Shown in pieces: positions 1 to 64,000 of a DNA stretch of 64,000 nucleotides. This stretch comes from Candidatus Uhrbacteria bacterium. Its GTDB lineage: Bacteria; Patescibacteriota; Patescibacteriia; 2-12-FULL-60-25. Location: positions 186,001 through 250,000 of the forward strand of contig JAIOPK010000006.1 of the NCBI GenBank assembly GCA_021413945.1. Reading direction: 5' to 3'. The notes under the pieces were generated by a model. The model made no database searches. It saw only the letters and a list, made by a program, of their open reading frames with translations, and was not told the origin of the DNA. Numbering within the stretch: the first letter of the stretch is position 1; each line of letters starts with the position of its first letter. The position numbers and the translations under genes were made by a program.

Positions 1-1
1 A

Positions 2-436
2 GGTGATGAGATTCTTTTAGGGTATAAGAAAAGGGGATTTGGGATGGGGCAATGGAATGGATTGGGTGGAAAGGTTGAGGAGGGCGAGGAAGTTGGTGAG
101 AGTGCTCGACGTGAGGCACGTGAAGAGGCCGGGATTGAAGTTGGTGCGCTTCGGAAGTTCGCCATTATTGAATGTGATTATCGGAATGTGGAAAAGCCCG
201 GTGTTCTCGAGATTCACATGTTTGAGTCGTCGGATTTTAAGGGCGAGCCTGTCGAAACGGAGGAAATTAAACCGCAATGGTTTAAGATTTCGGAATATCC
301 GTTCGACAAAGCTTGGCCTGATGATCGGTATTGGTTTCCTTTTTACATCGAGGGAAAGACGTTTCGTGGGAGCTTTCTTTTTGACGGGTACGATAAAATT
401 ACGTCGTACGAAATTATTGAAACGCTGGTCGACTAG
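2..436 (+). CDS. NUDIX hydrolase (MutT/MTH1-like), 5' end truncated by window edge
   Basis: The frame is open upstream of the listed ATG (GDEILLGYKKRGFGMGQWNGLGGKVEEGE...). Nudix box GKVEEGEEVGESARREAREEAGIE is present. Confidence 0.85.
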   Translation, partial: GDEILLGYKKRGFGMGQWNGLGGKVEEGEEVGESARREAREEAGIEVGALRKFAIIECDYRNVEKPGVLEIHMFESSDFKGEPVETEEIKPQWFKISEYPFDKAWPDDRYWFPFYIEGKTFRGSFLFDGYDKITSYEIIETLVD

Positions 437-1236
437 TTCATTTTACGAGCGCGCAATCCGAGGAACAGAGGGATTTCTTTACGGGCGACGTTTTCTGCCT
501 TCGCTTTGGGGCCGGAGTCGCTGACTTTGTTTGACACCCATTCTTCGAGTGCTTCTATCACAAAGCCGTACTTGGCGAGTTCGGTGACGTACATCGAAAG
601 AGGTCGATGATACGAGTAGGTTTTTTCTTCCGGTGCGGAACCGGGATGTGCGATGATCGGCATTTCGTAGTCGGTCATGTATTTGTCGACGCGGCGGTAT
701 TGGAGTTTGCGCTCTTCATCCCAGCCCCAGCCGCTTTGGCGCGGCTGTCGGAATGCGGGGTGATTCATCGTGATGACGAGGACGCCATCGGGTTTGAGTG
801 CGCGAGCCGCTTCGGAAAAGACGAGCGTGAGCGGATCGATGTTTTGGATCGCGAGGTTGCACACGATTCCGTCGAGGGAGTTCGGCGGAAAAAGATGGGA
901 AAAGTTGGTGGCGTCATCGACGGTGAAGCGCACATTTTTTGGAGCGATTCTTTTGGCTTGGTCGATCAAGCTCGGTGAGGCATCCAGTCCATCGACTTTG
1001 AAAGCTTTTGGTGCGAGGAGTTTTGCGAACACGCCTTGACCGCAAGCGAGGTCGAGGTAGTGGCCGTCCTTTTTTGGAGCAAGTAAACGTAGCGCACCGG
1101 GGAAGATGAGATCGCGTTGGAAGTCGCCGCCCTCTTTGCCCATGTAGCCCCCATACCACCCGGCGACGGATTCCCAGCTGGATTTGGGGCCGACGACCAC
1201 TTTACGGCCTCGTCCTCGAATAGATCGCATATGCAC
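433..1236 (-). CDS. Class I SAM-dependent methyltransferase
   Basis: Motif I YLDLACGQGVFAKLLA, then VDGLDASPSLIDQAK. Convergent with the NUDIX gene; the stops overlap at CTAG 433-436. Confidence 0.8.
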   Translation of the reverse strand: MHMRSIRGRGRKVVVGPKSSWESVAGWYGGYMGKEGGDFQRDLIFPGALRLLAPKKDGHYLDLACGQGVFAKLLAPKAFKVDGLDASPSLIDQAKRIAPKNVRFTVDDATNFSHLFPPNSLDGIVCNLAIQNIDPLTLVFSEAARALKPDGVLVITMNHPAFRQPRQSGWGWDEERKLQYRRVDKYMTDYEMPIIAHPGSAPEEKTYSYHRPLSMYVTELAKYGFVIEALEEWVSNKVSDSGPKAKAENVARKEIPLFLGLRARKMN

Positions 1237-1240
1237 GGTA

Positions 1241-1249
1241 TGCTACACT
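1241..1249 (+). promoter_or_regulatory. Candidate extended -10 (TGcTACACT)
   Basis: TG-N-TACACT upstream of the small membrane protein gene, in a divergent intergenic region. Confidence 0.4.
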
Positions 1250-1268
1250 GTCAGCATATTCCTACAAT

Positions 1269-1532
1269 ATGGGCTTTATCATGCGCGTGCTTCTCGGGTT
1301 GGTGATCGTTGCGGTCGGTGCGTTCTTTGTCATTCGGACGCGCACGATCGTCGACTTTTTTGGCGGTGTCGACTTTGCAGAGAAATATCTGGGCGGCGGT
1401 GGGACGAATTTGTTCTATAAGCTGCTCGGTATCGTTTTCTGTCTTCTCGGTTTCCTGATCGCAACCAATATGTGGACGGCGTTTCTGCAAGCGACGCTTG
1501 GGTCCTTGTTTCCGGCGGCTCAACCAAAATAA
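1269..1532 (+). CDS. Small two-TM membrane protein (start may be 1281)
   Basis: 87-aa ORF with two hydrophobic segments (VLLGLVIVAVGAFFVI; LLGIVFCLLGFLIA). Confidence 0.6.
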   Translation: MGFIMRVLLGLVIVAVGAFFVIRTRTIVDFFGGVDFAEKYLGGGGTNLFYKLLGIVFCLLGFLIATNMWTAFLQATLGSLFPAAQPK

Positions 1533-1534
1533 CC

Positions 1535-2152
1535 ATGCATCATAGCGGTAACGAGCTCATCAATCCGTTCAAAGCCTTGGAACGCGCCGGGTTGCGCAAG
1601 GGCTCGCATATTGTCGATCTTGGATGCGGAGCGCTCGGGCATTTTGTGTTCCCCGCGGCGCAGATGACCGGTGGCGAGGGACGGGTGTATGCGGTCGATA
1701 TCGATAAGGCTGCTCTGAAGGCCGTTGAGCGGGCGGCTCGGCATGATCAGTACTGGAACGTGATTCCGATTTGGTCGGATATTGACGTGGTGAACGCGGC
1801 GCGTATTCCGAGCGGCTCCATCGACTTGACGGTACTGGCTAATAACCTCTACCTTTCCGCTAACCGAGCGGGCATGGTGGAAGAGGCGTTACGCCTTACC
1901 AAGCCCGGCGGACGCATCCTTGTTATCGAGTGGAAGCCGATCAAGACGGCGATCGGCCCGCCCATTGAGAATCGCATGTCGGCCACGGAAGCCAAGCGCT
2001 ACTTTGGCGGAAACGATCTCGATCTCGTTGACGAATTTGATGCGGGGGATTCGCATTTTGCTTTGGTGTACGCCAAGCAAGATGTCGCGCGGGAGACGGA
2101 AGTGCTTTCGACGCATATGCCCGAGGAGATGGAAGTCGCGGACGAAGAATAA
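1535..2152 (+). CDS. SAM-dependent methyltransferase
   Basis: MHHSGNELINPFKALERAGLRKGSHIVDLGCGALGHF; motif I DLGCGALG. The internal ATG at 1535 is preferred over the ORF-track start. Confidence 0.75.
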   Translation: MHHSGNELINPFKALERAGLRKGSHIVDLGCGALGHFVFPAAQMTGGEGRVYAVDIDKAALKAVERAARHDQYWNVIPIWSDIDVVNAARIPSGSIDLTVLANNLYLSANRAGMVEEALRLTKPGGRILVIEWKPIKTAIGPPIENRMSATEAKRYFGGNDLDLVDEFDAGDSHFALVYAKQDVARETEVLSTHMPEEMEVADEE

Positions 2153-2167
2153 TTTCTTAACTTGTTT

Positions 2168-2584
2168 ATGGATCTGATCAAACCGTTGTTGAGTTTCTCG
2201 TATTGGTTCGGTAACGGGGTGATCCCGTTTCTTCCGTGGGTAGGCCGAGGCATCATGATTTTCATGAGCGGACTTATTCTCGTTGGCATCGCGATTAAGA
2301 TCTATCTCAAATTACAGAAAGGCATGGACAAGCATGTTCGACATGTTTGGAAGCGTGTGGCGGCTTTATGCGCCACGATGGGCCTTGTCGGACTTGTCTT
2401 GTACTGGTTTTACTACGAAGGGATTCCGGTGCTCTCGATGCGTTTTTGGTATTTGGTTTGGCTCGGTATTGCCGGATGGTGGATGTATGATATTTGGACT
2501 GAGTATCGCAAGACGGTGAAATCCCAAGTCGTAGACAAAGATCGGGCGAATTACGAGAAGTGGCTGCCGAAGCCTAAACACTAG
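2168..2584 (+). CDS. Hypothetical membrane protein
   Basis: About 138-aa ORF with several hydrophobic segments. Confidence 0.6.
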   Translation: MDLIKPLLSFSYWFGNGVIPFLPWVGRGIMIFMSGLILVGIAIKIYLKLQKGMDKHVRHVWKRVAALCATMGLVGLVLYWFYYEGIPVLSMRFWYLVWLGIAGWWMYDIWTEYRKTVKSQVVDKDRANYEKWLPKPKH

Positions 2585-2586
2585 AG

Positions 2587-2695
2587 GCGGGTGCGGGCAA
2601 TACAAAAAGTCTCCTGCGGAACTCGTCGTCGATATCTTGTACTACAAGGTCGACTCAGACAGTCCTCGGAGACTTTTTGTATTGCCCGCACCCGC
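2587..2695. repeat. Palindromic structured element, copy 1 (28-bp perfect inverted arms around a ~53-nt core)
   Basis: Arm 2587-2614 GCGGGTGCGGGCAATACAAAAAGTCTCC is the exact reverse complement of 2668-2695. The core is nearly identical to that at 46445-46497. Confidence 0.95.
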
Positions 2696-2731
2696 TTGAC
2701 AGAGAAAGAAATACATGGAACGGGGTATGTC

Positions 2732-3088
2732 ATGGATTATCGGAAAATGCGCGGGCAGAGCGGGGAGTCGATTGCGTTGGCGTATTTGGAAATACGCGGA
2801 TTTCGTCTCGTGGAACGTAATTGGAATTGTCGATTAGGGGAGATCGATCTTATCGTCGAGCGCGGAGGGGAGACGCGTTTTATTGAGGTAAAACTTCGGC
2901 GAACGACGGAGTTTGGGTATCCGGAAACTTCGATTACCCCCACAAAATTGAGGCATTTAAGCCGTGCTATCGAGTGCTGGATGAATACGCAGAGAAAACC
3001 GCCCTTGCGTTATCAAGCCGATGCTATCGCTATTTTTGCGCCTTTGGGACAGGAGCCGGCTATCGAGTGGATTGAGGCAATCTTGTAG
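2732..3088 (+). CDS. yraN: YraN/UPF0102 family endonuclease-like protein
   Basis: GESIALAYLEIRGFRLVERNWNCRLGEIDLIVERGGETRFIEVKLRR matches the YraN pattern (GE.DL...FVEVK.R). Start moved to 2732 because the ORF-track N-terminus translates the palindromic element. Confidence 0.85.
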   Translation: MDYRKMRGQSGESIALAYLEIRGFRLVERNWNCRLGEIDLIVERGGETRFIEVKLRRTTEFGYPETSITPTKLRHLSRAIECWMNTQRKPPLRYQADAIAIFAPLGQEPAIEWIEAIL

Positions 3089-3125
3089 AAATAGCTAGTT
3101 TTAGCCCAATATTAGTTTCCTGACA

Positions 3126-3154
3126 TTGACAAAATGACGATTTTTTGCTATAAA
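3126..3154 (+). promoter_or_regulatory. Sigma70-type promoter TTGACA-N17-TATAAA with extended TG
   Basis: TTGACA 3126-3131, 17-nt spacer, TATAAA 3149-3154, TG at 3146-3147. The ATG at 3187 lies 32 nt downstream. Confidence 0.8.
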
Positions 3155-3186
3155 GATCCGTTGGATTACCCTTCTCCTATATACCT

Positions 3187-4362
3187 ATGACGATTGTCAT
3201 GATCGGCCAAAAAGGCTTGCCGGCCCATTCCGGCGGCATCGAACGCCATGTAGAAATACTGGCGCGCGGTTTGGTGTCTCGCGGGAATCGCGTGATCGTT
3301 TTTGGACGTTCTTGGTATGTCGGCGGAGGCCGTCCGCCGGCCGGAGTTGAACAAGTGATTACACCGTCTATTCGCACCAAGCATTTGGATGCGATTACGC
3401 ATGGTGTTTCTTCTTTGTTCCGTGCTCGCGATTTTTCACCTAATATTATCCACTTGCATGGCACGGGTATTGCCTTGCTTACGCCGCTTGCGCGCCTCAT
3501 GCACCCAAAAGCCAAGGTTATCGTCACCTTTCACTGTCAGGACTACGTTCTGTCCAAGTGGGGATGGTTTGCCAAGATTGCCTTTCGTGCCGGAGAATGG
3601 TTGGCCTGTCAGGCCAGCCACCGTACGATTGCCGTTTCGGAAACGTTGGCGCGTTATTGTCTCGATACCTATGGTACGCAGACGACGTATGTTTCCCATC
3701 CGATTCCGGAGCCAAACCCGATTACGGATGCGGGAGCCGTACAGGCTCACGGTCTGACGCCGGAGCGCTACTTCTTGTTTGTTGGACGTTTGATTCCGGA
3801 CAAGAAAGCGCATGTTCTTGTTGCGGCTTATGAAAAGGCGCGCCTCATCCGCCCCGACTTGTTTGCGGACCGACCGCTTGTGCTCGTTGGCGGAGCTTCT
3901 TGGACCGACCGATATGCTTCCTGGTTGTGTAATCAGGCCGCACGCGTTCCGGGTGTGATCATGCTCGGTGAAAAGAGCGGACGTGAACTTGAAGCGTTGC
4001 AGGCTCACGCGATGACCCATGTGTTTCCGACCGCGAGTGAAGGCTTGTCTTTTGCTCTCATCGAAGCTTGTCAGTATCGCCGTCCGGTTATCGCTACGGA
4101 AATTCCCGGTAACCTTGAAGGTACGGGCGGACATATGCGTCGTGTTGCTCCGAACGATGTCGATGCATTGACGGATGCTTTGATCGATCTCGCATCACAA
4201 TCTTCCACACAGCGATTGGAGATGGCTTCTCGTGCGCATGCCTATGTGACGCGCGTTCATCATGTTGAAGACCGTTTGGACGATCTGGTCCGCGTCTATC
4301 AAACGACGTTGAACGGCCGCGCCGAGCTCGTCACATTCCCGGCATTGGCGACAACTCATTAA
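3187..4362 (+). CDS. Glycosyltransferase family 4 (DUF1972-like N-terminus)
   Basis: MTIVMIGQKGLPAHSGGIERHVEILARGL; C-terminal FPTASEGLSFALIEACQYRRPVIATEIPGNLE. Confidence 0.85.
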   Translation: MTIVMIGQKGLPAHSGGIERHVEILARGLVSRGNRVIVFGRSWYVGGGRPPAGVEQVITPSIRTKHLDAITHGVSSLFRARDFSPNIIHLHGTGIALLTPLARLMHPKAKVIVTFHCQDYVLSKWGWFAKIAFRAGEWLACQASHRTIAVSETLARYCLDTYGTQTTYVSHPIPEPNPITDAGAVQAHGLTPERYFLFVGRLIPDKKAHVLVAAYEKARLIRPDLFADRPLVLVGGASWTDRYASWLCNQAARVPGVIMLGEKSGRELEALQAHAMTHVFPTASEGLSFALIEACQYRRPVIATEIPGNLEGTGGHMRRVAPNDVDALTDALIDLASQSSTQRLEMASRAHAYVTRVHHVEDRLDDLVRVYQTTLNGRAELVTFPALATTH

Positions 4363-4397
4363 ACAAAAATCTCGCCCCTAGGGCGAGATTTTTGTTT
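4361..4397. terminator. Bidirectional intrinsic terminator, 17-bp perfect stem with 3-nt loop
   Basis: AAACAAAAATCTCGCCC-CTA-GGGCGAGATTTTTGTTT between convergent genes. The minus-strand stop codon sits in the loop. Confidence 0.95.
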
Positions 4398-4677
4398 CCG
4401 GAGTTCGAGGCGAATATTTGAGATTGCGCATGCGCCATTGATCGATCCATTGACCGATGCCTTGCTCATCGCGCTTGCGTCGGAGCTTGGCTTGTCCTTG
4501 AGACCAAGCTACGAGCGATGGGAATGAAATCTTGTAGCGGTTACGGACGACGATGTAGCGGAGTTCTTGGGCGGTGATTGCGCGTCGGATTGTTCTAGGG
4601 TTTACGCCAAATAACCGCGCCGCCTCACTGACCGTGACTCGGACCAGCTGCTCCTTGTTTTGGGTTAGTTCAGACAT
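4378..4677 (-). CDS. Helix-turn-helix (MerR/excisionase-like) DNA-binding protein
   Basis: VTVSEAARLFGVNPRTIRRAITAQELRYIVVRNRYKISFPSLVAW. Confidence 0.75.
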   Translation of the reverse strand: MSELTQNKEQLVRVTVSEAARLFGVNPRTIRRAITAQELRYIVVRNRYKISFPSLVAWSQGQAKLRRKRDEQGIGQWIDQWRMRNLKYSPRTPETKISP

Positions 4678-4785
4678 GGAACAACCTTAGTCTTTTTCTC
4701 TTTTATTGTCCACAATAGTATGGACTTATCATGCTATAACGATTGGTTTTACTAGGCTTTTTAAGCGAGAATAAGTCTTTTTAGC

Positions 4786-4814
4786 TTGCGAAAAAGCGTA
4801 TTTCCAGCTATTAT
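4786..4814 (+). promoter_or_regulatory. Candidate promoter TTGCGA-N17-TATTAT for the sigma factor gene
   Basis: 17-nt spacing. A strong SD (GGAGGGG) lies just before the ATG at 4854. Confidence 0.6.
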
Positions 4815-4853
4815 CCATAAACTTCCAGCAGTGGTTTTTGGAGGGGAAATCGC

Positions 4854-5417
4854 ATGAGCCAGCTCATCGACCAATACCAACTGTATCGCGTACGCACTCG
4901 GCGCGACGCGGACGCATTTGCTAGCTTATACGACCGGTATATCACATCGATATATCGGTTCGTTTACTTGAAATTGCCTTCACGCGAGGTATCGGAAGAT
5001 GTCACTTCCGAGACGTTTCTCCGTTTTTGGAATGCGATCCTGCAGAACACGGAAATCCGCAATGTACGCGCTTTTCTCTATCAGATTGCTCGCAACCTTG
5101 TTGTCGACTTTTATCGCAAGGAAGAGGCTCAAAAACATACGGTTGTAACAACGGACCAGGATTATACGTCTACTGTTCATGAAGGACTGGTATCGGATCG
5201 AGGCCGCGATCAACGCGTGATCGAGGCGCGCGCCGACCTCCACATCGTCCTCGAACGTATTGAACGGCTGAAGGAAGACTATCGCGACGTGTTGACCCTG
5301 CGATTGATCGATGAACTCGGGTTTGCGGATATCGCGCTCGTTCTCGACAAAACGCCCGGACATGTCCGCGTGATCTACCATCGGGCGATCAAAGCGCTCG
5401 ACAAGCTTTCCCCCTAA
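4854..5417 (+). CDS. ECF-like RNA polymerase sigma-70 family factor
   Basis: ADAFASLYDRYITSIYRFVYLKLPSREVSEDVTSETFLRFW (region 2); YRDVLTLRLIDELGFADIALVLDKTPGHVRVIYHRAIKALDK (region 4). Confidence 0.9.
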   Translation: MSQLIDQYQLYRVRTRRDADAFASLYDRYITSIYRFVYLKLPSREVSEDVTSETFLRFWNAILQNTEIRNVRAFLYQIARNLVVDFYRKEEAQKHTVVTTDQDYTSTVHEGLVSDRGRDQRVIEARADLHIVLERIERLKEDYRDVLTLRLIDELGFADIALVLDKTPGHVRVIYHRAIKALDKLSP

Positions 5418-5418
5418 A

Positions 5419-6594
5419 ATGACCAAGCGCGACTTACTCCGAAAATTGCATTCCGTCCGCACGACGGAGCGCAGCATCGTGCCCGATGCGGAGTTTGTTT
5501 TGCGCACGCGCGAAAAATTGTTGATGCAGGTGCGCAACACGTTACCGACACGACCCGTTGCGATGCCCAAGCGCGCCAAGCTTGCGATGAGTCATTTAAT
5601 CCCTCAGCGCTTGATGAACTTGGTACGCGCTCCGGCGCTCGCGATGCTTTCCGTGATGGTGACCGTATTTGGCGGATCTATTTTGAGTGTGTCCGCTTCC
5701 GACCGTTCATTGCCGGGCGATTTTCTCTATCCGATCAAGATCGCCACCGAGCAGACGCGTCTCGCTTTTACATCCGGAAAGATCGATAAGCTTATCCTCA
5801 AATCGGAATTTGTGGATCGTCGTGTGGACGAGATCAAGAGTTTGGCGACGAATACGGATCCGGAACAGCCTGCGCGCATGAGACAGGCCGCGGAGGTTTT
5901 GAAGCGTGATTTGAATACGGTGAAGAATCAGCTTTCGGATGTGAAATCGGAAGTGACTCCGGAAACCGCCGATGCCGTGAAGCTGGTCGACAAACAGAGC
6001 GAACAAATTGTTGAAGATCTTAAATTGGTTAGAAATGATGCCGCGGAAGAGGTGAAGGTGAGTTTGGCGGAAGCGGAGGTTGCCGCCGTGCATGCGGGTG
6101 TTACGGCTTTTGAAGTCTTGCTTGAGGCGAGCAATGATCCGGATAGCCAGTGGGTGGTCAGCGAGTCGGATATTCGCGAGTCGATTAATAAGAAGGTCGA
6201 TAGTATCTCGGCGACGTTATCCGATTCCGCGGACAAGTTGCGCTTGGTGAATGCTTCAAGTACTATTCTCCCCATTAATACACAGGCAACTGGGACAGGG
6301 GATAACCTATTGCTGGGAATGACGAGCACGACTGTCGGACAATTGAATGCCGCAAGCAGCACATTGCAACAAGCACGTGTGCTTTTGAGCGAGAATAAAC
6401 TGGGTGAGGTATCCGGCAAACTTTTGGAAGCGGCAAAAGCCGTCGCGGAAGTAGAGGTCGCGACCAATAACTTAGTCGCCTCGAGCACGCATGCGGTCGC
6501 TCCGTCTACGGAAATAATAAATACGAGTTCCACGACACCATTAACGGGCGCCGCTACTTCTACATCGTCCACGAGCACGACAAGTCCGCCATAA
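5419..6594 (+). CDS. DUF5667-like single-pass surface/anti-sigma-type membrane protein
   Basis: Hydrophobic segment ALAMLSVMVTVFGGSILSVSA, then SLPGDFLYPIKIATEQTRLAFT; Ser/Thr-rich C-terminus. Immediately follows the sigma gene. Confidence 0.7.
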   Translation: MTKRDLLRKLHSVRTTERSIVPDAEFVLRTREKLLMQVRNTLPTRPVAMPKRAKLAMSHLIPQRLMNLVRAPALAMLSVMVTVFGGSILSVSASDRSLPGDFLYPIKIATEQTRLAFTSGKIDKLILKSEFVDRRVDEIKSLATNTDPEQPARMRQAAEVLKRDLNTVKNQLSDVKSEVTPETADAVKLVDKQSEQIVEDLKLVRNDAAEEVKVSLAEAEVAAVHAGVTAFEVLLEASNDPDSQWVVSESDIRESINKKVDSISATLSDSADKLRLVNASSTILPINTQATGTGDNLLLGMTSTTVGQLNAASSTLQQARVLLSENKLGEVSGKLLEAAKAVAEVEVATNNLVASSTHAVAPSTEIINTSSTTPLTGAATSTSSTSTTSPP

Positions 6595-6599
6595 GAATC

Positions 6600-6838
6600 G
6601 TCTAGCGCCTGTTCCCCCGCGAACAGGGCGACCCTGTCTACGACAGAGCCGTCCTGACGAGCGGGAGAACTCTCGAGCTATCGGGAATATCCCTTTCGCT
6701 CGCGCTCGAAAAACAACAACTCTGGCGTCAAGGTCGACATCCGCCTAGGCGGACTGGCCAGAGTCGCAACTATTCACATCGCCCAATCAGGATTCGCACG
6801 GATCCTCTGGGCCCCGAATCCCGCAAGGGATTCACACT
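6600..6838 (+). promoter_or_regulatory. Hairpin-rich leader of the S-layer-like gene
   Basis: Stems ACTCTGGC 6719-6726/GCCAGAGT 6757-6764; palindrome TCCGCCTAGGCGGA 6740-6753; GAATCCC-GCAA-GGGATTC 6816-6833 just before the ATG; plus CGCCTGTTC/GAACAGGGCG and CTGTC/GACAG. Confidence 0.6.
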
Positions 6839-9800
6839 ATGAATCTTCTCAAAAAACTTTTCTCCAGCTTCGTCGCCCTGACGACCATCGCTTGGTCCGT
6901 CGGCATCGGTAGCCTTGCTCTCCCCAGCATGGCTTCCGCAGCTTTCCCTGGACAGCTCATCAAGGCTTCCGGTCCGGCTGTGTATTACTTTGCCAGCGAC
7001 ATGAAGCGCTACGTTTTCCCGAATGAGAAAACGTACTTCTCGTGGTACATGAACTTCAATTCCGTCCAGACCATTTCGGACTCGGAGCTCGCTTCGTACC
7101 CGATCGGTGGTAACGTTACCATCCGCCCTGGCACGAACCTCGTGAAGATCACGACTGATCCGAAGGTCTACGCCGTTTCCCCTAATGGCGTTCTCCACTG
7201 GGTCGAATCCGAAGCTCTCGCCATCGCCCTTTACGGAGCCTCCTGGGCTTCGCGCGTTGTCGACGTTCCGGATGGTTTCTTCGTTAACTACTCGGTTGGC
7301 TCGTCGATTTCCTCGGCGGTTCACCCGGATGGCACCGTCATCATGTACTCGGGCGACCCGTCCAAGTACGTTGTTTGGGGTGGCATGAAGCGCAAGGTTG
7401 TGAACGACAGCGTTTACAACTTGAACGGCTTCAACCCGATCTACATCATCACCACGACGATCTCGTATCCGAATGGTATGGATGTGACGGGTCGCGAAGA
7501 CGCTTTGGCTAACGTGATCAATCCCGGCACAACTGTTGTCGGCGGTGCGGTCACCGTGGCTCTTGCCTCAGACACTCCGGCCGGACAGAACGTCCCGCAG
7601 GGTGCCTCGAGCATTCAGCTCGCCAAGTACAACCTGACTGCCGGTTCCGCCGGTGTCATGATCTCGGGCTTGACCCTTCGCCGCGTTGGCGTTGGTGCTT
7701 CCTCTGACTTCGCCAACGTCTACCTGTACAAGGGCGACGGAACGCGCTTGACCACGGGCCGCACGATCAACAGCTCCACCAACTTGGTGCAGTTCAACGG
7801 TTTGAACATCTCCATCGGCGCCGGCCAGACCTACTCGGTCTTGCTCGTCGGTGACACCAACACATCTCTCACCGCCGGCGGTCAGCACTCGTTCGAAATT
7901 TCGGACGCTGCTTCCGTTGTCGTGAGCGGTACGGGCTCCTCGGTCACGGGTTCCTTCCCGGTCCGCGGTAACGTCTTCACCATCGGTACGACGACGGCTT
8001 CCCGCCTCGATGTACAGAAGGGTACGACGCCGACCAACCCACAAATCGGCGCCGCCGAAGTGGAAATCTCCAACTTTAAGCTCGTTGCACAGGGTAACGA
8101 CATTGAAGTCCGCCGCGTAACCTTGCTCCAGGCCGGCTCGGTGTCCAACACGGACATCACCAACCTCAAGCTCTACCAGGGAGCCACGGTTGTCGCTACG
8201 GCTTCCGCCCTCGTGGGTGACAAGATCGTGCTGAACTTCAGCCCGGCTTATCTCATCACGGACGGCACGACCCGCGTCTTCTCCTTGAAGGCCGCTGTCG
8301 CCGGACGCTCGGCCCGCACCATCAAGACCTACGTCGAGTACTCGACGGATGTCTACGCTATTGACACAGAGTTCGGCACGGGTGCCCGCGTCTGTATTGA
8401 CGCGACTTCACCGTGTAATGGCTCGTTCGATGGCAACAGCACGAACTACATCGAAGTGACGACCGAAGGCGGTCAGTTCACGACGACCTTCAATGGTCCG
8501 GCTACGGCTGACATTGCCAAGGGTTCGCAAGATGTTCCTCTCTTCAAGTTTGCTGTCACCGCTTCCGACAGCTTGCTCGAAGTCCGCAAGATGTACTTCA
8601 CCCTCACGGGTCTCACCTCGGCCGACAAGGTCAAGGGTACCTCTGGTACGGAGTACTTCCGCGATCTGAAGATCAAGAACCTCGACACGGGAACGACCCT
8701 CATGGGTCCGATCTCGTTGCCGTCGGCCACAGCTTCCCCGGCACAGACCTCGGGAGTTATGACCTTCACGGACTCGTTTAACGTTGCCGCCGGTCAGACC
8801 TTGAACCTCGCGTTCACGGCCGACTTGACGAACAGCGCTGACGACGTCGCCAACGAATTCTCGGCAGACGGTAACAACCAGTACCGCGCCATCATGGCCA
8901 ACGGTTCCTCTGCGTTGTTCGGATCGTCAGACATCCGCATCGTCGACACGGGTGAATTCCTCCCGGTCGCCGAAATCGTCCCGAACTCCACCATCAACGG
9001 TAACCCGATGACGGTGAAGGCCTCCTCGCTCTCGATTTCGCTCGCCGCTTCTCCGACAGCCGGCACGGCTGTTAAGAACGAAGCGAACATCGCTTCAGCA
9101 GGCTTTGTGTTCACGGCCGGCTCACAGAGCCAGCTCTTGATCCGCACGGTCAAACTCACGGGCCGCGCCGACGTTGCCACAACCGGCACGTTTGCCCTCG
9201 CCGATTTGAACGACGCGGTCACGTCCTGTGCTCTCTTTGACGGTTTGACACAGGTTGGTAACTCCGAGTCTCCGGATGGAACGACGGGCGCCATGAACAT
9301 CACAAATGTGAATGTCACGGTTCCTGCCGGTACCTCCAAGACGCTCGTCGCCAAGTGTACGGCCGACTCGATCGTTGCCTCGCAAGAGGACAAGTTCGCG
9401 ATCGGTATCGCTTCAACTGCCGACGTTACAGCTGATGACCAGGACTCCAACTCGATTACCCCGACGTTGAGCACTGCTGTCACCGACAACGCGGGTGCTA
9501 CTCCGGGCTTGAAGCAGACAATCAAGGCTGGCGGTACGCTCACGATTGCCACCGACAACCTTCGCCAGTCGACGATTCTCGTCGCCGGCGGTGATGTCTG
9601 GCAGAACTTCGCTCAATTCAAGGCCACAGCACAGTTTGAGGCCATGAACTTGACGCGCTTGAATGCCACCTCCACAGGTGATGCAGCAAACTTCACGGCG
9701 ATTGCCGTCGCGAAGGATGGTGTGGTCGTTGGTTCCGATGTTCTCCCGGCTGGTGGACTCCAGAACCGCGACATCGATCTGACGGGTGCTCCGATCATGG

Positions 9801-10723
9801 TTCCGAAGGATGGTTCGGTCGTGTTCCAATTCTGGGGCAAGATCGGAAACGTCCAGGCCTCTTCGTCGGTTTCCGGCGCCACAACGGGTGTCGTCCGCTC
9901 CGGCAACCAGGCTGCTCTCGGTCTTGGTGCTAACTTGCAGACAGGTAACTGGGATGCTTCCTACTCTGGCATGTTCAACGTCCGCGCGGTCGGTCTCGCC
10001 TCTGGCGATGTCGTTCGCACGGCCGGTACTGCTACGGTTGGCAACCCGTTTGTCATCCGCAAGTCCAAGCCGACAGTCACACGCCAGTCGCTCTCAACCA
10101 CGACGCTTTCGGACGGTTCCTCACAGGACCTCTACCGCATGCAGGTCTCGGCTGACAGCGCCGGCTCCGTCGCCATCAAGAAGATCAGCTTTGACTTCTC
10201 AAAGACTGGCACGGTTATCCTCACGAACTTCCGCGTTCGTAAGGGTTCGACGGACTTGAACCTCGCCGACTACTCGGTTGTTGATGCCAACGGCACCGAC
10301 ATCGAAGCTGGTTCGCTTGTTACAGGTACCTCAACGGGCCGCGTGATCGTCAACTTCACCAACGAAGAGACTGTCACCGGTTCGGGCAACGTGTACACCT
10401 TGTACGCGACGCCTTCCGCCACTGCTGCCGGTAACACGGTCAGCTTTGCCCCGACGCGTAACCTCTCGGGTACGATCGTCACAGGATACTTGGACACGGA
10501 AACGGTCGCCGGCACCCAGCTGACGAACGCTACGTTCTCAATGCCTGGCGCGAACCTTGACACAGCCTCTTCACCGGACGGTACAGCCGACGCGGCTGGA
10601 ACCTTCGTGTGGTCTGACTTGTCAGAAGTTCCGCATGGATTTGCCTCTCCGGGTAGCTCATTCGACTGGACAAACGATGTCTTCGTCGAGGACATGACCC
10701 AGACGCAGACCCTGACCCGCTAA
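6839..10723 (+). CDS. Large secreted S-layer-like surface protein
   Basis: Signal peptide MNLLKKLFSSFVALTTIAWSVGIGSLALPSMASA; N-terminal repeats of the KRYVFPNEKTYFSWY / KVYAVSPNGVLHWV / KYVVWGGMKRKVV type; long beta-rich Ser/Thr/Gly/Ala region; strongly biased C-ending codons. Confidence 0.8.
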   Translation: MNLLKKLFSSFVALTTIAWSVGIGSLALPSMASAAFPGQLIKASGPAVYYFASDMKRYVFPNEKTYFSWYMNFNSVQTISDSELASYPIGGNVTIRPGTNLVKITTDPKVYAVSPNGVLHWVESEALAIALYGASWASRVVDVPDGFFVNYSVGSSISSAVHPDGTVIMYSGDPSKYVVWGGMKRKVVNDSVYNLNGFNPIYIITTTISYPNGMDVTGREDALANVINPGTTVVGGAVTVALASDTPAGQNVPQGASSIQLAKYNLTAGSAGVMISGLTLRRVGVGASSDFANVYLYKGDGTRLTTGRTINSSTNLVQFNGLNISIGAGQTYSVLLVGDTNTSLTAGGQHSFEISDAASVVVSGTGSSVTGSFPVRGNVFTIGTTTASRLDVQKGTTPTNPQIGAAEVEISNFKLVAQGNDIEVRRVTLLQAGSVSNTDITNLKLYQGATVVATASALVGDKIVLNFSPAYLITDGTTRVFSLKAAVAGRSARTIKTYVEYSTDVYAIDTEFGTGARVCIDATSPCNGSFDGNSTNYIEVTTEGGQFTTTFNGPATADIAKGSQDVPLFKFAVTASDSLLEVRKMYFTLTGLTSADKVKGTSGTEYFRDLKIKNLDTGTTLMGPISLPSATASPAQTSGVMTFTDSFNVAAGQTLNLAFTADLTNSADDVANEFSADGNNQYRAIMANGSSALFGSSDIRIVDTGEFLPVAEIVPNSTINGNPMTVKASSLSISLAASPTAGTAVKNEANIASAGFVFTAGSQSQLLIRTVKLTGRADVATTGTFALADLNDAVTSCALFDGLTQVGNSESPDGTTGAMNITNVNVTVPAGTSKTLVAKCTADSIVASQEDKFAIGIASTADVTADDQDSNSITPTLSTAVTDNAGATPGLKQTIKAGGTLTIATDNLRQSTILVAGGDVWQNFAQFKATAQFEAMNLTRLNATSTGDAANFTAIAVAKDGVVVGSDVLPAGGLQNRDIDLTGAPIMVPKDGSVVFQFWGKIGNVQASSSVSGATTGVVRSGNQAALGLGANLQTGNWDASYSGMFNVRAVGLASGDVVRTAGTATVGNPFVIRKSKPTVTRQSLSTTTLSDGSSQDLYRMQVSADSAGSVAIKKISFDFSKTGTVILTNFRVRKGSTDLNLADYSVVDANGTDIEAGSLVTGTSTGRVIVNFTNEETVTGSGNVYTLYATPSATAAGNTVSFAPTRNLSGTIVTGYLDTETVAGTQLTNATFSMPGANLDTASSPDGTADAAGTFVWSDLSEVPHGFASPGSSFDWTNDVFVEDMTQTQTLTR

Positions 10724-10738
10724 TCGTTAGCGCAAGTC

Positions 10739-10772
10739 AAAATAAAGACGCCTTTCGGGGCGTCTTTATTTT
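10739..10772 (+). terminator. Intrinsic terminator, 14-bp stem
   Basis: AAAATAAAGACGCC-TTTCGG-GGCGTCTTTATTTT just after the S-layer-like gene. Confidence 0.95.
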
Positions 10773-10812
10773 GTTTGCTTTTGACGGATGTTGCGACTTA
10801 CATCTTGCGATA

Positions 10813-10821
10813 TGCTATGCT
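10813..10821 (+). promoter_or_regulatory. Candidate extended -10 (TGcTATGCT)
   Basis: TG-C-TATGCT, 10 nt upstream of the ATG at 10832. Confidence 0.4.
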
Positions 10822-10831
10822 TTCGGCCGAT

Positions 10832-13147
10832 ATGAACCGCACACAAGCTATCAAGTTTTTTAAGGCAATCTGTTACTTGGGGATATTCGGGGGACTGCTC
10901 TTACCGCTGGTCTTTATACCGGTCGTGATCTTTCCGTTTGTCTTTTCCAAACTGATTTTTTTCCAAGTTCTCGTCGGAATGACGTTCCCGGCTTATCTCG
11001 CTTTGGCGTGGATGGAGCCGAGCTACCGGCCAAAGAAGCATGTCCTGTACTTTGCGATTTTGGCTTACTTTATCGCGTTAGGTCTTTCGGTGATTTTTGC
11101 CGTCGATCCGTATCGTGCCTGGTGGGGTAATCAGGAGCGCATGAACGGCTTGTTCACGGTGCTACACTTCCTTGCTTGGCTTACGATGACGGTCGGTATC
11201 ATGAAAACGTGGGTGCAGTGGAAAACCCTATTGAACTATCAGGTCGTGCTCTCGGCCGTGATGGCTATCGTCGCTATTCTTCAAAAGATCAATCCTAACC
11301 TGCTTTTGTTTCCGGCAGGCGAGCGTGTCGGTGGACTGCTCGATAACCCGATTTACATGGCGGCGTATCAGATCTTCAACTTCTTTTTTCTCGCGTTACT
11401 TTTTTGGAGAAACCCGAATCGCAACTGGCGCATTGTCTACGGCATGATCTTTGTGCTCGATATCGCCGCATTCGTCCTTGCTCAGTCGCGCGGTGCTTTG
11501 CTTGGTTTGGCCGCCGGTTTGGTCGCCTTTGCTTTCTATACAGCGTTATTTACGGAAAACAAGAAGCTACGTTATGGCGTATTCGGGCTTTTGTTCGCCA
11601 TGTTTGCCGGTTATGGCGGATTGTTCTTGGCAAAAGATATTCCGGTGATCCAGAGCTCGCCTCTGCATCGTTACGTTGATTTCCAGGGCGCTGTGCGTAC
11701 GCGTTTAATCGCTTGGGACATCGCTTGGCAGGGATTTGTCGAGCGTCCGCTGACCGGCTGGGGATTCGACAACTTCCACATTCTCTTCAATCTCAAATAC
11801 AATCCGCAATCTTTGCGCTTTGGCTCTTACGAGACGTGGTTTGATCGAGCGCATAACACGGTCATGGATGTGCTTTCCATGACGGGCATCTTTGGCTTCC
11901 TGACATTCTTTGGGATTTATGGCGCGATCTTTTATTCCACATGGCGCGCGTTCCGCAAGAAGTGGATCGATCTGCCGATTGCCGCCATCTTGTTTTCACT
12001 GCCCGTTGCGTACTTTGTCCAGAACCTGTTCGTGTTTGACCACCCCGCCGGTTTCTCGATGAGTTATCTGCTCTTTGCGCTCATCATCGCGGCAACGAGG
12101 GGTGAGTTTGTCGGTGAGAAGGAGGCGATGGCGGAGAAGCACAAGGAAACCGGCAGTATGAATGCGCCTTGGACCGGATTCGTTGTGCTGACCATTGTGA
12201 TGGCGCTTGTTGTTGTTCGAACGTCGATCAATCCGTTTCAGATCTCGCGTAAAGCGCTTCAGGCTAATGCGTATTTTTCATCCAATCCGCAAATCGCGTA
12301 TCAGATTGCGCTCGACGCATCCAACACGTGGACGCCGTACTTGGACGAGCAGACATTTCTCTTGTCGCGCAATATGATTACGTTGTTGGGTTCTGGCGGT
12401 GCGGAAAAAGTTCCCAACTGGAAAGAGATGTACGAACTGGCCAAGAAATTGTCGCTTGAGGAAATCTCGCGTCATCCACGCAATACACACCCGCGCTTTA
12501 TTTTTGCCAGAATGGCGCAGGAGGTGATGGGTCTAATCAAGTCGGAAGCGGTTGTCTCGGAACAGATGTATAAGTCAGCCATTGAGACCAGCCCAAAACG
12601 CCAACAGCTGCATTACGGTTTGGCTCGGCTGTACCTCATGACCGGCAATCTTGATCCCGCGCTGAATGTGTTTCGTGAAGTCATCACGTTTGACCCGGAT
12701 TTTGGCGAGGCGTATTGGAACTTGGGAATCACGCTCATGTACGATAAACGTGAGTTGGAAGCGGGTGCGGAGAGTGTTCAAAAAGCTCTGACGGTTCCAT
12801 TTCCGTATCGTTTGCAGAGTCCGCGCGAACTCGTTGTGATCGCCGACTCGCTCATGATTCGTCAGGACGATGAAGGGATGAAAACGTTCATCTCCAAGCT
12901 TGCCACGGATTATCCGCTTGCGAACGGTCCGATTTATGCCCAGCTAGTCTATAAATTACAGGTCGTGAAAAAGGACGAATTGGCTCAAGCGATGCTCGCG
13001 GCAACCACGGCGCTTGATCCGACGACGCCAAAGGCATTGCAGGCGGTGATCGACCAGGCGAACGGTAAGACGCCTCCTGCGCCGGCCGCTGCTGCACCAA
13101 GCAAAACGCCGGTTGCTACCGCTACGTATAACGGACTGAAGCGCTAA
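10832..13147 (+). CDS. O-antigen ligase/polymerase (WaaL/Wzy-like) with C-terminal TPR region
   Basis: Many TM segments; FAVDPYRAWWGNQERMNGLF; RLIAWDIAWQGFVERPLTGWGFDNF; DRAHNTVMDVLSMTGIFGF; TPR-like C-terminus. Start moved to 10832. Confidence 0.85.
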   Translation: MNRTQAIKFFKAICYLGIFGGLLLPLVFIPVVIFPFVFSKLIFFQVLVGMTFPAYLALAWMEPSYRPKKHVLYFAILAYFIALGLSVIFAVDPYRAWWGNQERMNGLFTVLHFLAWLTMTVGIMKTWVQWKTLLNYQVVLSAVMAIVAILQKINPNLLLFPAGERVGGLLDNPIYMAAYQIFNFFFLALLFWRNPNRNWRIVYGMIFVLDIAAFVLAQSRGALLGLAAGLVAFAFYTALFTENKKLRYGVFGLLFAMFAGYGGLFLAKDIPVIQSSPLHRYVDFQGAVRTRLIAWDIAWQGFVERPLTGWGFDNFHILFNLKYNPQSLRFGSYETWFDRAHNTVMDVLSMTGIFGFLTFFGIYGAIFYSTWRAFRKKWIDLPIAAILFSLPVAYFVQNLFVFDHPAGFSMSYLLFALIIAATRGEFVGEKEAMAEKHKETGSMNAPWTGFVVLTIVMALVVVRTSINPFQISRKALQANAYFSSNPQIAYQIALDASNTWTPYLDEQTFLLSRNMITLLGSGGAEKVPNWKEMYELAKKLSLEEISRHPRNTHPRFIFARMAQEVMGLIKSEAVVSEQMYKSAIETSPKRQQLHYGLARLYLMTGNLDPALNVFREVITFDPDFGEAYWNLGITLMYDKRELEAGAESVQKALTVPFPYRLQSPRELVVIADSLMIRQDDEGMKTFISKLATDYPLANGPIYAQLVYKLQVVKKDELAQAMLAATTALDPTTPKALQAVIDQANGKTPPAPAAAAPSKTPVATATYNGLKR

Positions 13148-14262
13148 TCAAGAAGGGTCGAAGCGTTTCCTTCGAGAGTGTGCTGCAAGGGGAAGCGGTT
13201 TCGTACCGCTTCTTTTGCGTTTTGGCCAAGTTTGTTTCTGAATGTTACGTCGTCGGCGAGGCGAGACATGGCCTCTGCGAGTTCGATCGTATTCTTTGTG
13301 GAGACGACCAGACCCGCATCTTCTTGAAGCATCCAGCGAGCGGCACCGACATCGGTGGCGATACAGGGGAGACCGGACGCCATTGCACGGAGAAGGGCCC
13401 AGCTCATACCTTCTTTGCTCGACGGGAGAACGAATGCGTCGAAAGCACGGTACAAGCGATCCGCATCGCTGCGTGCGCCGATGAGGATGACGTTTTCTTT
13501 GAGGTGATGAGTTTGGATCGTTTCTTCAATGATCGCGCGTTCCTCGCCATCGCCAACGATGACGAAGCGTGCGCTGGGGATTTGTTTTGCGACGATGGAA
13601 CAGGCCTCGATGTATTGAGGAAGGTTTTTTGGCTTATAGAAGTTGGCAATCGTTCCAAAGATGAAGGACGAGTCGAGGGCGAGTGTACGACGGGCTTCAT
13701 TGCGCGGGAGCAGATTCGACTCGAAAGCGGGCAGGTCGATTCCATTTGGAACCGAGATGAGTTGGAGTTTGGGTTTGATGCCGAATGTTTTTGCAGCTTC
13801 GACATCGCCAGGATGAACACAGATGATGACGTCTTTGAAGCGTGCGGTCCAAATTTCCGTGTATTTGTAAAAAACTTTCTTCCACGTCGGCAGTTCTTCA
13901 AGAAAAACCCAACCACCGATTCGATAAACGATTCGGGGAATATGTGCGAGACGTCCGGAGATGGAACCGATGACTCCGGTTTTTGTGCTGTTTAGATGGA
14001 TGGCGTCGGGTTTGAATTTTTGTAGCTCCGATTTTAGTTCTTGGACGGCGAGGAGATCGTGAATTGGGCTGATGTTTCGTTTGAGATGTTTGAGCAGGAT
14101 GAATGGGATTCCGGCCTCGTGGCAGCGTTCCGCGAGCCATCCATCGGAACCGGCAAAGACGGCGACCTCGTGATTCTGGGATTTGAGCCAAATCATAAAC
14201 TGGCTCAAGAAGACTTGAACCCCGCCTTGCTCGGCTTGTGTGACCACAATTCCGATGCGCAT
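13144..14262 (-). CDS. Glycosyltransferase family 4
   Basis: MRIGIVVTQAEQGGVQVFLSQFMIWL; FVLPSSKEGMSWALLRAMASGLPCIATDVGAARWML. 4-nt convergent overlap with the ligase stop. Confidence 0.85.
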   Translation of the reverse strand: MRIGIVVTQAEQGGVQVFLSQFMIWLKSQNHEVAVFAGSDGWLAERCHEAGIPFILLKHLKRNISPIHDLLAVQELKSELQKFKPDAIHLNSTKTGVIGSISGRLAHIPRIVYRIGGWVFLEELPTWKKVFYKYTEIWTARFKDVIICVHPGDVEAAKTFGIKPKLQLISVPNGIDLPAFESNLLPRNEARRTLALDSSFIFGTIANFYKPKNLPQYIEACSIVAKQIPSARFVIVGDGEERAIIEETIQTHHLKENVILIGARSDADRLYRAFDAFVLPSSKEGMSWALLRAMASGLPCIATDVGAARWMLQEDAGLVVSTKNTIELAEAMSRLADDVTFRNKLGQNAKEAVRNRFPLQHTLEGNASTLLD

Positions 14263-14308
14263 TCGCTTACCATAGCCGAATTAGTGGATTTCGGCTAGGC
14301 TAAACCCC

Positions 14309-16102
14309 ATGTGCGGGATCGCCGGAGAAATCCGTCAACCTAGCCAAATGGTCGATGCTGAACGCCTCGAGCGTATGTCGGCAGGTTTAGCGCGCCGTGG
14401 GCCGGATGGGCAGGGTATTTGGACGGAGGGACAGGCCGGGTTTGTTCATCGCCGCCTTTCGATTATCGATTTGAGCGAGGGAGGGCATCAGCCGATGATT
14501 TCCGCTGACGGTCGCTATGCGATTACGTTCAATGGAGAGATCTATAACTATCAAGAGCTCAGGGTTCAGTTGTCGGGTTTTAGTTTTCAGTCGCAGTCGG
14601 ATACGGAGGTGTTGCTTGCGATGTATGCAAAGGAGGGGGAGAAGATGTTGGAAAAGATTCATGGGATGTTTGCGTTTGCGATTTGGGACAATGTTGAGAA
14701 GAAATTATTTTTTGCGCGAGACCGGATTGGAAAGAAGCCATTTTTCTATCGCGCAAATGCGGAATCATTTTTGTTTGCGTCCGAATTGAAAGCGATCGGG
14801 GCTGTTGAGAAGCTGGAAATTGACGAGGAGTCGATCAAGTTATTTTTGGGACTGCAATATGTTCCGAGTCCGCGGACGGGATTTAAGAATATTTTGTCGC
14901 TTGAGCCGGGGATGAGCGGGACTTGGAAGGATGGGGTTTTGGAGCTGAAGGCTGTACCGCCCCCTCGTTCCCCCTCCTTTACTAAGGAGGGGGATGTGGT
15001 AGGCACGGTTCGTGGTCTGTTAGAGGAAAGTGTTCGATTGCGATTGATTGCGGATGTGCCGGTTGGAATTTTCTTGTCAGGTGGAATCGATTCGTCAGCA
15101 GTCGCGGCTTTGGCGAAGGAACAGGGAATGAAGTTGTCATCGTTTACGCTGGGATTCGACGAGGCGAAGTTTGATGAGCGTGATCAGTCGGCGGAGTTGG
15201 CAAAGAAATTTGGATTCGAGCATCACGCATTTGTCGCTAAGCCGGAAGATTTACTTGCGATCGCGGATGAAGTTATCAAGCATTATGATTCGCCGTTTGC
15301 GGATTCGTCATCGCTCAATACTTGGATACTGGCTCGTGAGACAAAGAAGCATGTGAAAGCCGTGCTTACGGGAGATGGCGGAGATGAATTGTTTGGCGGA
15401 TATCGCCGATACGGTTACTACGAGAAGGCTTTGCGTTTGCATAGAATGGGTTTGGGATGGATTGCGATCAATGTCGCTTGGTTGATGTCGAGTGTTAATC
15501 GCGATCCGCGTTATCGACGTTTTACGGAGACGCTAGAGGGATTGCGCGTGTCGAATGCGGAAGGATATGCGAGACTTTTTCTTGGAGCATATTTTGATAC
15601 GCCGGAAGCGCGAGCCTTCATCGTCTCGCGCTTCCGAACGGATATTGACCCGATTGAGGCTGCAATGGATTTTGATCTGCATTCTTACCTGTCGGACGAT
15701 TTGAATGTGAAGATGGATCGCGCGACGATGGCGCATGGTTTGGAGGCACGCTGTCCGTTACTCGACCAAGATTTGGTGGCGTATGTGACGAGCTTGCCGG
15801 TGGAATATCGCTATAACAAAGCAAAAAAGAAAGCGTTGCTCGTCGATGCCGTGCAGGATTTGCTGCCGGCTGAAGTCGGTCAGCGGCCAAAGCGCGGTTT
15901 CCAAGTTCCGCTTGCATCGTGGTTTCGTGCTGCGCTGCGTCCGGCTTTCATCGAACGCTGTGTGCAGTCGACGAAACTTCATGCGTACGTTAGCCGAGAC
16001 AAAGTCGAGCAACTTCTGAAAGAGAACGATCTTGGAAGCGATCATGGGAATCGTTTGTGGATGCTGTATTCACTTGCGACGTGGCTTGAACAATATGGAT
16101 AA
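14309..16102 (+). CDS. asnB: Glutamine-dependent asparagine synthase-type amidotransferase, paralog 1
   Basis: MCGIAGEIRQ (Cys2 GATase); FNGEIYNYQELR; PVGIFLSGGIDSSAVAALA; LTGDGGDELFGGYRRY. Confidence 0.9.
   Translation: MCGIAGEIRQPSQMVDAERLERMSAGLARRGPDGQGIWTEGQAGFVHRRLSIIDLSEGGHQPMISADGRYAITFNGEIYNYQELRVQLSGFSFQSQSDTEVLLAMYAKEGEKMLEKIHGMFAFAIWDNVEKKLFFARDRIGKKPFFYRANAESFLFASELKAIGAVEKLEIDEESIKLFLGLQYVPSPRTGFKNILSLEPGMSGTWKDGVLELKAVPPPRSPSFTKEGDVVGTVRGLLEESVRLRLIADVPVGIFLSGGIDSSAVAALAKEQGMKLSSFTLGFDEAKFDERDQSAELAKKFGFEHHAFVAKPEDLLAIADEVIKHYDSPFADSSSLNTWILARETKKHVKAVLTGDGGDELFGGYRRYGYYEKALRLHRMGLGWIAINVAWLMSSVNRDPRYRRFTETLEGLRVSNAEGYARLFLGAYFDTPEARAFIVSRFRTDIDPIEAAMDFDLHSYLSDDLNVKMDRATMAHGLEARCPLLDQDLVAYVTSLPVEYRYNKAKKKALLVDAVQDLLPAEVGQRPKRGFQVPLASWFRAALRPAFIERCVQSTKLHAYVSRDKVEQLLKENDLGSDHGNRLWMLYSLATWLEQYG
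14564..14591 (+). repeat. Degenerate heptanucleotide repeat tract within asnB paralog 1
   Basis: GTTCAGT-TGTCGGG-TTTTAGT-TTTCAGT. Encodes QLSGFSFQ where asnB paralog 2 has ELEGMGERF. Confidence 0.5.
14970..14993. repeat. Palindromic repeat CCCCCTCCTT-TACT-AAGGAGGGGG inside asnB paralog 1
   Basis: Perfect 10-bp inverted repeat with 4-nt loop, in frame, encoding PRSPSFTKEGD. Confidence 0.85.
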
Positions 16103-17222
16103 ACGCATCCTTATTTTTTCCACCGCGTTTTATCCGGTTGTCGGAGGCGCGGAAGTGGCATTGAAGGAATTGACGGATCGAATGCCGTCCGTGCGATTTG
16201 ATTTGGTTTGTGCGCGATTGAAGAAAGGATTGCCGGATCATGAGCGCATCGGAAACGTCGAGGTGCATCGTGTTGGATTTGGGTACTCATTCGACAAATA
16301 TCTTTTGCCGTTCCTTGGAGTTTGGAAAGCGATGCGTTTCGTGCCCAGAGGAACACCGGTTTGGTCGATGATGGCGAGTTATGCTGGGTTTGCGAGTTTG
16401 TTTTATTGCTGGATGCGGCCAACGTCGAAAATGCTGTTGACGCTGCAAGAAGGAGATCCTTTAGAGAAATATTCCAAACGCCTCGGATCGTTTGCGTTTT
16501 TGCAACGCGCAATCTTCCGTCGTGCAAATCGCGTACAGGCGATTAGTAAGTTTCTTGGTGAGTGGGCGGTCGCCAATGGGTTCAAAGGAATAGTCGATGT
16601 GATTCCGAATGGTGTCGATACGTCTAGCTTTTCCAAACCGGTCGATTTGGAGCGTCGGAAACATTTGCGCGAGATGTTTGGGTTTGAAGAGAGCGATATC
16701 GTTCTTGTGACGGCATCGCGACTTTCTTTGAAGAATGCGATCGACGATATTGTTCGAGCGCTCCCGCTGCTTCCATTGCGTTGCAAGCTTTTGATTATCG
16801 GGGTTGGTGAAGATGAGGCGATGCTCCGAGCGCTCATCGAGGAAGTTGGCATGCAGTATCGCGTTGTGTTTGCCGGATATCGGACGCATGCCGAGCTTCC
16901 CGAGCTGTTGCGTTCGTCGGAGATTTTTATTCGCCCTTCCTTGTCGGAGGGATTGGGTAACTCATTTTTAGAGGCGATGGCGGCGGAAATTCCGATTATT
17001 GGTACACCGGTTGGTGGGATTCCGGATTTTCTTGTCGATGGGGAGACGGGGGTGTTTTGTCAGCCGAGAGATCCGGAGTCGATTGCGAAGGCAGTCGAGC
17101 GTTTGATCGAAGAACCAGGACTGCGTGAACGTATTATTAAGAATGGTGCGCGAGTTGTGCGAGAACGATATGATTGGGATCTGGTAAGTCGCGATATGCA
17201 GGCGATTCTCGAATCACTATGA
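16095..17222 (+). CDS. Glycosyltransferase family 4
   Basis: MDKRILIFSTAFYPVVGGAEVALKEL; IRPSLSEGLGNSFLEAMAAEIPIIGTPVGGIPDFL. Start moved to 16095, overlapping the asnB stop. Confidence 0.85.
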   Translation: MDKRILIFSTAFYPVVGGAEVALKELTDRMPSVRFDLVCARLKKGLPDHERIGNVEVHRVGFGYSFDKYLLPFLGVWKAMRFVPRGTPVWSMMASYAGFASLFYCWMRPTSKMLLTLQEGDPLEKYSKRLGSFAFLQRAIFRRANRVQAISKFLGEWAVANGFKGIVDVIPNGVDTSSFSKPVDLERRKHLREMFGFEESDIVLVTASRLSLKNAIDDIVRALPLLPLRCKLLIIGVGEDEAMLRALIEEVGMQYRVVFAGYRTHAELPELLRSSEIFIRPSLSEGLGNSFLEAMAAEIPIIGTPVGGIPDFLVDGETGVFCQPRDPESIAKAVERLIEEPGLRERIIKNGARVVRERYDWDLVSRDMQAILESL

Positions 17223-17923
17223 CGATTTATACTGCCGGTAATGCCGCGAAACAGTGGATCTTAACCGAATTGCATCAGCGATTTGGCGAGTCGTCGTATC
17301 GGATTTTGGATCTTGGATGTGGCGCGGCTCCATCGTGGAAAACATTTTTAGAAATGCATCTGAATGCATCATATGTTGGATTTGATTATGATCGTGCAGC
17401 TGTTGCACGCGGTCAGAAAGAGTTTCTTGGAATGGCGAACGCCTCTTTGAATGTTGGAGATGTGCAGACGCTGTCGACACAGAAAGAGTTTGATGTGGTG
17501 ACGGCGTTTAGCGCGGTTGAGCATGTGGTAGACAAGCATGCATTTTTGAAAACGGTATTTGCGTCGCTCAAGTCGGGCGGGATCGCGTATCTCAATTACG
17601 ACGACGGGCATTTTCGATCGAACAACATGAAGGAACGCATCATGGTTCCGGTTAGTCAGATGCTTGCTATGGTAGGAATTCAGGGTCCGTTTATGAAGCA
17701 TGTCGATGACGCGGAGTTTCGGAAGCAGGCCGAGCAAGCAGGATTTACGTTTCTCTCGTTGCGTAAACATAACTTGTATCCGATCAAGGGGTTCATGCGT
17801 GGTGCTTCGACGGAAGCCGTCGAGGCTTGGTATGCGTTCGAGGAGCGTTTGAACGAGCTCTACACGCCGGAGCAGCTCGATAAGGTGAAATGGTCGACGA
17901 CGCTTGTGATTCAAAAACCATGA
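17219..17923 (+). CDS. SAM-dependent methyltransferase
   Basis: YRILDLGCGAAPSWKTFLE; ATGA overlap with the upstream stop. Confidence 0.8.
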   Translation: MTIYTAGNAAKQWILTELHQRFGESSYRILDLGCGAAPSWKTFLEMHLNASYVGFDYDRAAVARGQKEFLGMANASLNVGDVQTLSTQKEFDVVTAFSAVEHVVDKHAFLKTVFASLKSGGIAYLNYDDGHFRSNNMKERIMVPVSQMLAMVGIQGPFMKHVDDAEFRKQAEQAGFTFLSLRKHNLYPIKGFMRGASTEAVEAWYAFEERLNELYTPEQLDKVKWSTTLVIQKP

Positions 17924-20900
17924 GAATTTTGATTGCCTCGGGAATTTACCCGCCGGAAGGAGGAGGGCCTTCCATTTACAGCCATGCGATGGCTCGTGCT
18001 TTGGTTTCCATGGGGCATAACGTCTCGGTTGTCGCATATGGAGAAGAAGCGAGTTCGACGGCCGACGGTTGGCGTGTTGAACGTGTTTCACGGCGGGGTG
18101 GACCGCTTGTCCGCTATTTCCGTTACTTTTTGCGCGTTTGGAAGGCAATGAAGTCTGTCGATGTCGTGTACATGCAGGGCGCCGTGTCGGAGGGTTTGCC
18201 GACGACGATCGCCGCGGGATTGCGTCGTATTCCGACGGTTTATCGCATTCCCGGAGATTATGCGTGGGAAATGGCACAGCAAAAAGGCGACAAGGATTTG
18301 CTTGATGCATTTTTAGGGAAGCGACATCACGGGGTCATTGGTTTGTATGAGCGCATCGAACGATTTGTCGCAAAGCGTGCGAGTCGGATTATTGCGCCGA
18401 GTCAGTATTTGAAATCGGTTGCGATTCGATGGGGGATTGAATCGCCTTTTATCGAAGTCGTGCGTAATGCGGAAGATCCGTTGCCGGATGGTTTGTCGCG
18501 CGAGCAGATGCGTGAGAAGGAGAAACTTGGCGACTCGATTGTGTGTTTCACGATTGTGCGAGCAGTTCCTTGGAAAGGCATTGCAGAATTAATCGAGTGG
18601 TGGAAGGAATTGCCGGAGACGCATCGACTTGTAATGGCGGGGGATGGACCGGAGTTGGAGAAATGGAAAGCGATGGCGGCGAATTCCCCTGTGGCGAATC
18701 GCATCACATTTGTGGGTCGACAAAATCGTGAACAGATTGGGAATTGGATGCGTGCGGCGGATGTGTTTGTGCTGCATTCCGGATATGAAGGTTACCCGCA
18801 TGTGGTTGCGGAAGCCGCGTCGATGAGTGTGCCATGTTTGGTGAGCGATCAGGGTGGAAATCCGGAGACAAAGGATGTGTTTGGCGATCTTATCGAGGTA
18901 CTCCCGTTCCGAAGTCGTGAGGCGTGGGTGAATGCTTTGAAAAAGGTTGTAAGTCGAAAGTCGCAAGTCGAAAGTCATGGAAAGAAGTGGACGCATGGGG
19001 AGATGACGAAACGGGTCGAATCGATCTTGGTCGACACATCGCTGAAACAAGGACCGATGCAAACGCTGATGTTTTCTTTTGATCGAGGTTTGCTTGATAC
19101 AGAATCGGATTCGATGTCGCGCATTTCTAATCTCGCTGACGAGGGAATGGTGCAAGCGGTTGTTTTGTCGCGATTCAAGACTGATGAGATTTCGCAAATC
19201 GATCATGTTTCGGCTTTTGGTTTTTCCGGATCGAGTCTCATTCGATTCTTCCGTGCAATTGCACAGGGGTTAAGGATTGTGAAGTTGGCGCCAAATCGGA
19301 CCATGATTACGGCCCAGGATCCGTTTATTGCGGGGTTGGTGGGTTACATCGTTTCAAGAATCAAGGATGTTCCTTTGGAGGTGCAGGAGCATGGCGATTT
19401 TTATTCAGGATATTGGGTGAAGGAATCTTTGAAGAATCGAATCTTGTCGATGATTGGTCGATTTGTCCTGGCTCGAGCGGAACGTGTTCGTGTGGTAAGC
19501 GAACGTGTGAAGGAGCATTTGGTGAAGAAGGGGATCAAGGCCGAGAAGATCGATGTTATTCCTGTTGCTGTAGACGTACCCGGATTGTTGTCGGATCAGA
19601 TTCGATCGGCCGGTGATGTGTTCCGTTTTGTTGCGCCTTGTCGTTTTATTGAACAAAAAGGATTGGATGTTTTGCTGGAAGCGGCGGCAGAATTGAAACG
19701 TGAAAACGTTTCATTTCAACTTTCGTTGATTGGTCGAGGGTCATTGCTTCCCGCTTTGCACGGCATGATTGAAAAATTTGGTCTCGTTGGGGTTGTTACG
19801 ATTGAGGATTGGAAAGCGGGAAATGAAGTTTGGAAGAATGCGGACGGATTCGTCTTGTCATCACGCTATGAAGGATTTGGCCGCACGATTCTTGAGGCGA
19901 TGACGTCTCGTGTCGCTGTCGTGAGTACCAATGTTGGCTGTGTCGGCTCGTTGTTGCGACCTGATATCGACGGCAGAGTCGTTGGGGTTGGAGATGCAAG
20001 GGCTCTCGCTCATGCGATGAAGTTGACGATTGTCGAGAATGACGAAACGGCTTCAATGATTGCATCGGCGCATGAGCGAGCTTTGATGTTTCCTTCCATA
20101 CAGCAATTGCATGCGAAGCAACGAGAGGGGTGGCGGTATCTTTTGCAGATGGTTGCGGAAATTCGTCCACGTTTTGATTTGTGGGTGTTTGGTTTTGTAT
20201 TGTTTGCGCTTGCGACACGATTGCTATCGGCATTCTTGTTCCACCATAGCCTTGTGAACCGCGAGTGGGGTTTTTATACGCTCGTTGACCACTGGTTCCA
20301 AGGATACGGGTATTCGTATGCGACGGAGCTTGGATGTCCGTCTGCGTATCGCTCGCCAGGTTTTCTGTTCTTTCTGACGGCGCTTTATAGCGTGTTCCGT
20401 CCGGAGAATACGCTGGCGCAGGCTTTGGTGCAGAATTTGATCGCTTGGCTTGCATTGATTTTGGTTTATGTCGTCGGCAAGCGTTTTGTCGGCAAGAAGG
20501 CGGCATTACTTGGAGCGTTCATGATGGCGTGCTATCCGTACACGTTTTATCACTTCACGCAGTATTATCACACGTTCCTGTCGACGTTTATTTTGCTGTT
20601 TCTTGTTTGGACATTGCTGCGGTTGAAGGATAACAAAAAAATTACGACAGCGATTCTTGCCGGAGTTTCGATCGCCGCGCTTGCCTATATTCAAGGAACG
20701 ATTTTGCCGGCGACGCCATTCATCGTTCTTTGGTTGTTATGGTGCTGGTGGCCGGATTGGAAACGGACGATCCTTGTCGCCGTGATTATGGCGGTTGTTT
20801 CTGCCGGGTTGATTGCGCCGTGGACGTATCGCAACTATCAGGCGTTTCATGCGTTTGTTCCGTTCACGACGGATCTCGGGCACGGCATGTATAAAGCGAA

Positions 20901-21558
20901 CAATGATTATATTTACGAAATCACCAAACGAGGTTACCCGATGGAAATTATTGATGATCCGGTGGTTTCGTCGACGAATCCGAACTACATCATGTTTACG
21001 ATTCAGCCTTGGCTTAAAGCGGAGCTTGAAGCGGATGGTGTTTATCGAGACTCGACGTATTGGACGGAATGGCATCCTAAGTATCCTGTCGGCAAAATGG
21101 AGACTTGTTCCGAGCGAGGGTTGTTGAATGAAAAACAGTTCAGCGATTATTGGGCAGATCAGTCGAGCACATGGATGCGCGAGAATTTTTGGACGGAAGG
21201 TTGGAAGTTGCCGGTGCAGAAATTTAAAACGTTTTGGCAACCGGGACTGTTCCCAAGCGTAAAGACGGGAGCACCTTGGTCTTTTGCCGATAATCCGATA
21301 AAAGTATTTTTGGCGCGATTTGCGGTTTGGATTTCTACATTCGTTGTCGTTTGGATCGGATTACTTGGTCTTGTGATCGCGATGCGTCGGCGGAAGAAGG
21401 AAGCGGTGCTTATCGTCATCCTTCTTGTCGTGTATAGCTTGATGCACAGCTTGTTTGCGGGTTATACCAAGTATCGGATGCCGCTCGACCATCTCCTTGC
21501 GCCGTTTGCCGCTTACGCATTGTTTGTCTTGTATGAAACTCGTCTACGTCGCAAATAG
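17920..21558 (+). CDS. Three-module protein: GT4 + GT4 + multi-TM GT-C-like domain
   Basis: Module 1 MRILIASGIYPPEGGGPSIYSHAMA...HSGYEGYPHVVAEAASMSVPCLVSDQGG; module 2 PCRFIEQKGLDVLLEAA...LSSRYEGFGRTILEAMTSRVAVVSTNVG; module 3 multi-TM from FDLWVFGFVLFALATRLLSAFLFHH. Confidence 0.8.
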   Translation: MRILIASGIYPPEGGGPSIYSHAMARALVSMGHNVSVVAYGEEASSTADGWRVERVSRRGGPLVRYFRYFLRVWKAMKSVDVVYMQGAVSEGLPTTIAAGLRRIPTVYRIPGDYAWEMAQQKGDKDLLDAFLGKRHHGVIGLYERIERFVAKRASRIIAPSQYLKSVAIRWGIESPFIEVVRNAEDPLPDGLSREQMREKEKLGDSIVCFTIVRAVPWKGIAELIEWWKELPETHRLVMAGDGPELEKWKAMAANSPVANRITFVGRQNREQIGNWMRAADVFVLHSGYEGYPHVVAEAASMSVPCLVSDQGGNPETKDVFGDLIEVLPFRSREAWVNALKKVVSRKSQVESHGKKWTHGEMTKRVESILVDTSLKQGPMQTLMFSFDRGLLDTESDSMSRISNLADEGMVQAVVLSRFKTDEISQIDHVSAFGFSGSSLIRFFRAIAQGLRIVKLAPNRTMITAQDPFIAGLVGYIVSRIKDVPLEVQEHGDFYSGYWVKESLKNRILSMIGRFVLARAERVRVVSERVKEHLVKKGIKAEKIDVIPVAVDVPGLLSDQIRSAGDVFRFVAPCRFIEQKGLDVLLEAAAELKRENVSFQLSLIGRGSLLPALHGMIEKFGLVGVVTIEDWKAGNEVWKNADGFVLSSRYEGFGRTILEAMTSRVAVVSTNVGCVGSLLRPDIDGRVVGVGDARALAHAMKLTIVENDETASMIASAHERALMFPSIQQLHAKQREGWRYLLQMVAEIRPRFDLWVFGFVLFALATRLLSAFLFHHSLVNREWGFYTLVDHWFQGYGYSYATELGCPSAYRSPGFLFFLTALYSVFRPENTLAQALVQNLIAWLALILVYVVGKRFVGKKAALLGAFMMACYPYTFYHFTQYYHTFLSTFILLFLVWTLLRLKDNKKITTAILAGVSIAALAYIQGTILPATPFIVLWLLWCWWPDWKRTILVAVIMAVVSAGLIAPWTYRNYQAFHAFVPFTTDLGHGMYKANNDYIYEITKRGYPMEIIDDPVVSSTNPNYIMFTIQPWLKAELEADGVYRDSTYWTEWHPKYPVGKMETCSERGLLNEKQFSDYWADQSSTWMRENFWTEGWKLPVQKFKTFWQPGLFPSVKTGAPWSFADNPIKVFLARFAVWISTFVVVWIGLLGLVIAMRRRKKEAVLIVILLVVYSLMHSLFAGYTKYRMPLDHLLAPFAAYALFVLYETRLRRK
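18951..18978 (+). repeat. Heptanucleotide tandem repeat (AAGTCGA/AAGTCGC), about 4 units
   Basis: AAGTCGA-AAGTCGC-AAGTCGA-AAGTCAT, at the linker between the two GT4 modules. Confidence 0.85.
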
Positions 21559-22660
21559 CCGATTTCCTTCAGAGAAGGCTCAGAGTGATCAAGTGATGGC
21601 GATGTGCCGTTCTTTTGCGGCGCTTGGACATGAAGTGACGCTGCTTGTTCCGGATCGTAAGCCGGTACAGCATGAGGATCCGTTTGCGTATTACGGAGTC
21701 GAGCCTTCATTCGCGTTCAAGCGTCTTCCTTGTGTCGATGCGATTCAGTGGTTGTGGCTTGGACGCATCGGACTTTGGATTCAGACGTCGACGTTCTTGT
21801 GGTCGCTTAGAAAAGAACTTCGTCTACTGAAGCCGGATGTCGTGTTTAGCCGCGAGCTCTATGTATTTGCCGTTCCAGGAGTTCCGGGAAAACGTGTTTG
21901 GGAATCGCATTCTCTGCACCGATCTTTTTGGGCGATGCGTATCGCAAGAGGTCTCGACAAGATTGTGACGCTGACAAAGGCGAGCAAGGATCGATTAGTT
22001 GAGGCCGGAGTTTTGGCCGATCGCGTTATGGTCGAGGCAGATGCGGTTGATCCAAAGATGTTTGAGCATCGATATGATCGTGCGGATGTTCGACGAGAGT
22101 TAGGAATTGCCGATGATGTGTATGTTTGTTTGTACACGGGTAAGTTTACGACGATGAACATGTCTAAAGGCTTGGATGAGTCGATTTCAGCTGTTGGAAA
22201 GCTCGTTGACCAAAGAAAAAATATTTTGCTACTTGCCGTCGGCGGAACTCCGCAAGAGTTGGAGCGGTATGCGAGCAAGGTCGGACCGAATGTTCGACTG
22301 CTTGGGCATCAGCCGCAAGCGACACTCGGGAAGTTTTATACCGTTGCGGATTTACTGCTTATGCCGTTTCCGTATACGGAGCATTATGCGTATTACATGT
22401 CGCCGCTGAAGTTATTCGAATATCTGATGAGCGGAGTACCGATGGTGGTGACGGATTTGCCGAGCGTGCGCGAAATCGTTTCCGAGTCGAGCGCGATTAT
22501 CGCCAAGCCTGGGGATGTCGACTCGCTCGAAGCCTCCATTCGACAGGCAATCGACCAACCGGAAGAGGCTCGGAAACGAGCGCTTGAAGCAAAGAGAATA
22601 TCGGCTCAATATACTTGGATTGAGCGCGCCAAGCGGATTTGCGCTATTCTATGGCCATGA
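21533..22660 (+). CDS. Glycosyltransferase family 4
   Basis: MKLVYVANSRFPSEKAQSDQVMAMCRSFAALGHEVTLLVP; FPYTEHYAYYMSPLKLFEYLMSGVPMVVTDLPSVREIV. Confidence 0.85.
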   Translation: MKLVYVANSRFPSEKAQSDQVMAMCRSFAALGHEVTLLVPDRKPVQHEDPFAYYGVEPSFAFKRLPCVDAIQWLWLGRIGLWIQTSTFLWSLRKELRLLKPDVVFSRELYVFAVPGVPGKRVWESHSLHRSFWAMRIARGLDKIVTLTKASKDRLVEAGVLADRVMVEADAVDPKMFEHRYDRADVRRELGIADDVYVCLYTGKFTTMNMSKGLDESISAVGKLVDQRKNILLLAVGGTPQELERYASKVGPNVRLLGHQPQATLGKFYTVADLLLMPFPYTEHYAYYMSPLKLFEYLMSGVPMVVTDLPSVREIVSESSAIIAKPGDVDSLEASIRQAIDQPEEARKRALEAKRISAQYTWIERAKRICAILWP

Positions 22661-23364
22661 TTTCCTTCATTTTTCCGGCTTTTAACGAAGCCGAAAACTT
22701 GAAACGGATCCCCGTCGAGGTGATTCCGGTATTTGATGCGCTTGGAATGGAGTATGAGATCGTTGTCATCGACGATGGAAGCCGTGATGAAACCGCCGCG
22801 GTCGCCGAATCGCTCGGTGGACCGGTGCGACTCGTTCGGCATGAAAAAAACGCCGGACTTGGTTCGGCCGTGCGTACGGGAATTCGTGAATCAAGAGGGG
22901 ACTTTGTTGTCACGATGGATAGCGATCTCACATTTGCACCGGAGCTCGTTAAAGAGTTGATGGCAAGATATCAGCAAGGTGATGTTGACTTTGTGTCCGG
23001 CTCTCCTAAGCTTGCGGGCTTTGGAAAAGATATTCCATCGTATCGCATTTTTATTTCGCATGTCGCGACACTGGTTTATAAGCTTGTTGTCGGCGCTAAT
23101 GTGACGGCCGTGAGTCCCATCTTCCGGTTGTATCGACGCGAGCATCTTATCGAATTGCCGATTAAGGCGACGGGATTTGATATTAACGCGGAAATTCTTT
23201 TCCATTTGGTCCGACGCGGCCGACGTGTCGCGGAAATTCCCGCTCCGCTCACCGTCCGCATTCACGGCGAGAGCAATCTTGATTATCCCAAAGAAATGAA
23301 GCGTCACATTCGACTCATTATGCGCATGTTAAAGATGCGATTGTTTGGTATTGAGAGCGTATGA
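22657..23364 (+). CDS. Glycosyltransferase family 2 (dolichol-phosphate-mannosyltransferase-like)
   Basis: MISFIFPAFNEAENLKRIPVEVIPV...EIVVIDDGSRDETAAVAE...DFVVTMDSDLTF. Confidence 0.85.
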   Translation: MISFIFPAFNEAENLKRIPVEVIPVFDALGMEYEIVVIDDGSRDETAAVAESLGGPVRLVRHEKNAGLGSAVRTGIRESRGDFVVTMDSDLTFAPELVKELMARYQQGDVDFVSGSPKLAGFGKDIPSYRIFISHVATLVYKLVVGANVTAVSPIFRLYRREHLIELPIKATGFDINAEILFHLVRRGRRVAEIPAPLTVRIHGESNLDYPKEMKRHIRLIMRMLKMRLFGIESV

Positions 23365-24080
23365 AGCTCTCGCGACAGACGGCACTTAAAATTCATTTTG
23401 TCCTCGACCAGCTTTTGCCTCCGCTCTTGCGCGATGCAAGATGGTTCATGTCGATTCCGTTTCGCATATTGTACAAGGATCGTGCGCATGTCTTTTTGAC
23501 GTTTAAAGAAAAAGCTTGGTCGATGACGGAAGAAGAATTTGCGCAAGCCTATCGAGATGTGGAACCGGTCTTGATGGAACGTGATACGGATTTGACCGAG
23601 GATGCGATCGATGCGGTTTTGAAAGAAGTTGTCGGCGAGAATGTTCTTGAGGCCGGTTGTGGCAAAGGCGTCCTTATTGGCAAGTTGTCGGAGCGATGGA
23701 AGGTTACCGGTACGGATATTATTATCAGTGAACATGCTCGACGGCATACGAGTGCGACTTTTTTTGAAGCGAATGTCGAGGCGTTGCCGTTTGCGGATAA
23801 GAGTTTTGATACTGTTGTCTGTACACATACGCTTGAGCATGTTCGCGATCTCGCCAAGTCGCTTTCCGAGCTTCGTCGAGTCGCAAAAAAGAAACTCGTT
23901 ATCGTCGTCCCCAAGCAACGACCGTATCGATATACCTTTGATCTGCATCTTCACTTTTTTCCGTATGCATCGTCGCTTTTGGGTGCGTTTGGGGAGCCTG
24001 TAGGCACGCATTCCTTGCGTGAGGTTGGCGGAGATTGGTTGTACACGGAGACGCTTGCCACGGAACCAGGTCAGCCGTAA
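23361..24080 (+). CDS. SAM-dependent methyltransferase
   Basis: ENVLEAGCGKGVLIGKLSERWKVTGTDI; FDTVVCTHTLEHVRDLAKSLSELRRVAK. Confidence 0.8.
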   Translation: MKLSRQTALKIHFVLDQLLPPLLRDARWFMSIPFRILYKDRAHVFLTFKEKAWSMTEEEFAQAYRDVEPVLMERDTDLTEDAIDAVLKEVVGENVLEAGCGKGVLIGKLSERWKVTGTDIIISEHARRHTSATFFEANVEALPFADKSFDTVVCTHTLEHVRDLAKSLSELRRVAKKKLVIVVPKQRPYRYTFDLHLHFFPYASSLLGAFGEPVGTHSLREVGGDWLYTETLATEPGQP

Positions 24081-24092
24081 GATGCGATTCAC

Positions 24093-25169
24093 ATGAAAAC
24101 GGTGTTTTTGGTGGCGGGAGCACGGCCGAATTTCATCAAGATTGCGCCTCTTTATGAGGCTTTACGCAATCTCGGTTTTGGCGTGGTTTTGGTGCATACG
24201 GGCCAGCACTATGACGCTAATATGTCGGACGTTTTTTTTAAGGAATTAGGGATTCCGGATCCGGATGTCCATTTGGGGGTCGGTGCAGGCGATCGTATCG
24301 CGCAGTCGCAGAAAATTACAGCCGCATTGATTCCGCTTCTTCAAACGCAAAAACCGAATGCGATTATTGTTGTTGGCGATGTGACTTCCAGTGCCGCCGG
24401 TGCGATGGCGGGTGTTGCGGCGAACATTCCGGTTGTGCATGTGGAAGCGGGGTTACGATCGCACAATTGGAGAATGCCGGAAGAATTGAATCGCATGATT
24501 GCGGATCATCATTCCGATTACCTTTTTGTTTCAGATGACGCAGGGCTCGTACACTTGGAGGATGAGCGCATACCGAAAGAACGTATCCACTACGTCGGCA
24601 ATATCATGATCGACTCGTTGCGCAAGTCCGAGCCGATGGCGGAGTCATCGACGATTCTCGAACAGCATTCGATCGCGCCAAAATCGTACGGTGTTCTGAC
24701 TCTGCATCGACCGGAAACCGTGGATCACCCAGAGACGTTGAAGATTGTGTGGGAATCGTTGAAGAAAATTTCAGAGACATTACCTCTGATTTTCCCGGTG
24801 CATCCTCGGACCAAGTCGCGCATGCAGGAATTGGCGGGAGAGAATTCGCGCATCAAAATTGTCGATCCGATCGGCTACATGGACATGATCAAGCTCGTGA
24901 AAAACTCGAAGCTTGTTCTTACGGATTCCGGCGGATTGCAAGAAGAGACGACGGCGATGTCGATTCCGTGTATTACGTTGCGCGATGAAACGGAGCGACC
25001 GTCGACCGTGACGTATGGAACGAGTGTCGTTGTCGGTCGCGATCCGGAAAAAATTCTGGCGGCTTTTGAGCAAGCGATGACCGGCGAGTGGAAAAATGGC
25101 GGACTGCCTCCGATGTGGGATGGAAAGACGGCGGATCGTATTGCGGAGATTTTGGCAAAACTCTTGTAA
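24093..25169 (+). CDS. wecB: UDP-N-acetylglucosamine 2-epimerase (non-hydrolysing)
   Basis: ARPNFIKIAPLYEAL; HTGQHYDANMSDVFF; HVEAGLRSHNWRMPEELNRMIADHHSD; LTDSGGLQEETTAMSIPCITLRDETERP. Confidence 0.9.
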   Translation: MKTVFLVAGARPNFIKIAPLYEALRNLGFGVVLVHTGQHYDANMSDVFFKELGIPDPDVHLGVGAGDRIAQSQKITAALIPLLQTQKPNAIIVVGDVTSSAAGAMAGVAANIPVVHVEAGLRSHNWRMPEELNRMIADHHSDYLFVSDDAGLVHLEDERIPKERIHYVGNIMIDSLRKSEPMAESSTILEQHSIAPKSYGVLTLHRPETVDHPETLKIVWESLKKISETLPLIFPVHPRTKSRMQELAGENSRIKIVDPIGYMDMIKLVKNSKLVLTDSGGLQEETTAMSIPCITLRDETERPSTVTYGTSVVVGRDPEKILAAFEQAMTGEWKNGGLPPMWDGKTADRIAEILAKLL

Positions 25170-25174
25170 GAATT

Positions 25175-26185
25175 ATGTCCAAACGTCTCTTGTTCATAAC
25201 GCCAAAGATCAACGACAAGGACGATGACGTTGCGTTTGCGGCTTTGTGGGCCAAAGGGTTCCAAGAAGCCGGTTTTGATGTGACGATTGTTTGCGGCGAG
25301 AAAGGGGAGACGAGTTTACCAAATGTCTACTCGCTCAATCATAAACCCGGCGATCGCCTAGGATCGCTTCTGCGATTCTGGAAGCTGATGTTTTCCTTGA
25401 AGTATGACCGCGTCTTTGTGCACATGAATACGCGATGGCTTGCGGCTGGGGCTTTGTATTGGAAATTGCGAGGGATTCCTACGTATCTTTGGTTTACGCA
25501 TTACACCAATACCGCGACGATGAAGCTTGGTCAGATTGCGGTGACACGTTTTTTCTGCGCGACCAAAGAATCGCTACCGCATTATGATGGCGATCCTCGA
25601 AAGATCGTGACGGGGCATGGGATCGATACGGAATATTGGAATGTGCCGGAATTAGCGGAGCGCGAGCCGGCGACGCATTTGCTTGCCGTGCATCGTATCT
25701 CGCGATCGAAACGCCTCGACGTCGTTCTGCGTGCGCTTGCGTTGCTTCCTGTCGAATATACGCTGACGCATTATGGTCGACCGCTTGATCCGTCGGCTGA
25801 TAATAATTACCAGGGTGAAATTGAGACGCTTGTGAAAGATCTTGGATTGACGGAGCGCGTCAGATTCATGGGGTCGGTTCCAATGCCGTCGCTTCGAGAG
25901 ATTTATCCGCGATTTCGAACGTTTATTAACTTGGTACCGAAGACGATCGATAAATCTGCGTTGGAGGCGATGTATTGCGGTTTGACGCCGGTTATTATCC
26001 AAGGCCATGCGGAAGCGATCGGATATCCGGATTTTCCAAAGGATGAAACGCCGGAGGTGATTGCGGAGTTTATTCGCGGGATGCGAATTCACTCGCGCGA
26101 GGAATTGCGCTCCATTGTCGAGCAGGGACATAGCATGAAGTCGCTGATCGCTAAGATGTCGTCGTTTATCATGCCGGGGAAATAA
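25175..26185 (+). CDS. Glycosyltransferase family 4
   Basis: MSKRLLFITPKINDKDDDVAFAALWAKGFQEAGFDVTIVCG; HRISRSKRLDVVLRALALLP. Confidence 0.75.
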   Translation: MSKRLLFITPKINDKDDDVAFAALWAKGFQEAGFDVTIVCGEKGETSLPNVYSLNHKPGDRLGSLLRFWKLMFSLKYDRVFVHMNTRWLAAGALYWKLRGIPTYLWFTHYTNTATMKLGQIAVTRFFCATKESLPHYDGDPRKIVTGHGIDTEYWNVPELAEREPATHLLAVHRISRSKRLDVVLRALALLPVEYTLTHYGRPLDPSADNNYQGEIETLVKDLGLTERVRFMGSVPMPSLREIYPRFRTFINLVPKTIDKSALEAMYCGLTPVIIQGHAEAIGYPDFPKDETPEVIAEFIRGMRIHSREELRSIVEQGHSMKSLIAKMSSFIMPGK

Positions 26186-26186
26186 T

Positions 26187-28013
26187 ATGTGCGGTATTAA
26201 TGGTTTTACATGGCGTGATCCGGGGCTCCTGCGAAAGATGCATGAGCTTACGAGTCATCGCGGACCGGATGACCAAGGGCTTTGGGAAACCGAGTCCGTT
26301 TCTTTTGCACATAATCGATTGTCGATCATTGATCTGACGCCGGGAGGACATCAACCGATGGCGTCGCCGGATGGACGTTTCACGATCGTTTTTAATGGTG
26401 AGATTTATAATTATCGTGAGCTGCGAGCGGAGCTTGAAGGAATGGGCGAGAGATTTACGTCGACGTCGGATACGGAAGTACTGCTTCGAATGTTTTCGCG
26501 TCTTGGTGAGGCGTGTTTGCCGCGCTTGAACGGTATTTTTGCTTTTGCGCTTTGGGATCGGGATGAAAAGAGTTTGCGTTTGGTGCGCGATCAGATCGGG
26601 GTGAAACCGTTGTATTACTTCTTTGATGGAAAACAGCTCGCGTTTTCATCGGAGATGAAGGCGTTGTTACCGATCGTACCGGAACGAAAGATCGACAAAG
26701 ATGCTTTGAATGCGTATTTCCGGTTGCTGTATGTTCCGGGGGAGAAAACGATGGTCGAAGGGATTAAACGCCTGTCTCCCGGTCATGTCGCTTTGTTTCA
26801 GAATGGAAAGTTTACAGTCGAAGCGTTTTGGAAATTGCAGGAAGGGGAGCGAGTTGGAAGTTATGAGGATGCGGTCGAGGGAGTGCGTGAGCGATTGAGG
26901 TCGTCGGTGGCGCGGCAGTTGGTTTCCGATCGACCTGTTGGCGTGTTTTTGTCCGGAGGTATCGACTCGTCGGCGATTCTCGGGTTGGCGAGTGAGGCGT
27001 CGAGCGGACCGCTGAAGGCGTTCACTGTTTCATATGCTTCGGATTTTCAACAGGAGAAATACAATGCGGATGCGGAACTTGCCGCGAGAACAGCGAAACA
27101 TTTTGGAGCGGAGCATCAAGTCATCCGACTCGACGCGATGATGGCGCGCGATCTTCTTGAGACAACGGCTTGGCAAATGGATGAGCCGGTTGCGAATCAT
27201 ATTCAGACCTCGACGTATGCGCTCGCCAAGTTTGCGAAGCCGGAAATTACGGTTGCGCTTGGAGGAGATGGGGGCGACGAGTTGTTTGGCGGTTATCCGC
27301 GTTATTGGTATGCGGCGCAGATCGACAAACTGCAGAAGTTCCCGTTCCCGTGGAGTTTGTTCGACAGTATCCCGAAGGATTCTTGGAAGAAGTTGGCGGC
27401 AAATTCGGGATTGGACCGACACCTTTCGTTTGTGGCGCAGAAGGAAATCGATATAGAATCGATTTTGAAAGGTGGGATGAATGATTCGTCGGTGACGGCG
27501 CAAATACTAGCTCCGTATTTTGTCGACAGTTGGAAAGACAAGACGAATGGTTTGATGGCGGCAGATGTTCGGACATGGATTCCGGATGAGTCATTGATTC
27601 GAACGGATCGTTTGACGATGGCGCATGGACTTGAACAGCGCGTACCGATTCTTGATATCGATCTTGTCGAATATGCGTTCCGTATTCCGTCGAAATATAA
27701 ACTAGGTGATCGGAAGCAGGGGAAGCGCGTCCTCATCGATGCGATGAAGCCGTGGATTGCCCCGCATCTTTTGGCCGAGGAGAAGCGCGCGTGGAATTCA
27801 CCGATGGCCAAGTGGATTCGCGGACCGCTCGAGCCGTATATGCGCGAGATATTGTCACCGAGCTATGTTGAGGGAACTTCGTCTATTCTCGATTTTGAGG
27901 GTCTGAATCGGATGCTGGATGCGCATATCTCTCAAAAGCGATACGCGTTGGCGCCGCTTTGGGCGGCCGTATCGTTCCAGCTCTGGTATAAAAAGGTCTT
28001 TTCTGGTAAATAG
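26187..28013 (+). CDS. asnB: Asparagine synthase-type amidotransferase, paralog 2
   Basis: MCGINGFTWRDPG; FNGEIYNYRELRAEL; PVGVFLSGGIDSSAILGLA; LGGDGGDELFGGYPRY. Confidence 0.9.
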   Translation: MCGINGFTWRDPGLLRKMHELTSHRGPDDQGLWETESVSFAHNRLSIIDLTPGGHQPMASPDGRFTIVFNGEIYNYRELRAELEGMGERFTSTSDTEVLLRMFSRLGEACLPRLNGIFAFALWDRDEKSLRLVRDQIGVKPLYYFFDGKQLAFSSEMKALLPIVPERKIDKDALNAYFRLLYVPGEKTMVEGIKRLSPGHVALFQNGKFTVEAFWKLQEGERVGSYEDAVEGVRERLRSSVARQLVSDRPVGVFLSGGIDSSAILGLASEASSGPLKAFTVSYASDFQQEKYNADAELAARTAKHFGAEHQVIRLDAMMARDLLETTAWQMDEPVANHIQTSTYALAKFAKPEITVALGGDGGDELFGGYPRYWYAAQIDKLQKFPFPWSLFDSIPKDSWKKLAANSGLDRHLSFVAQKEIDIESILKGGMNDSSVTAQILAPYFVDSWKDKTNGLMAADVRTWIPDESLIRTDRLTMAHGLEQRVPILDIDLVEYAFRIPSKYKLGDRKQGKRVLIDAMKPWIAPHLLAEEKRAWNSPMAKWIRGPLEPYMREILSPSYVEGTSSILDFEGLNRMLDAHISQKRYALAPLWAAVSFQLWYKKVFSGK

Positions 28014-28018
28014 GCCCT

Positions 28019-29110
28019 GTGTTAGTCGTCATTTTGGGCACTCGTCCAGAGATCATTAAGACGGCGCCTGTGGTGCTAGAAGCCCAACGGCGTGGTATTC
28101 CCGTCGCCATTATTCATACCGGCCAGCATTACGACGATGCTTTGGACGGTATTTTTTTTCGCGAGTTGGGATTGCCTCAGCCGGCGATCAATTTACGCGT
28201 CGGTTCCTTGCCGGTCCTGAAACAGCTTGGAGCGATGATCGATCGATTGCACGATGCATTTGAAACATTCAAACCAAAGGTCGTGATGGTGCAAGGAGAC
28301 ACGAATTCCGTTTTGGCCGGAGCGCTTGCCGCGCACAAGATCGGAATTCCGGTCGCACATCTTGAAGCGGGACTTCGTAGCGATGATTGGGATATGCCGG
28401 AAGAGGCGAATCGTGTTTTGGCCGGCTTCGTCGCCGATCTCCATTTCTGTCCGACGGAGGTTCAGCGTGAACGACTGCGGGGAGAGACGATTACGGAGGG
28501 TGTACATGTGGTCGGAAATACCGTGGTCGATGCCGCACTTCATTATCATGAGATCGCTAAGTCCGGCGATACGCTCTCCCGATTTGGTATCGTGAGCCCA
28601 TATGCGTTGCTTACGATGCATCGGCCGTCGAATGTCGATGAGCCCGGGCGTCTGCAGTCGATGATTGAAATGTTGTCGCGATTTGCGGAGCATCGCGGTT
28701 GGAAAATTGTGTTTCCGGTTCATCCGCGCACCAAAGCTCGTTTGGTCGCGAGCGGGTTGTGGGATGATTTGGCCGTGAATCCGAATTTTATTTTAAGCGA
28801 ACCGATCGGTTATCTAGATTTGCTCGCATTACAATCGAGTGCGCAGCTAGTCCTGACCGACTCCGGTGGGTTGCAGGAAGAGGCTAATATTTTGCGCGTG
28901 CCTTGTGTGACGCTGCGAGCGAACACGGAACGGCCGGAGACGGTTGAAGCCGGAGGGAATGTTTTGTATGCCGGTATTGATGTACACGAACTCGATACGC
29001 TCGTCGATGCGATGCTTATTCGTCCGCGTGATTGGTCGAGCCCGTTTGGCGACGGCATGACCGCGAAGCGTGTGATTGATATTCTTATGCAGACTCATCT
29101 TTCCATATGA
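28019..29110 (+). CDS. wecB: UDP-N-acetylglucosamine 2-epimerase, second paralog (GTG start)
   Basis: LVVILGTRPEIIKTAPVV; HTGQHYDDALDGIFF; HLEAGLRSDDWDMPEEANRVL; LTDSGGLQEEANILRVPCVTLRANTERPETVEAGGN. Confidence 0.9.
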   Translation: MLVVILGTRPEIIKTAPVVLEAQRRGIPVAIIHTGQHYDDALDGIFFRELGLPQPAINLRVGSLPVLKQLGAMIDRLHDAFETFKPKVVMVQGDTNSVLAGALAAHKIGIPVAHLEAGLRSDDWDMPEEANRVLAGFVADLHFCPTEVQRERLRGETITEGVHVVGNTVVDAALHYHEIAKSGDTLSRFGIVSPYALLTMHRPSNVDEPGRLQSMIEMLSRFAEHRGWKIVFPVHPRTKARLVASGLWDDLAVNPNFILSEPIGYLDLLALQSSAQLVLTDSGGLQEEANILRVPCVTLRANTERPETVEAGGNVLYAGIDVHELDTLVDAMLIRPRDWSSPFGDGMTAKRVIDILMQTHLSI

Positions 29111-30111
29111 AAATCCTTGTCGTCGGTGTCGGGTACTGGGGGCCAAATGTCGTACGTAATCTTGTAGATTTTCCGGAAGTGGAGTCGATCGGTATTTCCG
29201 ATTTGGATCCCGCCAAGGCCGCAAAGATGGTCGCCAAGTTTCCGCGAACGCACGTCGCCAAACCGGCTCCGGAAGCTTTTGCCGACGGATACGACGCCGC
29301 GATAATCGTGACGCCGGTCGACTCGCATGCAGCGCTTGCGGAGGCGGCTTTGTCGGCCGGCATGCATGTTCTTGTCGAGAAGCCGCTCACGCGTACCGTA
29401 GATGAAGCCAAGCGATTGATCGCCAAAGCGGACGAGGTCGGGAAGCGGCTGATGGTCGGACATGTATTTCATTATAAGCCGGAAGTTCGCGCCTTGGTCG
29501 ACCTTGTGAAGTCAGGCGAACTTGGCACGGTGAAATATCTTGACTCGGTTCGCGTGAACCTCGGCTTGTTCCGTTCCGATGTGAACGTGCTTTGGGATTT
29601 GGCTCCGCATGATCTGACAATTTTTGAGGCGGTGCTCGGTAAACAGCCGGTGCGCGTCTCGGCGATCGGTGCAAAACATGTCGTGCACCCGACAACTCCG
29701 CAGGAAACGATGGTGTACATGACGCTCGATTACGGCGACGGAACGCTCGGACATGTGCACGTGAATTGGTACTCGCCGGTGAAACAGCGTTTGATGATGG
29801 TGGGCGGCGATAAAAAGATGGCCGTGTACGACGATATTAATACCGCAGAACCGATTCGTGTTTACGATTGTGGTACCTATGATGCGGTTGCAGATACGCC
29901 GACGTATCCGGCTCTGCGTACCGGGGACGTTCATATTCCTAAAATTAAGCAGGAAGAACCGTTGAAGGTTCAGCTACGCGAGTTTTTTTCCTCAATTCAA
30001 GAGGGCCGAGCGCCGCAGACGGACGGGAATGCCGGTTTGCGCGTGGTCCGTATTTTGGAGGCCGCGATGAAGTCGCTTGAGCAGGACGGAGTTTTTGTCA
30101 CATTGGACTAG
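29107..30111 (+). CDS. Gfo/Idh/MocA family oxidoreductase
   Basis: MKILVVGVGYWGPNVVRNLVD; DAAIIVTPVDSHAALAEAALSAGMHVLVEKPLTRTVDEAKRL. Confidence 0.9.
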   Translation: MKILVVGVGYWGPNVVRNLVDFPEVESIGISDLDPAKAAKMVAKFPRTHVAKPAPEAFADGYDAAIIVTPVDSHAALAEAALSAGMHVLVEKPLTRTVDEAKRLIAKADEVGKRLMVGHVFHYKPEVRALVDLVKSGELGTVKYLDSVRVNLGLFRSDVNVLWDLAPHDLTIFEAVLGKQPVRVSAIGAKHVVHPTTPQETMVYMTLDYGDGTLGHVHVNWYSPVKQRLMMVGGDKKMAVYDDINTAEPIRVYDCGTYDAVADTPTYPALRTGDVHIPKIKQEEPLKVQLREFFSSIQEGRAPQTDGNAGLRVVRILEAAMKSLEQDGVFVTLD

Positions 30112-30121
30112 CCGTCGTCCC

Positions 30122-30150
30122 TTGATACGGAAGGCGCTTTCTGCTAGGTT
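30122..30150 (+). promoter_or_regulatory. Promoter TTGATA-N17-TAGGTT with extended TG
   Basis: TTGATA 30122-30127, 17-nt spacer, TAGGTT 30145-30150. The ATG at 30160 is only 9 nt away. Confidence 0.65.
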
Positions 30151-30159
30151 TGACCTGCC

Positions 30160-31602
30160 ATGCAACAGGATAAGCCCGCTTTTGGCTACACGAGCAAGGA
30201 CTATGTCCTTCAAGGTAATTTGATCGTCCTTTCTGATGAAAAGACGGTTTGGGAAGCTCTGCCGACGCGCGTGCGGACGAGCGTACGTAAGGGCGAGCGC
30301 TCCGGCGTTCGCATTCGCGATTTCGATCCGGTAGAGGATCTCGCCAAAGTCGTGCCGTTCACGCCGAACGACGACGACATTCCGCCTACGTTCGAGACTC
30401 GTCATCGCGGCTTTGTCGCGGAGGCGGAGGATACGGGCGAGATGCTTGGTTGGGTTTTGACGGCAGGCATCGGCAAGAAGAACTTCTTGCTGTGTCATGC
30501 GTCGACTCCGGCGGGCAAGAAGCGCGAGACGCCGAACATGCTCTTGTGGCGAGCGATCAAAGAGTCGCTCGGCACGTACGGGTTCTTCGACGTCGGCGTG
30601 TCGTATCGACCGTCGCTGCAGTTTTACTTCTCGGGCTATGGCCAGCAGAAGTATCCGATGGTCATGCGGCCGACGGATTTGCCCATCGATTTGCGCATCA
30701 CGCCTTTCGACACGGCGGCCTATGGCGTCGAGCCCGGGCCTGCTGTCGACGGTGTGAAGCTGCTCGGCGAAGTCTTTGGTACCGACCAGTGGACATTCTT
30801 CCCGCGTGCGATGTTCGCCATCGCGGGATGTCTCATGGAGTATCGTGATCAAGGTCGACTCACCGCCGACGACGAGGTCCTTATCTCGACGACGACGGGT
30901 TCGCCCTACATTTCATCCTGCGTTACCAAGGCGATCGAGTCGGTGTGCCGATGGTCGCAGATGCCATCGGACAAGACTAAAGCGGTGCTCCTGATCCACG
31001 AATTCGGTTTTCCGAATCCGCATGCGGCGGAGATGCGTGCGTTCTGTGATCAACGGAGGATTCCTCTGATTGAAGACCTCGCGTATGGCTGGGGCTCGGA
31101 AGGAACGGGTTCGTTTGGAGACGTAAAAATCGTTTCCTTCACCAAACTGTTTCCCGTGCAATTCGGCGGTGCGCTCATTGGAATGAATATTCCGCTCGAG
31201 CGTCACTGGAAAGTTTTGCGCAGTTCCGATCCCGCAAAGGGCGAGGAAGTGCTCGGACTGATTCCGAAGTTCTGGCAGCCGCTCGAAGAAATTCGCGCAC
31301 AGCGTCAGAAGATCTGGAAGATGTATGCCGATCGTCTCGCTTCCGTGCGCGATGCTTGGTGCGAGCTCGAGCCCGGTGTCATGCCCGGCGCTTTCATTCT
31401 CAAGATGCAGGATGAGGAGGAAATGAAGCGCATTTCCGCCTTCGTTAAACGCTTTGGTATCGAGGTCGGGAATTGGTATCACCATGCCGCGATCTTTCTG
31501 CCATGTCATCAGCGCATGACACGTCGGCACGTCGATTATGTCTGCGGTGCCATCCTGGCAAATTTCCGCGAAAACTGCGGGATTCCGGGAGTACGATGCT
31601 AA
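30160..31602 (+). CDS. Fusion: GNAT/acyltransferase-like N-terminus + DegT/DnrJ-like PLP aminotransferase fold
   Basis: N-terminal part resembles a GNAT/FemAB-like fold (VWEALPTRVRTSVRKGERSGVRIRDF). C-terminal part has LIEDLAYGWGSEGTGSFGDVKIVSFTKLFPVQFGGALIG, with a plausible PLP Asp and Lys. Confidence 0.6.
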   Translation: MQQDKPAFGYTSKDYVLQGNLIVLSDEKTVWEALPTRVRTSVRKGERSGVRIRDFDPVEDLAKVVPFTPNDDDIPPTFETRHRGFVAEAEDTGEMLGWVLTAGIGKKNFLLCHASTPAGKKRETPNMLLWRAIKESLGTYGFFDVGVSYRPSLQFYFSGYGQQKYPMVMRPTDLPIDLRITPFDTAAYGVEPGPAVDGVKLLGEVFGTDQWTFFPRAMFAIAGCLMEYRDQGRLTADDEVLISTTTGSPYISSCVTKAIESVCRWSQMPSDKTKAVLLIHEFGFPNPHAAEMRAFCDQRRIPLIEDLAYGWGSEGTGSFGDVKIVSFTKLFPVQFGGALIGMNIPLERHWKVLRSSDPAKGEEVLGLIPKFWQPLEEIRAQRQKIWKMYADRLASVRDAWCELEPGVMPGAFILKMQDEEEMKRISAFVKRFGIEVGNWYHHAAIFLPCHQRMTRRHVDYVCGAILANFRENCGIPGVRC

Positions 31603-31607
31603 ACTGG

Positions 31608-31632
31608 AGGGGCCTTGCCAAAGGCCCCTTTT
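31608..31632 (+). terminator. Intrinsic terminator
   Basis: AGGGGCCTT-GCCA-AAGGCCCCTTTT between the two genes. Confidence 0.9.
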
Positions 31633-31678
31633 CCTGTTGAAATCGCGTACGTACCTTTCGTTTGACCAGAGGTGACCT

Positions 31679-32158
31679 ATGAAGCGCGGTGGATATTCTG
31701 CCGGAACAGACGTCGACCTCTCGGAAGACGTGGTTCCTAATTATGCCAAGCTCGGCGATCGCGTGAAGATTCGGACAGGAACCATCCTGTTCGGCTCCGA
31801 AGGGCGGCTGCTCGAGATTGGCAACGATGTATACATCAACGCGCGATGCGTCCTGCATGGCGGAAGCGCCAAGCTCACGATCGGAAGCCGTGTGACCCTC
31901 GCCGTCGGCGTGGTGATCCACACGGACTCCGGTCCGAACACATCGCCACTGCTCCAAAAGAGCTACCCGATCGAGGCGAAAGCCGTCACGATCGAGGACG
32001 ATGTCTGGATCGGCACCTACGCCGTCATCCTGCCCGGTGTCACGATCGGGAAGGGGAGCGTCGTCGGCGCACACAGCGTCGTCAGAGACGACGTGCCTCC
32101 CGGATCGGTCGTTGCCGGACAACCGGCGCGGGTGGTTAAGCAGATTCCAACCGTATGA
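31679..32158 (+). CDS. Hexapeptide-repeat acyltransferase (WbbJ/LbH type)
   Basis: VTIEDDVWIGTYAVILPGVTIGKGSVVGAHSVVRDDVPPGSVVAGQPARVVKQI; SD AGGTGA. Confidence 0.9.
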   Translation: MKRGGYSAGTDVDLSEDVVPNYAKLGDRVKIRTGTILFGSEGRLLEIGNDVYINARCVLHGGSAKLTIGSRVTLAVGVVIHTDSGPNTSPLLQKSYPIEAKAVTIEDDVWIGTYAVILPGVTIGKGSVVGAHSVVRDDVPPGSVVAGQPARVVKQIPTV

Positions 32159-34071
32159 GCGTTCCTCTCATCGACACAAAACGCGATGCGCATGCGCATC
32201 GTGAAGAATATCTCTCTGCAGCAGCCCGAGTCATCGACTCGGGCTCTTTCAGTCTCGGGCCGGAAGTCGAGGCATTTGAAAAAGAGTTTGCGGCTTTTTT
32301 AGGCGTGAAGCATGTCGTCGGCGTGAATGGCGGAACGGAGGCGCTCTATGCGTCGTTTTTAGCGCTCGGAATTGGTCCGGGCGATGAAGTGATCCTTCCG
32401 ACAAATTCGTTTATCGCAACGGCGGAGGCGGTGATGATGGCCGGAGCGAAACCGGTATTTTGCGATGTCGATCAGGCGACACATCTGCTCGACCTCGGCA
32501 CCTGCCGACGCTTGGTAACAAAAAAGACCAAAGCGATTGTGCCGGTGCATTTGTATGGATTAGCTTGCGATATGGATGCGGTGCTCGCGTTTGCCACGTC
32601 GCGTCATTTGCATGTCGTCGAGGATGCCGCGCAAGCGCATGGAGCCTTTTGGAACGGGAAGCGCGTCGGATCGATGGGTGTTACCGGATGTTTCAGCTTT
32701 TATCCGACGAAAAATCTCGGTGCAATCGGTGAAGGTGGTGCGGTTTCTACGAATGATGATTCCATCGCGGAGAAGCTCCGGGCGATTCGCCTGCATGGGA
32801 TCATGAAGGATAAATCTCGCCATGAAATTTTTGGAACGAACTTGAAAATGGAGGCGCTGCAGGCGGCGTTTCTGCGTTTGCGACTTGGTCGATTGGATGC
32901 CGCGAATGCGCGGCGTCGTGAAATCGCCGGTAAGTATCGAACGGGATTTGCGGGATTACCGGTATCGTTTCCCGGAGATTTTGGCGATCGTCATGTCTAT
33001 CATTGGTTTGTTCTCGATACCAATCATCGCGAAGCCTTGATGAAGCATTTGTCGGAGCGAGGAATCGGTTGCGGTATCCATTATCCGATCACGATTCACA
33101 TGCAGCCCTCGATGTCGGTTTGGGGAGGTAAAAAAGGTCAGTGCCCGGAAGCGGAGGCCGTGACTTCCCGAATCGTGTCTTTGCCGATTTTTTCCGATCT
33201 AACGGATGACGAGGTGTCGCAAGTGATTTCCGCGATTCGCGATTTTTTTGCGGACAAACCACGTATCAAGGCGTCGGTCATGATTCTGACACTTAACTCA
33301 CGCGCCGTTCTTGAACGCATGCTGCCGCGTCTCATTCCTCATTTTGAGGATGTATTCATCATGGATGGGAATAGCACCGATGGAACACAGGATTTTACCC
33401 GTTCCTTTGGCGTGCGTGTCGAGAAGCAGTTTGATCACGATATTCCAAATTCGCGCATCGAGGACTTCATGGAGATGCGTTATCGATTATGGTCCAAGGC
33501 GAAACAAGATTGGCTGTTCTTGGTCGATGCGGACGAGTATCCATCACCGGAGCTTATCGATTTTGTCCGGAAAACCGTCGCGGAGGATAAGCGCGGAGAG
33601 GCGCATCGTGTCCGCCGTATCGCCAAGCTTCCTGACGGAAGGCTGGTCGATCATGCCTCGTTTTATCCGGATTATTATATTCGTTTGTTTCGTAAGTCCG
33701 AAGGACTTACGCTTGCCAAACGTAAGATTCACGAGCGTTTTGTTTTACCCGCTCACGTAAAACAAATAGATCACGATGTTGTGTTGATCGCGCCATGGGT
33801 GGAACCGGAGGCGCTTGAACGCAAGACAGATAACTATATTTCTCTCGAGCTTGATACCGAAATCAAGAGTGCCGCGCAGTTCTGGCGCTGGATCGTCTGG
33901 TACAATGTTTGGCACGGAGCCGGGCAATTTTTACGCGTACTCTATGGATATGCGCGGTCGGCTATCGACGGATCTGTTGCGCTACCTTGGGCGTATGAGC
34001 GCGTATTTTTTCTTTATAAGTGGAAGATGATTAAAGGATATTGGTCCAAGTTGAGACAGGTGAAGGTATGA
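32155..34071 (+). CDS. Fusion: DegT/DnrJ/EryC1 aminotransferase + family 2 glycosyltransferase
   Basis: N-terminal VPLIDTKRDAHAHREEY...VNGGTEALYASFLALGIGPGDEVILPTNSFIATAEAV...GCFSFYPTKNLGAIGEGGAV; C-terminal IKASVMILTLNSRAVLERMLPRLIPHFEDVFIMDGNSTDGTQD...WLFLVDADEYPSPEL. Confidence 0.85.
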   Translation: MSVPLIDTKRDAHAHREEYLSAAARVIDSGSFSLGPEVEAFEKEFAAFLGVKHVVGVNGGTEALYASFLALGIGPGDEVILPTNSFIATAEAVMMAGAKPVFCDVDQATHLLDLGTCRRLVTKKTKAIVPVHLYGLACDMDAVLAFATSRHLHVVEDAAQAHGAFWNGKRVGSMGVTGCFSFYPTKNLGAIGEGGAVSTNDDSIAEKLRAIRLHGIMKDKSRHEIFGTNLKMEALQAAFLRLRLGRLDAANARRREIAGKYRTGFAGLPVSFPGDFGDRHVYHWFVLDTNHREALMKHLSERGIGCGIHYPITIHMQPSMSVWGGKKGQCPEAEAVTSRIVSLPIFSDLTDDEVSQVISAIRDFFADKPRIKASVMILTLNSRAVLERMLPRLIPHFEDVFIMDGNSTDGTQDFTRSFGVRVEKQFDHDIPNSRIEDFMEMRYRLWSKAKQDWLFLVDADEYPSPELIDFVRKTVAEDKRGEAHRVRRIAKLPDGRLVDHASFYPDYYIRLFRKSEGLTLAKRKIHERFVLPAHVKQIDHDVVLIAPWVEPEALERKTDNYISLELDTEIKSAAQFWRWIVWYNVWHGAGQFLRVLYGYARSAIDGSVALPWAYERVFFLYKWKMIKGYWSKLRQVKV

Positions 34072-34847
34072 GCGAAATCCAGCGCAAACAAGACGACTGG
34101 AAATGGCAGTGGGAACGCTTTGAGGATAAGGAGCGCTGGCTTTTTGAACATTGGATTTGGCCGAATACGCTGGAAGATTTTCGCGGAAAACGCGTGCTCG
34201 ATGCCGGCTGTGGCGGGGGACAGCATACGTCGTTTGTCGCGCCCTATGCCGCGGAAGTTGTTGCTGTTGATTTGAACGCTCTCGAGGTTGCGAAGGAGCG
34301 AACGAAGCAATTTTCGAATATCACTTACATTGAAGGCGACATCGCGCGTGTTCGTTTCGATAAGCTCTTCGACATCGTCTATTGCATCGGCGTGATTCAT
34401 CATACGGATGATCCGGATGCGACGTTTGCGAATCTTGCGCGACAGACGAAACCCGGCGGCCGTACGATTGTTTGGTGTTATTCATATGAAGGAAATTTTT
34501 TGAACCGGGTCTTTGTGGAGGGTGCGAAGCGCGGATTGTTGATGAAACTGCCGAAACCGGTTTTGAGAACGTTGTCGACAGTATCGACGGCTCTCGTTTA
34601 TCTTCCGGTTTACTCACTGTACTTTTTGCCGTTGAAGTTTCTTCCCTACTATGAGTATTTCCAGAATTGGCGAAAACTTTCTTTTCAGCGGAATGATTTG
34701 AACGTGTTTGATAAATTGAACGCTCCGCAGACGGACTTCATCAAGAAGGAGCGGGCGGAGCGATGGTTTACGGAGAACGGTTTTCGCGATGTTTCCATTA
34801 CTCCGTATGTCGGCGTAAGCTGGCGGGCGTCGGGAACCAAACTCTAG
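34068..34847 (+). CDS. SAM-dependent methyltransferase
   Basis: KRVLDAGCGGGQHTSFVAPYAAEVVAVDLNALEVAKER; FDIVYCIGVIHHTDDPDATFANLARQTKPGG. Confidence 0.85.
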   Translation: MSEIQRKQDDWKWQWERFEDKERWLFEHWIWPNTLEDFRGKRVLDAGCGGGQHTSFVAPYAAEVVAVDLNALEVAKERTKQFSNITYIEGDIARVRFDKLFDIVYCIGVIHHTDDPDATFANLARQTKPGGRTIVWCYSYEGNFLNRVFVEGAKRGLLMKLPKPVLRTLSTVSTALVYLPVYSLYFLPLKFLPYYEYFQNWRKLSFQRNDLNVFDKLNAPQTDFIKKERAERWFTENGFRDVSITPYVGVSWRASGTKL

Positions 34848-34849
34848 AC

Positions 34850-36340
34850 ATGGACGCAACCTTCGTTGAAGGCGGGCATTTGCCCACCGATGCCGCCAAA
34901 ACCGAGACATTCACGGCCAAGGCGGCAGGACCCGTTCGTAAACGGGCCGTTTTGTTGAATCCGCCAGGCACCAAAAAATATTTCCGTGATTATTTCTGTA
35001 CGCTCGTTTCGAAGGCGAGTTATTACTATCATCCGGTCGATTTGATTTACCTTTCCGGCGTACTTGATAAGGCCGGTTATTTCCTCGATTGTGTCGATGC
35101 GATTGCGGAAGGATTGTCGAAAGAAGAAACGTTGAAGCGCGTTGAGGCGTTCAAACCGGAACTCGTTGTCTATCTGATCGCATCGCCTTCTTATGAAGAG
35201 GACGTTCCGTTTTTGACCGAGCTTAAGACGCGCATGCCAGAGACGACGTTTGTCGGATCAGGCGATGTGTATCGCGAGATTCGTGCGCATGCGCTTGAGT
35301 TGCATCCGTTTTGTGATGCGGTACTGACGGATTTTTCCACACCGGATTTTCCGAATTGGCTTGCTCGAACGGAAGACGCCGTGTTCGACAACTTGATTTA
35401 TCGAGGGAAGGACGGACAAGTAAAGGAGGGCGCAGAAAAACACGGACATGGTTTTTATGCGATGCCGGTTCCGCGTTGGGATTTGTGGCCGATCGACAAG
35501 TATATTTTTCCGTTTTCGGAACAGCGCATGTGGGCGACGGTTTTGTCCGACTTTGGCTGTCCATTTTCCTGTACGTTTTGTCCGATGAGCACAACGGGTT
35601 ACAAGCTGCGCGATATCGATACGGTTATCGATGAATTGCGTCTGCTTCGATCGCTTGGAATTCACGAAGTCTTTTTCCGCGACCAAACATTCGGCGTGAA
35701 TCGCGTACGTACGCAAGAATTGTTGCGCCGTATCAAGGCGGAGTTTCCGGAATTGCGTTGGACATGTTGGTCGCGTGTCGACTTGGTGAATGAGGAATTT
35801 TTGAATGCGGTGAAAGATGCCGGCTGTCATACCATCATGTTTGGAATTGAGTCGGCGAATGAGGAGATTCTGAAGAAGTATAAAAAGAACACAAAGCGTT
35901 CGCAGATGATGGAGGCGCTCACGATCACGCGTCGACTCGGCTTGAAGTCGGTTGGTACATTTGTGATCGGTTTACCGGGGGAATCGGAAGCGTCGATTAA
36001 GGATACGATCGAATTTGCGACGGTGCTGCCGCTCGACTATGCCTCGTTCAATATAGCGACGCCGCGATTTGGATCCACCTTCCGTCGCCTCATGCGCGAA
36101 CAGGGCGCTCTCGATACGACACGGATGACGTTCGATTCCTCCCAAAGCAAGCCGGCTTGGCTCGAGGAAGCCGAGGACGACATCTTGCCAAATGAGGTTA
36201 TTTTCCGCCTCCAGTCGATGGCGATCAAACGCTTTTATCTACGCCCAGGATTCCTACTCCGACGCCTTCTGACCCTCAAAACGCCCTATCAGGCATGGGC
36301 CCATGTGCGGGAAGCCTTTGATTTGCTAAGGTCTCGCTAA
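34850..36340 (+). CDS. B12-binding-type radical SAM protein
   Basis: FGCPFSCTFCP (CX3CX2C); N-terminal region resembling a cobalamin-binding fold; GCHTIMFGIESANEEILKKYKKN. Confidence 0.85.
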   Translation: MDATFVEGGHLPTDAAKTETFTAKAAGPVRKRAVLLNPPGTKKYFRDYFCTLVSKASYYYHPVDLIYLSGVLDKAGYFLDCVDAIAEGLSKEETLKRVEAFKPELVVYLIASPSYEEDVPFLTELKTRMPETTFVGSGDVYREIRAHALELHPFCDAVLTDFSTPDFPNWLARTEDAVFDNLIYRGKDGQVKEGAEKHGHGFYAMPVPRWDLWPIDKYIFPFSEQRMWATVLSDFGCPFSCTFCPMSTTGYKLRDIDTVIDELRLLRSLGIHEVFFRDQTFGVNRVRTQELLRRIKAEFPELRWTCWSRVDLVNEEFLNAVKDAGCHTIMFGIESANEEILKKYKKNTKRSQMMEALTITRRLGLKSVGTFVIGLPGESEASIKDTIEFATVLPLDYASFNIATPRFGSTFRRLMREQGALDTTRMTFDSSQSKPAWLEEAEDDILPNEVIFRLQSMAIKRFYLRPGFLLRRLLTLKTPYQAWAHVREAFDLLRSR

Positions 36341-36343
36341 TGT

Positions 36344-37219
36344 ATGTCTAAGCCCCTGTCTGTCATCATTCCGGCGCTTAATGAAGCGGAGGGAATCGGT
36401 CCGACATTGGAACGCGTGAAAGCAGTTGCCCTGACCCAAGGATGGGATTTGGAGCTTATTGTGGTTGATGACGGGAGTACCGACCAAACAGGTGAAAAGG
36501 CGCGTTCAGCGGGCGCTACGGTTATAAGACATCCTACAAACGGGGGATACGGTTTATCTCTGCAAGATGGAATTCGGGCCGCACGCCACCCTTATGTCGC
36601 TATTACGGATGCCGATGGAACGTATCCAATCGAGGAGCTTCCAAAGATTTATTCGATGGTCGTCGATCAAGGATATGATATGGCGATCGGCGCGCGTACG
36701 GGGACAGAGTACAAGAAAGGCTTGTTGAAATATCCGGCGCGTATTATGTTTCGTTTACTTGCCGAGTATGTCGCCGGACGACGCATTCCGGATATTAATT
36801 CCGGTTTGCGCGTGATGCGCCGCGAGAAACTGCTGCCGCATCTATCGCGAACGTGTCTTGGTTTTTCGTTCACGACATCGATTACTCTGATATTCTTCTT
36901 GAACGGATTTTTTGTCGGCTACACGCCGATCGATTACGCGGTTCGTTTGGGGAACAGCAAGGTAAGACACTTCAAGGATACGTTACGAACGACGCAGATC
37001 ATGGTTTCGGTGATCTCGCATTATAATCCATTAAAATTGTTTTTGTTGATCGCCGCTTTCTGTGTCATTGCATCTCTTCTTTTTGCATTTGTTGGTTGGG
37101 TGATCGGAAGCATTTGGCTTGGCTGGTGTTCTGCCACGCTCGTCGCCGCAGCACCGATTTGTTTTGCACTGGGTTGTCTTTCGGAAAATGTTCGTTTGTC
37201 TTCCGAGAAGCGCACATGA
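36344..37219 (+). CDS. Glycosyltransferase family 2, DPM1-like with C-terminal TM
   Basis: LSVIIPALNEAEGIGPTLERV...LELIVVDDGSTDQTGEKA...PYVAITDADGTYP. Confidence 0.85.
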   Translation: MSKPLSVIIPALNEAEGIGPTLERVKAVALTQGWDLELIVVDDGSTDQTGEKARSAGATVIRHPTNGGYGLSLQDGIRAARHPYVAITDADGTYPIEELPKIYSMVVDQGYDMAIGARTGTEYKKGLLKYPARIMFRLLAEYVAGRRIPDINSGLRVMRREKLLPHLSRTCLGFSFTTSITLIFFLNGFFVGYTPIDYAVRLGNSKVRHFKDTLRTTQIMVSVISHYNPLKLFLLIAAFCVIASLLFAFVGWVIGSIWLGWCSATLVAAAPICFALGCLSENVRLSSEKRT

Positions 37220-38595
37220 ATACCCATTGGTTGAGAGGTCCGTGGATTGCCATGTTTGCGGGGTTCGTGCTCGCCGCGAGTTTTGTGGTTTTACAGCCGG
37301 GCCACATCGCAAAAGACGCCGGAGAATATGACGCGCTGGCTCAGTCGATTGTACAGGGACGCTACGAGATCGACGGGCAGGCGAGCATGCTCCGTGAACC
37401 GGGATATCCGACGCTTCGTGCCTCAATCCGTGTCATCAGCGATAGCCCTTCGGTTGTTTTGTGGTTTCAAGTTTTGTTATTTGTCGCGATTATTTGGTTG
37501 GTTTGGGATTCGTTTCGTCGTTTGGAGTCAAGACTGGCGTTGATCGGGGCTTGGTCGGCGGCTTTGTCGTACGGACTTGCCGTCTATGCATCCAGACATT
37601 TACTAGAAATGTTTGCGGCATTTCTTGTTGCGCTTGTTGTTTGGTTTGCCGTACGTGCGATGCATGCAGAAAAAATTTGGAAGGACTTGATCTTGTTCTC
37701 GATTGCTTCTGCCGCCCTTATTCTTACGCGTGTCCCGCTTGCGCTCGTGCCTATTTCGCTCGCCATCATGTTGGCGTGGTACTGGAAGAGTAAGGGGCTT
37801 TTTGAGGTCGCAAAACGGGGGAGCGTGTTTGTCGCGATTTTGATTGCTCTTCTTTCTCCTTGGGTTATCCGGAATGGAACAACGTTTGGTGTTTGGTCGA
37901 TTACGGGACGAACGGGGATACAGGTTGCTGCGCGCGCCTATAAAGCTAATGAGTCTTGGGGACGTTTACGCGATAGTCTCGGCTCCGTTGTTGTTGGTAG
38001 AAGTTTGAATGCTCTGAAATACCCGCAATCTAAACCGATCATTCTTGAACAGTGGAAATGGGTTTGGGATCGTTTTGCCGCGTGGAAGCTCGACCGAAGT
38101 GAGATCGACGCTGATAAAGCTTTGCGCAAGGAAGCGTTTGGTATTTTGCTTAGCGATGTTCCGCATTTTTTGCGCGGAGGATTGTGGTCGATCGTAGATA
38201 TGGGACGATTATTGGCGTTGCCATCACCGCTGGCGCCGGAGTTTGGTATCGAAGGAATGTTTTGGCCAAAGGTTGAAGCCAAGAATATCGGCATGATGGA
38301 TCGATGGATTTTGGTTTTGGCGCATCTGGTGCAGGCGGCATGGTGGCTTGGCATGTTGATCGGTTTATTTTTTGGTTTTAAACGATTTGGGAGACGATTT
38401 TTTCCGGGTTACATCGTGCTCGCAGTCGTTATCGCTCACATTCCCGCAGACAATATCGTGAGATATGCAGCACCTATACAGCCGTGGCTTATCTTTCTTG
38501 TTATGAGCGGCTGGTGGTACATGATTTTGCCGTGGTTGACGCGAGGGAAATTTGGCCTCAAACTACCAGCCAATCGTTATGGAACTAGCGAATAA
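37216..38595 (+). CDS. Multi-TM GT-C-like membrane glycosyltransferase
   Basis: Multi-TM ORF with early acidic motif HIAKDAGEYDALAQSIVQGRYEI; ATGA overlap with the GT2 stop. Confidence 0.65.
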   Translation: MNTHWLRGPWIAMFAGFVLAASFVVLQPGHIAKDAGEYDALAQSIVQGRYEIDGQASMLREPGYPTLRASIRVISDSPSVVLWFQVLLFVAIIWLVWDSFRRLESRLALIGAWSAALSYGLAVYASRHLLEMFAAFLVALVVWFAVRAMHAEKIWKDLILFSIASAALILTRVPLALVPISLAIMLAWYWKSKGLFEVAKRGSVFVAILIALLSPWVIRNGTTFGVWSITGRTGIQVAARAYKANESWGRLRDSLGSVVVGRSLNALKYPQSKPIILEQWKWVWDRFAAWKLDRSEIDADKALRKEAFGILLSDVPHFLRGGLWSIVDMGRLLALPSPLAPEFGIEGMFWPKVEAKNIGMMDRWILVLAHLVQAAWWLGMLIGLFFGFKRFGRRFFPGYIVLAVVIAHIPADNIVRYAAPIQPWLIFLVMSGWWYMILPWLTRGKFGLKLPANRYGTSE

Positions 38596-39547
38596 ACGCG
38601 TACTCGTGACCGGAGGAGCCGGAGCGGTCGGAAGTAACTTGGTGCGCCGTTTATTGGAAATCGGTGTGGCGCATATTGTCGTGCTTGATGATCTTTCAAG
38701 CGGCGCCGCCGATGTGCTGCCGGATGATTCGGCCGTACGGTTCATCGAGGGGAGTGTTCGTGATGAAGAATTACTCGACAAGATTTTTGCCGGAGAAGAG
38801 CCGGAGGTCGTGTTCCATTTGGCGGCGCATTTTGCCAATCAAAATTCCGTCGATCATCCGATTGCGGATTTGGAGACGAATGCCGCCGGAACCGTCGCGC
38901 TTTTGACCCGTAGCGTGAAGAATGACGTGAAGCGTTTTATCTACACGAGCTCTTCTTGCGTGTATCCGCACAGTGAAGAGCCATTTGATGATGCTTGGGC
39001 GCCGACGGCATATGACACGCCTTATACGGTTTCCAAGGGTGTCGCGGAGTTGTATGCCAGGTTTTATCACGAGCATGACAAATTACCTGTTGTGATTTTA
39101 CGTTTGTTTAATTCATTTGGCCCAGGTGAGTTTCCGGGAAAATACCGCAATGTGATCCCTAATTTTATGCGTCTTGCTTTGCAGGGCAAGCCGCTGCCGA
39201 TCACGGGCACGGGTCAGGAGCGACGTACGTTTACGTATGTCATGGATACGGTCGATATGATGATCGGGCTCGCTCAAAAGGATGAAGCTATCGGTGGAAC
39301 GTTCAACTTGGCGAGTACCAACGATATCGCTATTCAGGATTTAGCGGATACGATCAATCGATTAACGGAGAACGCGGCCGGTGTCGAGTATTTGCCCGCA
39401 CGATCGTGGGACAAGGTGAAGGTACGACGCGCCAAGCTCGATCGCGTCCGCGACATGCTTGGAACACTGCCAAACACGTCACTGGAAGCGGGTTTGAAAG
39501 AAACGATCGCCTGGGCAAAACAATTTCCACAAAAATTTCTTGTATGA
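38579..39547 (+). CDS. NAD-dependent epimerase/dehydratase (extended SDR)
   Basis: KRVLVTGGAGAVGSNLVRRLLE; YTVSKGVAELYARF; ILRLFNSFGPGEFPG. Confidence 0.9.
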   Translation: MELANKRVLVTGGAGAVGSNLVRRLLEIGVAHIVVLDDLSSGAADVLPDDSAVRFIEGSVRDEELLDKIFAGEEPEVVFHLAAHFANQNSVDHPIADLETNAAGTVALLTRSVKNDVKRFIYTSSSCVYPHSEEPFDDAWAPTAYDTPYTVSKGVAELYARFYHEHDKLPVVILRLFNSFGPGEFPGKYRNVIPNFMRLALQGKPLPITGTGQERRTFTYVMDTVDMMIGLAQKDEAIGGTFNLASTNDIAIQDLADTINRLTENAAGVEYLPARSWDKVKVRRAKLDRVRDMLGTLPNTSLEAGLKETIAWAKQFPQKFLV

Positions 39548-40710
39548 AAATCGGTATTTTGTCGGACGATTATCTTCCCGCGCTTGGCGGCGCCGAGTTG
39601 TACGCTTATAACCTCGCCAAGTTTTTGAATGAGAACGGGCATGAGGCGACGATTTTCACCTTCGCTCCATCCGATGGAGGTCCGGAGCGTTCCGGCATCA
39701 AGGTCGTACGAGTGCCTTGGTCCTGGAAACCGGCAAAGTATTTTCATTTTTGGAAGATGTTGCTCGGCTTTGCAAAGGAGCAAGATATTTTGCACACCAT
39801 TGATTCATACAAGATCGGTTTTTACTCGACCCTTGCATCGATGTTGAAACGTAAGCCGTTGTTTAATACGACAGAAGGACGCGGTATCTTGGATTTACCC
39901 GGCGAGAATTGGAAATTTAAAATGGTGCATGACATGTACCGCGCTTCCACGCTGAAGCGCGCTTACGCCAATATTCATGCCTGCTGGGAATTTGATCGGA
40001 TTGGCAAACGAATCGCTCCAAAGAATCGACATGTGTACATGCCGAATCCGGTTGACGATATTTTTTTCAAAACTGATTCGTCGTTGGCGCGTCCGTCGGA
40101 TTATCCTCAGGGCAAAAAGATCATTTTGACTGTCCGCCGTCTCGTTCCGAAGAATGGAATTCAGTATTTGGTACGCGCGTTGCCGGAGATTCGCCGACGC
40201 ATTCCGGAGGTTCACTATCTTGCGATCGGAACGGGTCGAGCGGAAGAAGCGATTAAGAAGCTCGCTGTTGATCTTGGAGTAGCGGATATCATTACGTTTA
40301 AAGGCGCTGTCAAAAATGAAGAACTGCGTCCTTACATCAGCCATGCCGATGTTGTCGTATTTCCGTCGAGTGCGGAAGCGACGAGTCTCGCTTGTACGGA
40401 AGTGTTGGCGTCGGGGAAGGCCGTGGTTGCGAGTTCTATTGGCGGATATCCGGAATTGATCGAGGATGGAAAGAACGGATTGCTTGTAAAATTATTTGAT
40501 CGTGAAGATTCCGATTACGATGCACCATTTGATTTGCCACAAGAGCGTATTGACTTGATTACCGAGGCGGTTTGCAAGATTCTTGGCGATGATGCGCTGC
40601 GTGCCGATCTTGGCCGGAATGCTCGTGAACGTATCGAAAAAGAATTCTCCTGGCGCGTGAACGGACCTAAGATTGTTGCGCTTTATCGGGAGTCGCTCGC
40701 GGGTAAGTAA
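39544..40710 (+). CDS. Glycosyltransferase family 4
   Basis: MKIGILSDDYLPALGGAELYAYNLAKFLNENGHEATIFTF; FPSSAEATSLACTEVLASGKAVVASSIGGYPELI. Confidence 0.85.
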   Translation: MKIGILSDDYLPALGGAELYAYNLAKFLNENGHEATIFTFAPSDGGPERSGIKVVRVPWSWKPAKYFHFWKMLLGFAKEQDILHTIDSYKIGFYSTLASMLKRKPLFNTTEGRGILDLPGENWKFKMVHDMYRASTLKRAYANIHACWEFDRIGKRIAPKNRHVYMPNPVDDIFFKTDSSLARPSDYPQGKKIILTVRRLVPKNGIQYLVRALPEIRRRIPEVHYLAIGTGRAEEAIKKLAVDLGVADIITFKGAVKNEELRPYISHADVVVFPSSAEATSLACTEVLASGKAVVASSIGGYPELIEDGKNGLLVKLFDREDSDYDAPFDLPQERIDLITEAVCKILGDDALRADLGRNARERIEKEFSWRVNGPKIVALYRESLAGK

Positions 40711-41926
40711 GCGGGATCAGGGCGAGACGGGTGAATGTTTTTGAGATGACGGCGCCCCAAGAACCGAAGAGTGGAATCAGAATGATATTGCTTACAATTT
40801 GTACAACCGTGTTGGCACTATAGAAAAGCCAGAGGGCTTTGAGATTGTGCTGTGCTTGAAACCAGTTCAAACCGATGATTGATGTTAAACCAAGGAGACC
40901 GACGGAATAGACAAGCGACGGGAGAACTTGTTCACCGTATTGCGGGAAAAACCACGGGAGAAGAATCGGAGCGACAAGCCAATAGGCGGCGATCATGGCG
41001 CCGGAGAGACCGGCCATCGTCCAGAAATGTTTTTTGGTTTGGGCGAGAATTTTCTCGTTGTTCTCGTGGCGAGAGAAGCGACGCAAGATCACGCCGCCGA
41101 GGGCGTTCACAAAATCTTTCATTTGCTCCGGAATTAACATCGCGACGCTGTAGTTGGCGAGAACACCGTAACCGGCAAAGCGCTGGATCAAGATTTGATC
41201 GAGTTGGGATGCGAGCGCCTGGATAACGCCGATCGCATTCAAGTGATCGCCAAGTTTGAGATGCGAATGGGCTGAGCCGGTTTTGGGGAGTTTGCGCATT
41301 TCATTCCACGTGATCAATCCACGCATGAGAACATCGAGACCGAGATAAACGAAGAAGACGGGAAGCAGTTCTTTTGTTTTCCAAATCACGAGGAAAAAAC
41401 AAATGGCGAAAAGCGAATTGTTGAGAATGGCGATCTTGGTCAATCGTTGAATGCGTTCTTGTCCGGTCAGAATCGAACCGTAGAGTCCGCAGATTGCGTA
41501 GGCAGGAAAAAGAATTCCGGAGTAGGCGAGAGCGATTGCAACATGTGTTTCACCGACCAAATAGCGTTCAGCGGCGGCGATCATTAAAAGAAGTGTGCCG
41601 AGCGGGGCAATCATGAGAATGCGTTTGATGCCGGCCCAGACGATTACCGTATCGCCTTTGGCGATTCCGCGGATAATGCTTGCACTTACGCCGCCGGCCG
41701 CGAACATTCCGGCTAATGCGAACATCGCCAAGACATACCGGAACTCTCCCATGATGTTGCGTGGGAGCCAGCGAGCCATCAAAAACGTTGTTGCGACTCC
41801 GCGGATGATACCGCTCGTTTGCCCGGCGGCAAGCCAAGAAAAGGATTTTCCATAAAAACGCACGTCAAAACCGAGCGCTTGTGTAAGTCGGTCTAAAGCG
41901 GCGTTGCCCGATTGACGCAGTTCCAT
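40667..41926 (-). CDS. Wzx-type polysaccharide flippase
   Basis: MELRQSGNAALDRLTQALGFDVRFYGKSFSWLAAGQTSGIIRGVATTFLMARWLPRNIMGEFRYVLA; multi-TM. Start moved to 41926. Confidence 0.8.
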   Translation of the reverse strand: MELRQSGNAALDRLTQALGFDVRFYGKSFSWLAAGQTSGIIRGVATTFLMARWLPRNIMGEFRYVLAMFALAGMFAAGGVSASIIRGIAKGDTVIVWAGIKRILMIAPLGTLLLMIAAAERYLVGETHVAIALAYSGILFPAYAICGLYGSILTGQERIQRLTKIAILNNSLFAICFFLVIWKTKELLPVFFVYLGLDVLMRGLITWNEMRKLPKTGSAHSHLKLGDHLNAIGVIQALASQLDQILIQRFAGYGVLANYSVAMLIPEQMKDFVNALGGVILRRFSRHENNEKILAQTKKHFWTMAGLSGAMIAAYWLVAPILLPWFFPQYGEQVLPSLVYSVGLLGLTSIIGLNWFQAQHNLKALWLFYSANTVVQIVSNIILIPLFGSWGAVISKTFTRLALIPLTYPRATPDKAQQS

Positions 41927-41944
41927 GTGACAGGTAGCGTACCC

Positions 41945-42778
41945 ATGATCGATTTTTTGCGCCATATGGGGGAAATTAAGGACTTTTACGCCGCACATCC
42001 GGATCGCATCTGGGAGAAGCGTTTTGCGTCCCCGGATCCTATTCGCCGCTATGCGCATACAACGCAATACGAGGCGATCATCGCGCATGTGAAGGCGGGC
42101 GAGTCGGTGCTTGATTCGGGCTGTGGAGAGGGCGTGATTCCGATCATGCTCGCTAAACGGGGAATTGCCTCGACAGGGAGCGATTTGTCCAAGCCGAATA
42201 TCGAACACGCTCATGAGTTGGCAAAGTCACAAGGCGTGGAATCGCTGACAACATTTCTTGAAGCCGATGCCGAGCATCTGCCTTTTGCCGCTGCATCATT
42301 CGATGTGGTGATTAGTTCGCACGTGCTCGAGCATTTGCCTGATTTTGATCAGGGATTTCGTGAGCTGTGTCGCGTTGCGCGCAAGAGAGTCGTTGTAGCG
42401 CTTCCGACTGGACTGAATGGTTGTGCGATGGCTTTGCTTGGTGGCGATCATGGCTACTGGAAATTTGGTAAGCGGTCGATCATCGCTTTGCCTTGGGGAA
42501 TGTTGCGCGTGCTGTTTGGAATTTTTGGTGAAGGCGTTCAGGAGGGTTATGCCGGACATGACGAATTGCCGCATATTTGGCGATATCCGTGGGTGATGCG
42601 TCGTCGTTTGCAGAATCCGAAATGGAAACTTGTTTCGTTTGAGGCGAGCTCACTTGTGATGCCGTACTTCCAATTCTTATTGCCAATGGCAAAATTTTTA
42701 GACCGACATCGCTCCGCTCCGATTCTTCGAAACTTTGGTTACGGATCGATTGCTGTTTTTGAGCGGATTGATTCCTGA
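41945..42778 (+). CDS. SAM-dependent methyltransferase
   Basis: ESVLDSGCGEGVIPIMLAKRGIASTGSDLSKPNIEHA; FDVVISSHVLEHLPDFDQGFRELCRVARKR. Confidence 0.85.
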   Translation: MIDFLRHMGEIKDFYAAHPDRIWEKRFASPDPIRRYAHTTQYEAIIAHVKAGESVLDSGCGEGVIPIMLAKRGIASTGSDLSKPNIEHAHELAKSQGVESLTTFLEADAEHLPFAAASFDVVISSHVLEHLPDFDQGFRELCRVARKRVVVALPTGLNGCAMALLGGDHGYWKFGKRSIIALPWGMLRVLFGIFGEGVQEGYAGHDELPHIWRYPWVMRRRLQNPKWKLVSFEASSLVMPYFQFLLPMAKFLDRHRSAPILRNFGYGSIAVFERIDS

Positions 42779-42780
42779 TT

Positions 42781-44643
42781 ATGTGCGGACTTGCCGGTTT
42801 TGCCGGATCAGGAGGTTCAACCGAGTCGTTACGCAAGATGGCGAAAGCTCTCGAGCGTCGCGGTCCCGATGATGAGGGATTTTTTGAAGCGCCCGGAGTC
42901 GGTTTTGCGTTTCGACGTTTGAGTATCATCGATGTGGGCGGGGGACATCAGCCTTTGTCGAATAATGATGGAACGGTGCAAGTGATGTTGAATGGAGAGA
43001 TTTTTGGATTTCGGAAATTACGCGACGAATTATTGGCGGAAGGTTTTAGATTCAAGACGAATTCGGATACGGAAGTTATCGTGCGCGCCTATGAGAAGTG
43101 GGGTGACGATTGCTTTGAAAGATTGGAAGGAATGTTTGCGATAGCGATTTGGGACGCCAAATTGAAACGTCTTGTGATCGCGCGCGATCGTCTTGGAAAG
43201 AAGCCGTTGTATTGGACTGAGAAGAATGGGACGATTTGGTTTGCTTCAGAGCTTAAAGCGTTACTGTCGGCCGGTGTTGTCGAGAAACAGATCGATCATG
43301 TAGCGCTTGCGGCGTATTTTAGATCGGATGCGGTGCCGACGCCGCGCTCCATATTCGCAAATGTATCGAAGTTAGCGCCGGCCTCGGCGATGTCTTGGAA
43401 GGATGGAAAGATGGAAAAAACGTGGAAGTTTTGGGGATGTCCGCAGGAAACGATTGATGTTGCCGATCCGGTCGCAGGCTTAAGCGAGCGATTTGATCTC
43501 GCCGTGAAAGAACGTTTGGTTTCTGATGTTCCGCTTGGATTATTTTTGTCGGGCGGGCTTGATTCGACGGCTGTAGCAGAAAGTGCGAGTCGGCAGTCTT
43601 CATCGAAGTTGAAGGCGTTTACGATTGGGTTCGAGGATAAGTCTCATGATGAGACGGAGGCGGCGTCGCTTGTCGCGAAATCGTTAGGACTCGAACATTA
43701 TGTCGAAAAGCTGACAGCGGAATCGGCGTTGTTGATGATCGATGAAGCAACGGAGCTACTCGATGAACCGCTGGCGGATGCGGCAATTTTGCCGCAGTTG
43801 TTATTGTCGAGATTTGCGCGGGAGCAAGTGACGGTTGCTTTGAGCGGAGATGGAGGAGACGAGTTATTGATGGGGTATCAGCATATTCCGGCGCATGAAA
43901 TGACGGAACGTTTTCCCGGAATGATGAGTGTCGGTTCAAAGCTCTTGGGAGCGATTCCGGCGAGTGGTGGATATTTTAGCGCGGGATTCAAGGCGCAGAG
44001 ATTTGTGCGTGGTGCGTCGATGAAGGATCGAATGTCGCGCGATTTGGCTTGGCGTGGAGCGATGGATGCATCGACCTTGAAGGAAATTCTTCATTCGAAT
44101 GTGTTGGTCGATTCTGATCCGGATTGGTCGGAACGACTTTTGATCGACTATACGAAGGAAGCAGGAGTCGACGCAGACGGATGGCGCGGCTGGAGCTGGG
44201 CGTATTTGCGAAGTTTTTTAATGGATGAAGTTTTGGTAAAAGTCGATCGTGCGACGATGTGGTATTCGCTCGAGTCGCGCGCGCCATTGCTCGACCGCCG
44301 CGTCGTTGAATATCTACTCACTTTACCGACGAAGTATAAGACAGGTGTTTGGAAGAAAAAACGACTCTTACGCGAGCTTGTGAAGGGGAGAGTGCCGGCA
44401 GAAATACTCAACAAGCCGAAACATGGGTTTGGCGTGCCGGTGGCCGACTGGCTGCGCGGACCGCTCAAATCGAGACTTATGGAACTCACCTCGGCTGAAC
44501 GGCTTCGCGAGCAGGGACTGTTCCAACCGGAAGGCGTCGAGCAGCTCGTGCGGGAGCATTTAGGCGGGAAAATCGACCGTAGAAAAGAGCTGTGGGCCAT
44601 GCTTCAGTTCCAACTCTGGTATTCAAAATGGTTTCGTGTTTAG
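42781..44643 (+). CDS. asnB: Asparagine synthase-type amidotransferase, paralog 3
   Basis: MCGLAGFAGSGGS; LNGEIFGFRKLRDEL; PLGLFLSGGLDSTAVAESA; LSGDGGDELLMGYQHI. Confidence 0.9.
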   Translation: MCGLAGFAGSGGSTESLRKMAKALERRGPDDEGFFEAPGVGFAFRRLSIIDVGGGHQPLSNNDGTVQVMLNGEIFGFRKLRDELLAEGFRFKTNSDTEVIVRAYEKWGDDCFERLEGMFAIAIWDAKLKRLVIARDRLGKKPLYWTEKNGTIWFASELKALLSAGVVEKQIDHVALAAYFRSDAVPTPRSIFANVSKLAPASAMSWKDGKMEKTWKFWGCPQETIDVADPVAGLSERFDLAVKERLVSDVPLGLFLSGGLDSTAVAESASRQSSSKLKAFTIGFEDKSHDETEAASLVAKSLGLEHYVEKLTAESALLMIDEATELLDEPLADAAILPQLLLSRFAREQVTVALSGDGGDELLMGYQHIPAHEMTERFPGMMSVGSKLLGAIPASGGYFSAGFKAQRFVRGASMKDRMSRDLAWRGAMDASTLKEILHSNVLVDSDPDWSERLLIDYTKEAGVDADGWRGWSWAYLRSFLMDEVLVKVDRATMWYSLESRAPLLDRRVVEYLLTLPTKYKTGVWKKKRLLRELVKGRVPAEILNKPKHGFGVPVADWLRGPLKSRLMELTSAERLREQGLFQPEGVEQLVREHLGGKIDRRKELWAMLQFQLWYSKWFRV

Positions 44644-44653
44644 GTAGCCGTCT

Positions 44654-46417
44654 ATGATCCGGATCGCCATTATGGGCACAGGGATGGTGGGAGGTGCCCT
44701 CGACCGCTTTTTCCGACTGTACGGTACGGTTCCGGGCCTTTACGACCCTCCAAAAGGATTGACGGATACCTCGGTTTTGGCCACGGCAGACGTCATTTTT
44801 GTTGCCGTACCGACGCCGTACTACCTCGATGGCAGCGGTTTTGACGAGTCGTATTTGCGGGCGGCGATCGAGGTGATTCCGGTTGCCGGGAAGACGATCG
44901 TTCTGAAGTCGACGATTTTGCCCGGGACGACGGAACGGATGCAGGAGGATTATCCTCAGCATCGGTTTTTATTTAATCCGGAATTTTTGACCGAGACGAC
45001 GGCGGATCGTGACATGCAGTTTCCGAATCGCCAAATTGTCGGCTATACGGCGGAGAGTCGGAAAGATGCGGAGATGGTGATGGGGATTCTTCCCCGTGCT
45101 CCCTTTGAGAATATCGTTCCGTCACGTACGGCGGAGATGGTGAAATATTTTGGGAACGCGTTCTATGCGCTCAAAGTCGCGTATGCGAACCAGATGTACG
45201 ATCTTTGTGAAAAAATCGGCGTTGATTATGACTTGGTGAAGGAATGCGCCAAGGCCGAGCCTTGGATGGGAACGCATCACTGGGAAATTTTTCACAAGGG
45301 CTATCGCGGTTACGGGGGTAAGTGTCTGCCAAAGGACACGAGAGCGATTGTTCAGCTGGGCGATCGGGTCGGCGTCGATTTGTCGACGCTTAGGCATGCG
45401 GAAGAATATAATAATGCGCTTGGACTTGCGCAGGGGATTGATATCCATTGGGAGGAAGGATCGCCTAAGAAGGAATCGACGTCGCCGACGTTTCTGAAGA
45501 AGAAGCGCTATCTCGTTACCGGAGGCGCGGGATTTATCGGCTCGAACTTGGTCGACGCGTTAATAGCGGCGGGGCATGACGTGCGCGTGATTGATAACTT
45601 ATCGACAGGGAAGCGCGAGCGCGTGCATCCGACGGCGGAATTTATTCTTGCCGATTTTACCGATCTCGAGCAAATTCGCCCGTACTTTGAAGGAATGGAC
45701 GGCGTGTTCCATGTCGGCGCGTTGCCGCGTATCCCGTTTTCCATCGAGCATCCGATTCCGGCTGCGGAAGCGAATGTGATGGGGACGTTGAATGTCTTTG
45801 TTGCGGCGCGAGACGCCAAGGTGAAGCGTGTTGTGTACAGCGCCTCTTCGTCGGCATATGGCTCGCAGGAACAATTACCGCTGCGTCCCGACATGCCGGC
45901 GAATCCGTTGAACCCGTATGCGCTCCACAAATACATGGGGGAGAAGATCGCGGAGCAGTTTCATCGTTTTTACGATATGGAGACCGTGTCGCTACGCTAT
46001 TTCAATGTGTATGGTCCGCGTATGGCCGATGAGGGTGCGTACGTGACGGTTATTTCGCATTACATGCGCCAGAAAAAAGCTGGACAGCCGATTGTTATTC
46101 ATGGCGATGGCGAGCAGTCGCGTGATTTCACGCATGTGTCCGATGTCGTCCGGGCAAATATGTTGGCGATGGAGTCGAGCTCGGCCGGCAAAGGAGAGGT
46201 GGTGAATGTGGGAGCCGGCGAACGGCACTCGATCAACAAGATCGCGGATATCTTTGGAGGGCCGCGTACGTACGTCGAAGGACGCAAAGGCGAGGCACGG
46301 CACACGCAAGCGGATATTACAAAAACGCGAGAGTTGATTGGCTGGGAGCCGCGCATCAAATTCGACGACGGTTTGCGACAGCTGCTGCGAGATGAGGGGA
46401 TCGAGCCGGCGATGTAG
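44654..46417 (+). CDS. Fusion: truncated UDP-sugar 6-dehydrogenase-like + extended SDR epimerase
   Basis: N-terminal IAIMGTGMVGGALDRFF...LFNPEFLTETTADRD...GYGGKCLPKDTRAIVQ; linker SPKKESTSPTFLKKK; C-terminal RYLVTGGAGFIGSNLVDALIAAGHDVRVIDNLSTGK...YALHKYMGEKIAEQF. Confidence 0.9.
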   Translation: MIRIAIMGTGMVGGALDRFFRLYGTVPGLYDPPKGLTDTSVLATADVIFVAVPTPYYLDGSGFDESYLRAAIEVIPVAGKTIVLKSTILPGTTERMQEDYPQHRFLFNPEFLTETTADRDMQFPNRQIVGYTAESRKDAEMVMGILPRAPFENIVPSRTAEMVKYFGNAFYALKVAYANQMYDLCEKIGVDYDLVKECAKAEPWMGTHHWEIFHKGYRGYGGKCLPKDTRAIVQLGDRVGVDLSTLRHAEEYNNALGLAQGIDIHWEEGSPKKESTSPTFLKKKRYLVTGGAGFIGSNLVDALIAAGHDVRVIDNLSTGKRERVHPTAEFILADFTDLEQIRPYFEGMDGVFHVGALPRIPFSIEHPIPAAEANVMGTLNVFVAARDAKVKRVVYSASSSAYGSQEQLPLRPDMPANPLNPYALHKYMGEKIAEQFHRFYDMETVSLRYFNVYGPRMADEGAYVTVISHYMRQKKAGQPIVIHGDGEQSRDFTHVSDVVRANMLAMESSSAGKGEVVNVGAGERHSINKIADIFGGPRTYVEGRKGEARHTQADITKTRELIGWEPRIKFDDGLRQLLRDEGIEPAM

Positions 46418-46419
46418 TC

Positions 46420-46522
46420 GGATCCCGTATTGCAAAAACACTCCTGCGGAACTCGTCGTCGATATCTTGTTTTTCAAGGTCGACTCAGACAGTCCTCGGA
46501 GTGTTTTTGCAATACGGGATCC
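46420..46522. repeat. Palindromic structured element, copy 2 (25-bp perfect inverted arms, conserved core)
   Basis: Arm 46420-46444 GGATCCCGTATTGCAAAAACACTCC is the exact reverse complement of 46498-46522. Segment 46441-46501 differs from 2611-2671 only at 3 loop bases. Confidence 0.95.
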
Positions 46523-46527
46523 TCCGT

Positions 46528-47901
46528 TTATGTTCCCTGGCGGCGAAGCACGATACCGACCGTACGGAGAAGAATTAGCGCATCGATGAAGAAGGAGCGG
46601 TGCTTAATATAGTACAAATCGTATTGGAGTTTTTTCAGGTTGTCCTCGAGGCTTGCCGTCGGTGTCAGGAACATCACTTGAGCCCAACCGGTTAATCCCG
46701 GACGCGTGAGGTGCCGTAATGCATAATAAGGCATGCGCTCGATGAGCGGGGCGACGAATTCCGGGCGCTCGGGGCGCGGGCCGATGAGGGAGAGATCGCC
46801 GACCAATACGTTCCAGATTTGGGGGAGCTCGTCGATGCGGAGGCGGCGCATTAATCGGCCAAAGGCAAAGAGGCGCGGATCGGTTTTGGCATTTGTGGTA
46901 AATTGCGCGCCATTTTTTTCCGCATCGAGGTGCATGGTGCGGAATTTGAAAATCTTGAATGTTTTTCCGTTTTTACCGACGCGGAGCTGGGAATAGATGA
47001 CGGGCCCGGGCGAAGATAATTTTGTGGCGATTGCGACAAACGGGAAGAGGAGAATCGTGATGATGCCAAACGGGATGGCGAGGATCACGTCGGAAATACG
47101 TTTCGCCGATTCGTACCAAGCTTTGTTGCCCTCGTTCAGGTGGTGCAGGAACCAGCTCTCCGTGACGTACGAGAGGGGGATTCTTCCGGTGGCGGCTTCC
47201 TCGATTTCCGCACGATCGAGGATTTGGACGGAGTTGAAGAGCGAGTTGTAGAGATGGCGCGAGAGCTCCGGCTGGGATTCCGGACGGACGCCGAGGACGA
47301 CAGAAGTAATACGTTCGCGAATCACTACGTTTTGATAGTCAGAAAGCGGGATCCAGGGGATTTCATTGTGCGGATAGGTTTCGCCGCTCGTGGAGATGAC
47401 GGCGACCAGCTTCATGTTCAGGGCGCTTTCACGCAGGAGAGCGTCGACCTTGCGCATTTCTTCCGCGGGTCCGACAAACAGGATGCGGCCGCTGGAAAAA
47501 TAGGATATGAGCAATCGAGCGGCGAGGAGGCGCCATGCGTAGACGAGGAGCAGGGACAAGCTGAAAAAGAGGAAGAGAATTGTGCGCGGCGTAAGACCAA
47601 AAAATGGGAGCAGGTAGAAAAAACCGGCGGCAATCGCCAAGTTAGCGATCATACCTTCCAAAAATGTTCGGAACAATCGAACCGGCTCACGGACGAGCAT
47701 CAAGTTGTAAAGTCCGACGATGTAGAAACAGACCACCCACAACATAATGACAAACGTGAACGGAGTGACATTCACCGCCCAGACATTCAGGTTGATTTCC
47801 GCGTTTCTGATCGCGAGCGCCAGAAAGAGGGCTAACTCAAACATGGCGAGGTCGCCGATGACCAAGAGGAGGCTTTTTAGGCGTTGTCCATTGCGTAACA
47901 T
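46528..47901 (-). CDS. Undecaprenyl-phosphate sugar phosphotransferase (WcaJ/WbaP-like)
   Basis: KRISDVILAIPFGIITILLFPFVAIATKLSSPGPVIYSQLRVGKNGKTFKIFKFRTMHLDAE...RRLRIDELPQIWNVLVGDLSLIGPRPERPEF. Confidence 0.9.
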   Translation of the reverse strand: MLRNGQRLKSLLLVIGDLAMFELALFLALAIRNAEINLNVWAVNVTPFTFVIMLWVVCFYIVGLYNLMLVREPVRLFRTFLEGMIANLAIAAGFFYLLPFFGLTPRTILFLFFSLSLLLVYAWRLLAARLLISYFSSGRILFVGPAEEMRKVDALLRESALNMKLVAVISTSGETYPHNEIPWIPLSDYQNVVIRERITSVVLGVRPESQPELSRHLYNSLFNSVQILDRAEIEEAATGRIPLSYVTESWFLHHLNEGNKAWYESAKRISDVILAIPFGIITILLFPFVAIATKLSSPGPVIYSQLRVGKNGKTFKIFKFRTMHLDAEKNGAQFTTNAKTDPRLFAFGRLMRRLRIDELPQIWNVLVGDLSLIGPRPERPEFVAPLIERMPYYALRHLTRPGLTGWAQVMFLTPTASLEDNLKKLQYDLYYIKHRSFFIDALILLRTVGIVLRRQGT

Positions 47902-47959
47902 AGCGATTGGCGTATCGATCTAGCGTACTGTAGACTGGGCCTCAATATACGTCTAGCAC

Positions 47960-49192
47960 ATGAGACATAGTTACCCGTGGTCAGTTTTCAGTAGTCAGTT
48001 TACGCTGATTTTGGGCTTGTTTTTGTTTGTCGGTCCTGTACATGCCGCAGAGAGGGTTGTTCCGAATGATCCGTTGTATTATCGGCAGTGGGCGCTGCGT
48101 CAAATCGATACCGAGACGGCTTGGAGCGTTACGACGGGGAGTCGGGACGTTATTGTCGCGATTATCGACGGTGGCTTCGATATCCGGCATCCGGATTTGT
48201 GGAGCAATGTTTGGGTGAATGAAAAGGAGATCGCGGATGATGGAATCGACAATGACGGTAACGGGTATGTCGATGACATCTTTGGATGGAACTTTGTGAA
48301 TAACACGTCTTGGGTTGGTCCGATGGATGCGTTTCAGCAACAGGATGACGCTTGGAGTCATGGGACGATTGTCGCATCGCTTGTTGCCGCACGTGGGAAT
48401 AATGCGGAGGGGATTGCGGGCGTGACTTGGAATAGCCGGTTTATGCCTCTTGTCGTTCTTGACGGCGATGGGTTCGGGAATATTCCGAGCATTGTGAGCG
48501 CGATTCGGTACGCGGTGAAACAAGGCGCAAGCGTTATCAACTTGAGTTTGACGGGTTTTGAGAATGACCAAACGCTTGACGATGTGATCCGCGAGGCAGA
48601 AGCCGCGAATGTGCTTGTTGTCGTCGCGGCGGGTAATGACTCTGATCAGGCCGGTCGCGATTTGGCCGAGCTGCCCGTGTATCCGGCATGCAGTGCTAAT
48701 GCTTCGTCGACATTGATCGCCGTTACGGGAACAGATGTAATCGACCAGCGTGCGCCTTATGCCGACTTCGGTGCCGCTTGTACGGATATCGCCGCTCCGG
48801 GGCATGAATTGATCGGCGCGCATCCGACAAAGAATGCACGGAGCTCCCATGCAACCACGACGCCTTTTTATATCGACACGATTACGGGAACGAGCGCGGC
48901 GGCTCCGCTTGTATCGGGAACGGCGGCATTGATCCGCAGTGTGAAACCCGATTGGACCGTTCGACAGGTGCGTGACCGTATTCTTGATACCGCAGATCCG
49001 ATTGAGGCGGGTGTCGCTTTTGGTCAGGTTGGAACACTGGGTCGCGGAAGGTTGAATGCCGGGAGAGCCTTGTCGGGTCTTGCTGGGCAATCTGAAGTTC
49101 GCAAGTCGCAAGTCGCAAGTCGCGGAATGCAGTCATTACCGGAGGTACCGCGATGGGCGAAAGGGGTTTGGCATTTTCTTGAACAATTATGA
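47960..49192 (+). CDS. Secreted subtilisin-like serine protease (S8)
   Basis: VIVAIIDGGFDIRHPDL (Asp); WSHGTIVASLVAARGNN (His); ITGTSAAAPLVSGTAAL (Ser); N-terminal signal sequence. Confidence 0.9.
   Translation: MRHSYPWSVFSSQFTLILGLFLFVGPVHAAERVVPNDPLYYRQWALRQIDTETAWSVTTGSRDVIVAIIDGGFDIRHPDLWSNVWVNEKEIADDGIDNDGNGYVDDIFGWNFVNNTSWVGPMDAFQQQDDAWSHGTIVASLVAARGNNAEGIAGVTWNSRFMPLVVLDGDGFGNIPSIVSAIRYAVKQGASVINLSLTGFENDQTLDDVIREAEAANVLVVVAAGNDSDQAGRDLAELPVYPACSANASSTLIAVTGTDVIDQRAPYADFGAACTDIAAPGHELIGAHPTKNARSSHATTTPFYIDTITGTSAAAPLVSGTAALIRSVKPDWTVRQVRDRILDTADPIEAGVAFGQVGTLGRGRLNAGRALSGLAGQSEVRKSQVASRGMQSLPEVPRWAKGVWHFLEQL
47979..47999 (+). repeat. Heptanucleotide tandem repeat (NNTCAGT), 3 units
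   Basis: GGTCAGT-TTTCAGT-AGTCAGT within the subtilase signal-peptide coding region. Confidence 0.75.
49094..49121 (+). repeat. Heptanucleotide tandem repeat (GCAAGTC), 3 perfect units + 1 degenerate
   Basis: GAAGTTC-GCAAGTC-GCAAGTC-GCAAGTC near the 3' end of the subtilase gene. Confidence 0.85.
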
Positions 49193-49626
49193 GAGAAGAA
49201 ATACGACAGAGAGCTCTTAAGGAGGGAAAGGGGGTAATCAAATTCCTTATCGTCGGCGGAGTATCTTTCCTGATTTATTCCGGGATGTACTTTGCGCTGA
49301 CGCGCTGGTGGTTGCCGATGGCAAATTTGACGCTCATGAATATCTTATCGATCTGTACTTCCGGATTGTTCAATTTTGCCGCCCATCGAGGCTGGACGTA
49401 TCGGGCGACGCATGCGTCGAGTCGGACACAGATTGGACGGTATTTGGCCGTTGTTGTTAGCGCCGCCGTCTTGCAATCGTTTCTCTTCTGGTTGTCTGTG
49501 GAGCATATCGGCATTCTCGATCTCTATGTTCTGATACCGATCGCGGGTATTTGTGCGTTTTACACCTATTTTGCCCACAGACTTTTTACCTTCCGTAAGG
49601 CCCAAAACCCCGTAAACGTGTTATAA
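49189..49626 (+). CDS. GtrA-family membrane protein
   Basis: IKFLIVGGVSFLIYSGMYFALTRWWLP...CTSGLFNFAAHRGWTYRA...FAHRLFTFRK. Confidence 0.85.
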   Translation: MREEIRQRALKEGKGVIKFLIVGGVSFLIYSGMYFALTRWWLPMANLTLMNILSICTSGLFNFAAHRGWTYRATHASSRTQIGRYLAVVVSAAVLQSFLFWLSVEHIGILDLYVLIPIAGICAFYTYFAHRLFTFRKAQNPVNVL

Positions 49627-49627
49627 T
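49619..49627 (+). promoter_or_regulatory. Extended -10 promoter (TGtTATAAT), 6 nt from the start codon
   Basis: TG-T-TATAAT 49622-49627, then CCGCCC and the ATG at 49634. Confidence 0.65.
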
Positions 49628-49633
49628 CCGCCC

Positions 49634-50659
49634 ATGCCAAGCAAACGTTCCGTTATCGACAAGAAGAATATTCTCATTACGGGCGGGGCCGGTTTTATCG
49701 GCTCGCATTTGTGTGATGCGCTCGTACGCGACCACCATGTCATTTGCATGGACAATTTTTCCACGAGTACGGTCGCCAATATCGAGCATTTATTGCAGAA
49801 TTCGAATTTCGAATTTATTAATCACGACATCACCCAGCCATTCGATTTAGCGAGCTATTCCGAGCTTGAACGTTTCAAAATCAAGTTTCAGGGTATTCAG
49901 GAGATTTATCATTTGGCGACGCCGATTTCCAAGCGTCATTTTGAAGATTTTAAGATTGCGACCGTTCTCACGAATTCCATCGGCACAAAAAATGTTCTCG
50001 ATGTCGCCGTCGCGAATCATTCCAAGGTGCTCTATGCATCGTCGTCGGTGCTGTACGGACCGCGCCGAACCGATCGACCGCATGTATCGGAAACCGATCC
50101 GTGCACGCTTGATCACCTGACCCCGCGCGGAGCGTATGACGAGGGCAAGCGTTTTAGCGAGTCGATTTTGGAGACGTATGCCGATGTGTACGGTCTTGAT
50201 GTAAAGATCTCACGCATCTTCCGCGTGTACGGTCCGAGAATGAAGATTTTTGACGGGAACTTATTGCCGGACATGATTAACAATGCCATCGATGGCACGG
50301 ACATCGAATTGACTTCGCCGGAAGACGCCAAGATCAGTCTTGCGTATGTTTCGGATGTCGTGGACGGACTTGTACGCCACATGAATACGCCGGTCGATGT
50401 AACGGTTGTGAATCTAGGTTCGGATCAGGAACATTTTCTTTCCTCCGTCGCTTCGATGATTACCAAGCTGTGCGATTCCGCGTCGCGTATCCGTTTTGAG
50501 CCTTCGGCATCCGGATGGACGGAAGCGGGGCTTCCGGATATTTCCAAAGCCCGACAAGTTCTCGGCTGGCTTCCGCTTGTCCGTTTGGAAGACGGGTTGC
50601 GTCAGATGATCGATTATTCCCGTTCCAAGCGACGCGAGTCGGGGACGTTTAGCGAGTAG
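49634..50659 (+). CDS. UDP-glucuronate decarboxylase-like SDR, paralog 1
   Basis: NILITGGAGFIGSHLCDALV...GAYDEGKRFSESILETYADVYGLDVKISRIFRVYGPRM. Confidence 0.85.
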   Translation: MPSKRSVIDKKNILITGGAGFIGSHLCDALVRDHHVICMDNFSTSTVANIEHLLQNSNFEFINHDITQPFDLASYSELERFKIKFQGIQEIYHLATPISKRHFEDFKIATVLTNSIGTKNVLDVAVANHSKVLYASSSVLYGPRRTDRPHVSETDPCTLDHLTPRGAYDEGKRFSESILETYADVYGLDVKISRIFRVYGPRMKIFDGNLLPDMINNAIDGTDIELTSPEDAKISLAYVSDVVDGLVRHMNTPVDVTVVNLGSDQEHFLSSVASMITKLCDSASRIRFEPSASGWTEAGLPDISKARQVLGWLPLVRLEDGLRQMIDYSRSKRRESGTFSE

Positions 50660-50660
50660 C

Positions 50661-50688
50661 GTGGAACGCATAACGCGTAACGTGTAAC
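50661..50688 (+). repeat. Heptanucleotide tandem repeat (GNNTAAC), about 4 units, intergenic
   Basis: GTGGAAC-GCATAAC-GCGTAAC-GTGTAAC between the two SDR paralogs. Confidence 0.85.
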
Positions 50689-50698
50689 ATGAACCTAT

Positions 50699-51721
50699 AT
50701 GGCTGAAAAACCCGTATTCGATAAGAAGAACGTGCTCGTGACCGGAGGAGCCGGATTTATCGGGTCCCATCTCTGCGAGGCTCTGCTCAAGACCTCTCGC
50801 GTGATCTGTCTCGATAATTTCATGACGAGTCAGGAGTCCAATATCGACCACCTGCTCAAGAATCCGGATTTTGAATTTATTCGACACGACATCAGCGTTC
50901 CGTTTGATCCGGAAGCGTTTCCGGAGCTGGCTCGATTTAAAGTGAAGTTTCAGGGGATTCAGGAGATTTATCATCTCGCCTGTCCGACGAGCGCCAAGAA
51001 ATTTGATCAATACATGATGCAGACCTTGTATGCTAACTCGATTGGCATCAAGAACTCGCTTGATTTGGCTGTGCGTTATCAATCCAAGTTTCTTCAAGCT
51101 TCGACATCCGTCGTTTATGGTCCGCGTCCTGTCGACGGCCATCAATTCAAAGAGGAGGAATACGGCGCCGTCGACGTTTTGTCGCCTCGCGCTTGTTATG
51201 ACGAAGGAAAACGTTTTGCGGAGACGTCCTGCGTCACATATCAGAACGTTCATAAAGTCGACGCTCGTATCGCGCGCATTTTCCGTACGTATGGACCGCG
51301 TATGCCGTTGTTTGACGGCCAGATGATTCCGGATTTTATTACGAATGCGCTCGACGGCAAGGAGCTGGAAATTTTTGGCGACGAATCGTTCCGCACATCG
51401 CTTATCTACGTTACGGATGTTGTGGACGGTTTGATCAAACTCATGGGCGTGGCACAAAACCCCGGTCCGATGAACTTGGGCAGTGATGTAGACGTTCCGT
51501 TGGTCGACGTCGCCAACCGCATCATGGAGATGACCGGTTCGACATCGTCGATCGTCTTTAAGGACTCGCTGATGTTTATCACCCAGCTTGGTTTGCCCGA
51601 TCTTACGAAATCCAAAGAGAAGCTTGGATGGATTCCGCTCGTGACGCTCGATGATGGGTTAAAACGCACGATTGACTATACGATCGCTAATAAATCGCTG
51701 TTATCGTTCAAGGCGTTCTAA
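50699..51721 (+). CDS. UDP-glucuronate decarboxylase-like SDR, paralog 2
   Basis: NVLVTGGAGFIGSHLCEALL...RACYDEGKRFAETSCVTYQNVHKVDARIARIFRTYGPRM. Confidence 0.85.
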   Translation: MAEKPVFDKKNVLVTGGAGFIGSHLCEALLKTSRVICLDNFMTSQESNIDHLLKNPDFEFIRHDISVPFDPEAFPELARFKVKFQGIQEIYHLACPTSAKKFDQYMMQTLYANSIGIKNSLDLAVRYQSKFLQASTSVVYGPRPVDGHQFKEEEYGAVDVLSPRACYDEGKRFAETSCVTYQNVHKVDARIARIFRTYGPRMPLFDGQMIPDFITNALDGKELEIFGDESFRTSLIYVTDVVDGLIKLMGVAQNPGPMNLGSDVDVPLVDVANRIMEMTGSTSSIVFKDSLMFITQLGLPDLTKSKEKLGWIPLVTLDDGLKRTIDYTIANKSLLSFKAF

Positions 51722-51726
51722 GAGGG

Positions 51727-51755
51727 TTGAAATTGGCTACTGTTCGCGCTAAGGT
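51727..51755 (+). promoter_or_regulatory. Promoter TTGAAA-N17-TAAGGT, 6 nt from the start codon
   Basis: TTGAAA 51727-51732, 17-nt spacer, TAAGGT 51750-51755, ATG 51762. Confidence 0.65.
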
Positions 51756-51761
51756 CAGTGC

Positions 51762-52439
51762 ATGAAGGTCATTGCCGTCATGCCTGCGTATCAGGAAAAA
51801 ACCCGCATTATTGCGGCTATTTCCGGTATCCAGCCTTATGTGAGCCAGATCGTCGTCGTTGTCGATGGTTCGGAGGATGGGACGTTCGATGAGGCGAAGA
51901 AGACGTCGGCGATGGTTTTGCATCATGCGATTAATCGCGGACAAGGAGCGGCGCTCAAAACGGGAACGGAGGCGGCGATCAAGCTTGGCGCCGATGTCAT
52001 CGTTCACATCGATGCGGATGGTCAGCAGGATCCGCAGGCGATCTCGAAACTGATCGAACCTATCAAGGAGGGGAAAGCGGATGTCGTTTTTGGTTCGCGA
52101 TTTCTTGGAGTCGATCCGGAAGGAATGCCGGCTGTCCGACGAGCGGTTCTGATTCTTGGAAAATTGTTTAGTCATTTCATTCTCGGTATTCCGCGTCAGA
52201 TGACGGATCCGCAGAGCGGATTGCGAGCGATGACGGCGGACGCGGCGCGTCGGATCGACTTCAAGCAGGATCGCATGGCGCATTGCTCGGAGATTTTGCG
52301 GCTCGTCACTCGTTCGGATCTGCGCTGGATGGAAGTTCCCGTGCGCGTGTCATATACAAAAGATACGCTTGCGAAAGGAAACCAAACGAGCGATGCGTTC
52401 AGAATCGTTTGGCATTTACTTCTTGGGATGTTTCAATAA
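51762..52439 (+). CDS. Glycosyltransferase family 2
   Basis: MKVIAVMPAYQEKTRIIAAISGIQPYVSQIVVVVDGSEDGTFDEA...DVIVHIDADGQQDPQAI. Confidence 0.85.
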   Translation: MKVIAVMPAYQEKTRIIAAISGIQPYVSQIVVVVDGSEDGTFDEAKKTSAMVLHHAINRGQGAALKTGTEAAIKLGADVIVHIDADGQQDPQAISKLIEPIKEGKADVVFGSRFLGVDPEGMPAVRRAVLILGKLFSHFILGIPRQMTDPQSGLRAMTADAARRIDFKQDRMAHCSEILRLVTRSDLRWMEVPVRVSYTKDTLAKGNQTSDAFRIVWHLLLGMFQ

Positions 52440-52445
52440 ATTCTT

Positions 52446-52766
52446 ATGCTTTTCCAAATTGTACTAAGTGTCGCGTTCATTGCTAGCTTGTGGCTTGTTT
52501 GGCGTCGGCATAAGCAGCAGGCGGTGAGCGGGGCCGTTGCGTTGCTTTGGACGATCGGCGTGATCGTCGGGCTTGTCGTGACTTGGTATCCGAATACGGC
52601 GAGTGCGATCGCGAACTTTGTCGGCATTGGCCGCGGTGCGGACTTGGTCGTGTACTTGGGAATTGTTTTGTTGTTTGTGCTTGTGTTCCAGCTTCATGTT
52701 TCCCATGTTCGACTTGAGCGGCAGCTGACAAAGATTGTGAGAGAGGAAGCGTTGAAAGACGTATGA
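52446..52766 (+). CDS. DUF2304-like small membrane protein
   Basis: MLFQIVLSVAFIASLWLVWRRHKQQAVSGAVALLWTIGVIVGLVVTWYPNTASAIANFVGIGRGADLVVYLGIVLLFV. Confidence 0.75.
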   Translation: MLFQIVLSVAFIASLWLVWRRHKQQAVSGAVALLWTIGVIVGLVVTWYPNTASAIANFVGIGRGADLVVYLGIVLLFVLVFQLHVSHVRLERQLTKIVREEALKDV

Positions 52767-53887
52767 AAATTGTTCACGTTGCTTGCGTTGCGCCGCCGGA
52801 AATCGGCGGGATTGGGCGATCCGCTTTGCGCGAGGTTGCGGGTTTGCGTGCGCTTGGAGAGGATGCGGTTTTAATCGCGCCGGAAATCGATACGCGCGAG
52901 GGAGAACGGTCGTTTGTGCATCGACTGAAGCCTTTGTGGCGTTTTGGGAATGCGTCGGCTTTATCGGGGCTTGCGGATATTCTCGGAAAGGCGGATGTGA
53001 TCCATCTTCATTATCCGTATTTTGGAACAGCGGAAGGTCTCTTGTTGTCTTATAGCCGTCTGCCGCCGATTATTGTTACGTTTCATATGGATGCGACAGC
53101 GGGAGGCTGGAAGCAGATTGTGTTTCGTTTGCATCGGTGGATTTTGCAGCCATGGATTTTACCGGCGGCACGACGCATTCTCGTCTCAAGCTTTGATTAC
53201 GCCAAACATTCATCGATACGCGGATTTTTTCGAGCGCATCCGGAGCGTGTTGAGGAATTGCCGTTCGGCGTCGATGTCGATGTGTTTTCACCGGGGCCGA
53301 GCCGTCGTGAGCGTTTTTTGATCCCGGAGGGCGGCCGCGTTGTCTTGTTTGTCGGCGGGCTTGATCGAGCGCATGCCTTCAAAGGGATTAACGAATTACT
53401 GGCGGCTTGCTCGAAGCTCGACGAGGCAACTCATTTAATGATTGTTGGCGATGGTGACTTGAAGGAGTCGTATGAAGCGAAGGCGCGGGATTTGGGGATT
53501 GCGAATCGTGTGCATTTTCTTGGAAAGATTGATCAGGATAGTCTCGTCGATGCGTATCGCAGTGCGGATGTGTTTGCGTTTCCGTCGACAAATTCGGCCG
53601 AGGCATTTGGACTTGTCGCTTTGGAAGCGCAGGCGTGCGGCGTTCCTGTTGTCGCGTCCGATTTGCCCGGAGTTAGAACCGTTGTGAAACGCGATGAGAC
53701 GGGTCGATTGGTTGCGCCGGGAGATATTGAACAGCTAACGGTCGCATTGCGTGATATGCTCGATGATGAAGCGGAGCGCGAGCGCATGAGTTTGAATGCG
53801 CGGAAACATGCCGAGCAGTATTCTTGGGATCGTCATGTCGAGCGGCTTCGCGAAATCTATCGCACCGTATGCGCATCGCCGTCATAA
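52763..53887 (+). CDS. Glycosyltransferase family 4
   Basis: MKIVHVACVAPPEIGGIGRSALREVAGL; FPSTNSAEAFGLVALEAQACGVPVVASDLPGVRTVV. Confidence 0.9.
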   Translation: MKIVHVACVAPPEIGGIGRSALREVAGLRALGEDAVLIAPEIDTREGERSFVHRLKPLWRFGNASALSGLADILGKADVIHLHYPYFGTAEGLLLSYSRLPPIIVTFHMDATAGGWKQIVFRLHRWILQPWILPAARRILVSSFDYAKHSSIRGFFRAHPERVEELPFGVDVDVFSPGPSRRERFLIPEGGRVVLFVGGLDRAHAFKGINELLAACSKLDEATHLMIVGDGDLKESYEAKARDLGIANRVHFLGKIDQDSLVDAYRSADVFAFPSTNSAEAFGLVALEAQACGVPVVASDLPGVRTVVKRDETGRLVAPGDIEQLTVALRDMLDDEAERERMSLNARKHAEQYSWDRHVERLREIYRTVCASPS

Positions 53888-54903
53888 CCAATTCATTTCC
53901 TCCGCAAACGGGAGGCGCGGCAAGCATCGCATCGATGCAGGTCGAGGTTTTGCGGAATGCGGGTCATGAAGTGCGCGTTTGGCATCCACAAGTTTATTGG
54001 CTGGATCAATCGGCGCCGATCCGTTTTCTCCATCACATCGCCGATTTGTTTTCCCTTCCGTCTTTACAGCAGGAGGTCATTGGTTGGAATCCGGACTTGC
54101 TCATGACGCATAACATGACGGGCTGCGGTTTTGGTACGGCTTCCGCGATTCAGTCGCGAGGTTATTCTTGGGTGCATTATTTGCATGACGTTCAGCTCTT
54201 TGAACCTTCCGGCAGGCTTACCGATGTCTCGCGTATCACACTTTGGCAGCGTATCTGGTCGGCGTTGCGTGGATGGACGTTTGGATCGCCGACGATGGTG
54301 ATTTCTCCGACGCGCTGGCTTGCGGATGAACATAAGCGACGCGGTTTCTTTGTCGACGCGGCTATCGAGATTCTCCCAAATCCTTCGCCATCGGCGGAAT
54401 TTGTTCCTCGCATGCCGCAGGAACCGATGCAGTTAATGCTTGTCGGAGCGACGCACGAGAAAGGGCTGGATTTTGCCAAGGAATTGCTGACCCAGCTTCC
54501 GTTTGACGCGCATCTCGATGTCGTGGGCGCAGGGATGCCTGGCGATGCACGAGTTACGTATCACGGAGTTCTTGATCGACCCGCTGTGCTCGAGATGATG
54601 AAACGTTCGGATGCGCTGCTTGTACCATCTACGATCGCGGAAAATCAGCCGACGGTTATTTTGGAAGCATCGTCCGTCGGTTTACCCGTGGTTGCCGCGA
54701 ATGTCGGCGGAGTTTCGGAGACGCTCGACGGTGCCGGACTACTTTGTCCAGAGGGTGACATGCCGGCTTGGATCGATAGCCTTGTGCACCTTCGGGATGC
54801 TGCTGCTTATGCAACGCAAGCATCGCGTATGTACGAGTTGGCTCGTAATCATGATCCGGTGGCGTATGCGGCGACGTTCAATCAATTAATTTCAAATCTG
54901 TAG
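53869..54903 (+). CDS. Glycosyltransferase family 4
   Basis: MRIAVITNSFPPQTGGAASIASMQVEVLRNAGHEVRVW; VPSTIAENQPTVILEASSVGLPVVAANVGGVSETL. Confidence 0.85.
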   Translation: MRIAVITNSFPPQTGGAASIASMQVEVLRNAGHEVRVWHPQVYWLDQSAPIRFLHHIADLFSLPSLQQEVIGWNPDLLMTHNMTGCGFGTASAIQSRGYSWVHYLHDVQLFEPSGRLTDVSRITLWQRIWSALRGWTFGSPTMVISPTRWLADEHKRRGFFVDAAIEILPNPSPSAEFVPRMPQEPMQLMLVGATHEKGLDFAKELLTQLPFDAHLDVVGAGMPGDARVTYHGVLDRPAVLEMMKRSDALLVPSTIAENQPTVILEASSVGLPVVAANVGGVSETLDGAGLLCPEGDMPAWIDSLVHLRDAAAYATQASRMYELARNHDPVAYAATFNQLISNL

Positions 54904-56855
54904 ACGCGGACGCGATCGGCCCGGAAGGATTCTTGTGCGTCGGCCATCGTCGATAAGTGTTCCGCGACTTTTGCGGCGTCCCACCAGTAATCGTTTACGA
55001 CAACGTAGACGAGTTTTGATTGCCCGAGTTTTGCGGCTTCGCGAATTGGGTCGAGCGTGGTGTCGACATTCATTGCATCGAGGAATTTTTGGTAGAGCGG
55101 GCCACCGGTGGGAATCGGATAAAAGAAGACGTCGTTGGCGTAACGTTTAAAGCCAAGTTCTTGGACGGCGGCGGCGGAGACCGACTGGTTCGCTAGAACG
55201 GTGTAGGGGCTTCCGGTTGCATTACGATCGATCCAGCGAACGACTTCGATATCGGCACGTCCTACACTCCAACCGCGACTTACGTTTGCGGCGTCATGCC
55301 GAGGAAGCGCGGCGTAAGCGTTCGCGGCAATGCAGGCAGGAACGAGGGCGAGGATGAAGAGAGCGGGAGCGAGTGCGAGGCGGGGGATTCTCGACAAAAG
55401 CAATCCGAGACCCGCGACTCCGGGGATGAGGAGAACGATGCGTGCGATGACAAAGAGTCGATCGGCGTAGTTGCCGCGCTCGTAATCGATGAGGAAGGCA
55501 AAATCGCCGGTTGTTTGGAGAATGAATCCGGACACGATGAGCAAACAGCCGGCAGTCATGAGAATGATCCAGCTACGCCTGCGCTCGACGTCTTTCCAAA
55601 TCGCAAACGTCGAGGCGATGAGGATGATTGGAAGTTGTAGGACTTCGAGGAGAGCGGCGGCGTCGGCCCAAAGCGCGACGCGGTTTGTTGGCGGCTGGAA
55701 TCGGGAGAGTGTTGCGAGGATGGCGTCGATGTTGATTAATCGACTGAAGTCCCAGATAACATGGTTGCTGGAAATACTGCCGAGGAAAAAGAAGGCGGCG
55801 GGAACGGAGCAGCCGGCGGCGATGACGAGGAGAGCGGCGAGCCATGCTCGTTCACGCGCCATGACCGCCAACGTCACAAATAAAAAGGGGAGACCGGCGA
55901 GCGGGTGAATGGCGAGGGACCAGATGGCGAGTGTGAGCGTCGTTATCGGGTGCAGACGACCGAGAGCGGCACTGATCGCCAAGAAACCGACCAAGTATGC
56001 TACGGCTTGCGGAGTTGTGGCGACAAATGGTGCTAGCGGAAGGACGAGTAAGAGACTTGCGAGCATCCAGCTCGACTTCTGTCGATCGCGCGTTGTCCAT
56101 GCGAGGCCGATAGGCAAAAGAATCAGCGCAATGACCATGAACCAACGGTCGATGTCGGCAATGGAGAATGAAAATAAGCGAGCGAGCCACGTTTGCAGTG
56201 TATAGAGACCGATGTAGTAGGGAGGTTTTGGGGAAAGCGTTCCTGTCGACGAAAGAATTTCCATGCTCGCGCGGTGGAGAAAGCCGTCAAAGCCAAAGCC
56301 ATTTGCGTAGACGAGCGGTGCGATCGACAAAATGGAAACGAGGCCGAGGGATGCGATGGTGATTGCCGGCCACGTCGCTTTTGCCTTCCAAGCCGCGAGG
56401 ATGCAGGCGAGTCCGATGATTGCGAAGGCGGCTAATGTCGGCGCGGGGAGGAGGGGCCATGGCGTACGGATTGGGTCGAGTGTGGTTGCGAGCCATGCAC
56501 CGCGGATGACGTACGTCGCGGCGAGTGTCGCCGGTACGATCGTCGCGAGGACCCAGCCCCATGAAGGTTGTTCTGAAGTATCATCCGATTCTTCTTTTAC
56601 ATGTGTTCGGATGATCAGCGGACCGAGGCATAAGACGGCGAGCGCGAGCGATAGAGCGTCGGAGAACCCGTTGAGTCGGAGTCCGGAATAGTAAAAGCCT
56701 GTCTGCCAAAGTGATTGGATGGCGAGCAGGGTTAACGCGCCAATAAGCCATCGACCCATTGTTGAACGACCGCGGCCGAGCCGTTCGCCGTACATCCAGC
56801 CAAAATAGACGTAGCTAAAAACGACGGCCGCTTTGAGTGCTAAAAGCCCAGCCAT
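54882..56855 (-). CDS. Large multi-TM membrane protein (GT-C/DUF6541-like)
   Basis: 657 aa, many TM segments, C-terminal soluble part; 22-nt convergent overlap with the GT4 gene. Confidence 0.6.
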   Translation of the reverse strand: MAGLLALKAAVVFSYVYFGWMYGERLGRGRSTMGRWLIGALTLLAIQSLWQTGFYYSGLRLNGFSDALSLALAVLCLGPLIIRTHVKEESDDTSEQPSWGWVLATIVPATLAATYVIRGAWLATTLDPIRTPWPLLPAPTLAAFAIIGLACILAAWKAKATWPAITIASLGLVSILSIAPLVYANGFGFDGFLHRASMEILSSTGTLSPKPPYYIGLYTLQTWLARLFSFSIADIDRWFMVIALILLPIGLAWTTRDRQKSSWMLASLLLVLPLAPFVATTPQAVAYLVGFLAISAALGRLHPITTLTLAIWSLAIHPLAGLPFLFVTLAVMARERAWLAALLVIAAGCSVPAAFFFLGSISSNHVIWDFSRLINIDAILATLSRFQPPTNRVALWADAAALLEVLQLPIILIASTFAIWKDVERRRSWIILMTAGCLLIVSGFILQTTGDFAFLIDYERGNYADRLFVIARIVLLIPGVAGLGLLLSRIPRLALAPALFILALVPACIAANAYAALPRHDAANVSRGWSVGRADIEVVRWIDRNATGSPYTVLANQSVSAAAVQELGFKRYANDVFFYPIPTGGPLYQKFLDAMNVDTTLDPIREAAKLGQSKLVYVVVNDYWWDAAKVAEHLSTMADAQESFRADRVRVYRFEIN

Positions 56856-56880
56856 AAATACCTGACGAGCCTAGCAAATT

Positions 56881-56889
56881 TGCTATACT
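56881..56889 (+). promoter_or_regulatory. Candidate extended -10 (TGcTATACT)
   Basis: In the divergent intergenic region upstream of the CDP-alcohol phosphatidyltransferase. Confidence 0.55.
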
Positions 56890-56933
56890 CTGGCTATTTT
56901 CCCTGTATTTCCGTATGCTGTTCATCGGATATG

Positions 56934-57512
56934 TTGATGACGAATGAGTCCATAGAGCTCTACCCGCATGATCGTATTTTGGCTTGGACATTGGTGCCGA
57001 TTACGCCAAAATTTGTCCGGCCAAACCACCTGACCATCCTGCGCGTCCTTCTCGTCCCATTCGTGCTCGCGGCTTTGTGGTATGAGGTTTGGCCATGGGC
57101 ATTGGGACTTTTTGTGTTCGCGGCGATTACCGATGCTTGGGACGGTTCTCTTGCGAGATTGCGTAAACAAATTACGCTTTGGGGGACGATGGCGGATCCT
57201 GCCGCAGATAAATTACTGATCGGTTCCGTGATGGTCCTGTTTGTCGCGCGCGAGATCAATGTTATTTTTGCGGTCACGATCCTTGTGATCGAGCTCATGC
57301 TGATTGGCGGCGCGTATATCCGTAAACGACAAGGCCGATACGCTTCCGCAAATAACTACGGCAAGTTGAAGATGTTTCTACAAGTTGTTGGTGTTTCGAT
57401 ATTGTTGGTCGCCAAGCTGATGGGCGTCGATACGTATGTACCGTATGCGATCGGAACGCTCTCGCTGGCGATTGTGCTTGCGGTCGTATCGCTCATCACT
57501 TACACGCCATAA
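56934..57512 (+). CDS. CDP-alcohol phosphatidyltransferase
   Basis: AITDAWDGSLARLRKQITLWGTMADPAADKLL, the CDP-OH-P motif DX2DGX2AR...GX3DX3D. Start may be 56940. Confidence 0.85.
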   Translation: MMTNESIELYPHDRILAWTLVPITPKFVRPNHLTILRVLLVPFVLAALWYEVWPWALGLFVFAAITDAWDGSLARLRKQITLWGTMADPAADKLLIGSVMVLFVAREINVIFAVTILVIELMLIGGAYIRKRQGRYASANNYGKLKMFLQVVGVSILLVAKLMGVDTYVPYAIGTLSLAIVLAVVSLITYTP

Positions 57513-57514
57513 TT

Positions 57515-58846
57515 ATGCTGCATCGGTTGAAATCTTTGGTTCCTAAGCCACTACTCGCGATTTACCACCGTGTACTCGCGAGAGTTTCCGCGATCGTGTA
57601 TCGGAATCCGTCGCAAGAACTCATCGTGATCGGTGTGACGGGGACAAATGGAAAGACGACGGTGAGTTATTACTTGGCACGCGCTCTTGAAGTGTCGGGC
57701 TTTGGCGCCGGGTGTACGACGACGGCTTTGATGAAGATCGGAAAGAAGGAATGGATCAACAAGACCAAGATGACCATGCCGGGGCGATTTTATTTGCAAA
57801 AAATGATGCGCGAGATGGTGGATGCCGGATGCCGATACGCTGTGATCGAAACGTCATCGCAAGGTTTGGCGCAGGGACGTCATTTGTCGATCGCATATGA
57901 CGTTGGCGTGTTTACGAATCTAACGCCGGAGCATATTGAGGCGCATGGAGGTTTTGAGAATTATAAAAAGGCTAAACGTTTGCTGTTTGAGCACGTTGCT
58001 CGACGGCAGGCAAAAAGCGTCGACGGAAACGTTGTTCCAAAAGGTGTCGTCTTGAATGCCGATTGCGACCATAGCGCTTATTACGGCACGACGACCGGCG
58101 TTAAAGAGAAAGTATGGTATGGGATCGAGAATCATCGCGGTTTGTTTGCGGAAGGCGTGGTACTGGATGCGACAGGTTCGCGATTTGTGTTGCGTGACGT
58201 TGAGAATGGAGCGATGCGTGTCGACGTACGATTGAATCAGCCGGGGGATTATAATATTTCCAATGCGCTTGCCGTTTTGGCGACGTGCAAGCTCCTCGGA
58301 GTCGACGTGAAGGCGGCCGCTCACAAGCTCGAGGAGATTACGACGGTTCCCGGACGTTTTGAACGTATTGATGCCGGACAATCATGGACTGCGATTGTCG
58401 ACTATGCGCCGGAGCCGGAAAGTTTTAGGCAGCTCTATCGCGCTTTGTCGGTTATTCCTCGCGAGCGAACGATCCATGTGCTCGGGAGTTGCGGTGGAGG
58501 ACGCGATATCGCACGCAGACCAATTCTCGGAGAGTTAGCTGCCACGAATGCCGATGTCGTCATTGTCACGAATGAAGATCCGTATGACGATCATCCGCGT
58601 GAGATCATGGAGCAGGTTGCGACGGGGGCGCGCGAAGCTGGTAAAATAGATGGGGAGAATTTGTTTCTCATCGAGGATAGAAAAGAAGCGATCTTCAAGG
58701 CGATGGCGATGGCAGGTCCAAGAGATCTCGTTGTTATGACGGGAAAAGGATGCGAGCCGTGGATTTGTATCGCGGACGGCAACAAAGTACCGTGGGACGA
58801 GGCTGGGACGGCGAGGGATGCGATCAGAGCGGCTTTGAACCGATAG
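57515..58846 (+). CDS. MurE-like Mur ligase lacking the canonical N-terminal domain
   Basis: VIGVTGTNGKTTVSYYLARAL; ETSSQGLAQGR; FTNLTPEHIEAHG; IVDYAPEPESF; TNEDPYDDHP; MTGKGCEPWI. Confidence 0.85.
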   Translation: MLHRLKSLVPKPLLAIYHRVLARVSAIVYRNPSQELIVIGVTGTNGKTTVSYYLARALEVSGFGAGCTTTALMKIGKKEWINKTKMTMPGRFYLQKMMREMVDAGCRYAVIETSSQGLAQGRHLSIAYDVGVFTNLTPEHIEAHGGFENYKKAKRLLFEHVARRQAKSVDGNVVPKGVVLNADCDHSAYYGTTTGVKEKVWYGIENHRGLFAEGVVLDATGSRFVLRDVENGAMRVDVRLNQPGDYNISNALAVLATCKLLGVDVKAAAHKLEEITTVPGRFERIDAGQSWTAIVDYAPEPESFRQLYRALSVIPRERTIHVLGSCGGGRDIARRPILGELAATNADVVIVTNEDPYDDHPREIMEQVATGAREAGKIDGENLFLIEDRKEAIFKAMAMAGPRDLVVMTGKGCEPWICIADGNKVPWDEAGTARDAIRAALNR

Positions 58847-58848
58847 CT

Positions 58849-59373
58849 ATGTTTCGTATACGCGATGTCATACAGATGCAACCGGAAGAACGAACGCTTG
58901 TTTTGGAGCGGCGTCATTTACGTACCATGGCAGGGCCGTTGATTCTTGCTGGGTTATTGATCGCCGTTCCATTTTTCTTTTTGTTTCCCTTGGTCCGCGC
59001 CGGCGGTTTTGGGATGGCGATTTTTGCCTTGCTCCTTGCGGTGGGTGCGGCTTTTGCACTGCGCGTCTTTATTACATGGGATTCGCATGTGTTGATTCTG
59101 ACGAATCGACGCATCGTGCACGTGGAGCAGACGGGCGTTTGGCGCAGACAAGTGCGTGAGATGCCGCTCTCGACTATCGAACAAATCAGTATTGAGCGAC
59201 GCGGGGCTTGGGATGCGATGTTTCATACGGGTGTTCTCAAGCTGCGAGCCAATGGTCATGGCTCTATTGCATTTGCCGGCGTTTATCGACCCGAGCTTTT
59301 GACGGAAAAGATCGAGAAGGCGCGTCCGATGCCATCTGGAACGACGGCCGGTTTCCAGTTGAAGCCTCTGTAG
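58849..59373 (+). CDS. PH-domain (DUF304/YdbS-like) membrane protein
   Basis: Two TM segments, then DSHVLILTNRRIVHVEQTGVWRRQVREMPLSTIEQISIERRG. Confidence 0.75.
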   Translation: MFRIRDVIQMQPEERTLVLERRHLRTMAGPLILAGLLIAVPFFFLFPLVRAGGFGMAIFALLLAVGAAFALRVFITWDSHVLILTNRRIVHVEQTGVWRRQVREMPLSTIEQISIERRGAWDAMFHTGVLKLRANGHGSIAFAGVYRPELLTEKIEKARPMPSGTTAGFQLKPL

Positions 59374-59387
59374 GGTAGAATCCCGCT

Positions 59388-59801
59388 ATGGCGCGAAACG
59401 CGACTTCCGCTCTTGGTTTTGCTCGATGGCCTCTTCTTGTTGCGGCCTCCGGGACGCTCTTTCTGGTTGTCGGGATTTCTACCGTCCGCGAAACCTATCG
59501 AGAGTGGCAGGTCGACCAGGAAATTCATCAGATGCAGGCGCAGATCGAGCAGTATGAAGGTCGCAAACTCTCACTTGTCGAACTCTTGGCTAGACTTGAT
59601 TCCGATGAGGCGCTCGATAAGGAAGCGAGGACTCGGCTTGGTCTGCGAAAACCCGGCGAGCGAGTGATTATTTTGCAGGGAGGCGACGGATTACAGGCGA
59701 GCTGGCAGGATGATGTGCAGACTCCCGTTGTGAATGTTGCGGTAGCCGATTTGCGTAGTAACCCGAGACGTTGGCTCGATTATTTTTTTCCACGCCCATG
59801 A
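59388..59801 (+). CDS. FtsB/DivIC-like septum formation initiator
   Basis: One TM, then coiled coil VDQEIHQMQAQIEQYEGRKLSLVELLARL; EARTRLGLRKPGERVIIL. Confidence 0.75.
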   Translation: MARNATSALGFARWPLLVAASGTLFLVVGISTVRETYREWQVDQEIHQMQAQIEQYEGRKLSLVELLARLDSDEALDKEARTRLGLRKPGERVIILQGGDGLQASWQDDVQTPVVNVAVADLRSNPRRWLDYFFPRP

Positions 59802-60379
59802 ACTCCCGAATGAAATTGCTGGTCGGAAGCGCTGTCGTTGCGTTATTGGCTGTTATAACCGCCGGCTTGCTCGCAAGCGTGTATCTTTGGAAGTCGGAAC
59901 ATCCGTTGGTCCGCGCTTTTGCATCCTCGTTTCCGGCGGCCAACGTCGATGGTCGGAAGATTAGTTACGGGACGTATCTTGTCCATGTCGATGCACAGCG
60001 GGCGTTCTTGAATGGTCCGTTGGCTGCGGATTCCGGCGTGATCCGCGATATTACCGATTCGGAGCGCCAAGAATCGCTGGAGCGTGCCATCCGAATCGAG
60101 GCGGTGGAAGGAATGGCCGAGGAGTCGGGAGTCGTTGTGACGCCGCTTGACGTGGATCGTACCTATGAGGAGCTCGTGTCACGCGCGGGAACATCGACAT
60201 CGGCGGAAGAAATCAGCTCATTTTTGAGCGCGCAATTTGGTTGGGATGAGTCGGAATACAAGACATATCTCTTACGTCCGGCGTTTATCGAAGAAGTTTT
60301 ACGCAGCAAAGGGGGAGATACCTTCGATGCCGCTCTTCAGGCGCGTATCGATGGAGCGACAAGATTTCTGAAATTTTAA
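59798..60379 (+). CDS. SurA-N-like membrane-anchored protein
   Basis: N-terminal TM; VDGRKISYGTYLVHVDAQRAF...EEVLRSKGG. ATGA overlap with the FtsB-like gene. Confidence 0.5.
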   Translation: MNSRMKLLVGSAVVALLAVITAGLLASVYLWKSEHPLVRAFASSFPAANVDGRKISYGTYLVHVDAQRAFLNGPLAADSGVIRDITDSERQESLERAIRIEAVEGMAEESGVVVTPLDVDRTYEELVSRAGTSTSAEEISSFLSAQFGWDESEYKTYLLRPAFIEEVLRSKGGDTFDAALQARIDGATRFLKF

Positions 60380-60381
60380 TT

Positions 60382-60996
60382 CTAAAGCCCCTTTAACAAT
60401 CCCGGGTCTGGAGGAGTAGGTGTTGGGTTTTCGGTATTGGGTGTTGGGGTTGGAGCGGGTTCGGTTGCCGGAGGGGTTGGGTTTATTGGTATTGCCAAAA
60501 CGGCCGGCGGAATCGGAGCCGGTGTCGGAGCGGGCACGGTTGCGTGGAACGGAGGTTCTATCGGCTCATCATTCCAGTCGCCGACCGGTTTCATCCGCGT
60601 ACGCGGGAGAAAGAATTTTAACGGGAAAAACGAGAGGACGATGAGCAGCATGGCAAAGTGTACCCATCGTTCCCATGGGAACATGGATACGAGCGTACTG
60701 AACGGCTCATAATAAAATGCCGCCACGGTTACGATCGCGACAAACGGCAGGTTCAGCCAATACCAAACTCTGACCCATGTATCGTTTTCTTTGTATCCCG
60801 CTTGAAGACCGCCGACGGAAAGCAGGATGTAGACCATGAGATACGCGGATCGCCAACGCAGACCTTGCGTAAAAAGGTCGAGGAGGAAAGGACCGATGGC
60901 AAAATAGTAGGGGATGGATAGCAAACGCACGCACCAGCGTTCCGCCGTCATCGTTGCGGGCACCGATCCGATCGCCTCGTTCGGTTTCATGCACAC
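60382..60996 (-). CDS. Multi-TM protein with Pro/Thr-rich C-terminal tail
   Basis: Several TM segments, then TPTPNTENPTPTPPDPGLLKGL. Confidence 0.6.
   Translation of the reverse strand: MCMKPNEAIGSVPATMTAERWCVRLLSIPYYFAIGPFLLDLFTQGLRWRSAYLMVYILLSVGGLQAGYKENDTWVRVWYWLNLPFVAIVTVAAFYYEPFSTLVSMFPWERWVHFAMLLIVLSFFPLKFFLPRTRMKPVGDWNDEPIEPPFHATVPAPTPAPIPPAVLAIPINPTPPATEPAPTPTPNTENPTPTPPDPGLLKGL
60421..60448. repeat. Heptanucleotide tandem repeat (TNTTGGG), 4 units
   Basis: TGTTGGG-TTTTCGG-TATTGGG-TGTTGGG; encodes the Pro-rich tail on the minus strand. Confidence 0.75.
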
Positions 60997-61040
60997 ATGT
61001 TAGCGGGATTTTCTTTGATTGGGAAGAGATCGGCGCATTC

Positions 61041-61049
61041 TGTTATACT
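61041..61049 (+). promoter_or_regulatory. Extended -10 (TGtTATACT)
   Basis: TG-T-TATACT 12 nt upstream of the ATG at 61062. Confidence 0.55.
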
Positions 61050-61061
61050 GATGTTGTTCAC

Positions 61062-62228
61062 ATGCTTCTATCCGAACGCTGTTCCGTTGCGTTTGCTTCC
61101 GTGAGGAAGCCCGGTTTTTTCATAATCGTCCTTCTTGCCTTTGCGGGCCTGCTTTTTATCGGGTCGTTTATCCGTGCCGCACAAGTCACGCAGACATTTT
61201 CCGTCATCGTAGCTCGTCCGATTGTTGCGACAACGACAGCGGTTTTGTTTTCATTCAAACCCGCGGCAACGCTCACGCCCGGTACGTCGATCGTGTTTGA
61301 AATTGATCCCGCGTACGGCGTTCCCGCGAGCGTTACGCCCGCCGACGGAAGCCTGACCGTCGACGGTGTTCCAAAGACCCTAGGAGCAGGCGCCGGAAAC
61401 GGCGTTTACGGTTATGCGATCTCGGGTCATAGCATCACGCTTACGATGGCCGCCAATGAAAACATATCCGCAGGCGCGACCGTCGAGTTATTGGTCGGCC
61501 GGGAACTTGGCATCGTGACGCCTGCCGGTTACGGAACGTCCCAATTTGGCGTGCGTTTTTATGACCAGCAAAGCCAGCTCCTCGGAGGCACGCAGGCTGT
61601 GACGATTCTCGTTCCTCCGATCGGTGTTTCCGCGTCGGCTTCATCGACGGATCCGGAAATCAGAATTTTGAATCTGCGTCCGGAGCTAACGTCAAGCGCG
61701 CTCAATGCTCAAAACTTTGTCAATTTTTTTGTGACGGTTCGGTATTCGCCGGTTTTTCTCACCGGTTTCAACAATCGAATCTTTGGCGCTACGGACAATC
61801 GGAATCAAGATGTATATCGGGATACGGAGACACGTCAGGTCGATGCGAACGGAAGCATGACAACGCCTATTACGCTCTACGGCGCCTCGGATGGAACCTA
61901 TGACGTTTCCATTAAGACGCTCCAGCACTTGAGCCGATCGTATCGAGAGGCGCCACTCGTAGGAAGTACGTCGACCGATCTGGATTACTCGACTTCAAGC
62001 TTGGTCTTGCTGGGGGGCGATATCAACGGCGACGGAACGACGCCGGATACGTATGGCGACGATGTCGCTAATGCCGTCGATATCTCGCTCCTCACGAGCG
62101 CGCTCGACGAGCCGGATCCAAACGGAATATCGGTTCGGGCGAATTTGAATCACGATCAGGAGGTCAACTCCGTAGACTTATCGATTTTGCTCAAGAATTT
62201 GGATCTTGAGGGAGATTTGAGACACTAA
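61062..62228 (+). CDS. Secreted/anchored surface protein with C-terminal dockerin-like domain
   Basis: N-terminal hydrophobic FFIIVLLAFAGLLFIGSFIRAAQ; C-terminal duplicated Ca-binding motifs GDINGDGTTPDTYGDDVANAVDISLLTSAL and ANLNHDQEVNSVDLSILLKNL. Confidence 0.8.
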   Translation: MLLSERCSVAFASVRKPGFFIIVLLAFAGLLFIGSFIRAAQVTQTFSVIVARPIVATTTAVLFSFKPAATLTPGTSIVFEIDPAYGVPASVTPADGSLTVDGVPKTLGAGAGNGVYGYAISGHSITLTMAANENISAGATVELLVGRELGIVTPAGYGTSQFGVRFYDQQSQLLGGTQAVTILVPPIGVSASASSTDPEIRILNLRPELTSSALNAQNFVNFFVTVRYSPVFLTGFNNRIFGATDNRNQDVYRDTETRQVDANGSMTTPITLYGASDGTYDVSIKTLQHLSRSYREAPLVGSTSTDLDYSTSSLVLLGGDINGDGTTPDTYGDDVANAVDISLLTSALDEPDPNGISVRANLNHDQEVNSVDLSILLKNLDLEGDLRH

Positions 62229-62229
62229 T

Positions 62230-64000
62230 ATGAGACGACTTCTTGAACGCCTATCGCATAACGCCTATCGCATAACGTCGATCGTGGCGTGTTTGGCGGT
62301 CGTGCTTGGCGCGACGATGGTGCAGGCGGCGGCTCCTTCCGGGAATGACTGGTTTCAACTGCTCGCGAATCCGTATACGGGCGGGGACAATACCGGCGAC
62401 GGCGGGACAGGGGCGGCGGCGGATTTAAACTATTATTATGTCGGCCAGCAGTTTACGGCGACGATGCAGATCAATGTCGCCAGCCCGTCGGGATCGAATG
62501 CCGCCAATATCTGGATCGATTACGCGACGACGACGGCGGGTGCGACCAATCTGACGACCGGCGCCTTTTTTCCAAATTGGAGCGGACAAGTCGTGAGCTC
62601 GACGATCGGCAGGATTTATAGCACGGGTTTCCAGACTTCCGGATCCACGGTAGGGCAAGGGACGTTCGGCACGGTGGCAGTTACGGCGCTTCGCCCGACG
62701 GCATTTGGCTACGGATCGGGTTCTCCCACGACGCTCGATATCAATATCGGTTCGGTCGGCGCGACCACGGAGTCGAATATTTCTTTTATCGGTGCCGATC
62801 TCCTCGACGATGCGGAAGATTTTCAGATGCATGTCTGGGCCGACACCAAAAAGCCGTATGCGTTGAATCCGAATCCCGCCAACGCCGCCGCGGCCGTCGC
62901 GATCGATAGTACGTACGCGTTTGATCTTCGCGATAGCAAGAATGGAGAAGGGGATAATTCGGGAGTCGGAACGGGCGTGAATACGACGGAACCTCCGGGA
63001 TCGATTACGACGAATGACGGGGGAGGTGCCGTGAATGTGACGGCGTATGACTCGTTTAGCTGTTCCGGTGTTTGGGGGACAAATCTTTGCGGTGTCACCA
63101 TGAATCCGCCGCCGCCATCCGGTATTTCCGGGGATACGCGTAATTGGGGATATGCGACGACCTACAGTGTTGTGATCAGTGGATTCAAGGATCTTGCCTC
63201 CGCTTCACAAGATCAGCTTGGAGACGCGAATGGTCCAAATACCATGGATACCAAGACCTATACGTTTACGACCGAAGCCGACACGGTGGCGCCACGGGTC
63301 ACCGCAGAAACTCCCGCGCGCGGCAGCGGCGGCAATGGGGCATCGGTCAATATTGTGATTGATTTGCAGGATCGCAAGACGTATCCGAGCGGACCATCGG
63401 GCGTCGGGATTACGCCGTCGACATGTCGATTTAATATTTCCTCGCCTTCATCGCCTCTCATTACCTATTTACAGGGCTCGCCGACGGTGACGGTGACGAC
63501 GATCGATTATGGATATCGTTTTACCATTAATCCTTCCGTCGATTTTGCGGAGAATGAAACCGTTTCGGTCAGTGCATACAATTGTGAGGATGCCGTCGCG
63601 AATATCATGACGACCGACAACTGGACGTTCCAGACGGCCGACTCTGCACCGCCGTATGTACAAAACGAGTCTCCTTCCAACGATCAAACATCGTCTTTGG
63701 ATCAAAATATTACCTTTCATTTGAAGGACGATGGTGCGGGCGTCGATTTGGCTAATACGATCGTGTTTGTGAACGGCACGTATTACACAAATGCGGGAGG
63801 TGCCGGGCAGGTGACGGTGAGCGGGACCATCCGCAGGCCGCGTTGGCGGCCGGGGAGGCGGTGCCGGTGATTATTTATAGCCGTGACACGTCCGGAAATT
63901 TGATGGAGCGCGTTGTCTTTGCCTTTGTCGCAACGGGATCGATCAGTTCTTGTCCGGCCGGTTCTTCTTTTTGCGGGGGCGGTACAAGCTGGAACGGTTC
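62230..64000 (+). CDS. Cohesin-like / bacterial Ig-like surface protein; frameshift near 63830, continues past window end
   Basis: Signal peptide; VGQQFTATMQINVAS...; repeated Ig/SbsA-like segments (DTVAPRVTAETPARGSGG; PYVQNESPSNDQTSSLDQNITFHL). After ~63830 the coding signal continues in another frame (PQAALAAGEAVPVIIYSRDTSGNLMERVVFAFVATGS). Confidence 0.7.
62249..62283 (+). repeat. Heptanucleotide repeat (GCCTATC-GCATAAC)x2 + GTCGATC in signal-peptide region
   Basis: GCCTATC GCATAAC GCCTATC GCATAAC GTCGATC. Confidence 0.85.

Follow-up and report, generated by a model that had tools for sequence, protein, structure and literature searches.

The closest published architecture to the hairpin element described here is that of the tagged palindromes, notably TIR elements, which carry a GGGGWSAS tag and adjoin Y1 (TIRYT) transposases, and CGTC-tagged REPs, which occur in several phyla without a dedicated transposase and combine a CGTC tag with stems of 8-9 bp and loops of 4-5 nt (PMC3733652). 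Membership of our element breaks down at two points, the enzyme and a stem common to the copies. It resembles the TIR elements in a possible G-rich foot tag, often GGGG(T) here, and in having long inverted repeats dispersed away from any gene, but no Y1 gene lies near any module examined; like the CGTC REPs it is a REP-like repeat that occurs in several phyla and lacks a dedicated transposase, but it has none of their stem length, loop size or tag. REP/BIME sequences are likewise short, imperfect palindromes of intergenic DNA with many copies in the chromosome, and inverted pairs in Proteobacteria and a possible 5' tag extend that likeness. However a REP family with its RAYT (TnpA-REP) shares its stem, whereas here stem sequence is unrelated between copies, the stem is about 27 bp and of nearly fixed length, the apex is conserved, there is no RAYT and one module is common to many phyla. 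Likeness to attC sites and CALIN consists in an imperfect hairpin, folding of the bottom strand and a combination of variable and conserved parts, but the roles are swapped (variable foot and conserved apex here), there are no arrays, and identity with attC was rejected as no R boxes are found at the outer ends, which are variable.

A long-standing puzzle of hairpin evolution is how perfect stems change their sequence without mismatch intermediates. Template switching in replication homogenises the arms of inverted repeats and inverts the spacer between them (PMC8604942), and it creates and maintains perfect stems (PMC8794818). Quasipalindromes corrected in this way resemble our element in arms homogenised by copying and in spacer inversion (PMC8604942, PMC8794818), but they are ordinary hairpins undergoing a mutation process, whereas here one conserved spacer recurs in dozens of hairpins; with so many natural replicates the template-switching answer becomes directly testable.

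The window analysed (64,000 nt) belongs to a genome of 1.05 Mb in 23 contigs, referred to as G000; the genomes used are metagenome assemblies. The initial annotation had described a palindrome with perfect 28-bp arms around a 53-nt core and a second copy at 46420-46522, with apical segments (2611-2671 and 46441-46501) identical at 58 of 61 positions (95%), all of which we reproduced. The 61-nt apical pattern matched twice in the window and never in 100 shuffles. The two copies and the genes beside them are arranged as follows.

2162 to 2584, plus strand: gene left of copy 1, 140 aa, no Pfam match, its stop codon 2 nt ahead of the left arm
2587 to 2614, plus strand: left arm of copy 1, 28 nt, variable, 100% complementary to 2668-2695
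2615 to 2625, plus strand: conserved module of copy 1, 5' strand, TGCGGAACTCG, invariant in 10/10 copies except alignment positions 40 and 43 nearby, conserved across phyla
2626 to 2653, plus strand: variable inner stem-loop (P2) of copy 1, covarying pairs including 2626-2653, minus strand the better folder
2654 to 2667, plus strand: conserved module of copy 1, 3' strand, CTCAGACAGTCCTC(G), conserved in the 10-copy alignment and across phyla
2668 to 2695, plus strand: right arm of copy 1, 28 nt, variable, 100% complementary to the left arm
2732 to 3088, plus strand: gene right of copy 1, UPF0102 / YraN family (PF02021, E 1.4e-23)
44654 to 46417, plus strand: gene left of copy 2, UDP-glucose/GDP-mannose dehydrogenase fused to NAD-dependent epimerase domains, its stop codon 2 nt ahead of the left arm
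46420 to 46444, plus strand: left arm of copy 2, 25 nt, variable, 100% complementary to 46498-46522
46445 to 46497, plus strand: core of copy 2 (conserved module and inner stem-loop), 53 nt between the arms
46498 to 46522, plus strand: right arm of copy 2, 25 nt, variable, 100% complementary to the left arm
46528 to 47901, minus strand: gene right of copy 2, convergent, bacterial sugar transferase (PF02397)

An ordinary long terminator-like hairpin at 4353-4405 (3-nt loop, 25-bp arms, 88%) illustrates that module-free long stems are present in the window too.

The earlier observation of a repeated hairpin is correct but understated its extent. G000 contains 10 copies of the core, 8 of them on one contig and all in the same orientation there with 2 on another contig; an eleventh match of 18 nt was dismissed as chance. 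The description of arms that differ and yet are self-complementary, made for the two window copies, holds for all 10, each with its own near-perfectly complementary pair. RNAalifold on these ten copies gave 37 pairs, 25 of them with compensatory (double) changes. Pair cells of the model were paired in 97.3% of cases compared with 70.1% in shuffles, where none of 500 reached the observed value, and double-changed pair cells numbered 95 compared with 27; tested against slid partners besides shuffles the covariation is overwhelming. It supports an inner stem formed by G2625-C2654, T2626-A2653 (A-T in one copy and C-G in two), C2627-G2652 and G2628-C2651, and this register replaces the one first proposed (GTCGA/TCGAC, 2628-2632/2650-2654), which is not conserved. 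An absence of further copies or of covariation, either of which the initial annotation had raised against the element, is contradicted by the ten copies, by its presence in 19/97 genomes and by the 0/500 shuffles, and an assembly artefact is disfavoured by the different flanks of the ten copies and the copies in other genomes. Chance origin was excluded by window shuffles, covariation shuffles and the reversed module pattern (no match in any of 16 genomes).

A covariance model built from the ten copies was used to search 97 genomes of the lineage, G000 included, and found the element in 19 of them, spread over several families of the class, with 0 copies in two congeners of G000. Wrong-strand matches to the model score up to 49 bits from the arms alone, and the strand of each copy was therefore assigned from the module. 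Inspection of these matches reveals one conserved module, TGCGGAACTCG ... CTCARACAGTCCTCG, flanking a variable apical stem-loop, and the exact module TGCGGAACTCG(stem-loop)CTCARACAGTCCTCG is found in at least 120 stretches of GTDB genomes from many phyla. Among the matches listed are Patescibacteria, including one record named Uhrbacteria and another Falkowbacteria, as well as Beta- and Gammaproteobacteria, Nitrospira, Lachnospiraceae, Coriobacteriia, Omnitrophica, a spirochaete and Bacteroidales. Long perfect variable arms also occur beyond Patescibacteria, for example in a spirochaete and a proteobacterium (L057, L126, L162). Phage records and E. coli gave no module match and plasmids gave weak, partial matches only. 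One exact module was present among 2.9 million IMG/VR viral contigs (L170 9042-9080). No Rfam family scored above its gathering threshold, and a permissive threshold returned microRNA-precursor models only, by hairpin shape. The hairpin element has apparently not been named before; text searches for the module on both strands in part of the literature returned unrelated primers and viral genes only, a weak check that leaves a prior description possible.

The fate of individual copies could be followed between G015 and G031, two species of the same genus whose shared regions align at about 77%. At slot 1217396 (G015) / 114784 (G031) the core is shared and the arms are unrelated, each pair being complementary. 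At a tandem pair (G015 923696 and 923856, G031 461863 and 461781) slot and core are again shared and the arms unrelated, with complementarity inside every copy except G031 461863, whose arms are degenerate, and at slot 690005/702259 (G015/G031) divergence is limited to the outer arm, the inner one being conserved. Seventeen G015 copies have alignable surroundings, and for these G031 has a counterpart in 9 cases, a decayed remnant in 3 and nothing in 5. The G031 site matching G015 1211772 is missing core and both arms, which indicates that the hairpin is gained or lost as a whole; with this empty site, and with arms that differ at shared slots, insertion of the core into pre-existing terminators is unsupported and was rejected. 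A second core type, B (TGCGGGGCTCG...CTCGAACACATCCTCG), is found in G015 and G031 only, and several slots hold the first type (A) in one species and B in the other. G000, G031 and G015 all have a copy in the slot immediately upstream of gyrB, with the module flipped relative to gyrB between G000 and G031. Geometry is kept throughout, the distance from arm base to module being 25-29 nt in 36 of 42 copies, and the arms of 38 copies comprise 825 Watson-Crick pairs, 39 mismatched pairs and 2 gaps. We also considered the arms as guide-like copies of genes elsewhere. The search covered 0.36-0.44 Mb per genome, and its matches, none longer than 16 nt, were taken as chance. At some slots another dispersed palindrome family, CATTCCCGC..GCGGGAATCCAGG, adjoins or replaces the element (L208 10740-10775, L285 13990-14070, L237 4990-5030).

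Any explanation must meet a fixed apex, length and orientation, a free arm sequence, and few unpaired positions despite complete turnover. The reading that we prefer, tentatively and with a little less than an even chance of being right, is a chromosomal non-autonomous REP-like DNA hairpin with an apex module bound by a putative protein and arms kept by template switching together with selection. The module TGCGGAACTCG / CTCARACAGTCCTCG round its small stem-loop would probably be what the putative protein recognises, the stem would have to be about 27 bp and of near-fixed length with its sequence immaterial, and the functional form would be single-stranded DNA folded during replication rather than RNA. 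One arm may be re-copied from the other by replication template switching, such that a mutation is written across and the pair drifts together; copying of this kind would give perfect arms without a slow passage through mismatches, and it offers a possible route for flipping the core to one orientation. We infer template switching from the pattern of the copies, no single event having been caught. It would leave the conservation of module and length unexplained, for which selection via the putative binding protein is proposed, and the same trans-acting protein may have dispersed the module; as regards mobility, the comparison of orthologous sites showed presence and absence only. The initial annotation had offered selection on a hairpin or hairpin-templated copying, and both are well supported by the covariation, the arms rewritten at shared slots and the fixed geometry. 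Of its options for the core the non-autonomous mobile element comes closest, protein binding is plausible on the pattern of conservation, and a structured RNA is less favoured. Our broader proposal, which we regard as possible but doubtful, is that these hairpins form an unnamed, replication-oriented class in many phyla in which apex and stem length would be inherited, the stem rewritten in place by hairpin-templated copying and the core (types A and B) flipped or exchanged within a persisting slot.

Of 55 copies from nine genomes of this lineage, 54 carry the module on the strand that is locally richer in G (one-sided binomial 1.6e-15 assuming independence, which orthologous and neighbouring copies do not have). 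The G-rich strand is as a general rule the leading strand, and this is assumed here. Flanking genes explain the orientation less well than GC skew. Genes were called here by a simple codon-usage scorer; the one preceding the module was co-oriented with it in 25 of 33 contexts, and among the 25 copies between co-oriented genes 6 oppose the genes, 5 of these following the skew. In other phyla both orientations and inverted pairs occur, a complete Nitrospirales chromosome having 7 and 7, so the orientation rule is claimed for this lineage only. A constant orientation with respect to strand composition suggests a replication-linked DNA element, whose orientation may follow the replication fork through strand-specific insertion or re-inversion, or through counter-selection of the other orientation. 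If the rule holds, the element could serve as a marker of the replication strand in uncultured bacteria and as a handle on a putative hairpin-binding protein common to many phyla. The single copy against local skew (G015:C3:821607, L237 3607-3644) is of type B and forms a well-formed hairpin. In G031:C1 (L206-L225) and G015:C3 (L226-L243) a strong GC skew (0.07 to 0.15) is confined to about 40-45% of the chromosome, most of the remainder being near zero with no clear region of opposite sign, and nearly all copies are in the strong half.

The minus strand, opposite to the module, is the one that folds better, as judged from wobble pairs, C(GNA)G triloops and folding energies. Read on the module (plus) strand, the 39 arm mismatches comprise 7 G-T, 23 A-C and 9 others; the 23 A-C become wobbles when the minus strand is read. 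With a further 5 A-C and 1 G-T from the inner stems, the totals are 28 wobble pairs on the minus strand compared with 8 on the plus strand. When the 48 apical triloops are read on the minus strand, 31 have the sequence GNA; read on the plus strand, none does. The minus strand is the more stable in 70 modules compared with 16 under DNA parameters and in 101 compared with 22 under RNA parameters. This sits in conflict with the foot tag, since GGGG is found within 12 nt before the left arm in 21/42 copies as against 5/42 after the right arm, on a module strand that is itself G-rich, and both such a tag and lagging-strand insertion of the IS200 kind would implicate the plus strand. A GNA triloop with a C-G closing pair is characteristic of DNA mini-hairpins of great stability, and the loop types frequent in RNA, GNRA and UNCG, show no enrichment. 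Loop types thus favour DNA over RNA without being decisive, and the even stronger preference of RNA parameters for the minus strand has to be counted against the DNA hairpin.

A structured, protein-bound noncoding RNA transcribed from the minus strand would also fit the wobble pairs and the lower energy of that strand, and the conserved internal loop with covarying stems, as is typical of RNA. In such an RNA the conserved internal loop would have a long variable stem on one side and a variable apical stem on the other, and only pairing would be selected. We consider this RNA unlikely, as its transcription would oppose neighbouring genes in 19 of 33 contexts and would always come from the G-poor strand, no sigma-70-like promoter is found at either window copy, there is no Rfam match and the loops are often C(GNA)G triloops with no GNRA/UNCG excess.

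The lack of an enzyme counts against the REP-like hairpin that we prefer. No Y1 transposase (Y1_Tnp) was detected in G000, G008, G015 or G018, nor in 8 of 20 module-bearing genomes of other phyla, and at the loci examined no module adjoins a Y1 gene and no module pair flanks one, so that a partnership with a Y1 transposase, RAYT or TIRYT was rejected for want of any association. An RT-dependent element (retron, DGR, group II intron) was rejected with reverse transcriptase missing from all five carriers checked (G000, G015, G018, G019, G051). The approximately 120 loci listed have no recurrent protein family within 3 kb of the module, and the cargo between inverted pairs in Gallionella-like genomes has no gene in common. 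These searches also bear on the idea that the element is a transposon end of classical type (IS200/IS605, RAYT or TIRYT) that has become dispersed, cut at the G-tag by a Y1 transposase whose gene has been lost in most carriers. The similarity of the foot tag to the GGGGWSAS of TIR elements, the module strand on the presumed lagging-strand template as in IS200-like insertion and the inverted pairs round single genes in Proteobacteria all speak for it, but with no Y1 gene near any module, none in many carriers and stems that are not common to the copies we judge it improbable.

Transcription termination in both directions, as suggested initially, is plausible within G000, where an A-tract on the left and a T-tract on the right accompany 9 of 10 copies and the left arm often starts a few nt after a stop codon. 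It cannot be the general function since in relatives the tracts are often T on the left and A on the right, or missing (18 with T, 10 with A, 1 with both and 25 with none; n=54), and copies also lie upstream of gyrB between divergent genes. A terminator scan found none at copy 1, although the 53-nt loop exceeds the limits of the scan, and neither the module nor a fixed orientation is needed for termination; a bidirectional intrinsic terminator at gene ends with an unusually conserved loop is therefore quite improbable as an account of the element.

A vertically inherited, polar host site for chromosome organisation or replication, leading-strand oriented with KOPS- or Ter-like logic, would suit the 54/55 orientation, the 12 of 17 slots at which the second of two species has a counterpart or a remnant, and an occurrence that is rare on plasmids and never on phages, but is very unlikely given how patchily the element is distributed (two congeners of G000 have 0 copies) and the two orientations elsewhere, such as the 7 and 7 of the Nitrospirales chromosome.

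The hairpin also occurs in larger arrangements. A longer, interrupted hairpin has the module as its apex in Rhodocyclaceae-like genomes, where inverted pairs are found inside composite palindromes of about 600 bp (L119 3640-4180, L058 6760-7290, L121 180-720) with outer hairpins TACTTTCTTTTGC..GCAAAAGAAAGTA. Elsewhere inverted module pairs lie about 0.9-1.3 kb apart with one gene between them, different each time (L084, L129, L074, L079, L122). The Rhodocyclaceae-like composites also contain another internal-loop module, CCCTGCGCTACTCG, flanking the main one.

Follow-up and report, generated by a model that had tools for sequence, protein, structure and literature searches.

A dispersed DNA hairpin with an invariant internal-loop core, found between two convergent genes of a Patescibacteria genome

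What is the long, perfect palindrome that fills the gap between two convergent genes of this small genome, and by what route did it come to lie there? The window analysed, a stretch of 64,000 nucleotides, is part of contig C2 of a 1.05-Mb genome (G000), whose close relatives have genomes of about 1 Mb. By this genome size and by the titles of the genomes in which the same element occurs (Patescibacteria, Falkowbacteria, Uhrbacteria and similar), G000 is assigned to Patescibacteria. An earlier note on this DNA had described the palindrome as the second of two copies and as filling the gap between a UDP-glucose dehydrogenase/epimerase fusion and an opposing sugar transferase, a placement that proved correct. 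The fusion gene (44654-46417, + strand) carries the Pfam domains UDPG_MGDP_dh and Epimerase, and the gene opposing it codes for a bacterial sugar transferase (PF02397, - strand, stop at 46528).

The fusion joins the N-terminal and central domains of UDP-glucose dehydrogenase to an epimerase, the C-terminal UDPG_MGDP_dh domain not being among the reported domains. The two parts are also fused in the congener G002; most members of the family are encoded by two adjacent genes instead of one.

The element is an inverted repeat of 25 nt (46420-46444 and 46498-46522) with 100% complementarity and a 53-nt head between the arms. Folded as RNA, the segment 46420-46522 reaches -63.6 kcal/mol (z = -10.2), and none of 200 shuffles was as good. 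Its parts, and copy 1 of the window, are as follows.

46420-46444, + strand: left hairpin arm, GGATCCCGTATTGCAAAAACACTCC, whose 25 nt pair with the right arm at 100% complementarity; the pairs covary across the ten genomic copies
46434-46438, + strand: A5 tract, read from the sequence as the putative U-tract of a terminator for - strand transcripts; a conserved column block in the ten-copy alignment
46445-46455, + strand: 5' half of the invariant core, TGC GGA A CTC G, unvarying in 10 of 10 genomic copies, its pattern present in many phyla
46455-46484, + strand: variable inner hairpin GTCG...CGAC with loop tip TTTTT, supported by pair counts over 171 distinct inner segments
46485-46497, + strand: 3' half of the invariant core, TCAGACAGTCC TC, from the ten-copy alignment, its pattern present in many phyla
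46498-46522, + strand: right arm of the hairpin, GGAGTGTTTTTGCAATACGGGATCC, from the inverted-repeat search
46504-46508, + strand: T5 tract after the GC-rich neck, resembling an intrinsic terminator on the + strand by its sequence, in a layout that matches ordinary hairpins of the genome
46418-46527, no strand: stretch inserted relative to G002, whose genes share overlapping stops (TTAA) here
2587-2695, + strand: copy 1 of the element (locus L003), with arms 2587-2614 and 2668-2695, 28 nt, 100% complementary

The same core is indeed present in both copies, as the earlier note had claimed: a 29-nt probe, cut from the head on its 5' side and searched over the whole window, matches exactly at 2611 and 46441 only (expected matches 0.00). 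The change from ACTA to TTTT that it had reported at the loop tip is also real. The arm sequences of the two copies differ, yet each arm pair is perfect.

Examination of the whole genome brings the family to ten copies, eight of them beyond copies 1 and 2, with arms of 25-32 bp. What stays constant is a split core, CTGCGGAACTCG ... CTCARACAGTCCTCG (also written TGCGGAACTCG ... TCARACAGTCCTC), which frames a variable inner hairpin, and nearly all of the 36 positions that never vary in the ten-copy alignment lie within it. The outer arms behave differently: their sequences differ between copies, and despite this 97.6% of their cells are paired. Of the 34 pairs in the whole structure, 22 show two-sided changes; counted by cells, 84 changes are two-sided and a single one is one-sided, and shuffled and slid controls fall far below the two-sided change observed. 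Five arm positions separate even the two copies most alike (L001 and L002), and each of these changes is matched on the other arm.

Comparison with G002 dates the element at this junction. In that congener, whose fusion protein is 84% identical, the fusion gene and the sugar transferase gene abut at overlapping stops with no hairpin between them, and G000 has about 110 extra bases; the segment 46420-46522 is therefore a recent insertion and not a conserved feature of the locus. The earlier note had named an ordinary short terminator without the core, in related genomes, as telling against its view, and this is borne out in part, the G002 junction being without a hairpin. A second site, at C2:305.6k, is also empty in G002, and at C2:343k the congener has a 10-bp ordinary terminator in place of the element. 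The core is absent throughout both congeners of the set. The element was either gained in the G000 lineage or lost from both congeners, and gain is the simpler course.

Two ideas on the origin of the arms can be set beside these sites. That the core was dropped into the loops of pre-existing terminators is unlikely as a general rule, because the G002 junction has no hairpin and the inner arms AATACAAAAA are common to several copies. That arms derive from host sequence was approached by counting overlaps between arms and coding sequences, and the count was not decisive; at C2:305.6k the left arm extends into the last codons of the upstream gene, and those codons are matched in G002.

The core itself reaches far beyond this lineage. 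A scan that returned at least 120 stretches, with phyla taken from record titles, places the exact core pattern in at least eleven bacterial phyla; among the matches listed these include Pseudomonadota, Nitrospirota, Actinomycetota (Coriobacteriia), Bacillota (Lachnospiraceae), Bacteroidota (Barnesiella), Spirochaetota, Cyanobacteriota (Gastranaerophilales), Myxococcota, Elusimicrobiota, Omnitrophota and Patescibacteria. Twenty genomes in which copies were counted have 1 to 26 each, and a reversed-pattern control gave zero in all of them; G000 and its relative G015 have 10 each, G047 and G056 have 22 each. Within Patescibacteria the distribution is patchy, the core being present in 6 of 38 close relatives and in 7 of 380 genomes across the phylum. 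At the sensitivity of blastn, no match was found in PLSDB plasmids, INPHARED phages or 5,426 E. coli genomes; viral contigs gave one core match. A search of the literature for the core strings, with partial coverage, returned eight chance matches in unrelated papers for one set of strings and none for a second, and the element may have a published name elsewhere.

The outer architecture is not the same in all lineages, since in the copies of G054 (loci L384-L389) conservation extends over more of the outer part, CTCATATTGGGTT ... AACCCGAAATGAG, which contains internal loops. In ten loci of Proteobacteria (L040, L048, L054, L068, L103, L106, L109, L111, L119 and L123), two cores face each other about 160-240 bp apart, each pair inside an imperfect palindrome of about 400 bp, and many of these palindromes are bounded by arms of the type CTTNGC...CCAAAAGAAAGTAACCAAAGAA. 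This facing-core structure is a composite element of its own. One contig with a Spirochaete copy (L047) also holds a TwoAYGGAY RNA (RF01731) at 2997-3132.

We read the element as a member of a dispersed, non-autonomous, REP-like family of DNA hairpins, gained recently in the G000 lineage, the neck of which would act as a portable bidirectional intrinsic terminator, and we give this reading a probability of about 0.62. In each copy an asymmetric internal loop forms the constant core, the inner hairpin varies, and the arms are long, nearly perfect in pairing and peculiar to that copy. The element came to lie between the two facing stop codons after the lineage had split from its congener, and the A/T tract at the neck of the hairpin may have turned the insert into a portable terminator working in both directions in this lineage. 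Spread would have taken place as DNA, probably single-stranded and tied to replication, with the core strand as putative lagging-strand template. A protein would recognise the core, and the arms would owe their perfect pairing to self-templated copying, not to compensatory mutations acquired one step at a time.

The earlier note had likened the element to a bidirectional terminator, and in G000 the layout agrees with this comparison. A tracts of 5-7 nt stand before the GC neck of the head and T tracts of 5-7 nt after it in nine of the ten copies; dozens of ordinary hairpins of the genome share this arrangement of A-tract, GC stem and T-tract; and most copies lie at gene ends, often between convergent genes, with gene positions taken from rough ORF-based calls. 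Because the nine copies and the ordinary hairpins share one layout, we accept bidirectional intrinsic termination as the likely local role in G000, a role deduced from that layout. The core is left unexplained by it: in G015, G047 and G056 the same core stands between tracts that are reversed (T on the left, A on the right), which makes no terminator, so termination cannot be the reason for the retention of the core. The suspicion voiced earlier, that termination alone is not the whole explanation, is thereby borne out.

A stricter form of the idea, in which the palindrome simply serves both convergent genes as a bidirectional terminator, its core being an incidental loop, would account for the tracts and for the placement of copies at gene ends. 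Like Rho-independent bidirectional terminators, the element has an A-tract, a GC stem and a T-tract and lies between convergent stop codons; unlike them it has a large invariant head, and relatives have the core without the terminator layout. The ordinary hairpins listed, in a search limited to loops of 3-10 nt, have no invariant 53-nt head. With the core kept where the tracts are reversed and conserved across at least eleven phyla, and with no hairpin at the G002 junction, we judge this stricter form improbable. An ordinary terminator-like hairpin, AAACAAAAATCTCGCCC-cta-GGGCGAGATTTTTGTTT, lies at 4353-4405 of the window, and the neck of the element resembles this local style.

The strong fold, the covariation and the internal-loop motif, which could form tandem G.A pairs on the bottom strand, would suit a structured RNA, for example a protein-bound element of a 3'-UTR. 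G-U pairs build up in stems that are under selection as RNA. On the core strand, however, the inner stems of 171 distinct hairpins contain 845 Watson-Crick pairs, 8 G.T and 14 A.C among 893 pairs, which is opposite to the 23 G.T and 2 A.C found in tRNA acceptor stems of the same loci, each taken at its best offset, a choice that favours paired cells (Fisher p = 1e-4). In the outer arms A.C is also commoner than G.T, in a count inflated by conserved mismatches common to related copies, and for that reason the inner stems are preferred as evidence. Judged by these pair counts, the scarcity of G-U pairs argues against the core strand being constrained as RNA. In G000, Barnesiella and Nitrospira the element has no fixed orientation relative to its flanking genes, and none of 4227 Rfam families matched at the gathering score, relaxed thresholds yielding chance microRNA models only. 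We therefore regard a structured RNA as quite unlikely and retain the DNA hairpin family as the preferred reading.

The manner in which such a DNA may spread is suggested by its strand. Among 66 copies from five Patescibacteria, 65 have the core on the strand that is G-rich over the surrounding 16 kb, with p = 2e-18 if copies are independent, a value that overstates independence because the copies are related. GC skew serves here as a proxy for replication direction: if the fork runs the same way as the G-rich strand, it is this strand that acts as lagging-strand template. Genes are biased in the same way as the core; even next to an upstream gene of opposite direction, the core keeps to the skew. 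In G015 all ten copies share a single strand of a single contig, and nine lie within, or at the border of, the half that has a strong skew of the matching sign. On this contig (C3), one half has a skew near zero and the other about -0.15 (1-640000 versus 700000-1241385). The bias does not hold in Barnesiella (11/16) or Nitrospira (6/16).

The feet of the palindrome are also asymmetric in some genomes. In G047 and G056, RCAK stands just left of it in 27 of 39 copies but on the right side in only 3 of 39, and GGGG is found at the left foot in 9 of 20 copies and at the right foot in 2 of 20 (G000 and G015). At C2:305.6k, the G-rich motif GAGGGGA is already in the empty site of G002, as expected of a target site. 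These tags were spotted by inspection and have no consistent presence in further genomes, and we treat them as a lead only.

The strand bias of 65 in 66, and the retention of the core while the arms diverge, might alternatively mark a site of replication or chromosome function, that is, a single-strand hairpin on the lagging-strand template kept by selection for that function. Only about 2% of Patescibacteria carry the core, however, two congeners are without it, and neither Barnesiella nor Nitrospira has the bias; such a site has, in our view, little chance of being the explanation.

Integron attC sites are variable, imperfect hairpins that are recognised by their structure and in a strand-specific manner. 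The present element likewise has a variable hairpin; unlike attC it has no cassette array and no foot boxes (GTTRRRY / RYYYAAC), its arm ends being variable across the ten copies. REPs tagged GTAG or CGTC have been described from over 80 species in 8 phyla, where they lie downstream of genes or in the gap of a convergent pair; RAYT mobilises the GTAG REPs, and the CGTC REPs are without a transposase (PMC3733652). The present element is extragenic, enriched at convergent and co-directional gene ends and rare between divergent genes (by rough ORF-based calls). As with GTAG REPs and REPINs, it is a short palindrome in tens of copies, patchily distributed, with inverted pairs in some lineages (PMC3733652, PMC6006769). 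It differs from them in its much longer perfect arms, in having an invariant core within the hairpin where they have a tag, in an exact core common to several phyla and in a host genome without RAYT; neither GTAG or GTGG (GT[AG]G) at the 5' foot nor CGTC at the foot was found in the ten G000 copies. CGTC REPs are also palindromes dispersed over several phyla with no dedicated transposase, but they have a stem of 8-9 bp, a loop of 4-5 nt and a CGTC foot (PMC3733652), against arms of 25-32 bp and an internal-loop core here.

IS200/IS605 elements transpose as single strands in a process coupled to the lagging strand, and their ends are hairpins with a preference for the lagging-strand template (PMC6006769). 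The strand bias and the asymmetric left-foot tag of the present element recall them; unlike them, it has no Y1 transposase in G000, and no version with coding capacity was seen.

Membership in the known GTAG- or CGTC-tagged REPs, or among attC sites, would explain the gene-end position, the convergent bias, the inverted pairs in Betaproteobacteria (PMC3733652) and, through the CGTC REPs, the missing transposase, but is highly improbable given a foot without GTAG, GTGG, CGTC or an attC-type conserved sequence, a different stem, loop and core, and the absence of RAYT. Since the tag and RAYT tests failed, the element is not filed as a REP: it is REP-like by position and patchiness, yet not counted as a member.

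The searches for an enzyme that moves the DNA hairpin family gave negative results. Y1_Tnp (PF01797) is absent from G000, G015, G041 and G042, and RVT_1 from G000 and G015, so that the mobilising enzyme may come from outside or have been lost. The core was not found within 47 Y1 or RT loci of other genomes, and no mobile unit with a transposase between two copies came to light. The two half-matches seen in L176 resemble coding sequence. One-kilobase inverted pairs were considered as transposon ends and set aside, the genes enclosed at the two loci inspected (L118 and L112) being unrelated.

A wider version of the preferred reading can be proposed tentatively, and as a whole it is rather unlikely to hold. 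It would make the element part of a cross-phylum family of DNA hairpins, defined by the internal-loop core and not by a foot tag, that spreads as single-stranded DNA on the lagging-strand template by means of an enzyme that is neither Y1 nor a reverse transcriptase; its arms, rewritten by fold-back copying, would stay perfect and could take up host sequence, and in this lineage it would have become a portable two-way terminator. A palindromic repeat whose core recurs in at least eleven phyla, and which was found neither in Rfam nor in the literature searched, would be one of the most widespread non-coding mobile DNAs of bacteria, and it points to a protein that recognises the core. The paired change of the arms, almost without wobble intermediates, makes the upkeep of perfect bacterial palindromes directly testable, and in Patescibacteria the element is a natural probe of replication-strand bias.
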